The notes beneath the pieces are model-generated. The model was not told the DNA's origin. It was given only the letters and a program-made list of their open reading frames with translations, and searched no databases. DNA of 64,000 bases, from the NCBI GenBank assembly GCA_023078555.1, contig CM041198.1, positions 7,549,836 through 7,613,835 of the forward strand, in the 5' to 3' direction. Both the position numbers and the translations under genes were made by a program. Shown piece by piece: positions 1 through 64,000 of this stretch. The stretch's first letter is position 1. Each line of letters begins with the position of its first letter. Source of the stretch: Ulva prolifera (Eukaryota > Chlorophyta > Ulvophyceae > Ulvales > Ulvaceae).

Positions 1-1947
1 GACGTCGTCATTCCCTGCCTCGGCGTCAGACAACGTGCTGGCGTCGACAACTTCCGTGCCGTACGGCGGTGGGGGGTCGCTTGCAGACTTGGCACCCGTC
101 ATGGCTCCAGCGTCCTTCGACGCGAGCACCGGCGTCGGCGCCGCACACTCGGCCGACGCGCTGCCCGAGTCGGCGTCCGCGCCGATGCTGCGCCTCAGCG
201 CAGCGCAGCGCGCACAGCACGGCGCGTTCCTCGCGAGTGCGTTTGACGGCTCTGGGGACATGCGGGACGTGGTCGGGCCCTCGGCGATTGCGATACAGCG
301 GCACAGCCAGGGTTCCGCGAGGGTGAGCGGGGTGTACACGTCGCCAACATCACGGCCGCCGATCGCGCCGCGCGCGTCGATGTCGCCCCCGATGGGCTCC
401 CCCCGGCGCGTCACGTTTGACCACGGCACCGAGGCCGCGCTGGACAGGCTGCCGTCGAGCGTGCGCAGCGGCGCTCAGTCCCCGACGGCTCCCCCGGACC
501 TCCAGCCAGACGCGGCCGTGCTGCAGCTGTCGGGACTCGCGTCGGAGGAGATGCCGTGGTGGGGCGGGAGCTCCCGGATGGAGGGCTCCATCCTCGTGTC
601 AGAGCGCAGCCGGGGGTCGTCAGAGCATATCCAGCACGCGGAGCACGGCGGCTCGCCGTTGTCGACGCGGCCGCCGACGCCGGAGCTGGACGGGGACTGG
701 GCGGAGACGCCGACATCCCGCACCGCGAAGTTCCCACCAATCCCAGAGGCCACGGAGCTGCCGCCGCAGGCGGCGGCGCTGGCGTCGGCATTTGGCGATG
801 GGTCGGGGACGGCTTCATCGTCCGGGGACGACTGGAAGTCGGCGATGTGTGTGGACGTCGGGCCGCCGGTCGCGTCGGGTCTCGCAACAGCGTTTACTGG
901 GGGTTCGTCGGAGGACGGCACTGCGGAGATTGCTGTGCCAAGCCGTCCGCCGTCTAGGGCGGCGATGCTCGCGAGCCCGTTTGGCGATTCGGACTCGGCT
1001 GACGAGGAGACGGGCGCGGCCGGGGGCCTTGCCGGTGCCGATAGTGTGGGCCCACGGGCCGGGGCTGCCGGTGGAGGCACCGCAGCGGTGCTTGCGTCGC
1101 CTTTCGGCGATGACTCCAGCGGAGACGAGGGCGGGATGTGGGGCGGCGGCGGGGGCGCGACCGCCGCAGCCCTCGGTTCGCCGTTCGAGGACGAGGACAC
1201 GGGCCGCGAGGAGCGGCATGCGGGTGCAGGCCGCGACGCCGCGCCGCGGACCGAGTCCGGGGCGGCGCCGTGGCGCAAGGAGGCGAGTGTGCGGATGGGC
1301 GTTGTCCCGTCGCTGATGTCACCGTTCGGAGGGGACGGGGACGACGATGACGAGGACGACGGGCCGGGTTGGGCGCGGGGCGACTGGGACACGACCACGT
1401 CGACAGACTCGGCGGGCCGCGGCACGTACTTGCCGGCGCAGAACGGCCGGGCCACCGCAGGGGCGCGCAAGGGCGGCCGCCCCCGCACCGGGAGCAGCCA
1501 CCGGCAGACGTACCCGTTCTCCCGGCCCCCGGTTGCGAAGGTCGACTACAGTTCGAGCACGGACGAGGAGACCGGCATGGACTTTGGGCCGTACCGCGGC
1601 GAGGCCGGGGGCAGCACGGCTGCGCTGCAGGTCGCGTCGGCGGGTGCGGGGGCCAGCGGCGAGGCCGGGGAGGGCGGCGCACAGGTGTCCCCTGGCGGCG
1701 GCGCCGAGATGTCGGGCGCGATCTCGCTGGACTACCCGTCGGCGGTGCTGCCGACGGCGGAGACGCACCTGCGCGCGCTGGTCGCGAACAAGTCGGTGCA
1801 CACTATGGAGACACAGTTCCGGATGTGGATCAACACGTCGGACATCACGATGACGGACGAGGTCATCGGCCGCGGCAGCTATGGCCAGGTGCGCGCTCGA
1901 GCGCCTGTGGTCCCCTGCCGCATGTGAGCGGCTAGATGGTGGGAGAC

Positions 1948-1997
<50 letters not shown>

Positions 1998-3111
1998 CCG
2001 CCTCGGCTGGGGGGGTGCATCGCTGTCCTCACCACGGGCCGGCTCCTATGTGCCATGCGTAGCTGCGGCGGGGGATGTGCCCTTGCTCTCTGCATCTGTT
2101 GGCTGGAAGTCTAGCACCTCGCCCTCTGATGCAGTAGCTGCAACACACATGCCGTGTTGCCGGGAGCGACAGTAGGAATGCTGGTTCCGAGGGGGGGATC
2201 GCGTGCAGGTGATGCTGGCCAAGTTCCGCACGGAGCGGTGCGCGGTGAAGCAGATCATCTGCGAGACGAAGGCGGAGTACCGCGCGGCGATGCAGGAGAT
2301 GCTGCTGATGCAGGAGCTGCAGTTTGACAAGATCGTGCGCTTCTTCGGCGCGATCAAGCGCGGCCGCGGTGTGCTGTGGATGTGCATGGAGTACATGCCG
2401 TACAGCGACCTGCGCAAGGTGCTCCACAGCGGCGGCCACCGCCGGGAGTGCCGCTTCCCGGCCTCGATGCTGACCCTCGCGCGCCGCCTCAAGTGGGCCA
2501 AAGACGTCGTCGCGGCGCTCGACCTCTTGCACTCCCGGGCCGTCGTTCACCGGGACCTCAAGCCCGGCAACGTGCTCATCTCGAACAAGGGCGACGCTGT
2601 GCTGTCCGACTTTGGGCTGTCACGAGTGCGGGAGGCTCAGCAGTCCCGCTTGCAGGTGCGTGCTGTGCCGCTGCGTGGCTGTCGGACGTGCTGTAGCTGT
2701 GGCGTGTAGAACGCTGGCGTGTTGAACGCTGGCGAGTGCTGGGGTCTGGCGTGAGGGTGTGGTGTGATGCAGGCGAGCGGGCCAGGCACGGTTTCGTACG
2801 CGGCCCCTGAAGCACTCCAGAACAACCACGTGTCTCCAGCGTCGGACATGTTTTCGTTCGGGTGTGTGCTCTGGGAGCTGCTCTCCATGAAAGAGCCGTG
2901 GACTGAGCTCGGCGGCGCGACCTTCCAGATAATGTCCAAGATCGTCCATGATAAGAAATCACTGCAAGTCAACGACATCCCGGAGGAGATTCGGGGCCAA
3001 GTTCCGGAGGTCATCGAGGAGCTACAGCAGTGCTTCAGCTTTGATCCCTCGACGCGCCCAACGGCAGTGCATGTTCATGAGGTGCTGGATGATGCCATAG
3101 AAAATATGTGA
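1..3111 (+). CDS. TKL-like Ser/Thr protein kinase, 5' partial
   Basis: The reading frame is open from the left edge, so the true start lies outside the window; the first in-frame ATG is at 101. Three exons join in phase 0: to 1888, 2209-2655 and 2773-3111. Joining the first two restores the glycine loop GRGSYGQVMLAKF followed by the ATP-binding lysine in CAVKQ. The catalytic loop is VVHRDLKPGNV, the Mg motif is DFGLSR, and exon 3 supplies SYAAPEA and the DMFSFGCVLWEL helix. The kinase domain lies at the C-terminus with only a short tail. The roughly 600 residues before it are low-complexity and acidic and carry seven copies of a short L-A-S-P-F-G-D type motif. The substrate is unknown. The fold and activity are well supported; membership of the TKL group rather than another is inference. 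It converges with the calcium channel gene. Confidence 0.92.
221..1342 (+). repeat. Seven-copy LASPFGD-type motif inside the kinase N-terminus
   Basis: Within exon 1 the core L-(A/G/M)-S/T-x-F-x recurs near 227, 779, 877, 964, 1087, 1168 and 1310, each followed by a Gly/Ser/Asp/Glu-rich stretch. Examples are LASAFDGSGD, LASPFGDSDSADEE and LASPFGDDSSGDE. Copies after 950 are more acidic and have Ser-Pro at the core. The spacing is irregular, so this looks like a repeated short linear motif, not a tandem duplication. Confidence 0.8.
1951..1994. repeat. (TG)22 microsatellite in kinase intron 1
   Basis: An uninterrupted TG dinucleotide run lies within the 1889-2208 intron, about 60 bases after the donor GTGCGC. 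Confidence 0.98.
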
Positions 3112-3944
3112 GGTAGACAGTGGTGAGGTAACACCTTGTGTGCAGCACTTGCCGCTGCGACAGATCGATTTCGAGGAGAATGAACATGCACTCACAGCAT
3201 GTGGCGACGGGTCTTTGTTGATGTTGATTTTTACCGGCCATATTTTCACTCGTGCCCAGGTATCACGGCACAGCTGTGGCAGGAATAGGCGTAGGGAACC
3301 ATCCACGTAGCAGTTTGGGTCTGGCTGATGGCATCTGGACTCACTGATGAAGCTATGTCTGGGGTGCATGTTATGGAGTATGTGCGATGCAGACAATCGA
3401 TGCAGCCATGTAACAGACCTGTTGTCTGAGTGGCACTCTGGTCTTCTTGCCTACAAGCTGAATCCGGCAGCACCATGGCCTGCAGGTGTTCCATTCATGA
3501 ACGGCAATAGTTGCACCGACCATCGTTCCCGGTGCATAGGCTGCTCTTGTGACACATGGGGTCAGCAATGCGAGGAGAGCATGCTGTTATGGAACACTGT
3601 AGCCGTTCAGACATGTTGGGACAGTGGCCAGAGGCCACACTGGCTGTGGTGTTGCCTAATGAATGATTACCGAATAAGCTGTATTATTTTTCAGGAATAG
3701 ATCTGTGAGGATCTACGGAGAGAGCTACCCTTGTCAACAAGGTACACAATTCGATCTGTTTCACACGCAGTACGTATGAGTTGCAGTCAGGTTCAACAGG
3801 TTTCAAGCGTATGACATGTTGCTCCCCAGCTAATTGCATTCAAAACGAACCTCAAATCTACCGCTGCAACCACCAGCTGAGAGACGAGCCTAACATTGAT
3901 ATGTCCTTCCAACGACGTAGACACAACAAACTAGCAATCCATGG
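3112..3944. other. Intergenic, between convergent genes
   Basis: The stops of the kinase (+) and the channel (-) face each other across this stretch. No exon with supporting splice sites or protein-like sequence was seen. It should hold both 3' UTRs; no certain poly(A) signal could be assigned. Confidence 0.6.
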
Positions 3945-6900
3945 TCATCCTGGTGCATCCCTAAACCCGGCGCCATGTGCACCCTGACCACTGTTGTGCC
4001 GCTGCTCCATGTCGTGGCGTGCGAGAAAGCCTCGCACAGCAGCTTGCACGTGTAGCGCTGCATGGTAATGTGCTGCGCTGTACTTGGGGTATTGCTCAGC
4101 TTGGGGCGGTAGGACACTGACGAAACGGGCATGAGCTTTCTGCGCTTCATCCGTTGGCAGCTCCACACCCGCAATGCGACCAGCCAGGGCGTGCAGCACT
4201 TCTATGAAATGGACATGTGGAGTTCCATCATACATCCTGTTTGGGATGTCTACCCCCATCACGATGTTTTGCACCTCCAGAGGGATATGAGCCATGCCAC
4301 GCGCTCCCAATGGTGGTTCCACCAGCTCCAACAGTCGTGGCAAGCGGACCGTCGGGATGTACATGCTGCACTGAGGATCCAGCTGGCTCCAAATTTCTGT
4401 AAAGTTGAGCAAGTTGCTCTGGCTCACTTCCAGCTCTTCGTTGTTGTTTGAACTTTGGAAGTTGTCAAGGATGACAGCGATGACCAGGTTCAACAGTAAA
4501 AACGCACACATCAGGACAAACGTCATGAAGTATGCAATCGTAAAGTATATCGGAGGTCCGCATCGATTTTGAGTCGCTCCACTAGGTGCTCCACGCAGAG
4601 CCTCGTCTCCAGCAGTGAACCAGATCCCTGTTTCCGATGTGACACCCACAAGTGTGCCTCCGGCATTCATGAACGGCTGCACAACAGCAGTGCACATGCT
4701 TTGTACCATGCAATCATGCATGATACCATTCCATGACTCCCCAGTTGACATCCGAAAGAGTACAAGTAGAGAAGTGCCAATTTCCTCAAAATTGGCGTGC
4801 CTGTTGAGAAATTCGCCTGGTCGCACATCACCAAATAGGCTCATCCCCATGATTGCAAAGATGAACATAAAGAGGAAGAAAACAGATCCTACATTCACAA
4901 GCGCTGGGAGAGAAAAAACAAGAGTCTGCAAAAGTGTGCGTAGACCTTTTGCCTGCACAATGGCATCTTCAGTTTCCTGACCATCCTTCTTCATGCACCA
5001 CAAGCACACAAGCCTGTGTGCCAGCCAACTGCTGTTGATCCACAGTGTCACACCTTCGGAACAAGCCTGAATATTCGTGCCACTCGAAATACACGCAGCA
5101 GATTTACAGCTGGGATGTCGCTGTCCCTGCTCATCTCAATGGCAAGCTGCATAACAGACACAATCGCGACCGCAAAGTCAAACATGCACCATCGATCTTG
5201 GAAGTACTGCTTGATCCCCAAAGCGACCATTTTCGCCGCTGCCTCAAGCATGAAAACTATTGTGAATGCAACGTTGAGCCAGGTGAGTGTTGTGACCAGT
5301 GCGGGTGGCATGTTCACTCCATTAATTGCAAGGCAAGCCACATTCAGCAAAATTATTCCCATGATGATGCTCTCGAAGACATCTGACATGACCACCTGCA
5401 GTCCACACTTGATTGCCTCGGCCTGCAGCTGTTGGGCATCAGCATTGGCTTGGACATCAGCGCACCCGGAAGACTGCCGCACGGACAGGATGCTCTGGCT
5501 CCGTAGCAGCCCTGGCCGGCTTCGTGCTTGCCATCAACCGTTGTATAGTCACCCACTGCTCCTGCTCTGGTGTCAAGAATATGTTCTGGCCCAGATGTTC
5601 AGCTTGCATCTGATTGAACTTGTCAATAGCAACACCAACGAACAGATTAAGCACAAAAAATGATCCTACAACGACGAAAGCCACAAAGTATATGGCGTTT
5701 TCGGGGCTACTGTCTTGGATCGGCTGCTGTCCAGCCTTCGTAGCATCCACACCCGCATACATAAAATCGGGCCACATCTCCATTGTGGCAATCTCAAAGA
5801 GTGTCAGCAGGGCTGCAAAAATGTGATCGAAGTTAGCCGGAGGTTTGACCCACTCATGCTTCAGTGAGTATACGTTCCCTGCTTCCAGATCATGTCCTGC
5901 GGGCAAAGCATCACGCGGTATGCTTGCATGGTACTGCGAGCTCGTGCCAGTCATCGTGTGACTGCCTTCTTCACACCATGCTTCAGTCATTGGCCCCTGA
6001 GCCGTTTGAAAGTAGTAAGTCGGGTCTAAACGCTGCCCGCGTTGAGCGTCCTGGCAGTACTCAAAGGTGCCCTTCAGGAGTGAGACAAACATGATCCCGA
6101 AGATGAGATAGAACAGGAAGCAGACAAGCATAACATTACCACTGGCTGGTATAGACTGAAATAGTGCATTCACAACCACCTGCACGACGGCAGTGTGGCT
6201 CTGGTCCATTGTGCCAATGACTGACAAAAGGGCTGGGTGAAGATCTGCCTTGCAGCAGAGAGCTACAAGGAGCAGCATGGACTACGCTAATCAGATGAGC
6301 ACTGGCGTAACCTTGGGCATATGCACTTGCATTGGAGAGGAAGCCCAGCCACGGCAACAGGCGTCAGCGACAGCCAGCACGGCTCCATGCAATTACATGG
6401 CTACATACAGTCAGTCTGGTTGTTCGGACTGAGCAAGGGTTGCAAGCAATGGGCTGCAGGAAGCTCTGTCCAGCAATACAGGACCAGCTCCACAGTGGCC
6501 ATATACAGGAAGCACACACAATTTTCCACATGGAAGCCAGAGACACTGTAGCAGCAAGCAACAATACAAGCCCAAGAGCTCAGCAGCCGCTTTGCATACG
6601 TCGAGGATACATGCTTTGTTGCCGAATGACTATGAAGTTCGCACAGCACAAAAACGGAATCTCTAATCACTCTCTAGCAACAAGTGCAGGTGATTCTTGG
6701 ATTGTACATCTACAGGAACACACCTTCATGCCGGGTGCTCTGGACGCCATGCGGATGGGTCGCAGAGCACGGAGTGTCCGCAGAGACTTAAGCGAAGTAA
6801 GCTGGCCATCTGCCTCATCCACCGAGAGCAGCACGATGCCAACAACAACTGTTGCAAAATCGAGAATATTCCATGGCGACTTCAGGTAAGCTGCTGGCTG

Positions 6901-9900
6901 TAGAAGCAGGCCATACACGATGATCTTTGTGACTGCCTCACAAGTGAAGATGATGACAAAGCAGAAATCAGCATTCTTCTGCAGTCTGATAATTTGTGAG
7001 CTTGGCCTTCATTGCTGACAAGAGCAGAAATTTGAAACATCAAGTCCGTTCCCTGTGGACACCAAGGTCACACATGTGACGTGACGGCTGCGACATGTGA
7101 CGGCTGCGCACCAGAACAGTCTTGAGCGTACTTCCTTGTTTCACACTGGGCGAGTCAATAGCTAGGACAATGCTTGAGCAGATGATCAAAGCAATGATGA
7201 CGTGCTCAAAGCGCGGATGCCAGACAATTTTGGCCAAAAAGACGCGGAGTGGATTCCGTGGCCCAAAGATCATCAATGAGTATCCCGCCAACTGTGGTGA
7301 AGGAGAAGGAGGATGGTCAGTCTCTCCCTCATGCGTACAATCCATCTTAGTCATAGCTACAGGCTGTGATGTACTGGCAGGAGCTTCAGCTGATACTTTG
7401 TTTTTCTTGTTGAACGCGTCCCGCATGAGCATGCGCTGCAGGACATGCCTGATTCTATCCTGCATGCACACAGGAAGCTAAAACATCAGAGGCGATGACA
7501 TCTGCCATGTTTGTACAGATGCAATAAAGTCCATGATCAGCTTGCACATGGCATTATTGCATATCGCATCTTCTGGCGCATATACGCGAAGCCCACAAAC
7601 ACCCAGGTAAGTGGGTCATACATGTACATGTAGCACCACTGCTGCTTGCTTGGTCACATCGTCAATGCCGCCCGCAGTGTTAACAGTCATAGATATACTG
7701 TCAGACTGATGTGACATTCGGTCATCGTTGTGTTCATCTTCATTTCCACCCGCAAATTTGTCCAAGAGGATTGCGAGAAACAGGTTTAATACGACATAAT
7801 TCCCTATGATTACAATGGACAAGAAGTAGAGTGCTGCAGTTGAGTTTGTGGCACGCATGCCGTCATACATGACAGTATTCCAGTTTTCTCCTGCACAATT
7901 CCATGTCAGGAAATCAGAAACGCACAACCTGTCTTCGAAGATGTTCAAGCTCCTCTGTGACAGAGCATCCTGCTCTTGCATGCATTGAATTAGACTGCAG
8001 GCACACTGACTCCGTACCAGTCAAAATTTGGAAGATTGTGATGATACTGTTGTAGATGTTATCAAAATTATGCCGCGCTATGTTGCTGTGTCCAGCCTGG
8101 GCAAAGTACTCCCATGAGACGGTTTCTGGGTCGGCATCAGCTGAAATATGGCGAGGAAACCGTTCACAGAATGCCATATCATTGTACGGGGATCCGACCA
8201 GAGGTATCCATGACCCAAATTGATCTCCAGAGCACCGCGTGTAGCAGTCTCGGTGCACTGGACAGGGTGTGCAGCCATTGGCAACACTGCAGCTATCCGC
8301 CAGGCCCATTCCGGGCGGGCACAAGGGCTCTGTACCCTCAATGTCGCAGAAAATGAACCTGCACAATGAGCACTGCTGTCGCCGCATACGAGGAATGCTG
8401 ACTTTGCAGTACAAGTTGACAGGCTACTATTAAGACGAATAACACAGACCTGCTATACCACACAGTGTCATGACAAAGCCACAATAAATTTTGTACCGCT
8501 TACTGTATGAAAGAAGCGGATGACGTAATAACACCCCAAGGCACCCCTGGATGCACATGTCACTGCTGCACTGTACAAACGACAGCCCGCCTGGCTCAAC
8601 CCACAGTGATGCTCACGGCAGCACACAGCGATGCGAGCATGACACAAGCAAATGCGCCTAATAACTCTGCCACATTAGATGAAGAGCTGTGCAAAATCAA
8701 GATGCTGGAAGCGAAGTGGAGGCGCACTTGTGCCCGAACATTTGCATCCCCAATAGAGCCATGATGAAGATGAACACAAGAAGCAGCAACGACAGGTATG
8801 CAATGGAAGATAGAGACTTAAAGATTGTGCGTACAATCTTATTTAGCTCTTCCCATCGGCGAGCCAACTTAAAGACACGCATGAGCCGAAAAGCACGGAA
8901 GACTGACAGGGAACCAGTGCTTCCACCACGTAAAAATAGGACAAACTCGACCAGTGAAGCAATGACCACAACGCCATCAAAAGCGTTCATGTGATCTTTC
9001 ACATAACCTCTCCACCCCAGGCCGACGACCTTGATGAACATTTCAAGTGTGAAGTATGTTGTAAACGCAATGTTCAGAACTTCGTTCATCTGCACAAAAA
9101 TCAGGGATCGCCACACAAATACAATGGTGCCCATTCACAATCGTATTACTGGCAAGAACCGATGCTGTGCAAATGCTACAAAGTTTGTCATGGCGATGCA
9201 AGTGTTCGCATTTGATATCTTGGATATGGCCATGAACCATATCAGCCAACACATAGACTTGTATTCAGCTTGCCCTGCTGCTGGCGCTTGCTGCTCTCAC
9301 AGCGAACTCAGAACATGTGTCTTGAGCCCCCAATATAGGCTGCATGATCAATATCACACATCTAAAAGCATTGCTGCTGCTTCTGTGCATGTTTAACAGC
9401 CAGAAACATACCTGGCTGTGCCATTCTTGCATGTTGTGGTGCTCAGATGCCATGATGACTGTGTTGACAGAAATAAGTGCCAAAGTCAGGACTTCGAAGT
9501 ATGAACTAGCCTGGATGCGAAAGCATATGTCCTTCACCCTTCTGTAGTGTCCACTTATCTTAGATTTCTGCCGTTTAGTTGACGGCTGCAGTTGCGTAGA
9601 ATCTTGGACAGCATTCCGCCGTGCAGCTGATATGGCTGCAGCTTGCTCTTCCCTTTCGATTTCCAGCTCAGCTTGAGACTGGGTGAACTGTAGATAGAGG
9701 ACAGCTAGCGCCAGATTGACAGCAAAAAATGCACCGACTATGATCAGCACAACAAAATATATCCACACATACTCGCTCAGGCCGTCCTGCACAGTACACT
9801 TGCTGAGCGCATGAGCCATTGCAGCTTCGGATTGGAAATTGCTTCCCAGATGGCTGTGGTAGAGATAGGCTCCTGTAGCGAGACCGTGCATGCCCATGGC

Positions 9901-11535
9901 ATGAAAGCCATTGAGGGGCATGCACCAGCCTGAAGCAAAACATCATCTCGCAGGCAGAGTGGTGTGTCTGCGAAAGAAGGCAAATTTTGCAGGAGTTTTG
10001 CTTTCTGAACGCATATATGCAGCATTCGCATCTCCTTGCAATTCAGAACTGTCTTCGATATGTGATCATGTGGGCTGGCAGTCAGAGTTCCAGGTCACGC
10101 ATACATTGGACTATCAGAACACACCTGGACAGCGTACATCACCTCTGTCCACCCCTCCAATGAGACGCATTGAAAAATAGTCAGCCACGACCAGAAGATG
10201 TTGTCGAAGGAGATGAGGCCATAGTTTGGGTTGTCCGAAGCATCACCAACGAAACAGTAAGTACCATATTCACTGTTGCCCTCTGCGCGACACTCATAGC
10301 CGGAGCCAGACTCAGGCTCAGGGTATGATGTTCCTGCACTCAAACATACTTCTAGCAACTAGATGCACAGCATTATGGCAGATTGAGTCAGGACACAACA
10401 TTTGCTTGTGAAATATCGAACAGCATACATGAAGAGACCAGACACTTCCACCAGCCTTGGCAGGAGGCACACCATCAGTTGCAAACCAAGCACCCTGCAA
10501 AGGCAACGTCACTATGCGATCTCCACAAATGCCTTCACCGACCGAAACAGACGATGTCACATTATGAAGCACTCCATTTGCTGCGACATCTCCAGCAGGG
10601 ATCCCGCAACGTTGCCGTAGCACTCCAGCAAAGGTTTGTACACCAATTGTGCCGAATATAAGGAACAGGAAGGCACAGAGAATCAGGACGTCCAGCAACA
10701 TGGGAAGCGACTTCAATAAAGTGGAGACCAGCATCCGCATGCCCTCCACGCCTGTGATGGTCCGCAGTGGACGCAAAACACGGACAGTCCGCATTGCTGA
10801 AATATTCTCGATTGATGGCAACAGGGACATCCATCCCATCACAACCACGACAAAGTCGATCACATTCCAAGCATCTCGAAAGTATGCCCCTTTTGCACCA
10901 TAGATTCCCAGTCCTAGCATCTTCATGACCATTTCGACAGTGAAAGCGATGATGAACACCAGCTCTGCAGCTTGTAAGATGCCCCCGAGCTGTGTGTGCT
11001 GAAAATCTGGTGCGTTCGAGTCCATTGCCAGGAAAACACAGTTGGCCAGAATGAGGAACAATGACATGCGTTCAAATGCTTTGCTCTTCACGGTGCAGAT
11101 GCAGGCGCGTCGAAAAGATGTGCTGGTGTGGAAAAGGCCAAAAGACCATTTCTCCACATTTTTGCACAACTCTTCATATGGCTTCATGGGTGGGAAGCAC
11201 CAAGTATACATTAGCTTGAGGTATGTAACAGATACCTCACTCTTCTCGTTCACATTGCCGGCGGGAGAAGCTGGAGACATCATGACAGCTTCTCTAACGT
11301 TCGCTGAAGGTGACCGGATTCGTTCTGTGCCCTCGCCAATGGGAACAGAACACATATGCATCACATCGCTCTCATCGCTGGCATGGGACTTGTAAGATGC
11401 AACAACATTTTCTGCATCCGCAGGGTCACAACTGCTGGCATGGTGCTGCTCAGGGATGGCTGTATTGGACGATGGGGCGTCAACAACGCTGACCTGGTGG
11501 GCAAGGGCGGCTTGGTTGCCAGCCACTGCCCGCAT
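3945..11535 (-). CDS. Four-domain voltage-gated Ca2+ channel alpha1 subunit (EEEE filter)
   Basis: Eleven exons close in phase (high to low): 11535-10452, 10333-10125, 9786-9412, 9089-8728, 8358-8018, 7890-7622, 7459-7112, 6978-6724, 6179-5466, 5395-5054, 4952-3945, giving about 1,768 residues. There are four repeats of six membrane segments. The S4 sensors are TVRVLRPLRTI (I), VFRAFRLMRVFKL (II), LRTLRALRPIRM (III) and LLRVFRVARIFRL (IV). The pore loops read SLEGW, TGENW, TMEMW and TGESW, so each repeat contributes a glutamate, the signature of calcium selectivity in the CaV family. The domain II filter codon is split by the 7891-8017 intron. The C-terminal tail ends in an IQ-like calmodulin site, HVQAAVRGFLARHDMEQR. 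The protein sits in the plasma or flagellar membrane. The start at 11535 is the first ATG of exon 1; an upstream exon is possible, since TTACGTTCAG lies just before it. The exon 1 donor (10452) has alternatives a few bases away. Confidence 0.95.
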
Positions 11536-12444
11536 GCCAGACGATGCGGCTGCTGAAGCATCTGAACGTAAGCAAGTCACAAGTCAGAGCCCATCATCTC
11601 GAACATTTGAGAGCAACGTCTCCCTGAAAGCATGGTACCAATGTGAAGGACATACTCTCATTTCCCTCTTCAGCAAGGCTTCCAGATGAAGCATTACGCG
11701 CCAAGATCATCGATCCTCAGGCCATGCCTCACAGTAGCTTACACCCCTGAAGTGATTTAGCCGATGACAGAAACTGCTGCTGTTATATCAACTTCCCAAA
11801 GAATTCAGCACGCAACATCACAACTTGCGGTGGATCAGCAAATCAAAACTATTCTTACTAACCCCTCAAATTTCAGTGAGTTGATCCATCCCTTTTGGCT
11901 CATATATTTGCCTATTTCTCGGCGACTTACCGTTCGGTTGCTACATGTTCCGTGATCCTCAAGGGTCGCAAAGTGGCTCAGGTCTGTCGCAGCAGCCATG
12001 CAAAAACGCGAACAAGCTGGAATGTAGCGTCAGCACGTTGAGTGCCTGCGGCCTCACTGATATGAGAAATCCTCGGTCACGCGACGGGTGCAGCAAATTC
12101 TGTCATGGCCCTAAGGCGTGGTGGTGTACAGCAACCAGGAAGTAGGGAGCAGCCAACCACAGGCTCAGCTTGCTACCACTTCATGATAAATGTTACAATT
12201 TGCAGCTAATAATTTGTACAGATTGGCGCTGAAAGAACGCAAGCGCACACACGCGGGGCGCATGGGTGTATGACATCGATTCGTGCCAGCTTCGATTACT
12301 CACAATCGTAACGATTAGACAATTTTGAGTCTGGCATTATCTTGACCACATACCACGCGGACGTTGAAATCCTCTGCTGATGTATCTCGGGGAAAGTGTC
12401 TGAAGGGCCCCAAACCTCCACACGACCGGGCGCTGCAAACAGTC
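11536..12444. other. Intergenic between divergent genes
   Basis: This should carry the promoters of the calcium channel (-) and of the membrane protein at 12445 (+). No convincing exon was seen. An AT-rich patch lies near 12170-12230. Confidence 0.5.
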
Positions 12445-13726
12445 ATGGCCGCACGTACAGCAAAAGGCCTCAATAAGTTATGTCCAGATCAACTTGAGGC
12501 AGCGTGGCTTTTTTCTAGGTTCCTTCGGCGTATACTTGGTCGACGTTGGCTAGGTATGCCTGCACAAGCACTGGCCATGTGTTCTCTTACCAGTTGTAGC
12601 CATACTGCGAGATCACTGCAGAGCAGAAGCCTGATGTTGAACAATCGCAAATTGTCGTTCAATAGCAATCCGTGCCCCCGGTTGCGGGATCATAGTCATC
12701 AGAGGGTGTCCGAGAAACGTGCGTGATACTCCCCGGCTCGGCATGGTGGTGGTTCGCCTTCGTGAGATCGTACAAGACCCATGGCCTTGCATGTATCCAT
12801 TCACCCCGGCAAGATAACCTGTGTTCACGTCAGTCTGATGTGAAGTTTTGTCTTGAACATCACAATCAAAGGCATGGTGTTGGTGCAAACGTGGCAATCG
12901 TTCGGCACTATGGCCACAAGGAATTCCTGAAACAGTTGCTCGGCCGAAGAGCTGCAATGATATGCGCTATAGTGCAGGTCACATCGGGCGAAATGTGGCA
13001 TCTGCTGCATCAGAGTATGTGCCGTCTCCGCTTGATCCCAGCGTGGTTGCAGCACAAGTTGCAGTTATCTTGTTTATTGCAGCGGCATTACCAACCGCTT
13101 GGTGGCTCGTTGTAGTTCCTACTTCAAGGAAGAAACTTGCAACAGATAAACGTCGAGGTACGCAGCTACCATCCGCAGCTGTGCTGGACGGGGACGACAC
13201 AGTCTGTGGCACGTATGCACAGGGTCAATTATAGGCAATATGAATTCATGCGCACTGAACTATTACACCACCCTTTTATGTTCGAAGCAGCTTGCTGCAT
13301 CAGCGTCAGCATTTGTAAAAGATTCCACTGCGGCATATTCATGTCGCAAGGCCAGCATACAAGGACACAAATCCTGCACGATGAATGTAAACCAGATCGA
13401 TAGCAGATGGTCGAGTGGTACCGCTGTTTGTAGGTCCCCTGCGTGAGTTCCTCGAGAAAGTTGATGTTGAGGGCAACGGGCCAACAAAATGGTTTTTTTC
13501 AAAGTGGTTGACGCAGATGCCTGGCCGAGAGAAGGCTCGGCGGAGAAATCTGGAAGCCATGGGTCGAGATGTTAGTGAACTTGAAGACATGCCCATTTAC
13601 GAAGCTTCCGCACCGCAGGCGAAATCATCTGCTGAGAAGTTTTTGAGTGGAGACAACCCTATCATTGTTGTCATGGGCGTGCTTGGAGTGTTCGTCGCAA
13701 TTCAAATTGCGTTACATCCGCGTTGA
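12445..13726 (+). CDS. Unrecognised membrane protein with possible organelle transit peptide
   Basis: Three exons close in phase 1: 12445-12718, 12978-13157 and 13434-13726, about 248 residues. The N-terminus is rich in Arg, Ser, Ala and Leu with few acidic residues, like an organelle targeting peptide. Exon 2 holds a membrane segment (AVILFIAAALPTAWWLVVV) followed by the basic TSRKKLATDKRR. Exon 3 begins GPLREFLEKV, continues with KWFFSKWL, and ends with a second membrane segment after FLSGDNPIIVVMGVLG. The two-helix layout with a charged loop might suit a plastid or mitochondrial membrane protein, but no family was recognised. Exon 1 is the least certain part: the splice phase fits, yet its sequence is not informative, and a later ATG at the MLNNRKLSF segment is an alternative start. 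Confidence 0.6.
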
Positions 13727-14396
13727 TGTTCATTTTATGCCCTGGCCCATGGATACGATGTGCAGCATCAGCTTAAGTGAAGAGAAACTGTGGAGAAATT
13801 TGTTTTTGCCTTGCAGAGTCAGAGTCACGGCATGTGTAACGTTTTACGTGACACGGCGCCCGATTCCATGCCATGCCATCTCGTACGAAACATTGCTGGC
13901 ACGTCAAGGATGCCTCATGAGGTCGATGCAGCCTGCTCATGAACCTCTGGGCACGCGCGTCAAAACCGCGCTGCATGCAGCCAGCGGCGACGCATGCTCT
14001 GCTCGTGGAATCCTCGTGTAGACACACATTATTTTGAAAGGAAGACGGGCCTGCGACATCGAACTCTTGCACACTTTTCAGGTCCCTGCAGCTGGTGGCC
14101 TGTTGAGCATGTAGTACTGATGAGAATATCGAGTTCGACACCCATGTACGATTGCTGACTGAGCCCCGAAAGCTGGACTGATCTGTATTGGATCGTGGTC
14201 TGAAGAAATTGCACGTCAGCAGATTTCCCTTGAACATCAAAACATCTAACGTTTTTCGTTGGGATCCGGGTCGTTGAACCATCTTACAAGGAGTTCCGTG
14301 GACTGCCGGCTTCTACGTTTCTTGCAGCACCGGTAGTGCGTGCGACATCTGCTGATACATCAGCCATTCGGTCGCAAGCTGTATGCAGTAATGGTA
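13727..14396. other. Intergenic, nothing supported
   Basis: The stretch runs between the stop of the membrane protein and the proposed start of the next plus-strand gene. No exon with protein-like composition and matching splice sites was found on either strand. Confidence 0.5.
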
Positions 14397-17170
14397 ATGT
14401 CTGCTCCAGCTCGCGCGCCTACAGCCTTTCACTCCTTCGCATCTCTGAGGCGGAGCTTCTTGTCGCGGCAGGCGTTGGCTTTGTACCGATCGTCAGGGCA
14501 GCCCCGATGCAAGTCAAGTGCGCCGCAGCCCGAACTTCCCTGTTCGACATATGTTTCTTGATCTTCTGCTCCGACTGTGCATGTATTTACTCCGTTCAGC
14601 CACCAGTGTAGGTGCACCAGCGGAGCCAGACTTTGATGTTCAACAGCTCGACCCAGTGCCGATCAGCGATACCAACATCAACGCTGAAGATTTCGAGGAT
14701 GGGGTAGAATTTGAAGATGATTCAACCACCCGTAGAGAAGGCTACCTCAGTTATATGTTTGTGCGCCTCGCCATCTATCACAGATTGTGGGGTTGTGCCT
14801 GCACCTGTCCATCTTCCCAAGTCACCATCATGCCCGACTTAGGCATCGCACATTCATTGCCTTGAACGTCCCAAATATCTTGTTATTCACGAGAGCTGGC
14901 GCCAGCTTCAGCATGAGTGCTGCTTCTGCTCGTTCATTGGAGCAAATGTGTGTGAGGGGTGCTCCTGTCCGGTTGTCCGACATTGCACGACATGCGAGCG
15001 GCAAATTGAAGGCTCCCTGCCATTGCTGCTCTATGTGAACCTACATTGCTGAAGATAGGCCTCAGGCCATGTGGACTGCGTGCCCAGGGCCTTGCAGCCT
15101 GAAACGTTGACGATGATCAGCAATGAATGCAGGGCGACGAGCTGGACAAAGAGCTGCTCATCAAACGGAATCTTGATGGGGCATTGGATCTGCATGACGT
15201 GAACATCTTGAATCATGCGGATGACACTCACACCACTCCACGATACACCGGCATTATCCCTCGCGCGGCAGCACAGTATCAGTCCATACCTGTCGAGACT
15301 GTCCTGTCTGGAGACATCCTGGACAATGTACCAGAGAAGAAAATCGTTCGCCCTCCCATTCCTATCAGCTGCTGAACTCAGATTCAAATGCTTCCTGCAC
15401 TTGGATACCCCGGGCTTCTGCTCCAAATCTCTGTGCCCGATACTGGAGCAGCATGGCTTGTGCCTCTCACCTGTGGTTTACCCCTTCGGCATATGCGGTC
15501 CCTTTGATTCGGAGTTGTCAATACCCTTTCAGGAGACGGCTCAGTAAGTTCAGATTCACTTTACTGGACCTGTTCTGGTGAGCTGTTTTGCAACATGCAT
15601 CTAGTCCATCCATAGCAGGCAGCACGTACCGGATGCGTCTGAGGCCCACCCGTCATCCAGCTGCCCTTTCGCATGTGCATGCTTGCATCTGCTTCACACT
15701 GCTTGTTGACTCAGCGTACAGTCCTGATGCACCGATCACTTGCGGTGAGATCCGCCAGTGTGTGGCCCTGGCAGGCCATGCCCATGGCGGCATAAGCACG
15801 ACACACGCAGTTAAATACATCGTGCAACGTGCCCATATGTACCGTAGCACCAGGTGATGTATCATAGTCTGTTTGCCAATCAATGATCCACCTCGCTGTG
15901 CATCTTCCACCTGCAAGCCAGGCCCACAGGCGTCCATGACCCCGGGACGCCTGCAGATGCGCCAGCTGCTCCTGATCAAGGTGGCTGCAGAGGAGCCGTT
16001 CCACGAGCTGGACTTTGACAACGCCTTCTGCTTTGACTGTGGCAGGCAGGAGCTCTACAAGATTGCCTACGTGTCCATTCGTGACCCAGCAGAGATCGAG
16101 GACCCAGTGCTGCGCTACCAGTGTGCCCCCCCCCCTTCCCCTCTCTGTGTCTCCGGACTTGTCTCCTCTAGGAGTCATGTCATGCAATGGCCGCTGCCAT
16201 CCACACTATCGTACCAAGCTCATGCTTGAAGCAAGTCATGCCATGCTGGCGTTCATGTCGTGAACATTTCGATTCGCATGGTGTAATCGATGCACAGCGG
16301 TTGTGAATGTGTAGGATTTGTGGTGTTTCCCTTGTGGCACAACCAAGATCTGCTATACATGTATCAGGCTGAGCCTCGCGCATGTGTTTCGGCTTCCGGG
16401 CTGCTGCTGATACAGGAGGGGTGTTATGTGGGGTGCGCCCAGGCTCAAGCGGGCACACTTATGTGCAGTTTACCCACAGCAAATGGGCTTTGAAGTCTCA
16501 GGTGGCTCGCGTGTGCTCGAGCGCATTCCGTATGCTCGACTGAAGCAACATTTCTGAGCTTGCCAACACCGACTTCTCACGAATGCATTCACAACCTCGC
16601 TCGTTCCCTGTCCGTCATGTTGGTGTCTTCTATTCATGAGTTGTGGGTCCCTGGGGTCGGCCACCTCCGACAGTCATCTCCCATAGATAGCCATACCCGA
16701 GGTCTGTGCCGGCCTGCAGGCCGGAGCACGACATGTTCATCCTGGACAGCCGCGACACGATGCCGACCCCAATGATGGTCAACCTCAAGCACGAGGCCAA
16801 CGACATCGGCGCGAACTTCGACGTCGACCTCTTCTCCGGCCTCCCGCCCCCCGCGTCTGCCGCCGCGGCGCTGCCGGAGGGCCGCGACGACGAGGACTCC
16901 GGCGACGGCTACGGCCCCCCGGTGCCCCCGCCGCCACAGCAGGCGCAGCAGGGCGCGCAGCCTGGGGAGGTGTCGGCCGCGGCGGTGGCACAGGCGCTGG
17001 TGGCGGGTGAAGGCGCTGTGGCGGAGGCGGGGGAGGGCAGGGGTGCGGACATTTGGGAGGCCGCCGACGCGGAGGAGGCGTCGGCAGCGGAGGAGTTGGA
17101 TAGTTTGTCGGGCGGGGTGGAGCAGGACCGCGGGGAGACTCCGGACGTGCCGGCTGTTGATCTTGCGTGA
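14397..17170 (+). CDS. Unrecognised protein with a Cys-rich zinc-ligand-like block
   Basis: Exons with closing phases: 14397-14517, 14612-14760, 14843-15034, 15133 to about 15327 or 15345, a gap where one or more exons may be missing, 15957-16120, and 16720-17170. Exon 2 is acidic and ends EGYLSYMF. Exon 3 carries HECCFCSFIGANVCEGCSC, then HCTTCERQIEG, a dense Cys/His pattern suited to binding zinc. Exon 4 starts GDELDKELLIKR and includes ETVLSGDILDN. Exon 5 begins MRQLLLIKVAAEEPF with a further CFDCGR pair, and joins in phase 2 to PEHDMFILDSRDTMPTP in exon 6. The tail after about 16840 is Ala/Pro/Glu-rich and probably disordered. No family was recognised. Joining all exons into one gene rests on phase and direction; exon 1 (with FLSRQALALYR) is the weakest. 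The intron at 16121 has a C-tract next to its donor. Confidence 0.6.
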
Positions 17171-19429
17171 GCTGGCGGGTTGTGCGTGCGCTCCGGGGGG
17201 GCTGCGGCTGCGTGTGGCGCCAGTATGCTGTGGGGATGGGGGTGGCTATGTGTTGAAGCAGGTCTGCGTGTGCACTTTCCACGTCCCCCGGAATTGGGCT
17301 AGCCAAATCTGTGGGCCTTGACTGCACTCTCACTTCATCACTGTCAGTATGTGGTCTGTGCAGTTTGTTCAAAAACACGCACCACCAAAAGATAGTGATT
17401 GGACACCATAAACGCATCGTAAAAGTCTGGGGTCCCGGCGCGGCTGACATTTTTTTCAAATGTCTCGGCCATACTCATCTAGCCATGAGGGATGAAGTCG
17501 TGCATGTGTGGTGCAAGTGTGAGGATGCACCTAGTCGTTTTGATTCACTTCAGGGCTGCTATGAACAGTGGAGTCGATTGTATCACGTGGTGCTTTCCCT
17601 GCATGCCTGGCCTGCAAACCACACACCTCTGCTCGCTTCCTTGACCGCAAGCTGTGATCTTGTAGCACACTGTAGGTGAATCAAGGGGGGTCCGTGACGG
17701 GATCAGAGCAGCTGCCTCGCCTACCCAGCGCTCAGCATAGAGTTGCCGCGGCAGCCCCAGACCTTCACAAGCCCCCAACAGCCCAGGCAGGAAAAGCCTG
17801 GCAACTCGCACCACGCCCGCACCGCAATGCCTCCGTTGCACATGAGCGGGTGTCGTAAACAAGTCGTTTCCGCCTCAAGGCACCTCACGTACGCCAGGTC
17901 CCGGAGTGGCGGGCACCTGCGAGGCTTGCAGAAGATGTTGTGCTTGCCCTGCCTTGCCGTGGGGATCAGTCTGTTGCTAGGACTTACCCCAGGGGAGTAG
18001 CAAGCATGGCAGCTGCAGGGTTCTCGAGAGCTGCTTCGCGGTGGGTGCCGCTGGGTCACCCTAGGAATCGCTGTGGACATGTCACGGACCGACGCAACTG
18101 TGCTGAATCATAAGCATGAAAATGGTTGTTGCGCTACCAGTACAGTCGACGCAGCTTCAGCCGGCAGCATGATGGGCTGGCCACAGCAAACCCTCAAGGT
18201 GCAGGCAAGCATACACCATGGTGTATGGCCTTGCGGAACTAGCTGAACTGGAATGGCGCAGCTATCTGAATGCATGTGTCTGCGTAATGGAAGATTTCTG
18301 TTCCATGGCCGCTGGGTCGCATGCATGCTGGTCTTATGTACATTAGGTAGATATACATATACAGCGATGTGGGCGGTTTTCACATCCCATACTCAGGGTG
18401 CATTGCCCTTGGTCGCGTCGCACTATCACCCAAGCCTAAGGCCGCCACCACTACTAGATCACTCACCACCAATCGACTCGCTCATGGGCAAGGGACGTGC
18501 AGTGCCACTGATACACGGCATGTTGCAGGGCACGTCCGGGACCAAACACAAGCCATGCATCGACCAACACATGAGTTCGAAATGGCAGTGAATGAATGCT
18601 TATACAGGTCCCTGCCTCTGCACATCCGGAATTCAAGTCAATTCAGCTCAGTCTAGCCTGTTCAAGCGCCACATGCACCGCTCATACTTTGAATGCCAGT
18701 ACACGGCCAACAGCTCTTGTTGATTCCGAAACGCCTGCCAAGGGCGCTGAGATTGCTGATAGACAAGCAAGCGACCATCAGCAACTTATTGCCTGCAGGT
18801 TGATGTAGCACTGTTTTGAGGGTGACGTTACATGCTCACACACCCGTCCTGCCCAGCGTCAAGAGCTCATGTCAATCAAGCTCGTCCAGCATCGGCAGGT
18901 CCAGTGCCATGTCCAGCTTGACAGCCTGTACTGGCACCTTCACATGATCGCCATGCTTGTGAATGCCAGGCTCGCTGCTGTGCAGGTGCTGATGGGTGTC
19001 CTGAATCCGTGTGCCCTGCGGCAGGCTCCCGGCTGGGCCGACGGTTGTAGGCCTTCCTGATTCCTTGCAAGCATGTACTGGCTGCGCACATGGCTCCAGA
19101 CCGCTGGGGCTCGCCTCCTGTGCATCTTGTGCAACGCAATCCTGTTCCACTACCTCTGGATCTGACGATCTGCTTGGCTGGGATTCACCCGCGTGACCCC
19201 CAATCACCTCATGACCAGGCTCTGCGCCCTTATGCTCAGTGTCCTGGACCAGATCGCCACCTGACGATGTTTCGTCTGTGCTGCTGTCTTCACCCCCCGT
19301 ATGCTGTCCACCTGCAACAGCAACACATCCTCAGAGGTTCTGGATATTAAGCTCGATCAATCGCAAAGGTTCCAAGTTGCGTGAGCTTCCAACATCCCGC
19401 TCCAGCTCAGTTTCCCACTTTCAAACATT
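17171..19429. other. Intergenic region with one unresolved minus-strand exon
   Basis: No gene was supported from 17171 to about 18870. The 18872-19314 part is listed separately. It lies between the convergent ends of the Cys-rich protein gene and the Kintoun gene. Confidence 0.5.
18872..19314 (-). other. Possible acidic C-terminal exon downstream of Kintoun
   Basis: On the minus strand an acceptor GTTGCTGTTGCAG near 19314 is followed by an uninterrupted frame to a stop at 18872. The frame is rich in Ser, Glu, Asp, Gly and His (for example DSSTDETSSGGD) and ends ALDLPMLDELD. It looks like a disordered acidic tail. It lies just after the Kintoun gene, but the phase does not match the end of Kintoun exon 4, which runs into a stop at 19430. 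It could be an alternative last exon, or part of another gene. Confidence 0.35.
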
Positions 19430-22289
19430 TCAGAGCGCCATCAGGGCTTCCAATAGCCATTTGACATCAGCTCTGGTGCGAGACCCATCTGCAACCACTT
19501 CCACGCTGCGATCAGATAGGATGCACATGGCCACACCCGACAGCCTCGCGTCCAAGGTGGCGTTGGCAACACTCCAGGCCGCGGCCAGTGCCTTCAGGTC
19601 GATCTGGTCTGAAGACACAGCTCCTGACCGTGCGACTTCAACAGCCTGCATCGCGGCGTCTGCCGCCTCTGGAACGCCCTCACGTGCCGACTGCGGGCGC
19701 TCGCCCGTGACCCCTGCACACATGCCACCGCGTCTTCGGTGATGTCCGTCCACCAAGAGCGCTGAGTCCTGCATTGCAGTGGTCGCCACCATGCACAGGA
19801 CAGCTGCTGCACACGTCTTACCGGGACACACAAGCCGCTATTCCTGGGCTGACGAGAGACAGGCTGATCTATAAACCAGGCTGGGCTGCAGCACACAAAG
19901 CAGATAAACTACCAAAGAGGCATGGTAGGCAGCATGTCGGGCATGTCGACGGTCAGAAAGAGTAGACACCGCTGCGATGCCACAGGAAGAAGCAGTGATG
20001 TGCAGTGGCAGCAGTGCAAACAATGCATATTGGACACAATTCCAGCACTTCCATGCAGGCACGCAGCGTGCCCCGCCGAGTCACATCCAGGCCTGCCTCC
20101 TCCTCGCAACCAGCCGGTGCATGGATCCTCACCTTGGACACTGTGGCTGTCAGTGCACGGCACTGGAGGCTCTGGTGACCCAGCAGCCGCCTCCGCACTC
20201 GCACTACACTGGCGGTCACAGTACCCCGCGCCTCCTGGAGCACCTCGCAGGGGCTGGTGCTCACGTGCTGCTGGGGCGCGCTGCGAGAGGGGCACAGGCC
20301 GGAAGTCGTCCTCACCAGGTGCCTTGGTGGCACACAACTCACGTAGCAACTCCTCACGTACGATCGACCCCGTCTCCACATCCACGTGTCCTCCGCCCTT
20401 GCCGTGCTGGGGACACATACCAGCGCCTTGTGGGACCCCCTCAGGGACACTCGACCCGCCATCGACTGTACCTAAACATGGAGCATGTGGCTGCACTCCA
20501 GCAGGCACCACGCCAGCTGAGCCGACCTCGTCGCTACTCTCACACCCCACAGCTTTGGGGCACCCTTCCTGCCCAGAATGTGCTGTGTGGCTGTCGGAAG
20601 CACGCGGCGTATCCTGGGCCTCGTCAGCAGCCTCGACGTCCGCTGGCTCATCACTGAGCACCTGCACAAGGCATGGTGGTGCGGCGCGAGAACGGCACTC
20701 GTCGCCTGTTGTTCGCTCATCACAGCCTGCCTGGCATGGATCCAACGCTAGAGCGTCCTGGCTGCCGTGTGTAGTTTCCAATGCATTTTCGGCGCCCGCA
20801 GGTGCCGTGCTGCTGGCAGCCTTGGGCCCGGCCACCGGCAGAGAGAGGGTGAGGACTCCCGAGTCGCGATTGAACTTGGCACTGCCGTCGTCGGTGACAC
20901 AGAAGGGTAGCGGCAGCTCGAGTCGGTACTTCCCGGGGACCACGGCGGTGATCCGGGTTGCTGCGACGTCCAGCTCGACCGGCGCTGCAGAGACCAGACC
21001 AGGAAGGGTGATGCGGATGACGAGCGCCCGCGGCACGCCCTTGCATGGCCGCCCAGTCGGGTCGTTCCAGGCTTCCGCCAAGTCGCGTGTGCCCTGGTGC
21101 ACGACGGTGTAGTGTGGTGTGACCTCGCCAGCTGCATGCTGGAAACCTGGATCCCGAGGCGTTTTTGGCGCTGTACCGTTTGAGAAGCGTGGGGCAAAGG
21201 GAGAGCGTTTGCCAGGTGGTGCAGGCGGGTCAGCAGGGGGTTGCTGGGTGGACGATGCGGGGTCAGGCAGAAGCTTGGCAGCCGAGGAGGAAGGCGTTGA
21301 GTGTGGTTTAATACTGCCACCAGCACTCTTCGTTGTGCCCTCCCCGCGAATGGCCTGCAGCAGCAGAATGGCGTTGAGCAACAGAGACAGCCTTGCTTGC
21401 AGCAGCTCATATTACGAGCTAGCCAGTTGCGAAGCAGTACATGTGCACGTCCGGACTGTAGACCCTGGCCTGGTGCTTGTTGAAAGTACAGCTTGGGCTA
21501 TCAGAACACAGTGTGCAGTCCTGGTCACAACTGTCTTGTTCATGTTGCGACGTTTGTGCGGCGTGTGATGCGCACAGTTACAGCAGGTTTCTGCTCGTGG
21601 CCAGGTGTGCCCTTGAACTTCAGCTTTGGACGAGAGAATCTACGGTCCAGCTTGACTTCGTTGGCTTTTTCGATGTGCTCAATGGCTGATTCGACCATGG
21701 CTTGCAGCATGTTGGGATGTGTCTGGAGCATCTGAAAGGCTTGTGGATGCATTGTGACATCACAGACCCACGACGTGTTGCCATCCTTGTCTTGAGCTTC
21801 TCGCCTAGCATTTGATCCCGCTAACGGAAGGTTCAGGCGCTGTCCCCGAGCGCCTTTGCTGTCTTCTGCTGCCAGCAGCTCCGGTGGTTCAACCTAAAGC
21901 TGGCAACTGTGATGAAGGCATGACTGTGCGACTGCCGTTTCATTTCGAATCTTGCTAGGGGTACCAACCTTGTCTGAAGAACACATGTTGACAAACACCT
22001 TCCGTCCATCACCCTTGTCCTTCGTCTTGAAAACAAATTCAGGCATGGGAACGATCAACTGTGTACCTTTCCCGTAAACACTCTCTATCTCCCCCTGCTG
22101 CTCCAGCTGCCTGAGATACATCTCAGTCTCTGCCTTGTTTGCCGGATCATTGATCTCTTGTGCATACTCTCCAAACATTTTTACAAATTCAGGGTCTTTG
22201 AACGCCTTTTCAAATCCTTGGATTTCCTTTCCAGAGAATCTGAACTCTTCCATGGGCGTGGTGCTGGTGGGACGATGTGACGAACCCAT
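19430..22289 (-). CDS. DNAAF2: Kintoun-type PIH1 protein, axonemal dynein arm assembly factor
   Basis: Four exons close in phase: 22289-21969, 21893-21582, 21354-20133 and 19713-19430, about 712 residues. Exon 1 opens the PIH1 domain (FSGKEIQGFEKAF, MFGEYAQEI, KVFVNMCSSDK). Exon 2 completes it with VEPPELLAAED, RLNLPLAGS and WVCDVTMHPQAF. Exon 3 carries the CS-like half (HYTVVHQGTRDLAEAWND, then YRLELPLPFCV, AKFNRDSGVLTLSLPV), the arrangement seen in Kintoun/PF13. These cytoplasmic proteins act with HSP90/HSP70 to preassemble dynein arms before transport into the flagellum, so the organism should be flagellated. The rest of exon 3 is long and low-complexity. Exon 4 ends with a helical SSDQIDLKALAAAW segment, not recognised from other Kintouns. 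The ATG at 22289 precedes the domain by about 15 residues. Confidence 0.9.
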
Positions 22290-22399
22290 ATCGGTCACAC
22301 CCTTTGGACCAAGTCAAGGACAAAGTAGCGAACCACAAAACGCTGGGCACGTTGGACTTGACGTTACTGCTAGAATTTCAAGGCTACTGCTTCGCTGTT

Positions 22400-22668
22400 A
22401 TGCCAAAACAATGTTCAGTGCCGCTGCCAAGCTGATGGTCTGGTGCAGTCCAATTAACACAAACCGCACGACACATTCAGCGAGACAGGAGATGTGGCCA
22501 TCAAAGAAAACGCTTTGCAGTTGAACTTCGTCGACATTCAGAGCTTTCACTATGTTTATGAGGAATACGATGCGGAATGGGTACTCGCAGGTGTCATTCA
22601 ACGCGTTGCCTCCGCCATGGTAGTTCAGCGGAAACCCCAGCGACACCAGCATGCTCCAGACGGCAGCG
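22400..22668 (-). other. Possible coding exon, unassigned
   Basis: After a candidate acceptor (GAATGCTTAG) a minus-strand frame reads VDADAAVWSMLVSLGFPLNY, then CEYPFRIVFLINIVKALNVDEVQ, and stays open to about 22400. It is protein-like and hydrophobic-helical, but a stop lies just upstream and no start exon or partner was found. It lies between the Kintoun start and the divergent SmD1 gene. It could be the 5' part of a small gene or a fortuitous frame. Confidence 0.3.
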
Positions 22669-22919
22669 TCTGCGTCCACTTCTAAGCATTCGGCAGATCA
22701 CTGGGCCAACTAGGTCGACGTTCACGCTGCCTTCTTTTTTCGTTGATCGTCTACAGTGTTGACGGCTGCAGAACCGTTGCATCAACCCAGACTGTCAGAA
22801 CGAATCTCGCCTGCAAGCAAATTTGATGTCTTGGAATTAGAAGCAGGTATATTTGACGTCTGCCTCGTTACGCTTCACCAAAGGCCGAGTTGAGCACACT
22901 CCAGGGCAGCGCCTGAGCC
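22669..22919. promoter_or_regulatory. Presumed SmD1 promoter region
   Basis: This is the stretch immediately upstream of the SmD1 ATG. An AT-rich TATATT-containing patch lies near 22845-22860, 60-75 bases before the ATG. It is placed by position only; no specific element was verified. Confidence 0.3.
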
Positions 22920-24075
22920 ATGGTGAAGCTCGTCAGGTGAGCCGCTTATAAAAGCTATGAACACGTCTTGAAGCTCCAAGATATGCCCAGTGTGCCAAGA
23001 TCTGATAGTTAATGTAGCCAGGGTGCTGGCTTGTTGCATTCAAGACACCATGGATTTTGCAGATTTCTGATGAAACTCACCAATGAGACGGTGAGTATAG
23101 AACTTAAGAATGGAACAGTCATCATGGGAACTATCACCGGCGTTGATGTGGCGATGAACACCCATTTGAAGCGGGTCACTTTGATGCCCAGAGGCAGGAA
23201 TCCCATCAAAGTGGGCAACCTCAGCGTTCGAGGGAGCACAATCAGGTGGTTCATACTTCCGGATAGCCTGAACCTGGACACCTTGTTGGTGGACATTGAT
23301 CAACCCAAGCAACGTGCGAAGAAGCCAGAAAGGACCGGACGTATGCTCTCACCAGCTCATTTATCACATGCTAAAATATGCAAACACACCAGCTGCAGCA
23401 TTGATGTCATACATCATAAGCATAGATCCCGATACAGTGCTTGCGCTCGTATGTTTTCACTGCCCTGGGTTCTGAGTGCACCTGCTTCAGTTGACAGGGC
23501 TAGCCTCTCAGCATCAAGTTTGGTACATCATATTGAATTTTCACCCTCATCAGTTTTCATCAGGTCGCATCACCTCTTCAAGCTGAGTGACACAGATCGC
23601 TCTGATGACAGAATTTGTGCTATTTGGACACTGACAGCCGCAGGGAGCTCCAAAATCATGCCAGCATCTCATGGCGCCACTATTAATGTTTCGCTGTTGT
23701 CAACATGTTTGCTGTCTTGGAATTCACTGAGCTGAGCCACCAGAACTAATCAGTCAGGTCGGCTGCTAAGTCACATCCTGCCGCACTGCCTCAGGTGCCG
23801 TCGCCGATATGGTTGATGAGATCGTGAAGAGCTTAGTAGATAATCGTGACTTCAGTGTACTGAAATTCATTGAAGTAACTTTCTACTTCTCTGTGATGCA
23901 CCAGCATGCGCACAGCGATTGTTCCCTGTGTGATTTCACACTGGGCTGGAACAGCTGAAAGCTGATCGGCATTGGACACTTCAACATCTCTGATCTCAAA
24001 CTGGTGCATATGTTTGCAGTACCCGGAAGAGGTCGTGGACGTGGGCGCGGTCGGGGCCGCGGCCGGGGCAGATGA
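22920..24075 (+). CDS. SMD1: Small nuclear ribonucleoprotein SmD1
   Basis: Three exons: 22920-22936, 23063-23340 and 24020-24075, joining in phases 2 and 1, about 116 residues. Exon 1 gives only MVKLVR-, and exon 2 continues [18 protein letters not shown], matching the start of SmD1 across eukaryotes. Sm1 and Sm2 motifs follow: [18 protein letters not shown] and [15 protein letters not shown], then LDTLLVDI. Exon 3 encodes the Arg-Gly dipeptide tail ([10 protein letters not shown]...) ending at the TGA at 24073, the site of arginine methylation in the family. SmD1 is part of the seven-member Sm ring on U1, U2, U4 and U5 snRNAs. Intron 2 is long (679 bases). The extra Val after Met is slightly unusual compared with the MKLVR start of animal SmD1. 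Confidence 0.96.
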
Positions 24076-24693
24076 TGTACATCATTGTCTAATGACCTCT
24101 TTTGATGTCCACCTAGCAAAAGCTGCTTGTTCGCCCGAACCATCTTTGATTGCAGCGGCATAAGTATAGGGGATGATCTTGTGGGTCTAGTTGTAGCAAC
24201 AGCTGAAGTGATCGGTGTCTTCATGTGGTCGGTATGCGCTCGTCAAAGGGACACGCTCCTTGTGCATTTTAAAGGCGGTTTATGGCCAGGCGCCGAATGT
24301 TGCTGTTGTAATCTGACACGGCCAATGGCTGCATGTAGTGGAACCATCAGCACCAAGCCAGTGCCCCGACAGGAATTTCAGTGGCCACAGGCTCGCAACT
24401 CTGTGAACGACTCCGGACTCAGCCGGCCTGGCAAACAGCCTCGATGCCGGTATTTATGTGTTGCGCGTGTTGCTCGTCTCTACCAGCTGCTACATTCATG
24501 ATGTAGCTATGAAGCTAAAGGCCCAGGCGGCAGTGAAATTACGATCTTGTTGCAGTGTCTATGCGATGAGTAGATCATACGTGCAGCTACGGTGAAGAAG
24601 TTGCTGCTATTCCTCTGGTGAATATCATTGGTGTGTATCTGCTCCCAGAGTAGTTGCTTTGGAGGACTGGTACCCGGCGCGGAGTCCATTAGC
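24076..24693. other. Intergenic, nothing supported
   Basis: The stretch runs from the SmD1 stop to the next plus-strand start. No exon was supported; it should hold the SmD1 3' UTR and the next promoter. Confidence 0.5.
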
Positions 24694-26804
24694 ATGGCCG
24701 AAGTTCTCCCGTCGGTGCTACCATCAGATTTCGATGAAGCAGCAACTCAAGCAGCCATCAAAGGAGGCATAGGATTTTTTGTTGCTCAAGGTCTCGCCAA
24801 GCGCGGGCACACCTGCAACCCCAATCACAGCTGCTTTTCGCCGACCATCACCAGAAAGTCCCTTCAACAACAACTTCGGAACACATGGACATCCTGTCCA
24901 TCCGTTGACCATGCTGGTGAGGCAGTGTTTCATCGTCCAGCATTCGATTTTGAGCGACACAATAAAGCTGACGTGTTCCGCGTCTCCAGCAGGTACTTGG
25001 CACGTTTTGCGGTGTTATTCTTGTGTATTTGTGCAATTGCGAGGACGATGTGCCCATACCATATCGCTTTGCTGTTCACAGATCGACAAGGTGCTCTGAT
25101 CTGGACACTTGCAGCAAGTGGGCAGCGATATCATTCTTCGAAAATGATCCCAAGCGTATCAGGCATCATCTTGAAATATTAAAATCCATTGAAAATCAGG
25201 CCATGCTTGACTCCCTCATTCAGCGAGCACAGCGGGAACAACGCCTCACTGCTGTGTGTTCATCTTTCTGACTGTACACTGCCGTCTCGCCACCCATCTC
25301 ATGTCTTCTCTTGGCTACCGCAATTGTAATTCAGAGGATCGCCACCCCCTCATTCCTGGTGACTGTATCGACATGATCGCACACATTCCATACAGGTCCA
25401 AGACCGCATTCGTTATGATTTTGGTGTCCGGCAACTGCAAAATGCCCTGAAATCCACGCGCTCGGGACAGCAATCCCGCAAACCTGGACCGGCATCGTCC
25501 ACATATACGCTTTGCCGCACGGAGGCATCACCTACCAGCCATCACACCAAGCCAGCAAGGCCACATACTTCCCCGGCCGCTGCTGTGCAGCCGACGCCAT
25601 TGCCCCCCGCAGCATGCCCCCTGTTGGACGCTCGTGAAGATCGCACTTTGGGCCCTCAGACGGTCGTGCCCTCAGCTGCCTGGGGGCTGCAGGACAGCCA
25701 CCAAGGGAGGCAGGTGGATTTCAGCGGTACACCTGCTTGCACAGAGACCAGGCGCCAGCTGGGCACACCCAAGGTTGGTCTTTCTACGTGGACATGGGGC
25801 GGTGCCAGCTCGACGCTGGCTGCAGTTGCGGGCGCACCTCTGCCCTCAGCACCTATACAAGCGGCAGCACAGCCTCTGCCTGCTCGGCCCAGCACTGCCC
25901 AGCCGTTCCGCATCCGCTCACGGATGGAGAGGGAGGTACAATCTGGAAAAGTGAAGCAGGTGTGGGTCCTCAGGCCGCCTCGGGGTGGGCCAACTCCTGC
26001 CAGTTGCAGTGCAGCGGGATGCGACGACTTTTGCGTGCGCATGTTCGACCGCTGCGCTGCCTTCTTGGCCTGGAGGCATCCTGAGCATGAGGCGCCCGGC
26101 CCCCTCTTTGGAAGCATGATGGGGGTGATCTGGGAGCCTGTGCAATCCTGCATCAGTGTGAGGGCAATACATGTTGGAAAGTGCATCTCTATGACAGCCT
26201 GGCTTTGGCATGCCCTGAGAACGCATCACCATAACAGTCCGGCGTTCTGTACTGGTGCAATGTAGGATGGTAGCTGTCAAACATGAGCATTGCATCGTCG
26301 ACAGCCAATCACTGCCGCTTGTTTTGGCTGTAAACAACAGCGACTGGCAGGATAGCTAGTACGGCTGCCAGCACGCCATGCATCCATTGGTAGATGCAAC
26401 CAAGCAGCAATGCCCTCATAGCATGTGCGCCATCGCGGAGATCTGTGGCCGACGGCATTCCGTAATCTAGCTAAAACTAGATCATATTTTCGTAACTAGT
26501 CGGTCGACACACAGCACAGCTGTCAGTGGTGTTTTGTTGCGTTCACTGATGCCTCAGGTGAGCATGTCAATACACACCCAAGCCACATGGGGCTGCCCAC
26601 ATGGAGATGTCAGGATCACGTTGCAACGTGCAGATTCAGCGTCGGCGAGCGAGCTCTGCCCACCCCGCGCGGCGTGCCGATCGAGATGAAGCAGACCTAC
26701 TGGAGCTGGACCGCTTCCAGCAGCGGCTGGACTACTGGAGGGCCCGCCAGCCTGGCATGGCGCCTCCTTTGCAGCGCGCAGCAGAGCAGACACAGGAGAG
26801 CTGA
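24694..26804 (+). CDS. Unrecognised 390-residue protein
   Basis: Four exons close in phase: 24694-24992, 25115-25253, 25396-25959 and 26634-26804. The N-terminus is MAEVLPSVLPSDFDEAATQ. Exon 2 is strongly helical (SFFENDPKRIRHHLEILKS, then MLDSLIQRAQREQRL) and flows into DRIRYDFGVRQLQNAL in exon 3, suggesting a coiled-coil or helical bundle across residues of about 100-170. The rest of exon 3 is rich in Pro, Ala, Thr and Ser and likely disordered. The last exon is charged and helical again (RRADRDEADLLELDRFQQRL) and ends with the stop at 26804. No family was recognised. The internal exons look coding on amino-acid composition; the length of exon 1, without a splice inside it, is less certain. 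Confidence 0.55.
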
Positions 26805-28731
26805 CTGTGGTGGCGTAGCGTATGTACTAGGCAGTGTGCTGGTGTGTGTCACACAGTTGCGGAGTTGGCATATGCCCAAGGGCATATGGGCATGCACGTG
26901 ATGACAAGGCCATGAGCTCTCAAGGGCGATAAAGCAATTACATTCATTATGGAGTTTGAATCTGGACGCAGGTGTTGTATGTTGACCCTCAGGGATGATC
27001 ATGAATGAGCCATTTCTGCAAGATTCTCGCGAATCTGGCATCAGCATGGTACGCTTATGGTCAACACATGGGACAGCGCCAAGGGGCAGCATTTGGCCCA
27101 AGCAGTGTACTGGGTGTTCTTACAAAGGACAGAGGCCGGGCATGCCACCGTACTGTGTATGCTTGCGTGCATTGTATCTAAGCACATCTGTTGGAACATT
27201 GGCGAGGTTGAGCGCTTTGGAGCCTCGTGGAAGCGTATGCCGTCCATCAGCTCGACTGGCTCACAATCGTAACCACTGGCACATGCCTGGAATTCGCCTT
27301 CTGCATACTCCACGCGCCCGTCAGATGCAGCGCAAACCGGCAGGGAAAGCACCACAAAACCGGCCTTTCTTGGCACAAGTTGTTCTCTGCAAAGGAATTA
27401 TCGGTGTGTTGTATACATGCGCACTTCACCGGCGTTGGAAGACGGTGTCGGTGAACAGACCGATGAATCAGTCCTGATCAGTCACAGGAACGACTCCAGT
27501 GAACACATCAGTACTGCTGCTTTGTCAAGCAGTGGCGAATATTATTCATACAAGGATGCAGCGCAACGATGATGCAGGTCCGGGATGCATCTACCTGGGG
27601 CAGTTGCAATCAACCTCGGGTGGGCTCACAGCACCGTGACGATCGTCTGTTGTAGCCTCAGCGCTGGGAACAAGCTCGACAAGCTCACTGGAAATCGGGG
27701 CAATCGGGGCGCTGAAATCGTTCCAAAGCTTGCTGTGTAGGAAGTATTGCATTCTGTTTGGGAGGTGCCTCAGCTGAGGCTCTATGGTGGCCCACGTGGG
27801 CATGGGTGCCCTCGGCCATGATGGTGCAAGCAAGTGTGCATGATCTTAGGTGTGCATGGTCTACATATGAGCCAAGAGAGCTGCCATTTCTGTTCGGACA
27901 CAAAGCAGCCCCCTCAGCAAAGGAGGGCATAGCCTCCTTACATATTCCACTCGAACCCATGTGGGACACGGCAGAAAAGCCGTTGATGCAAGCGGGACCA
28001 CAACTAGGCAGACTACAACTGCTACGCTACCAGTGTCAGTGTCGCTTGCTGCTCGCTTGCTGAAACGATCACCTGGGCATGCGTGGAGCTTCTTGAAGGC
28101 GGCATTGTGAGTAAATTCGTGCCATGGTTGTGGTGGCTTCAGGAACACTAGGCTGAATGCATGTTGGTGTTACGGGTGTTATGCATAACCTGCATGCCCG
28201 GCACGCATCAGGCCCGGACCTGTTACGGGCAAGCTGTCGCATGAATGCATCCCAAGAAGTATCAGGAAGGAATGAAGTTAGGTGGTGCAACGTGCGGTGC
28301 AACACTTAGGCCTTGACTTTCGTCGCGCAGAAAGCATGTGAAGCGATGATCATTCGAGTCGTTTGCGGTATGCGGAAGAATGTTCACGCCTGCAAGATCA
28401 ACATCTGACTCAACCAGTGTCGATGTGCATGCTTATCAGGGTGATGTGGACCTTGCGAAGCTGTGCTACGCTAGTTGCCAGCGCTGCCGGCAATTGCATC
28501 ATGGGGTCCGGAATACACTGCTGTTTGCTTGGCACAGCATCCAGGCAATACGTGAAGCATTTCTCGCAAGACCTGTCGATCAAGGCTGCACACTCCTTGC
28601 CGAACTGCTACGGTGACGTTCATGATATGCCCCAAGTCAGTGTCTGCGCGCAATCCAGACACGATCCATTGTGTCCAGTCAAACCAATCGATCACGCCCT
28701 CTAGGGATCTGACGTGATCTGCGGTGATAAA
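26805..28731. other. Intergenic, nothing firmly supported
   Basis: Open frames are scattered on both strands, including a 78-codon ATG frame at 28380-28616 (+), but none has recognisable sequence or clear splice partners. Confidence 0.45.
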
Positions 28732-29727
28732 ATGACAGTTATCGTACTACCTGGGACTCGCGTACAGCAGATCCTCGCCGTCGTGTCGGTACGTGCTCGT
28801 CCGCAAATGGTGTAGTGCGTCCTGTCAAGCTGTTTCACAGCAGGCTTGACGATGTGCAGGTCGTGGCTTTTATTCAGATCATACTCGCGTCAATCACCAC
28901 CCGAAACGTCACACATGTGCGCTCCGGTCCACTTTGATCTCAAATGTACATGAGACGAGATGCGAGTGTGACGGCATCGAGCTTCATGGCCACACTTAAT
29001 GTATTCACATGGCCACGTCATGTCTTTGCAGCTCAACCTGTCATGGGAGCATCAAGAAGAGACCGTTGCCGGATGCAACACTTTGACGAGCTTCATGGCA
29101 GTTGTTTACACTGGCATGGCGACTGCAGTCCTCACTGGGTGGCTGAACAAATTCTATACGAACCCAGAGAAGTGGCATCTGGCTCTCAGCACTTCTTCGT
29201 TCTGGATGGGCGCCATGTACATTCAATCTGGGATCGTCAGCCACGGCTACCTCGCTCAGGTGGGTGACCGTCTCGAGACGCAGTCCACAGTCCAGGTGCC
29301 TGTTGTCGTCCCACAAAGCCAATTCTATGCATATCTACCGCTTGTTTTCCAAGGCTGTGTTGTCCTCCTCACAGCCTTGAGCTTTGACAACTACACGCAG
29401 CAGGTTCGGTGACCTGCTGACCCACTTGTACCAATACAAGCGGGCCGGCAGTCCACTGAACCTGCAGCGCCTGCAATCGCAGGGGCGCAAGAGCTTGAGT
29501 GCTGCGCATGTGCCAGTGCACTCATGCCACAACTAGCTTGCGACCTGCAGGCTCTTCTGTCCGAGGCGGTGCGGCTGTGGTCTGCAGAAGCGACAGCGGC
29601 TCTAAGGGCGTCGTACATACTTGCTCACGTGCTTGGGGTGGCGTACATCGTGTTGGGGGGAGTGCTGCTTGGCACTGGGCCTGTGCCGCACAGACAAGAA
29701 TACGAGCCTCTCGGCGGCATGCCCTGA
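28732..29727 (+). CDS. Small membrane protein, upstream tandem paralogue
   Basis: Three exons close in phase 0: 28732-28788, 29032-29259 and 29551-29727, about 153 residues. Exon 2 holds hydrophobic segments (FMAVVYTGMATAVLTGWL and SSFWMGAMYIQSGI) and ends before the donor GTGGGT. Exon 3 holds another (YILAHVLGVAYIVLGGVLL) and a short cytoplasmic-type tail with QEYEPL. The match to the gene at 31427 is clear: SSFWMGAMYIQSGI against SSFWLGIVYIQSGI, and ILAHVLGVAYI against IFSYILGIAYI, with introns at the same places. The family was not recognised. Exon 1 (MTVIVLPGTRVQQILAVVS) rests on splice phase and a GTACGT donor only. Unlike its neighbour it does not begin with a clear signal peptide. Confidence 0.6.
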
Positions 29728-31426
29728 ACGAGCTGCTGCGGGCAGCGAGGATGTGACCGGAGAATCTGTACCTGTGAAATTTAGATGTGTTGCTACGCGG
29801 AGGTAGTCCACTGGCCCGCCATGCATGCAAGTGTGTAACGTCCCGTCATGTGGGACCTCACACAGTGAATGTGTGCCGGGCGGGAGGCGGGAGCCATCGA
29901 GCACCATCGAGCATGTGCGCCCCCTGTTTTGCTTTCGCCTGCTCGACAGGCGGCCGTGGCCTCGCGTGCATCGTGTCCGGGCGCTGGGCAGAGCTGCCGA
30001 GTTCACAGGAGTTCACCAACATCAGTTGTTTGTGAACAGCCACAGCAGTGCCCGGCTGGCCGGGCATCTTCGCGGGCTTGTGCACAATCAGGCCGCATGG
30101 TCGCGCATGCCGCCGCCTCTGAGCAGTGTGCCTGTTCTATTGCCTTCCGTAGGTGCTTTCGCATGAGTACGGGTGATCGCGCCTGAGGCAGTTGTACAAG
30201 GCGTGTGTGATGTACGTAGTTGATGAGCTGCTACTACCACACATGCTCTCCACCGACCGCACCTTGCAGCTGTTAAAGTGTATGCGATGCGAATGAAAAA
30301 TGCAATCCCACACGTGCTCGATGGCATCCCGAATGCCGGCACAGACTGCAGTCGGGATTGGCTGTGGGATTGACATGCCGGGACTGTGGGATTGGCTGTG
30401 TGAGTCCCCACATGCCGACATGCTGTTTATGGTGGTCAGGGGCTGGGCTTCCCATCCGGGAACTGGGCCGCCAGTCCACCCCCACACCCCTACACGCAAC
30501 GCCGCCAGTAAGGCTCCCAGCGCGATTTTTCCGGCCAGCCGCTGACCGATACAGAACAGCACCTACAATTTGCAACAGTTTTGGGCAAAGGTAGTGTGCA
30601 CTGCCCCTGCAAGAGAACGCCAGAGGCTGCCTGCCCACACTTCCACGAGTCTGTCTTCCGGCCGTGACACAGATCGTCTCCCTGAAGCAATGTCAGCGCT
30701 TTGCAATGTCCAGTCAATAGCTGTCCGGCCATTGGCGGCGGAGTGGCTGATGACTGCAGGTACCTCAGCAGTGGCTTCTGGCGGAGTCAATGATTGTTCC
30801 AGACACAAGGACGTATCTGCTGCTGTCAGTCTTCAAGCGAGCCACATAAAGGGGGACAGGTGGGCGACCACGTGAGGCCTGCCTGTTCAGGCGAAATGGC
30901 TGCTGCGTGCTGACTGCATGTGCCTGTTCAATCATCAACGCTTACACGTGCTCTTACGTGCGCGAGAAGTAGGGCCTTGTGGTCGAGACCACCAGCAGGT
31001 CGGCATTGACTGTAACACTTGTTTGCTGCATGGTGGGTCACTGTGTGTGACAGGGACGAGGCAGTACAACAGCTGGATTGAGGTCGGTATCAATGTGCCC
31101 CCTTCTCACGGGGATCGGACTGTGAGATCTGGATTTGATTATGGGAATCAACACGTGAGCATGTCGCTTTGCACACGAGGAACCCCTGTGACTTGTTGGC
31201 GTATGCCTGGAGGTGTCATGCCCCTTTAGGAAGTGGTCCCGATCGTTCGGAAACGTCAAGGTCGTGTATGGCATACGGCTGGAAACTGTAACAGACTCGC
31301 TTTACCGCTTGCTTCACTGAGCAGTAGTGGTGACAGGTGAACACACCATAGAAAGGTAACGTTCACGTCCCCCCATCTGCGTGTTGGTAGATACAACCGC
31401 CTAGCTGGCAGAATCTTTGAGTGCCG
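29728..31426. other. Intergenic between the tandem paralogues
   Basis: No complete gene was seen. A splice-bounded stretch at about 31054-31152 (+), with WIEVGINVPPSHGDRTV and a GTGAGC donor, could be an isolated exon but no partner was found. Confidence 0.4.
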
Positions 31427-32603
31427 ATGTCAAGCAGCGCGATTCTGAACCTGCAAAAGTTCCTGTGCTATTTTGCCCTCCCTTGTTGCTGTCTTTTGCC
31501 TGGACCCGCCCTGAACGCAGGCTCGCGTCCTCTAGAGCGAGAACAGATTCAGCGCGCATTAGCAGAAATAGCACCGCTGAAACAGGCGCTCAGATCTCGA
31601 CGTTCATTCCCATCAGACACAGCCTGTACATATGAGGCAGAAGACTGTCCTTCTTCTGCTTTGGTGGTTGCTGTCGGTGAGTGCCTCGTGATCTGCAAAA
31701 AGGGCAGGGACAACACCCTTGCATGGCCCCGCGCCTGTCACCCTCGCTGATAAAGACGGTGTATACAGATCCTCTCTGTAGGCTACTTTGTCATTTCCTC
31801 CGCAGTCGCGAGCGACATACAGAAGGTATGCTTGGCTCCAAAGGCCCCTCAACGCTGGAAAAAAGCAACACAGACCCCCACATGCGGAACCTAACAACCG
31901 AACGCGCTGCAGTTGAGCACTTGGGACAAGGTCCTGATCAGTTTTGATCATTCAACTGAAACCACTGTCATTCTGACGTCCATCCTGTCAATATGCTACA
32001 TTGTTTTCTCTGGCTTCGCTCTGCTCGGACGCTGTTGTGCTCACAACACAGAGGTCGGCTCATGCTACTCCTCAGTCTGCACCTCATCGTTCTGGCTCGG
32101 AATTGTTTACATTCAATCCGGAATCACTGTGAAGGGCTTTGTTGGAAAGGTCCGCTCCCTCGCTGAACTGCTCCGTTCAAGGGATCCTGCATCAACTTCA
32201 TGTACATGCCAGCAGCAGCAACCAGAGAGCACCAGGCTCGCCTGCTGCTGAAATGCTCCTAACGTTGACCCTCTAGTCCATCCGGTTCAGAGCATGAATG
32301 TTGGCTGTGTTTCTTGGCATTGGTGCTAGAGTGCCCGATGTACCGAGCGGTGCGCGCCACAGGGATGCCAGCTTGCAGGCCGTGATGTGGGAGACACAGC
32401 ATGTGTGGGACGGCACCGATACAGCGATAGTCAGATTCCTGTTCATCTTCAGCTACATCCTCGGCATCGCATACATCGCGTTCAGCATCGTGCTGATGTG
32501 CTACAAATCCGCATTTGCTCCTGAATACCAAGAGTACACTTCATCTCCGATGCTGGATGACACCTATGCTCAAGAGCAGGACTCGCGCTATCCCAACGTC
32601 TAA
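31427..32603 (+). CDS. Small membrane protein with signal peptide, downstream tandem paralogue
   Basis: Four exons close in phase: 31427-31676, 31806-31825, 31913-32149 and 32379-32603, about 243 residues. The N-terminus looks like a signal peptide (LQKFLCYFALPCCCLLPG). It is followed by a charged, possibly extracellular stretch with EREQIQRALAEIAPLKQAL. Exon 2 is only 20 bases (VASDIQK), between TTTCCTCCGCAG and GTATGC, and is needed to restore the frame. Exon 3 has membrane segments ILTSILSICYIVFSGFALL and SFWLGIVYIQSGI. The last exon has LFIFSYILGIAYIAFSIVLM and a tail PEYQEYTSSPMLDD with Tyr and acidic residues that resembles a trafficking signal (inference). The family was not recognised; the homology to the gene at 28732 makes it likely to be real. 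Confidence 0.7.
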
Positions 32604-34486
32604 CACTGGGCGATCGAAGCCTGCCACGTGAGTCACACAGACTAAAACAACACCATAGAGACGGGGGCCTGGGCCACCTCTGATGCAGGCTTTCCCCTTG
32701 ACATGATCCACATGCAACCCATGCCGCGGCCTGAAGCTGAGGACTAGACTGGTTACATATGCAGTCATTCTCAGCTGGCAGTGCAGAAGCTGGGTAAGTT
32801 GTTGATGAGGTCTCATGAGCACCTGGTGGGGCTCCATTGCATACGTGGCATCAAGACAGATCGCATGTACGCAAGCATCACAGCTGTGCATGACAACTTC
32901 AGCGGGGTTGTCATTCACAGCACGGGAGGTGTACTTGCCTGATGGGGGTTGCTGCCGGGTTCACTGCCCACGTGGTGGCAGAACCACTGCGGGTTTGGGG
33001 CTCTGAGGCAGCCCCTGGCCTGCCCTTGCATCTGCGTTTGTGGATGTGTGGATAATGATTGCTACACACTAGGAATACAAGGCGAATCGACCTGTTCTAG
33101 GGACTAGCGAAGGTCCTGCATTTCCTGCTGTGGACTGACTTCTTGAATGGCGATGTGAGGCGCCATATCTGGCAGGGGTGTGTTTAGACTTCATTGATAG
33201 AAGCCACAGACGATCGTTCAGAGCAGTTTTACTACATGTGGGCGCTGGTAGTGAAGTGCTCAAGATGCTGCAGTGATGCTGAACAGTCAGGCAGTCACTA
33301 TTCTGCGACGCTGGCCGGTAGGGTGTTGTGATGTGCTCTTCTAGAGGCGGTGCATCGAGGCACGTTGTGTTGTTCATGTCCACAAAAAACGAGTACTTGT
33401 AATTGCACGGCAACATGTCGGTGGACAGCAAGCATGGTGGTGGAGAGGTTGCCCTGTATGTGGCACTGCGCCAATCATGCAGCGAAACATGGACTGCTTC
33501 GAATCTTTGCCAATTGCCCCAGCCCAAGGGAGGCGTATTTGCACGAGATGTGCCCAAATAGACGCGTTGTGTGCAGAAGTAAATATGGCTTGCTATGTGT
33601 ATCTAGCAGCGGAGGCCAGAAATCCACATGGAGCTCTGAGAATACATTCCAAAGATTTCCAAAGTTCATTCTACGTCGTTGAAACAGTGCGACCAAGAGC
33701 TGCATGGTAATCGCTGAAGATGCACAGACAACATACGTAGACGATATGACCACATGCAAACTGGGCAAGGCAGGGGCATGGTTGCTGATGGTCGCCAACG
33801 ATGAGATTGGACAGTTGTGATAGCATGGCGCGGACCACCGGGGGAACCTGTTGAGTATGGAGTATATGGCAGTGCGCTTGCGGCACCGGACCATGAGGTG
33901 GCTCTGCCCTGCCCAAGGGAATGCGCCGGAGCCGCAAGGCTGCCAAGGAACAGTATCATAGTGACTCCTTATCAGTGAGCCGAACTGCAGTATGGTCAAC
34001 AAGGCTCTTCTGCTACCTCTGAAAAGCTAGAGCTCTGGAAGCAACATGGCTTGCAGAAATGTGTGAAAGCGTCAGCAGCAGCCATGGCACCACATGCGGC
34101 AACGAAAAACATTTGAGAGCAGCATGAGCATCTGTGGGCGCCATAGGGATGCGCATGTATGAGGTTGCGTGCTTGTGCAACATGGAATGGGTGGGCAGCA
34201 GCGCCAGCGCGAGCGATGGATGTGCTTGTCCTGCTGCAGAATTTTATTAAGTATAGCACATGAGCAGTATTATACGGTGGGTTCGCTCTTTGTACCTCTC
34301 CTGGGAGCACAGTCGCGAATGGCCAGGACGTATGCAGCCTTGTATACATCGGTTGTCGCTCCTTGATAGACACAAGTGCAATGTTATCTAGCTAGTGTAA
34401 ACTGTGCCGATACATTCCCGCCAACACACGAGTCTCTGGCGTCAATCGGTTTCCGATCAACTCCCATGATCTCAAGCGCTGCACCG
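32604..34486. other. Intergenic, nothing supported
   Basis: The longest frame here is on the minus strand at 33475-34002; its sequence is not protein-like in any way I can defend and it lacks clear splice partners. Confidence 0.45.
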
Positions 34487-34848
34487 TTATCCCTGCAGCG
34501 GTGGAGCGGGCGGTTCATCAGCAATCTTAGCTAGACGCATATATGAGAAATCGTCTTGGCAGTATGCACCACCGCAGTTGATGCGGGCTGCTTCTTTGCC
34601 AGCTTTGCCATTGGTGATATCCTGAATGAGGTGAACTGCGAAGTATACTGCAAGAATCGCGACATGCATGGCAGCCTACCGAAAGCTGTTGGATGCGTAA
34701 AAGTAGCTGCAGCAACACAAAGAGCAACCCAGTAATGCATACTCACACATTCTGGATGTTCTGGGTTACACTGTAGGAAGAGATCGGCATTTCTGTACGA
34801 GATGACCCTGTCATTCGCTTCTGCTATACCGGCGAAACTGTAGAGCAT
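34487..34848 (-). CDS. Small two-exon protein, unknown
   Basis: Exons 34848-34749 and 34647-34487 join in phase 1 (donor GTGTGA, acceptor TTCTTGCAG), giving about 86 residues. The sequence starts MLYSFAGIAEANDRVISY, crosses the junction at CNPEHPE-LYFAVHLIQDI, and ends with DFSYMRLAKIADEPPAPP. Four cysteines are present. An alternative GTGAGT donor two bases downstream would shift the frame into a less protein-like tail, so the choice is made on composition. No family was recognised. Confidence 0.4.
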
Positions 34849-35337
34849 GCTGCCCGCGCGTGCGTGATGGCGTCCTACTCCACTCAGAAACTTGCAGATG
34901 CGTGAAGACGTCGCAACGTCGTGGCTTCGTCTTTGATTGTGTTATGCTGTCGCTAGTTCTGGTCTGAAGCGCCCTGACTGACAGCCGCAGTGATCAATCG
35001 TCACGCAACTATGGATGATTTCGAAAACTGGGGTGAACGAGACCTGAAGGTGCGCCTGTTGGCTCGCATCGGCTCGGGTGACCTGTCCTCCACGCAAACG
35101 ACATGATGCATCGTTGAGACTGCATAGCTCTGCGCACCAGCCCGGCGTGAAGTCGACCTCCGATGCAATACATGACCATGTGTAGGCGTACCTTCGCTTT
35201 GCCGCGGACTGCTTTCGCGAACCGAGGAGGTCGACGAACGTCAAGGACATACACCCACTGGTTTTCCAGGCGCACGAGGTGCGCTGCCTTTCGCCCACGA
35301 CACACAAGCAGCCCCCTTCAAAACAGAGCCTCCCCGT
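34849..35337. other. Intergenic between divergent genes
   Basis: The stretch runs from the small minus-strand gene to the metacaspase A start. It should contain both promoters; no specific element was identified. Confidence 0.4.
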
Positions 35338-38300
35338 ATGCCTGCCTCTTGCACACTGCTGGCATGCTTTCGAGGCGTAGCGGCAAGCCATCCACATCTG
35401 CGCCACATCCTGCCTGCCTGCCTGCAGATGCACAATCGCGACCCCACTCTCGTCCTCCACTTCCTGAAGCACCCACAGCTGCACAGAAGTCAATCAAGCG
35501 CACCTGATGGCGCAAACGCAGGCAGGACCACCGGGGTCACACCGCAGGACCCCCTGCAAGCACACACGCCACCCGAGCCTTCCGCAGCCACTCCCTGGCA
35601 ACGCCGCCACTCACTAAACACAGCCCACCCGCGACAGCCAGCCTTCCCCCATGCACTGCAGCAGGGCTACCTCCCTGCCACTGCTCCTAACCACACCCTT
35701 TCGGTCGCCCTGCAGCAGCCTCAAACCACCCACCCACACCAGCAAACCAGCTACCCCCCCTCAGCCGTGGCCATCCCCCACGCCTCCCCTGCCCCACAGT
35801 CAGCATTCACCCACCCTCCTGCCTTCTCACACGACCACCCCCCTGCCAGCCCCCCCACTTTCGATTCCTACAACCTTCAGGGCCGCATGCCGTCGCGGCC
35901 TCTGCACGGCTCACCGCCCGGCACAGGCCCCCCGCTTCCGCCGGGCAGCAGCCCCCCGCACCTCATGCCCCCGCCAATCCGCACCCAGCTCAGCCACGCC
36001 ACCTCCGGCCCCCCAGGATGTGGCTACGGGGACGTGCACTTTATGCACGCGCACCCCTCACTCACCCCTATGTCGTCAGCGCCCGCGTCCAGCACGGCCA
36101 CGTACTCCTCCGCCGATGCGTGGTCGCCTCGGACGTCGTCGTCGTGTGGAGCCGCCGCGGCATACCCGCCCGCCGCGGCGATCCACCAGTCCCCGCACAG
36201 GCCGGTGTACGCGTCCCACGCCGCCCCGGAGCCGCCGCGGCCCCCACCGCACCTCCCCGCGGCTCCCCACCAGCCGCCGCCAGCAGGTGCTGCCCCCTCC
36301 TTGCAGTGAGATGCAAGCAGACAATTTGCAGCATCGTTTACCGCTGCGTGGGTTGGCGTAGCCGGTGAGTGATTGACCACTGCGTGCGCGCAAGCTGTGC
36401 GCGTCCATGATTGCGCAGTTCACGGCGTGAACACCACACCTGCGCGGGCTCACCACCTCCGTGGCCGATCCTGCCTCTGAGTGAGCCGGTGTCAACAGCA
36501 TCGCCGCCGGGAGCATAGCCGATGTGGGATGCACAATGGGCGCGCATCAACACCTCAGGCACCCGAGGCGGCCTCGCCACGCCGATGCAGACACGGCAAG
36601 ATGCATGCAGGCCCGGGCCGCAAGCGTGCACTGCTCATCGGCTGCTGCTACCCCAACTCCGAGACGGACCACGTCCGGGGCGCGTGCCACGACGTAGAGT
36701 GCATGCGCGATCTGCTGTGCGGCCTGTTCCGCTTCCGGCCGGAGGATGTATGCATGCTGGTGGACGTGCCGACGCCGTCTCTGCCGAAGCTGCGGCCCGA
36801 GACGGTGCCGACGCGGGCCAACATACTGCGGGAGATGACGCGGCTCGTGCATGGCGTACAGGCCGGGGACTCGCTCTTTTTCCATTTCTCTGGTGCGGCG
36901 CCCATGCATGGACCGGATGCATTGAACAGCTTCGGTTGCATGTTGGTCAACGGCAAAGCTAGGACATGCATGTATGGATGTACACAATCGTTGACTTTGG
37001 CGTGTCTACACATGCGTGATTTGGGCGTGGTCGCGTGCAATGTGATGCCCGCCTGCCTAGTTTGCCGCGGCTGCTGATGTGTTGGTTTGCTTTCGGTGTT
37101 CTTCGCAAGTCCGTAGCAGTCGGGCAATGTGCTGTCAGGTAAGGCCTGCTGAACTGCTGCTCAGGCATCCAGATCTTGTAATCGTCCTCCCGCACATTCC
37201 CGCGTGCGCTCGTGGTCACTGCCACACAAACCTTGTTCGACCATCCGCTTCACATCGCCGACCTCATCCGTCCGCGTCCCTATGAGACAGGGACAATCAA
37301 ATGACATCTCACTGTCCACCACGGCTCGCACCCCCCGCCAGGTCCGCGCGCGCTCCAGCGTATGCATGTGATGACGCGGCGGTGCTGCACCGCAGGCCAC
37401 GGCGACCAGATCCCCGACGACTCGAGCATCCCCGAGCCCGACGGCATGAACGAGACGCTGTGCCCGACCGACTTCCGCTCGCAGGGCCAGATCGCCGACG
37501 ACATCATCAACAGAGTGCTCATCAGGCCGCTGCCGACCGGCGTGCGCCTCCACGCCCTCGTCGACGCCTGCCACAGTGGCACCTCGATGGACCTGCGCTA
37601 CAACTACGTCTACGACCACGCCTCCGGCGGCGCGATCCGGACTGTCGGCGAGAGCAAGTGCGTGCTGCGTGCTGTGTGCTACGGATAATCGCTTTGCGCC
37701 GGGGTTTCACATGCTTGGCCTCTGCGACATGCATGGGTAGCATGCATGTGTCATGTATGATGCTACATGCATGCGTGCACCGGAGGGGCGCGGCGGATGC
37801 GGGCCCGTGGTCGCACGGGCCTGCGGTGTGGATGGTGTGCACTGCGCGGGTGGCGTGAGGGCGGTGCTGCAGCCGGCAAGAGGTTGGGGGTGTGTGTGCA
37901 GGGAGGCGAAGGGCACGTCCGGGGGCTTTGCGGCGATGTTCAGCGCGTGCGATGACAGCCAGCTGGCCGCGGACACCGTCTCATTCGGCGGCCTCTACCA
38001 CACCGGCGTCGCCACGAGCTGCTTCGTTGAAGCTTGCTTCCAGATCCATGCACAGAGAAATCAATTCACGTGCGCCCCCCCCTGATTGGTTGCCGAGCCA
38101 CTGCGTTCGATCGTCCGACTTTGTGCTGGTATTGAAATGTGACCTTTGGCCGGCAGTCCTCCCAAGAATGCCGCAATGCGCAGGGCGACCCCTCACCTCC
38201 ATGCATATCCAGCACCCCTGTAGCCACTGACTCCATGCAGGTACCTCGACGTCCTCCGGGAGATGTCGAAGCGGGTGCGGGAGTACGAGAAGGGCCGCAG

Positions 38301-38493
38301 CGAGAGGGACCGGCGGAGGCGGCGGCTGGCCACGGCGAAGGAGGTCATCGGGCGGCTGCTCGGGCGGCCGCCGCCGACGGAGGCGCCCCCCTGCCAGACC
38401 CCGCAGCTCTCGGTATCCAGCGAGAGCGTGCCGAGCAGCTGCACCGCGAACGTCGGCGCCGCCTGCTTCCTGGACCACATCATACGCATCTAG
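35338..38493 (+). CDS. Type I metacaspase A (Pro-rich prodomain)
   Basis: Five exons close in phase: 35338-36286, 36611-36892, 37396-37657, 37902-38069 and 38241-38493, about 637 residues. Exon 1 is a Pro/Ser/His/Gln-rich prodomain typical of type I metacaspases. The caspase-like p20 starts GRKRALLIGCCYPNS. The catalytic histidine is in HFSGHGDQ, rebuilt across the exon 2/3 junction, and the catalytic cysteine is in LVDACHSGT. The p10-like part follows (GGFAAMFSACDDSQLAADT) and runs to a stop at 38491. Metacaspases are cytosolic Cys proteases that cleave after Arg or Lys, usually need calcium, and act in stress and cell-death responses or aggregate clearance. The loop before CPTDF is short (PDDSSIPEPDG). 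The start may instead be the ATG at 35428 (MHNRDPTL). Confidence 0.94.
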
Positions 38494-39167
38494 GCTGTGC
38501 AGCGCATGTAGGCATGCATAGCCATGTCTCATGCCGTGGGTGAGCACACGTCCTCTCGTACGTGAGCACAGTTCCTTGTGAGGTCGGGATTGACGGAGCA
38601 CCTGGCCACCTGCGGAGCGGGGATGGCAGCGTAATCGTGGTTCCTCGAGCCTGCGCCGCCGTTGAGACGGGGGCTGTGAACGCGGGCGGGTGTGTGGAGC
38701 AGACTCGCTGCGCGTGATGCTCGGCGGCCGTGGTGGCAGTGCCCCGCAGGTGCCCCGCAGGTGCCCCTCGCGGCATGCGCTGTGCTGCGACCGCGGTGGC
38801 GGCAGCGATGCCCTCAAATATCGCACAGCCCTTCCTGCGCAGCCTGTCTGCCCTGCATTAAGGAAGGTGTGGCAATTTTCGACCGGCGCACTGACAGCCG
38901 TCATTCCCGGCGCGTCCGTGCTTCACGGATGCGTTGTGAGTGGCATGCTTCAGCGCTCAGCGTGTTCGCTCCGGCTGTACGTGCAGAGTCGTGGTACGTG
39001 TTCATGCGTGCGGAGTAGGGACATGGCTGCAAGTGGTGTTGAGGAGCGGTACACAGCCGCTGCCTGTTCATTGCGGATGGGATGTGCTCCACGTTCAGAC
39101 TCCTCCTTGGCACGTCGGTGTACCAAAGATGGATCTCATTTAATCATCTAACAGGCGAGAGTCTGGC

Positions 39168-39192
39168 TGTGTGTCTGTGTGTGTGTGTGTGT
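39168..39192. repeat. GT-rich microsatellite
   Basis: A near-perfect GT dinucleotide run with one interruption. Confidence 0.9.
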
Positions 39193-39381
39193 CGCCGCCA
39201 CAGCACAGACTTGACCGCCGAAAAGGCATGTTTTGGCTTTTTTGTGTTGGGGAATAGAAGGCTTGGCTTGGCCGCTCTGACGAGCCTGCCGCGCTGTGGG
39301 GGCCATGATGTCGCCGGGTGTTGGTAGAGTGTACATAGTTCCGGAGGGCGGCGGCAGGCTGATTTGCAGTTGCACCCTCGT

Positions 39382-39430
39382 GCACATGCGGTGTGCCCCT
39401 AGCCACATGCGGTGTGCCCCTAGCCACATG
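39382..39430. repeat. 22-base tandem repeat, two copies plus
   Basis: The unit ACATGCGGTGTGCCCCTAGC is repeated twice directly with a partial third copy. Confidence 0.85.
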
Positions 39431-39995
39431 TACCAACAGGCTGAGCACCAGCAGTTACGTAGCTGTGGATGATAGCCACGCTGGCAGCCGTCGTGTTGCC
39501 GTCTGCAGGTGCTGAGAGCGGTTGCGGACACGGCGGTGCTTTCTGAATTTACCGTGAATCCGTTGGTAGTAGCAGCCGGCGAAGCCTGCACATGGCAAAG
39601 GCTAGCTGTAGCACCGCGGACGTGACACCGTCCTCGATGCAGAGCGCGATTGTGATAGAGGCCACCCTGTGCATTTTCCATCCTGGAGCTCGCATACTAA
39701 TTATGGGGATTCGGTTGTTTGGCGGGAATAGCTTTTGATACAAATTTATCGTTTAGGTATTAATTGTGTTGCACAAAGCGGGGTCAATTGGATAAGGATA
39801 AACCTACCTGGTGGCGGGAGGCGAGCATGCAGGCTCCCTGGTGGCGCCCACATGCGTTTCGAAACGGGTATGTCTGTGCGTGGATCAGCTGCGGAAGAGT
39901 AGCGCCGGGTTGGAGGGTTTGTCTGAAGATAGAGGCATGCGGCCGAGGTGTGCGGAGCTTCACGCTGCAACCGACACTGAGCTGTCACTGCGGGG

Positions 39996-40031
39996 AGTGC
40001 CCGAGCAGTCGAGGAGTGCCCGAGCAGTCGG
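39996..40031. repeat. Short tandem repeat
   Basis: The unit GAGTGCCCGAGCAGTCG occurs twice in a row. Confidence 0.85.
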
Positions 40032-40634
40032 GCATGGCTGACTTGCTGTACGTCTGAACAATTGCTTCAAGGACGGATCCGAAATGTACAGTCGCTGTGA
40101 TGTGCTGTACAGTCCATGCGAAGCCACAGGTTCTCGTTCCTCCTCCCGGGGGTGACACGCTTCGCGAGTGTGAGATCATGTGACTCTCTGCTGCTCGATT
40201 AGGTGTGAGTAATACGTATACTGTCAGTAGTACCAGAGGACAACCTCGAGATGGTCATTGTAGTGTACTGAATGAGTGGAACTGTGTAGACCTTCGGGTC
40301 ACTGCTTTTGGCTGCATTGGCGTTGGCGGTATCCTTGGGTGCTCTCCGATGTAATGGCCCGGGTCCATGAGATGTCGAGGATCTTAACCGAACAATCACA
40401 ACAGAAACAGTCCCGGTGGCGTGTAATACCACAGATCTCTGATAGACAATACACTATTCTCGGGGCAACACAGTACACATGCCTCCTGTGTAATCACCTA
40501 CGCCACTTTCACTCGACACAGTGCGAGCGGCACATGTCGGTCCATGCAGTTTGTGTGATTGGAGGTCAACAGAGCATGCGTTGGCGGCCACTTGTGGCGC
40601 TGCCAGCCTCCCCGGGCACAAGTGCTGGGTCGCG

Positions 40635-40672
40635 TGAAAATGCTGCAAAGCGATCGCTTTGCAGCATTTTCA
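40635..40672. repeat. Perfect 38-base palindrome
   Basis: TGAAAATGCTGCAAAGCGA is followed at once by its exact reverse complement, with no spacer. The centre is CGATCG. Confidence 0.97.
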
Positions 40673-41545
40673 GAACTACCACCCAAAAGAAGACCTGGAT
40701 ATTCGGAATGTTTCTATCTGATCAGGCCCGATGACCCAACACTGCTGGGCACGTATGCACGACCTCGGAGGCGCTTAGTCCCGATGCGCGCATGTTGATG
40801 CCCAAACAGTCCAGTACCAAAGAACAGAACAGCTACTTACCTGCATGTGTTGACGGGGAGCAGCACACTACAAGTGGGATCTCCTCTATCATACGTCCGC
40901 ATTGCAGTGTTGCATCCTCTGGGCTCAGGCCTACCAAAAGACGTCATATGATCATTCGACTGCCTTCGCTGCAGTGGACCTTGTAGACATGGCGCTGTGA
41001 AAGATGTGCTTTACACTCGCAGACGGGCCCGGGACACTACCGGGCAAGCACTGTAACGCAACGCGCACCCCAAACCACATTTGTTATTTGAAAACAGCTC
41101 GTTCTGAGCATCTTGCAATTGCCCACTCCTTTGACCCGAAAATGCTGATGTCCGAGCTACATTCTCCTCGAAAATGAGTCGCTGGGGTGCAGAGGCTCAC
41201 CTCGTATGGCTCCCCCCCGATCACATGTGCCCCCCACTGGGAGCGTCTTTGCCATTCCTCCCGTCACGAAGCAACCATTGTGCCGTTCCACGCTTCATGA
41301 TGCAGCACACCACATCTCAACAAAAACTCATGAACCATGATGTTTGTATACTGCATAAACAACTAAAGTACTGTATCACACACACACGAGGCACACCCTC
41401 GTGCCACACAAGCACATCTGCAGGTCCGCAGAACTTGTCAAGTCACGAAAACCTTGCTGCCTCAGAATTCATGCATGCCCTGACAGGAAAGTGTTTTTTG
41501 CTTTGAAAGCACGGCTGGCAAGAGGGCAGTGCAGGCTCTGCACCA

Positions 41546-43377
41546 CTAAAAGAACTGCCCAACGAGCTGCTCCGCAGCCTCAGCGCTCGGAAGCTCCACC
41601 CCGTCGTACGACGCCGGCGGGTCCCACGCCCACTGCGCGCCCCCTGTCACCACAACCGCCGCCTTCGTCTCCTCAAACGTCGGGATCTGCACCGGCAGCC
41701 CCTCCGCCAGCACCTCGTACAGCTCCCCAAACGTGCTCAGCCCGTTCTTTACCATGATCAGCCGCAGCGCGGCCGCGCCCGCGGCGCCGAAGTTGTGCGC
41801 ATCAAACCCTGAAAACACGCCGTCGTGGTGGAGGAACACGGCCCCCCGGCCCGCGCCGACCGGCGCCTGCTCCGTCACGCCCGTCACCGTCGCGAGCGGG
41901 TCCGTCCCACCCTCCTCGCGCCCGCTGATCGCCGACATGTGCACGTATCGCGGCCCGTCCGGCCAACTGCGGTCCGTGTTCCCGAACGAAAACACGAGCA
42001 CCGTCCCGCGCAGCAGCGCCTCGGCCTCGTCCCGCGCGTCCGCCTCGCTCAGCTCGCTCCGCCGTGCGATGAAGCCGTCGATGTACGTCCACAGCGCCGC
42101 GCTGAGCTCGCTCGTGGAGCGGCTGAACGGCATCAGCACGAGCTGCTTGCCGACGCCCTCGTTGAGCTCGAGGAGGCGCACGAGGTTCGTCTGCAGCAGC
42201 GGGCTGACGTAGCGCGCGCGCGAGAAGACCGTCTCGACATAGTCGCGCTGGCGCGCGCCCCACACGATCATGTCGGCGAGGAAGCCCTCCGGCATGATGC
42301 CGTACGCCTCGAGCACGCACACCTGCGCCATGTTGACATGTTAGCAATACAACACAACAGTAGTACAATAATTTGACATAATGATGTGTTAATAATAAAG
42401 TTGTCGCATAATGAAGTAATATACGGTACTATAGAAGAGGAAACTGGCACAGGCAGACCCAGTACAGAAATCCCTTCCAAACCAGCTTGCACGTGCACAC
42501 TCCCATGTGGCGGACGGGGCTTCGGAGCGCTGCTTTACATACAATCCCTGGTAGGCTGGTGTGGGTTACAGAAGAGCGGACAGGTACAGGAAGATTCAGT
42601 ATGAGTCTGTGTTGTATGTGGGAGGCTCATACAGTACCCCCCCAACTTGAACGGATGTTACAGTCCGGTTGTACGGAGGTTACGTTCGAGCCAGCTGCTT
42701 CAGATCATTAAATCCACACACACGTACATGTTGCGTGGACTTTCAATAATGACATGTATCGAAATTGCGGAGGGCGCGCCTGCGACATGATGAGCGTCTC
42801 GAAGTCGGCGGTGAGGCGCAGGACAGCGTCGCCCTGGTCAAAGTCCGTCCCGAGGTGGATCTGCAGCATCGGCACCTTGAGCGTGTTGACGTAGTGCTGC
42901 AGCCGCTGCGGCGTGCTCGTCTCGGACGCGAGGCTCGGGTCGTCCGGCTTCAGCGCGTGCAGGGTGTTTAGCCCCGGCTGGAACACCACGAGCTCCCCCG
43001 CCGCGAGATCCGCGGCCCCGGCCTCGGGCGTGAACAGGAGGCTGTTCTCCATGAGGGCGAAGGGGTCAGGGGCCGAGAGGACGTCGTCGAAGAAGGCGGC
43101 GGCGCCGTCGACGGCGCCGGGGATGGAGAAGTGGCCGCAGAAGCCCTCGTCGAAGGTGGTTTTGAAGGTGAAGCCGTCGAGGGCGGGGTCAGGGACGGGG
43201 GCATCGGAGAAGAGGATAGAGTCGGGCAGGGCCGGGCCGAAGAGGGTGCGGATCTGGGAGACGAGAGGCTCGGGGAGGGCGGAGAGGGGCGGCAGGTCCA
43301 GGTCTGCAGTCAACAGGCTGTTTATGTCGAGGTGAAGCTTGTACTAGTAGAAGGAAATCACAGAAGCTCCGGGCCAT
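41546..43377 (-). CDS. Unrecognised 438-residue protein
   Basis: Main exons 43303-42780 and 42322-41546 are both GC-rich with strong C/G third positions and protein-like sequence. Exon 1 includes SQIRTLFGPALPDSILFSD, TFDEGFCGHFSIPGAVDGA and TLKVPMLQIHLGTDFDQGD. The second runs VCVLEAYGIMPEGFLADMIV, LLQTNLVRLLELNEGVG, VLVFSFGNTDRSWPDGP and AVFLHHDGVFSGFDAHNFGA to the stop at 41546. A first 16-base exon at 43377-43362 (MARSF-) fits in phase 1 but is speculative. The join between the main exons closes in frame best with a GC donor (CAG/GCGCGC); the nearest in-frame GT donor would add 13 less protein-like residues. No membrane segment or known family was recognised. It lies between the two metacaspases, on the opposite strand. 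Confidence 0.62.
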
Positions 43378-43880
43378 TGTATGGCAGGGCACCGGCACAA
43401 ACTACGACGCAGTGCCATCAACAAGACTGGCAACAAGTTAAGGTAAAGTGAATCTGGATCTACTGAGTCATGTGCTGTGTGGCATGGGTGCGGCAGACTG
43501 AGCAGGAATGGGTGGTACAGAGATCGGTCGGAGGCGGGGTGCTGTGGGTAGTGGATCTGCTGGCAACGGTGAGTGGGTCGTTCCGTGTTGTCAGCTGCAC
43601 ATGCAGGTGGCCAGCGCGGGTGCTGACGTGCGCGGTTGCGTGGGTGTGTTGGTCTATGTTGCGTGTTGATGGTTGCGTGGGTGTGAGGTGCCCCTGTTTG
43701 TGGCCTGCGGTGCTCCCTGCCGCGCTGGCTTTGTCCCTGTAACACATGCATGCGCCTGCAGCGTCTGCTCATGGGTACTGCAGGGAAGGGTTCGCCGTCA
43801 CGCATGCCAGTGGGTTGGGGTTGAATGACGTCGGACGAGAGACGAACATTCATGCATGCGGCACGGCTCCGCCTTTCGAT
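43378..43880. other. Intergenic, nothing supported
   Basis: GT/GC-rich sequence upstream of the unrecognised minus-strand gene; it probably contains its promoter. No exon was seen. Confidence 0.4.
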
Positions 43881-45163
43881 CTACTCCAGAGTTCTGCCCT
43901 GAACGAGGGCTCGATCGCCGCCGATCGCCGCGAATGCAAGTGGGCCCTTCAACCAAACACGATCTGAGACAAAAGCAGGCTCAGTTGTAATGGCGATGCA
44001 TAGGACAGTGCACTGCGTCCCATCATCCAGAGCGCCATGAGGTGGCCATGGCCCGCCGCGCGGACAAGTCCGCGTCATCACCGCGGCAAAGCACGCATCC
44101 CCATGCGGCTCACATACCTGCGATGAATATATGATGATGCTCTTGCCGACATTGTGACACCTACGAAAACACAAGTGCGCGCCAAACACGGTCACGCGCG
44201 ACTGCGAGACATGCCAGCCAGGCCGTGGTGAACAGCAGAGTATACAGTTTCCACCCACATCTACTATCTTCCCGCACTCTTGTTGGTACTGGCGGTTTGT
44301 ACATGCGTTCGTGGTGTACCCGGATCGATATCCGCCCCGCTAGTACGTCTAGGTCTGCCCTTTCGCGTGTGTCAATTCTGTCACCAGTTGCGATTGCAAC
44401 GTGCTCTCAAGATGGCATCAGATTCAAGCTTGATTCGCACGTACGCGCTTAGGTCAATAGTGTAGCTCAAATCGCGGACAACCCATACTTGCTGCGCGCT
44501 TGCCGCTGTCTGTGAACACGCTCAGACGACTTCGTGAACAAGCAGGTGGCACAGCCGAGAACGCAGCAGTGGAAAGACAGCTGTAGAGATCATTCATTCG
44601 ACAGTGCGATGCTGGTGCTATCGAACGGTGGCATGCCCTTCGCGGAACTCTGCTGGTGGCCCATGGCAGTTTCTGCTCCCACATACGTGCGATTGCGTTA
44701 GCAGTCACAGACAACAACTCAAACGTTCCCTCACGCTCCAGCCTGTTGCGCGTATCGCCCGAATTCCGCTCGGGCGGGCTTCCAGCTGTCGCATGTCGAC
44801 GTCGACGTGAGGGAGGTATGAAAGCTGATACAGTCGCGCCATGAGCAGTACCGGGCAAAGACTAAAGCCCAAACTCAACAGGTGTAAACAATACAATTAT
44901 AACAGTCCAACGGTCTTGTCCCGGGGGTTTTGGAGCGTACCGATGCTGCCGTTATTCATCCCTCTTTGGCACGACGCATTGGTGTGCTCCTGCTCAATCA
45001 TGTCCCCGTAACCTCCGTAAATACCGTCCCCTCCATATCCATTACCTGAATCGCCGTGGTCACCTTGGCTCCCCTGAGCGTGTATACCGGAGGCTGATCG
45101 TACAAGCAACAATGCCAGCTGCAATCCAGCAGGCACAAGTGCGCCCGCACGTATGAAAACCAT
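43881..45163 (-). CDS. Putative secreted protein, exons incompletely joined
   Basis: The first exon starts at an ATG at 45163 with a clear signal peptide (MVFIRAGALVPAGLQLALLL) and a Gly-rich, Cys-containing segment (GDSGNGYGGDGIYGGYGD). It probably ends at a GTACGC donor near 44940. Further down the same strand an acceptor CATGTCTCGCAG opens a frame at about 44215 (SRVTVFGAHLCFRRCHNVGK, then CEPHGDACFAAVMTRTC) that runs to a stop at 43881. Its Cys content suits an extracellular protein. The two do not join in phase directly, so either a further exon lies between them or they are two genes. No family was recognised. Confidence 0.35.
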
Positions 45164-45879
45164 GTCTGCTTACTGCAACTAGAAAATGCGTATGCTGAGA
45201 TCAATCATGGACTCGTCATGACCATGAGATCTCATGTGATTTTGAAGGCGCAACGCAGCACTCTCGCTCCCCTGCAGCAGGAGGCAGAGATACATCATCT
45301 CGTGCGGTGCGAACGGTGCTGTCCTTAATTAGTGGCTTGGGTGGCGTGGCGAAAGTTTCAACACTCATGGACACATGCCCGTGTACTAACTGAGGTAGAA
45401 AGTTCACTGGTTGATGCTGTATTACATGAACATCACGGACCGGCATAACATGTTTCGGCCTTGCCAAAGGGCCTCATCAGACACCTACGTGAGTCAAGCA
45501 ACCAACACCGAACCAGCTCGCAAATTCCCTAATATTCAGTCCTCTAGAGCGAGACTGACTGAGACTGGAAGAAAAGTCCAGAACCCAGAAAAACCGACAC
45601 GAGATAAGATAACGAGATAAGGCACATCACGCCGCCCGCAAATGTGGGCAATGCATGCAGAGGCACGCAAATGCACCTCCGCAGCACCTCCAGCTCGTGC
45701 GGAAGCAGCCGCACGACAATTTAGGCCAATTGTCCAAAAAACGCAGGAAAAGAAAGAAAAGCCTAGATGGCTATGTCCGTGTCAGGAGGACAGCCAAACA
45801 CAACAAACTTATCAGTGACAATGACAGACAATCACAGTAGACTACAAAACAGCTGCATGAGAGACACACAGCCACTACA
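45164..45879. other. Intergenic, nothing supported
   Basis: AT-richer sequence with an A-rich stretch near 45720-45850; no exon was seen on either strand. Confidence 0.5.
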
Positions 45880-46580
45880 TCACACAGCCATTAAGAGGCG
45901 CAGAAACAGATCCCTGCCCGCGTAGAAGTCATCCTCCAGGATGCCAGGGTGGAAGGCCAGTATTGCTCTGCGCGTGTGCGCAATTGAATAGCCGAGATGC
46001 GACGCGTCGAGCCAGATGGCGAGGAAGCCGGCAGCGTGGAGAAGACCGTCTAGGGTGGCGGAGGTGTTGTCGCGAAGCCGCGCACACATGCCCATCACCC
46101 ATGCACGGAAGTAGACACGGCCGGTGCGGACCACAGAGGGGAAGAAGGTGACTCGCGGAGGCGGGAGATGTTGTAGGTGGGCGGTGAAATTCTTCGGGCG
46201 GAAGAGCAGGTGGATGTCGGTGGTGTCGAGGATGATCCGGTGCTCCAGGATGTCGATGATGCGGCCTTCAGCGGTCTCCTCGCATATCATGCCAGCGGGA
46301 TACGCGGCGTAAACAGCGGTTTTCACGGCGGTGTACACATGCCCGTGCCCAGGCTCTTTACGTGTTGCATGCACATGTGGTATCTCCAATGCACAAGAGC
46401 TGTAGATCGATGTGTCTGACAGCAGAAGTCGACACGATAATTGATGTTGGCATCTACCCAGTGAAATGGCTGCCCGTGCCATGGAGTATCCGCAAGCTTG
46501 GCCAAGTAGTGTTCAGAACCCCCACAGTAACGAGACGGTGCTTCTGTGCCGCTGTAGTTCCCGCCCAGATCCGGGCCAGT
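45880..46580 (-). CDS. Unrecognised protein, 5' incomplete, doubtful internal junction
   Basis: Two protein-like frames follow each other. The upstream one opens after the acceptor AATACATCTTAG at 46580 (TGPDLGGNYSGTEAPSRYC, then LADTPWHGQPFHWVDANINY) and the downstream one (EPGHGHVYTAVKTAVYAAY, ILEHRIILDTTDIHLLFRP, GILEDDFYAGRDLFLRLLM) runs to a stop at 45880. They lie in different frames. A 41-base intron (46394-46354, GTGCAT...AAAGAG) would join them in phase 0, but this is shorter than any other intron here. A frameshift, in the genome or in the assembly, is the alternative. No start exon was found and no family recognised. Confidence 0.45.
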
Positions 46581-48621
46581 CTAAGATGTATTTATCAAGC
46601 TGCAGCTATCCGCTCTGGCCATGGCAGAACACCCGCCCAGCACCAAATTCCGTCACACATTCACAGCAGCCTGACAGATATCTCCCGCACTTGTTCTTGA
46701 CTGCGTTGCGTTTAGTTTCAGTATGCGCTGCACGCTTGTCTGGGGGTCTGCACGCTCTTCGAGAGCCATAATTGCATACGTCGCAGGTTGAGAAATCCCT
46801 ACAGTCGTGGATGCTGTGCATCGTTCATGGCTAAAGGCGCTTCGCCGGGCAGCAGAGCTTCTGTGCTGTTGATCCATGCCGCACAGCTTGGACCACATCG
46901 CCAGCGCTTCGAATCCGGGGTATCGGTCACAGCAATACAGCAGAGAAAATCATGTGTTGATGCAAGCCACGTGAGTTTCTCTTGTAATCAGCGCCGCGGA
47001 GGTTCCCGCCAAACCGTCTCTCCATCTCGTTGTCTTCTCGGTGGCACGTCATGCGGAACCTCAGCTGGATGGGCGATACATTCGCTCCAAGAATTTGAAC
47101 TCTTGAAAGGACGTGCTAACCGCAATGGACAGTTTCCGCCCAGGCTGGATTTGCGTTCATCGGCGGTTGGTCCTGTCCAGGCAATTGATGTAGGCCTCGT
47201 TACAACGGTGGCACAACGCTCTGTAGAACTCGTTCACATGGGGAGACGGTCATATATGTCGAGACACGTGCTGGTCAACCCAGCATGAGGTGTCACAGAA
47301 GGTCACAAGCGATGGTCAGGGCACGTAGTGGGGCAACCTGCCAAGCTCCGACTATACCACAGATGATGGGTAACAATCTGCCTACCAGAGGAGGGGAGGT
47401 ATGGCATAGCTGAGCAACAACAGGGCCACAGCGTACAGCGTCGAACAGACGGACGATGAGTGATGCTAGCGCAATGACAGGGCCATTTGTGTTGTACAGA
47501 GAATCTGGGAGTTCTTTACAGGCCTTAGCTTCGTTAACGTGAACGGCACACCTGAGGCGAAGGTGCTCGTGGATCTGCGATGTGTGTGAGGAGTGCTCGG
47601 GACGCGTTGAACGTTCAAGCGCGCATGGCACCGGTATCGCTCTCGAGGACACCTGAAATTCCGTAGTGCTAAGCAAGTGGCCGAGCTCAGCCTTTGACCG
47701 AACGCTCAATCACTAGTTGCACGGCAATCGCGGAGATGATGAATGACGCCGATTCCTACCTGTCGAAGAGGATCGTTGTGGTGCGTGGCTAGCGGGGCTG
47801 CCTTATGTAACGATCACCGACGTGCTTGCCATACACATGTACAAGTTCAGGCAGTGGCCAAACCGTTCCACGGGTACATATAGCGAATACCACGTAGCCT
47901 CACACAACACCTTTCATATAGTCGATTTTATTCAAGCACTCTCTGATCTCGTTTCGTGTACATCTACCGAACGTACATCTTCAAATCAAAGACAGGAATC
48001 TAAGCCACCAGTTCATGGCAAATTTCCAAGTGTGGCCTGTTGAAAAGCTTCGGGTGCGCTGCTACGCCCTCTGCAGCGTTGCTGGGGTCGCTGATTCCCC
48101 TCCCCCGTTGTCACATCACCTACTGCCGAACCTGGCGAAAGCTGTGCATATCAACGATGTCATGTTAGTGCGAAGCGACTACTGAGGTCGGGTCATACTG
48201 CAGGACTTCATTCAGTTCACTGGCGCGGCACCTCACGGGAACGATCACGATGCGCTGTTAATCCAAGCCGTCCAAGTACGCTGCAGTCACATTTTTATTG
48301 ATTTACGCGTCTGAGCCTGTCATCGCTGCGGAAGCCGTGCCACGTATCGTGCCTGTGCGCAGCGTCAGCGCACATCGCTACGTAACGCAGAAAGCTGGCA
48401 ACGTCCCGACGCACATGCAAACCACAACATCACGCAAAGGACACCCGAATGTGCAACAAATGTTGAACGCCACGGTCATGTATCTGATTGCGCGTCAGAT
48501 TGTGCATTGTGTCCAGCTCAGCAAGCCATGCGTGCAGATCCACAGCACAAACGACCGCCTCGTGCAACAGTTCGAGAACCGCGGCCGGCAATCTTTCCCG
48601 ACACAGCCTCCCAGTCCGGGC
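46581..48621. other. Intergenic, nothing firmly supported
   Basis: Upstream exon(s) of the minus-strand gene may lie here. A minus-strand open frame at 47293-47709 has hydrophobic runs (LVGRLLPIICGIVGAW) but no ATG or splice support. The metacaspase B promoter should lie near the right end. Confidence 0.4.
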
Positions 48622-52184
<3,563 letters not shown>

Positions 52185-55100
52185 GCTGGCAAGTGGAGTG
52201 TGATGCGGCTGAGCGAGCTGAGGAGCTGCAGCTGTGGGAGCCGGGCTGGCACCGGGGGGCGCATGGGGGCGCAGCTGCTGGAGGTGTGGGGCTTGTGCGC
52301 CAGCTGGCGGGGCAGGCCTGACGATGGTGCACGACTTTTTGTCAGCATTGAGTCGGCAGCGGGCTTTCATCCCACGCCCCCCACTGTTTGTGGAATGTCT
52401 GTTCGTGATGTTGCGCGTGCTGTGCAGAATTTGTTGTTGATCGGTGAAGGATTGAACGGATGACATGTGCCAGCCTCATCGTCGCCTGGTACGGCGTAAT
52501 ATGTTGATGTATGATTACATGAATAAGGCAACCGTACCCAGTGGCGCACTGCTTCGGGAAACGGTGCCCTAATGCTACCAATAGCAAAGTGCCGTACAGA
52601 GTGTTTATCTGGAGCTGCATCGGTCGCGTCGAAACATGGCAGCAGTGTTGATGGAGGTAGTTGATGTCAGTGATCTGGTCAGCCCTACATAGTGAGAGAC
52701 ATGCATGAGACTTGACTGCACACGGGCCTCGTGCTTGAGACCGTATATAAGGGCACTACCTGTTATGTCCTATGGGGATTATTACTGTAACTCTGGTCTA
52801 GTCAATTCGCCTCACAACAGTAGTGCCGAGATGGCCACATGTGTGCTTATGGACACCTGCCCTGGGTGTGTGTCTATTTACAATGCCCAACTGCTGGGCC
52901 TCTGGATGCCGATGCATGCGCATGATTCAATGTGTGACTTAAATCTGTTTCCCAACAAAAAAGAAAAGGGTGTACACTGCCAAGGTGTTTTGGCAGTGCA
53001 CAGGGCTGCACCCTGCAGCGATGCCATGTTGTTGAGCTCGAGCGCGTTGCACCCAACCCATTTATCGCAACAGGCACAGATCACGCTTTGAGGTTTCAGT
53101 GAATGTCATGGGCAGCTGTTGAGAGCGTCGATAACACCAGCGTGAGCCTGCCGGCACGATCGTGTGATCCCCACTCGCCTGGGCGTACTACTGTTGGCAG
53201 ATTGTTTGGCAGCTGAAGCCGTTGAGGATGAATAGTGATGTTTACACGAGATAACGATGTGAATACTGAGTCGAAATCCGTAGGTAAACCGTGGCGTTTT
53301 GCCTTATGTACCTACTGTGTTCAGAGCAGTGTCAGCTGTGCCACCCTGGCAGCAGCCTGCAGCGCTGCAGTACTCGAGAGAACGAGGTATAGTGCAGCTG
53401 CAGCGAAATGGCATCAGCAGCTGCAGGGCGGCCACAGATCAACTGCTCAGCCTGTGCGCCGTTCACCAGAAATACAGGTCAGCCGATGTCGAGCGGTACT
53501 GTACACTTACCACTGCATCTGCCACAGCAGCCCCTTGCAAACCCAGTGCGGCGGGACACATCCATGCGAGGTGAGTGCTAGCCACTCGGAGAGCGGCGTC
53601 GTTCTCGATCGACTAGGTTGAATAGGCGACGATGGCCTTGCTTTTCCACAACTGGGAGTCAATTTGGTGGTGCAGATATGACAGGTTCGCCTGGATGTAA
53701 GGTGGGGAATGCAACGAAATCACGGCGTCCAGCTTCGCACGTGTGCATTCATGCTCACCTGGGTCAATGATACGCTGATCAGGCATCTGATGTGAGTGTT
53801 GCCCAGTCATCTTGTGGGTGCGTTTGTGGGTCCCTTCAGCCATCTTGTGTGTCTGGCTGTTGCGTTTTGGTGTCATGCGACATGGCTTCTACACACCAAC
53901 ATGTTGCAACAGTGCTGTGCATGCTTGCAACGGTGGTGCATAGACCATTGCCTATGCACGTAGATGTACGTCAGTTCGGCTCATGTTCTTTTGAGTGAGC
54001 ACTGCGATCTGCTTGGCTCAAGAATGTCACTCGAGAATGTCCAAACTTGATGCCTTGACCTTCTGGGCTATCTCAGAAGGAGGCGGAGAGCATGACATCA
54101 ATGGCAGATGATTACTCGACATCGACGCTACCGCACCGATTTCTCAAATCTGACAATAAGTTGAAAACAACGCTGGGACACCAAGGTTGCAGGCCATGTT
54201 CGGTGCACAGACGGCCGTCTGTGTACCGACATGCACAAGTCTGTGCCAAACTGCGTGAGGGGCTGACCGTTCCTCAGAACTTCGAGACAGGCCTCGTCGC
54301 TAGCGACTGCTGTTCTTCCTTTATGCACTGTTCCTGAGCCCCTGGTCAGCCCGCGCCATCATACCGGAAATGTGCTCAACTGGAACAACACGCGCGGACG
54401 TCAGCGTTCGCGCGCACTAGACACTACCCATACGTACATGACACTAATGCTCGCAACGGATACTTCAAACCTTTGCGCGACGGCTACGAGCAGGTGCAGC
54501 AATACGTGCTGACGGATGCCAGTGCGATCTGTACACGCTGTGGTCGGGCCCGTGCATGTTCTACGGCTCTATAGACATCACATTCGATTCACGTATGGTG
54601 CTGATTGCACGGCGATCTCAGGTAGATCTTGAGGTTAATGCATCTCGTCGGCATGCTTCCGCCTTGGCGATCGCAAGCATATATGTGGTACAGCTCCACG
54701 CACAGATGCCACCTGGGAAAGGCATTATCATAGAGTTCCTACTTTGGCAGGACTATGCTGTGCATTGATGGTCGAACAACTCAACTTGGTGCGAGGAAAA
54801 AGCGGATTGAAGCACGGCAGCCGTCAGCGGGACGACTCAAGTCTCCGACGCCAAGCTGCCTCAGATCGTCTTGTCACATCATGACACTGCAGGGGACGGC
54901 TTTGCGTACGGCGAGATGTCCGAGAATTCGAACAACGACTGGCGTGTCCATTAGCTCTTGTCACGTGGCATGTTGTGGGTCAGTCAATGGACGGCTATTT
55001 GCCACAGCTTTTCTGTCGCGTATAGCGTTTGTGGAAAATCTTCTGACCACGACAACCGGCAGCGCAATGTATCCTTGGGTGCTTTCAAGCCTAGCCGAAT

Positions 55101-55454
55101 TGACGGCGTCGCGCAGATGTCGGTGTTGCGTCTTTGGCCATATTTGGAAGGGGAAAATTGACGGCATGCATATGTCGCAGTGTCAGTTTCACCGGCTTCC
55201 GGCGCGCCATGCGAGATTGAGACGGAACGGCAGAGACACCATGCAGCGGGACACACACGGTATATCAATCGTTCAGCAGATGACGAGGGCTCTCAGTCGT
55301 TCTTCTGGTGGCGGACCGGCTGTCACCGTGCTCACCGTGACCAGCGACAGTCTTTCAGGGCGCACCCAGCTGCTCTTTGTTCCAGGCATCGTATGGATTT
55401 AATCTGCATATCGTGTCTTATTTGATTTTTGAGCGGGTCTAGGCTTGCACGGCT
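52185..55454. other. Intergenic with weak coding candidates
   Basis: No gene was firmly supported. Protein-like fragments occur on the plus strand at 54092-54185 (MTSMADDYSTSTLPHRF) and 54523-54768 (CDLYTLWSGPCMFYGSIDI, then GKGIIIEFLLWQD), possibly one gene. The intron needed between 54493 and 54523 would be only about 29 bases, so no gene model is given. Confidence 0.35.
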
Positions 55455-58400
55455 ATGGCGTTAACATGGGACGACCTGGCGTTCTCCGTGGTGTTCAACT
55501 GCGGAGTCGCCTTGGTCTGTTTCATCATCTTCAACGTCCTGCGGCGTCTTTCTTTCCTTTCGAATTTCTATATGGCAAGGAGATATCTGGCGATTCCGTT
55601 CAGGTGTGCGTCCCAGGCTGCGACCTGCGCCATATGTCACGGCAGGCACATTGACTGCTTGCAGCCGCGGCGGTTGTCTTTTAGCATCAAAGCCTGGGCC
55701 GATATTCAAATTGATCCGAATTGTTTGGCGGGGGTTCATGGCAGCGACGGCCGTATGTCACCAACGCCGACCAGTCATGCCGGACGGTTGCTGTGCCAGC
55801 GCAAGTGAGTCAGCTCGTCAGCTCGCTGTACAGCACTGGCATGCCATGTAATTCCACATGGGTACTCTGATTCTGCTCTTTGTCGAAACCTTCTGGCTGT
55901 TTACATGTCCGGGCGTGCGTTGCCCGTCGCATGTTGCCGTTCGATCGTAACAACTCCGAACGAGGCCCCACTGCCGAACGGCAACAACGGCAACCTGAGT
56001 GTTACTCCGAAAGATGCAACTTTCTGCATGAAGTCGACTGCATACTGCTTCTGCGCGTCACCCATGTTTTCCGTCATCCACCTGACCCCGCCCGCAATAC
56101 TCGGACAATCGTCGCAACCACGTCGTCCAGCCCTGCTTATGCTACTTCATGCTGCCGTCGAAGCTGCTCGAGGGCGGCGTTTGCTCACCGCTGAGTACGG
56201 GTGATCTGTGGTGCATTGACGCACGCCGACCCACGCGAGCACTGAGATTGTGGCCAACCTGCCCGTGACAGCCCCGGTTCCACGGCACTGCCTTGCCTTG
56301 CTGCGTCGCACGAAACTGCAGCCGCCGTGCTATTTTGTATCGTGTCAGCTATGCGTCAGATCCAGACAGGAGAGTCGCCCTGAGAACGTACGAAAATGCA
56401 GTCCGGAACGGCGTGCTTCCGATATCTGACGTGGACTGCAGCTGAGCTGTCAGTGCACATTTTGCGGCAGCAGCCGACTCAGCTGGCCCGCAGCCTGCAG
56501 CTCGGCGGAACGCATCGTCAACATATTATGTCGCTAAACATGTTATGGCAATGTGTTGCGAGTGTGCCGCCGCACGTGTGATCATGCATGCACCATTATG
56601 CATTCACTGATACCATGCCGGGCACACCTTACGGCCTGGTCTGTCCCCAGATCTGTGCAATCGGGAGGGGGGAGGGGGACATAATCGGAGTTCCTCTATA
56701 TGGCCTTGGGCTGCAGCCTGTGACTCCATTCTGCCGTGCCTTTGCCAGAGGTGTATCGGAGGGGAATACTGATGTCTGTTTTTATGGCGTGATGTTTGGT
56801 TGATGGTGTGGTGGTGGAAGTGTGGGCAATCGTTGATGTTGATGGGGTGTGGTTGTCCCCATCCAACCATGTACCAGTGTGGACTCCACACCCATTACTC
56901 CAGGGCCAGGGTTTCGGTATGATTCATGCATGACCCACCCATCATCCATCCACCCTGCACTATCCAAGTGATCTTTCAGATGACAGTGTCAAGGAACTTG
57001 CGATTGGTGACATCCATCCTCCATGACATCCATCCTCCATGTCATGCGATTGGTGATATCCATCCTCCATCCTCCGTGATGTTCATGTAATACAGCATCA
57101 ACCAGTGATTTCTACCTCAGTACACAGTGTTGTGGCAGAACTCAGTAATAGCAGCAGTTCATCAGGGTGCCCTGATATGTCTGGGGGCGTGCCTGTCTGT
57201 ACAACCCTAGCCCCTGCTGAGAGGGTCCCAGCTGAGCATGGCATTGCATGGCATTGCTTTGCATGTGCTACAAGGACAAAGCTGCAGAGGCAGCACCGCA
57301 GCACCCAAATAGGGGCACCACACACGCATGCAACCAATGGCACAAGCACAGCATACCGGTGGTGTTGTTGTGTATACATGGGCTGCATGCGTGTGTGCAT
57401 CACCAGCCGCGGCCTGCGGTTTAGAGGCCGGTGCTCTTGTGTGTCAGAGCATACCACATGAAGCAACCTGTAATGCTGGCCGAGCGCTCCAACCCCAGCC
57501 CACGGCGCAGCGGCAGTCCCACAAACATGCATATCACCCGCTTCACCCGTCCCTGCACAACACCCCGAACCATGCATGCCCGTCCTCTGGGCGCGCCCAT
57601 AGGTGTGATGGCAGCACTCTTGTCACACTACCCCGCCCCATGCAGTCTGCCGCCGCGCATGCAGGTTCCGGCCGCCGCCGCTGGCCTCAAGCTTCTTGGG
57701 GTGGATGAAGCCGGTGTTCACGCTCCCGGACGAGCAGTTCGCGCGCGTCGCCGGTGTTGACGCGCTAGCGTATGTGCGCTACCTCAAGCTCTGCCTCAAG
57801 ATCGCCGCCTTTGTGACCCTTATCGCGTTCGGCGCGTTGCTGCCGACCAACATGACGAGCGACTTCGTCTCGAAGGAGCTGCGGCGGCAGGCGCGCCTCG
57901 GGTGCGAGCTTGAGGAAGACGAGGACGCCGTCGCGGTGCGCCCCTCACTCGCCCATTTTTTCTTTCAGAACAGCTGCGTGGTTCTTGTTCCGCAGCTGTT
58001 TCGCTGTATGCATGCATGATTGCATAGCTCTGTCCACATGGACTTGGACCGCTCCGGAATCCGGGATCGCTTTAGTGGCTGTGCCATGAATGATCTCAGT
58101 CGTGTGCACCACTGTGGCGCTGTTCGCACCAGCCCCTAAGACCCCAAAGCACATCCAGGCAATGGCGGTATCAATGGCGGTTCTCGCCGACCCCCTGTGC
58201 CGCTGCGTGCGCGCTGTGGAGTGCGACCCCCTGTCGCCGCCGTCAGCTAGTGGTGGTGTGGGTGAGAAGCTCAGGCGCCGATTGGCCGCGGGGTGTCTGT
58301 CGAAACTCATTCTATATATCTCTACCTGAAAACACAAGGGTTTGAATCTCAAGTGTGGGAGGCAGGCGAGATTGATTGATGTTGGATATGTCGCTGTGTT

Positions 58401-59023
58401 GCCCACCTGTTGTTGAGGCAAGCAGCACGCACTGGAAGCGTGTGGATGTCGCTTGTGCTCTGCCGCCGCGTGCAACCGCTGCGTGCTCTGCCGCTGCGTG
58501 CAACCGCTGCGTGCAACCGCTGCGTGCTTGGTGTTTCGCTGTTGGCACACCGTATCTATGCATGCTTCCGCAGCCATACCCATGGAGCCATCGCCAACTC
58601 TGAGACCCGGTTCCGGTGCATCGAGGCTGTGCCCTCATTGAGATGCGTGGTGTCGGGTGCTAGCACCACTGTGCTGCTTGAATGAGCCCCTTGGATCTCA
58701 GAACCAGCCTGGGCAATGGCGGTTGCACCACCGGCGGGGCTAACTGTGTGATCGCTCTGCCCTCGATGATCGGCGTGCAGCTCCCCCGGCAGCCCACGCT
58801 GTGGTCGCTGTGTGACGGGTGCGGACGTCAGTGCAGGCCATAGCGGCGTCCCCTGAGCAATCCCCTGCAGAGGCAGCAGCGGCAGCAGCAAAGGCGGAGC
58901 AGTGCGGCTTCGTCGTCAACGAGTTCGACAAGACCTCGCTCACAAACATCGAGCCGGACTCGATGAAGCTGTGGGTGCACGTCGGCGCCGTCAACCTCAT
59001 CACCTTTGTCATCCTCGTCGTAC

Positions 59024-59065
<42 letters not shown>

Positions 59066-60809
59066 CGCCATTCTGACACCTCCCACACTTCCTGCACGTT
59101 CCATCCTGCGCACGTCCAGCCCGAGCCGTCATAACCGCGCCCTGTCTGCGAGTGGTGAACGGCCGCACACGTACCCGCTGGGCTGCGTGCTGTGTGGGCT
59201 GTGGGGCGCGGGGCGAGACAGCCACACACCTCGCTCTGGAGCCGGCTGCGCGTGCGGGCGGGCGCGTGCCAACCTTGCAGACGCACTTCGGCCAAGGGCT
59301 GATCCGCGGAGTGCATGTGCAGATGCTATGGCAGCACTATGAGGAGACGATCGCGTGGCGTGTGCTGCACCTGTCGTGGCTGCGCCGCGGTGATGAGGGC
59401 CACACCGTGCTCGTGCAGGACGTGCCGACCACCAATGTCCTCGAGGCCGGTGCCGAATTGCTCTCCAACGTGCGCCTCCACCTCCCCCCCCCCCCCCCCC
59501 CCCCCCCCCCCTGCTTGCCACGGCTGCTTGCTGCTGGTGGCATGCTGCCGCTGACTTCTCCTGCTTGTGAAACGCTCCGCTCCGCCCCTGGTGCATCGCT
59601 GCCGATGGTCACACACCGCCTCCGATTCCTGAAGCCGCAGCTGCTGGTGCCACGATGCCGCTGACTGTAGCTGCTTTTGTTCAGCGCGCACGGTCGCTGG
59701 TGTTGCACTGACCACGAGGCCGGTGCTGCTGCAGGCGATCGACGACATCGACGACCTCTTCTCAACGAAGAACAAAGAAATCTATTTGGCTGATACCAAT
59801 ACCGTCGACCCCCGCCGTGTGGCACGCCCCCCCTCCCTTCGCTCTACCTGCGATATCCTTTGCACTCTTCTCTGTGTATGCGTGTGTACGTGTGGTGTGA
59901 TTCTGGGCAGCAGCAGTGCGGCTGTTGAGCTGGGGCCGTGGTGCAGGGTGGAGAAGCGACAGGCAGCTTTGGCATGCCACCTCAGCCACTTGTTCGGCGC
60001 ACTGACCTCGCCGCCTTTGAGAGCCGCCCCCCGGTGACCGACTTCGAGCCTGCTAAGCAGGTAACCCCTTGTCCCACGTGTTGGTCTGCGTGTGGATGCT
60101 TCGGAGGCTGAGGGCACTGCAGGCCTGCTCCCTTGTCCTGATCAAACGGCGTCTGGGTGTGGCCATGCACCGCAGCCCGGCCAGCAGTGCCGTTCAGAGC
60201 TTGCTTGCTAGCCTAGCCATGTGAATGCATGGTCAATGCCCGGTGCTATCCGATGAGCGGCGCTTTCACGGTTCGGCTGTGCTGTGACCCAGCCCGGGCT
60301 TCAGATGCTGACGGTGACAAGCATGGGGCATCAGCAGTGTGGTGTGTGTGCGTGTAACAACACCGCAGCGGGGCGGCTGCAGGTGGATGCTGCGCTGGAG
60401 AAGAAGGTCGAGATGAAGGACGTCGTGCGCCGCGAGTTCGCGCGCTCCATCGGCGCTGAGCAAGTCGAGTGTGCTTCTACGCCCCCATCCGCATTGTCGT
60501 GCACGCATGAGCCGTGCGTGTGTGCGTGTACGTGGTCTGTGCTGCAGCAAAAGCTACGAAAAACGGCGCTGTCCCGTGTCGATCACACTCAACCCGGAGT
60601 GTCCAGGGGTGGAAACAGCCTCGTGCCTCGCGGTGGTCCTGTGATGCAACACTTGATGGGGAGGCGTGTGGCGGTGCAGGGCGGTGAACGTCGTGTACGA
60701 TGACAGTGCCATCAGCTCAGACAAGAAGGAGTTCGACGGTCTGATGGAGAAGATCAAGGATCTGACCGACTTGTGGGTTGGCAAGATGCGCAGCGGTTCG
60801 CGCCCCCCG

Positions 60810-60841
<32 letters not shown>

Positions 60842-63800
60842 CCGTTCATCTATGTCACTTTCTGTGCATCTGGCGCCTGACGCAGGTGGAACAACACCGT
60901 GCTTGCTGTGTTGCGGTGCGTGGCGTGGCGATAACGGAGCAACAGCGGTGCGTGGCAGAGCTCAGCGTCTGTGCTGTTGCTGCATTTGTGCTGCGGCCAT
61001 GACATCCGCCCCGCGCCTGCACCGCCGCGCCTGCTCCGATCCACACGCCCCTGTGGCCGCTTTGTGCGTCTGACCGCAAGAATCCGCCCCTGCTCGGAAC
61101 CAACGGCAGGCCCCCATCACGCCATGCATTCCCTCCATGTGCATCCAAAGCGTGGCAGAGAGAGCCCGAAAGATGTGAGGTGGGGTGGCCTGTCACTAGG
61201 TGAGGTCGCCAGCAGTGAAAAGCTGCGAGAGTGCGGTGCTGTGCAGACGATCACGACAAGCAGGGTGCGCGCAAGAAGATCAAGCGCAAGGAGGTGAAGC
61301 TCGGCAAGATGATGGGCCTTGGGGACATCGACGAGGAGGCAAAGAAGGCCTTCGGCCAGGGTGCCGACAAGGCCGATGAGATGCAGTACAGCATCTTCCG
61401 CCTGCGCCAGCTGAAGCGCGAGCTCGCCGAGCACCGCGAGCAGGTCTTCAAGGAGGTGCTCATCCACCACCCCTTACCGCGTTTTCTTGATGTTGCTGTG
61501 GTTGGTTGTCTGCAATGCCCTCTGCCAGAGTTTCTGTCACCAGCAGAAGTAGACCTGGTTTCTGAAAGAGGGTCAGCGCGTCTCAGGCTGCACCGTAGGA
61601 GCGCATGTTCTCGTCATAGCCGCAGCCCGAGCACACAATGCCAGCTTCTTGAGCTGCGATGGTGGCAGCAGAAGATTTGCGCTTATCGCCGGCGATGTCT
61701 CTCGACACAAGACGCTGTGCCACTTGTCCTGTATGGTCCGTTCCGGAAGCCCGGAGTCGTCTGCACGTTCGCCGCTCACTAACCCTCCGGCAGCTCCCGC
61801 CTTTCGGCATCATATCACCTACCCACGCGCACATACACCCCTATCACAAACTTCGACATACTCTCTTCCAGCCGCACGTGTTCCCACCCCTGCTGGCGCA
61901 TTCCCACTCCCCATCCCTACAGATCTCGGGAATTCAACTGAACACCCCTGGCCGCTGTGTGCAGCCGTCGCATGCCGCGTTTGTGTCGTTCCGCACCCGC
62001 CAGGCGCAGTCCACCGCGGCCACCGGCCTCCTCAGCCTCGACTCCACCTCCTGGCTGACCACGCCCGCGCCCAACCCGACCGAGGTCATCTGGGACAACG
62101 TGACGTGCCCGCACCAGCAGCGCGGCCTGCGCCAGCTCGCCGGCTGGGGCATCCTCGCCGCTGTCATCGTCTTCTTCTTCCCCATCATCTTCGCCCTGCA
62201 GCAGATCGTCAACCTGCAGGGCTACGCGGAGCCTGACAACTGGGCGCAGTGGCTCCTGGACGCCCCGCTCCTCGGCAGTGCGCCCCCCCCCCCCCCCCCC
62301 CCCCCCCCCCTTCGCCCCTGCTGCAGCCACTGCCCCTCTCCTCCTGCCGTGTTGCTCCTTCTGCAGAGCCGTCTCCTGCTCCGTCTCGGGTCTTGGGTCG
62401 CACTCCTGACTTGGCGAATGTCTAGAATGCAGAACACAACAAGCAGCAGCTGATGCTGGTATCTCTGCGTGAGTGTATGTGCTGATGCAAGCAGCCTGGG
62501 TCGTCATGGAATCTATCATGGCAGTGTTGTCAGAAACAAAGTCTCCCAAAAATAAAAGAAGAAGGCACAAAAATTCTGTTCTGCTGCTGCGCCAACCACC
62601 CGGCGCGCACCCAAGCCTACCGCAGCCCCCGGCCGCAACGCCCTAGGCCCGCACGTGCAGACCTGCTCAAGACGATCATGCCGACACTCGCGCTCACAAT
62701 CATCCTCGCCATCATGCCGATGGTCCTGAAACTCGTCGCCGCGAAGATCGAGAAGCAGCCCTCCCTCTCTGCCGTCGACTTCTCGCTCGGCCAGAAGTAC
62801 TTCATCTTCCAGTTCTTCGTCGTCTTTGTCTTCAACACGATCCTCGGCGCCGCCTCCACCGGCACGAGCGGCGGCGACTCCGCGCTGCCGGTCGTTGACA
62901 TCTTTAATGACCTCAAGAAGGACCCTAGCCTCATCACCGACTGGCTTGGATCGGCGATCCCGCAGCAGGTGTCCCCCTGCCCTCCTCCACATGCTCTGCA
63001 TGCCTTGCATGCTCAGCCTTCCCTTGCTGCCCTGCTGCTGCCAGGCCCCATCTCTTGCTCCACCCGGCTGGTGCCACGACAGATCTAGTGTACATCTCCT
63101 GTGAGCCTAAGCTTTGTGTTTGCCCCCCCCCCCCCCCCCCCCCCTCTCTTTCTTTTCTTTTGTTGTTTGGCGTCACATGCCTGTACATCGCTTTTTTCAG
63201 CCATCACCAGCCCTGTCGGCACCGCCATGCCGCTGCTGCGGGAGACGTACGTGTCGTGTGTGATTTTCAGCGCGTCACCGCGCACTACCACCTACCGATT
63301 GCTTGCCGGTGGTGCGTCGTGCTGCGCACGCATGCCGTGCATCGTGCTGCGCATGCATGCCCATGCATCGTCCGCCCCCTTGTCCGCTGCCTGCACCCTC
63401 GCAGCCGCGCTCCATCAAGCCGGGCCGCAACCCGTGTGCACCTCCGCAGGCATCCTACTTCCTCTCGTTCCTGCTCACAAAGGGCGTCCTCGCGTCGTCC
63501 ATCCGCTTCCTGCGCGCCCCGGGCGCCGCGATCTACTTCATCCTGAGCAAGATCTCGAGCAGCGAGCGCGCGAAGAAGCGCACGTGGTCGCACCAGTACG
63601 CCTCGTACGGCACCGCCATCCCCTCCGACTCGATGGCCTTCCTCATCCTCATCGTCTTCTCCGTCTCGCAGCCGTTCGTGGCGGGCGCGGCGTTAGTGTA
63701 CTTCTTCTGCAGCCACTTCTACTGGCGCTACGACCTGCTGTACACCAAGCGCGAGGCGTTCCAGTCTGGCGGGCTCTTTTGGCCTGTGGTGCGCACGTTG

Positions 63801-64000
63801 GTTTCTCTGGACGCAGTTCCATGCACATGCAACTACAGGGTTTCCCTGATAGGCTCTGGGCACCCGGTCTGATCAGCATACACACGTTTGTGCAAAAGAT
63901 CACAGCATGTTTTGCATGTGCCAACGACCTCTGTGGTGCAGATGTTTAACCAGATGCTGGTCGGCCTGATCGTCTTCCAGCTGACGTACATCGGCATCCT
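55455..64000 (+). CDS. OSCA/CSC1 (TMEM63-type) Ca2+-permeable mechanosensitive channel, 3' partial
   Basis: Thirteen exons close in phase: 55455-55603, 57665-57935, 58837-59019, 59323-59469, 59735-59816, 59963-60060, 60383-60468, 60680-60795, 61247-61455, 61965-62277, 62661-62968, 63450-63788 and 63942 onward. The first membrane segment is in exon 1 (FNCGVALVCFIIFNVL). Exon 2 has WMKPVFTLPDEQFARVAGVD, and exon 3 DKTSLTNIEPDSMKLWVH. The cytosolic RNA-binding-like insert follows (VLVQDVPTTN). Exon 10 has AAFVSFRTRQAQ, PTEVIWDNV and the helix AAVIVFFFPIIFALQQIVNL. Exon 11 carries pore-lining-type helices and SLGQKYFIFQFFVVFVFNT. These proteins are dimeric cation channels of the plasma or organelle membrane, gated by membrane tension and hyperosmolarity. 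The insert is charged and long (KKIKRKEVKLGKMMGLGDI). The exon 9 donor is uncertain (61443 or 61455). The gene continues beyond the window. Confidence 0.93.
57009..57082. repeat. CATCCATCCTCCATG minisatellite in OSCA intron 1
   Basis: Imperfect tandem copies of a 15-19-base CATCCATCCTCC unit in the 2-kb first intron. Confidence 0.85.
58460..58532. repeat. CCGCTGCGTGCAA tandem repeat in OSCA intron 2
   Basis: Five to six imperfect copies of a 13-base unit. Confidence 0.85.
59026..59063. repeat. C38 tract after the exon 3 donor
   Basis: The tract begins six bases after the donor GTACGT at 59020. Confidence 0.97.
59484..59511. repeat. C28 tract after the exon 4 donor
   Basis: The tract begins 14 bases after the donor GTGCGC at 59470. 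Confidence 0.97.
60802..60839. repeat. C6-G-C30 tract after the exon 8 donor
   Basis: The tract begins about seven bases after the donor GTTCGC at 60796. Confidence 0.95.
62283..62310. repeat. C28 tract after the exon 10 donor
   Basis: The tract begins five bases after the donor GTGCGC at 62278. Confidence 0.97.
63123..63144. repeat. C22 tract in OSCA intron 11
   Basis: A mid-intron C run followed by a pyrimidine stretch; here the donor itself (62969) is followed only by a short C run. Confidence 0.97.

Follow-up and report, generated by a model that had tools for sequence, protein, structure and literature searches.

In the green alga Ulva prolifera, long cytosine homopolymers are concentrated on the sense strand of ordinary genes, directly behind the 5' splice sites at which coding exons stop. 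A light-harvesting protein encoded in the genome, judged by the origins of its relatives, likewise points to a green alga. Such donor-adjacent C-runs occur far beyond chance and are not confined to the OSCA/CSC1-type channel gene that carries several of them in the window, by which we mean the whole 64 kb stretch of DNA analysed (all coordinates are in window numbering). The window holds eight C-runs of at least 8 bases, all eight on the + strand, and no G-run of at least 8. The relevant features are as follows.

16121..16135 (donor 16121), + strand: predicted 5' splice site GTGTG, then C10
38070..38082 (donor 38070), + strand: predicted 5' splice site GTGCG, then C8
50982..51040, + strand: predicted 5' splice site GTGCAG, a C-rich leader, then C20 at 51021-51040
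57665..64000, + strand: OSCA/CSC1-type channel gene, partial (it runs off the window), with RSN1_TM, PHM7_cyt and RSN1_7TM profile matches
57936..57955, + strand: OSCA donor GTGCGCCCCTC, C-rich, without a long run
Donor 59020, run 59026-59063, + strand: 5' splice site GTACGT, then C38; the preceding exon is the end of the RSN1_TM match
Donor 59470, run 59484-59511, + strand: putative 5' splice site GTGCGCCTCCACCT, then C28; placed by reading frame and coding content only
Donor 60796, run 60810-60839, + strand: putative 5' splice site GTTCGCGCCCCCCG, then C30; placed by reading frame and coding content, with agreement from a penalised gene finder
Donor 62278, run 62283-62310, + strand: 5' splice site GTGCG, then C28; OSCA homology across the join
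63123..63144, + strand: C22 in the interior of a predicted OSCA intron; 152 bases separate it from the predicted donor, and it is not donor-adjacent

As the original prediction had it, four OSCA introns pass into C28 to C38 soon after their donors (59020, 59470, 60796 and 62278, two of which are putative), and the shorter versions it listed are present behind the donors at 16121 (C10), 38070 (C8) and 50982 (C20, which begins 39 bases past the donor). The range that it gave, 57936..63144, encloses the four donor-side runs; the donor at 57936 lacks a long run, and the run at 63123-63144 lies well inside its intron. Homology backs two of the four C-run OSCA donors. In particular, at 62278 a gapless alignment to solved OSCA channels passes through the exon join, and at 59020 the RSN1_TM profile match stops one residue beyond the exon end. 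Of the four, our run-masking gene finder shifted the first donor by 4 bases, to 59024, and treated the runs at 59484 and 60810 as exonic; with a penalty on long runs it called OSCA donors at 59024, 59450, 60796 and 62278.

Position within introns was assessed in 156 predicted introns of at least 120 bp, taken from the window and from 200 kb sampled at even intervals along contig C1. (Note that these introns are predictions of a home-made gene finder that masks runs and whose training set was a few homology-supported open reading frames and hand-chosen OSCA exons within 264 kb of this genome.) They contain 12 sense C-runs of at least 8. Seven have their first base no more than 40 bases from the donor when 0.5 would be expected (p = 2.7e-7), and one has its last base no more than 40 from the acceptor. 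Four of the seven donor-near runs come from the window; outside it, three of seven runs are donor-near. The runs were not spread evenly along the predicted introns, and their placement on the donor side and the sense strand, as originally proposed, is borne out here and by the genome-wide excess described below. Neither G-runs nor A-runs showed a donor-side excess in the predicted introns, and general splice-signal repeats (GT, CA) showed no clear donor enrichment, with GT4+ near the donor in 2 of 23 cases (1.1 expected) and AC4+ in 0 of 11.

Counts over the whole genome (88.9 Mb) confirm that the association exceeds chance. GTGCG directly precedes 208 of the 10,006 C-runs of at least 8 (16.8 expected) and 92 of the 2,919 C-runs of at least 19 (4.9 expected); the reversed-order control gave 7 and 4 sites, respectively. 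GTGCG accounts for 208 of the 284 sites at which DDGCG precedes C≥8, the other eight DDGCG words together contributing 76, which rules out a GCG-context effect. No comparable excess was seen genome-wide for GTGC followed by G20 (31 sites, and 26 in reversed order). When a variable gap was allowed (GTRCGN{1,12}C19), we counted 161 matches on the forward strand and 912 on the reverse, with control counts of 464 and 96. The difference between strands arises from the way in which overlapping matches are counted, and the reversed control includes GCATG, a word that is very common. On an equal footing the comparison is 161 to 96, a weaker excess than that of the direct-contact counts.

The donors in question appear to be true exon ends. 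Of 20 sites with GTGCG followed by C≥19 that were taken from contigs C2 and C3, 19 have a coding exon that stops at the donor, compared with 23.5% of 850 other GTGCG words. The exon before nine of these 20 donors has a Pfam match (E ≤ 0.01); in eight of the nine, 0-13 residues at most separate the match from the donor, and the ninth, zf-Sec23_Sec24, comes to within 17. Moreover, joining the exons across a C17 intron in a Mo25 gene and across a C28 intron in the OSCA gene gives back continuous homology. Judged by coding content and homology, the tested donors look genuine.

A wider set of 113 runs was also analysed. (Note that six of these runs come from the window, five of them donor-near, and that the 100 sites on contig C1 are the first listed by position, covering approximately its first 2.9 Mb, and not a random sample.) GTA or GTG lies within 10 bases upstream of 40 of the 113 runs, 3 of these 40 being in the window, and the coding side at the 40 is upstream in 25, downstream in 4 and both in 1. 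Without the window, 36 of 107 runs are donor-near; 64% to 78% of the 113 lie without a detectable donor nearby. An acceptor was found beyond the C-run in 21 of the 113, compared with 14% of random positions. In the opposite orientation, an acceptor with downstream coding sequence was found at 36 of the 113 G-runs, again compared with 14% of random positions; because 34 of these 36 double as donor hits, and the donor reading outscores the other in 32 of the 34, this acceptor signal is an antisense reflection of the donor-side exons.

These data bear on whether the association is an artefact of proline codons within exons, of assembly errors or of miscalled donors. Homopolymer lengths in the assembly may be inexact, and the gene finder conflicts with some of the hand-chosen donors. 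However, coding signal ends at the run (the 25-to-4 split rules out poly-proline exons), homology is regained across the Mo25 and OSCA joins, and error would favour neither GTGCG nor one strand, so that we consider an artefact very unlikely. Equally improbable, in our estimate, are mobile introns that resemble introners and carry a 5' C-run. Introners have been described in Micromonas, a green alga (PMC4815162), and, like the C-runs, are an unusual feature of many introns. However, when the 300 bases downstream of the 113 runs were compared all against all, long matches occurred only in a duplicated pair (L029 and L030) and between neighbouring runs that share one stretch or two overlapping stretches (L056, L085 and L106/L107), the other hits spanning at most 34 bases. 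The C-run introns also vary greatly in length. A family of mobile introns is thus largely refuted by the lack of any common sequence besides the C-run.

The composition behind donors that lack a long run is also skewed. At positions +6 to +45 of 147 such introns there are 130 CCC and 62 GGG, whereas in the interior of the same introns the two are equal (1385 and 1392). Composition predicts 142 CCC and 123 GGG at +6 to +45, so that a deficit of GGG accounts for most of this short-run bias and CCC is not in surplus. Before acceptors the bias is weaker (113 CCC and 77 GGG). The bias is relevant to a DNA-level alternative, in which a quadruplex formed by the template G-run (or an i-motif on the C strand) would pause the polymerase past the donor and so buy time for splicing. 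The strand fits, since sense C at donors is template G, and a G-run of at least 19 includes the usual quadruplex motif. The excess of CCC over GGG at ordinary donors, however, concerns stretches that are too short to form a quadruplex. In addition, the correlation of template-strand quadruplexes with splicing in human and mouse (PMC3902930) is with exon skipping and not with improved splicing. We consider a pausing role improbable.

Run length speaks to both of the leading explanations. The median is 27 at donors and elsewhere alike, as expected from a common slippage process. Within the first 100 intron bases, a small sample shows an enrichment relative to the interior that rises gradually as the run lengthens from C4 to C≥8 (the last 40 of these bases are also counted in the interior set). 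Both observations favour a purely mutational origin without function, in which slippage expansions are commoner behind donors through a frequent C seed, an expansion-prone junction or both, and are tolerated within the intron. So does the report of simple repeats biased towards intron ends in the green algae Chlamydomonas and Volvox (PMC3887541). The resemblance is limited: the repeats described there are mainly GT/AC and lie at both ends, whereas those of Ulva are C-runs at the donor end, on one strand and in a preferred register behind GTGCG, and our predicted introns showed neither the U-shaped distribution nor a clear donor-side excess of GT/AC units. Three points argue against purely mutational growth. 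Tolerance by itself would not raise donors above the intron interior, which should be equally tolerant, yet seven of the 12 runs are packed into 4.6% of intron bases; no donor bias was seen for repeats of GT, A or G; and runs of at least 8 reach 19 or more in 92 of 208 cases behind GTGCG (44%), compared with 29% of other runs (p = 3e-6).

We tentatively prefer the reading in which a slippage-lengthened C-tract favours use of the 5' splice site; a purely mutational origin is almost equally likely. According to the preferred reading, C-rich sequence behind the donor would aid 5' splice-site use in this lineage, the tract acting as an intronic splicing enhancer that might hold the donor single-stranded, be bound by a C-binding (KH-type) protein, or both. 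Where a C seed adjoins a donor, replication slippage would then stretch the tract to 20-40 C, its exact length being free of selection. Runs often begin 5-9 bases beyond the exon end, and the commonest donor, GTGCG, pairs imperfectly with the canonical 5' end of U1, which makes a downstream helper plausible. Long runs are present at about 1% of donors (an extrapolated order of magnitude), so the tract is not required. Nor are C-run donors visibly weak, GTGCG making up 92 of 186 GTNNG sites before C≥19 and 34 of 82 GTNNG donors in predicted introns, and a pure compensation model therefore fits poorly. In favour of the preferred reading are the genome-wide word counts, the coding exons that stop at the donors, the donor-side excess in predicted introns, the preponderance of CCC over GGG behind ordinary donors, and the canonical U1 end and human precedents given below. 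Against it weigh the equal run lengths, the fact that the CCC bias is mostly a GGG deficit with a weaker counterpart before acceptors, the large share of runs that lie away from any detectable donor, and a KH protein that is not clearly PCBP-like. A stronger version, that the tract, in its preferred register behind GTGCG, is a lineage-specific 5' splice-site element that joins in donor recognition and could tune hundreds of introns through slippage-variable length, is possible but less likely than not. Overall, the original interpretation is supported in part: donor-side, sense-strand placement was found across the genome, at donors where coding exons stop; the roles that it proposed in splicing, protein binding and polymerase slowing remain candidates.

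Vertebrate G-run enhancers are homopolymers too and, like the algal runs, begin a few bases past the 5' splice site, but they are of the opposite base, and GGG is depleted behind the alga's donors; a lineage-specific element, if it exists, would be their mirror image. Most known splice-donor helpers come from animals, usually as short degenerate motifs. In Ulva, a homopolymer behind hundreds of donors is easily seen, deleted and counted, and so offers a direct way to test how far recognition of the 5' splice site depends on intronic context beyond its pairing with U1. Should the runs prove purely mutational, exon-intron junctions would be hot spots at which homopolymers expand, a result no less surprising. 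The nearest parallel in base composition is the human C-rich intronic enhancers of PCBP1/2 (alpha-CP), in which a C-rich tract likewise adjoins the splice site. In human, poly-C of at least 4 acts as a strong enhancer when it follows a 5' splice site (PMC8789036), and C-rich motifs flank PCBP-enhanced exons, mostly upstream (PMC4797308). The mammalian motif is short and mostly upstream of the exon, whereas the alga's tract, a putative enhancer, lies behind the donor and is homopolymeric at 20-40 C. No description of donor-side C-runs in an alga appeared in the literature searched, and the available part of PMC2397502 held nothing bearing on the question.

We also surveyed the genome for candidate partners of the tract. 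Five U1 candidates were found, all under the curated cut-off, and the best of them, the sole one read, has the canonical 5' end AUACUUACCUG; in that candidate, this argues against an altered U1 with a G-stretch or a complement to GTGCG. Action of a poly(C)-binding (PCBP-type) protein on the C-tracts is a possibility. There are 12 KH matches, and at several places in the genome two or three lie close together. In one triple-KH gene (contig C9, 1926758-1927495), the nearest solved domains are those of IGF2BP, FUBP and Nova, with PCBP weaker. Finally, clustering of the runs themselves is modest, with 17 gaps below 3 kb when 9.7 would be expected and a maximum of 20 in 2000 simulated sets.

We trained a simple gene finder on the same genome, with C- and G-runs of at least 6 neutralised and with splice signals that in the first round consisted of GT and AG alone. 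It converged on a donor in which exon-final (C/G)(A/C)G is followed by GTGCG and an acceptor in which TGCAG is followed by G, and it predicted 223 introns in 264 kb (the window plus a 200-kb sample of contig C1), 156 of them at least 120 bases long. Seven of the 12 sense C-runs of at least 8 in these 156 introns started within 40 bases of the donor, a region making up 4.6% of their sequence (p = 2.7e-7), and five of the seven began exactly 5 bases past the exon end. Neither of the two G-runs of at least 8, and none of the 17 such A-runs, lay near a donor. (Note that on the stored strand of the C1 sample A-runs of at least 8 outnumber T-runs by 18 to 4, an uneven count but a small one.)

Across the genome (88.9 Mb, 44 contigs) there are 10,006 C-runs of at least 8 and 2,919 of at least 19. 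GTGCG lies immediately 5' of 208 of the former and 92 of the latter, when 16.8 and 4.9, respectively, would be expected from its frequency of 0.00168 per position in the 264 kb; the reversed order occurs only 7 and 4 times. DDGCG words precede 284 runs of at least 8, the eight words other than GTGCG together contributing 76, and GTNNG precedes 186 runs of at least 19, versus 60 in reversed order. GTGC occurs before G20 31 times, versus 26 in reversed order, so G-runs do not follow the rule. Moreover, runs of at least 8 reach at least 19 in 44% of cases behind GTGCG (92/208) and in 29% of the remainder (p = 3e-6). The donor-side C-runs are real, strand-specific and donor-anchored. In the window, which spans C3:7549836-7613835, all eight C-runs of at least 8 are on the plus strand, and there is no G-run of that length. 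(In the window and C1 sample GCATG is twice as frequent as GTGCG, 0.0034 versus 0.0017 per position, and on visual inspection introns seem rich in TGCATG-like words.)

In a set of 113 runs (100 of at least 19 from the start of C1, and seven and six of at least 12 from the C1 sample and the window, respectively), a scored donor with upstream coding sequence lay within 45 bases of 41, compared with 16 when the orientation was reversed and with 61 of 600 positions taken at random; without the window runs the figure was 36 of 107. What look like acceptors in the reversed orientation are an antisense shadow of the exons that end at these donors. For the 40 runs with GTA or GTG within 10 bases, coding sequence lay upstream in 25 and downstream in four. 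If 25/113 holds, extrapolation from this mostly positional sample gives about 650 donors with a run of at least 19 genome-wide. Of the 92 GTGCG sites followed by C-runs of at least 19, 20 were sampled from contigs C2 and C3; a coding exon ended at the donor in 19, and nine of the 20 exons matched Pfam at E <= 0.01 (one MA3 match falling below the curated cut-off), as follows.

Helicase, FMN-dependent dehydrogenase, glyoxalase, MA3 (two exons), GH47, phosphofructokinase, Sec23/24 zinc finger, protein kinase

Among 30 exons from C1 and the window, 12 matched at E <= 0.01, six of these under the curated cut-off. Matches to Mo25 and ATP-synt_D extend as far as the final residue preceding the donor, and the Mo25 exons, when joined across GTGCG+C17 and 1746 intron bases, keep the reading frame and align with solved Mo25 across the junction. 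A literature search found no report of C-runs behind donors in an alga.

The plus-strand OSCA/CSC1-type channel gene (matches to RSN1_TM, PHM7_cyt and RSN1_7TM) is unusual in having four C-run donors; the probability of at least four is 2e-5, assuming 1.3% per donor and 13 introns, both our own estimates. Its hand-joined translation aligns without gaps to solved OSCA channels across the intron starting GTGCG+C28 at 62278. At 59470 and 60796 the donor is inferred only. Relative to the four hand-chosen donors, the gene finder shifted the first by 4 bases and the second by 20. With runs masked it treated two OSCA runs as exonic, and masking therefore acts against the donor-side result. (Elsewhere in the window, at 3945-11583 on the minus strand, two ORFs match Ion_trans, one also matching GPHH and IQ weakly; this is probably a voltage-gated calcium-type channel gene.)

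In introns lacking long runs, CCC outnumbers GGG by 130 to 62 in the first 40 bases past the donor motif, mainly through a deficit of GGG, compared with 1385 to 1392 in the interior; a weaker imbalance (113 versus 77) precedes acceptors. Run lengths at donors and elsewhere share one distribution (median 27), which points to slippage as one common process, working on seeds that are present or absent depending on position. Tolerance of C-runs irrespective of position does not suffice, as it cannot explain why runs are more frequent past donors than inside introns; what remain, therefore, are selection for C behind the donor and a local mutational bias. These two are not separable here. We lean towards selection because in a human reporter poly-C of four or more past the 5' splice site acts as a splicing enhancer (PMC8789036), and because the best U1 candidate here has a canonical 5' end while GTGCG, the commonest donor, pairs imperfectly with it by base-pairing rules. 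Against selection, the C-tract is rare among introns and is present at consensus donors.

Given its 38 chlorophyll a/b-binding family matches, the genome seems to be that of a green alga, or at least of a carrier of a green plastid. The best match has its top total score against a chain named LHCI-2 (two matching stretches), and by single-domain score its top chains are named chlorophyll a-b binding protein or LHCII; the chains it resembles are, we presume, from green algae and plants.

At a duplicated locus on C1 (45 kb and 58 kb) the two copies have almost the same flanks but C-runs of different length, 32 and 22, which suggests that tract length changes fast. One fetched stretch (L105) carries a C24 run with a C25 run nearby on the opposite strand, a pair that could form a hairpin. 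Similar exons at about 2.226 Mb (L104) and about 2.236 Mb (L108) of C1 each break after HEILHAL, and their introns start with C-runs, C26 and C27, and are unlike further downstream; L104 has no Pfam match, L108 matches leishmanolysin (Peptidase_M8) weakly, and a stretch at 2.316 Mb (L111) matches it clearly.
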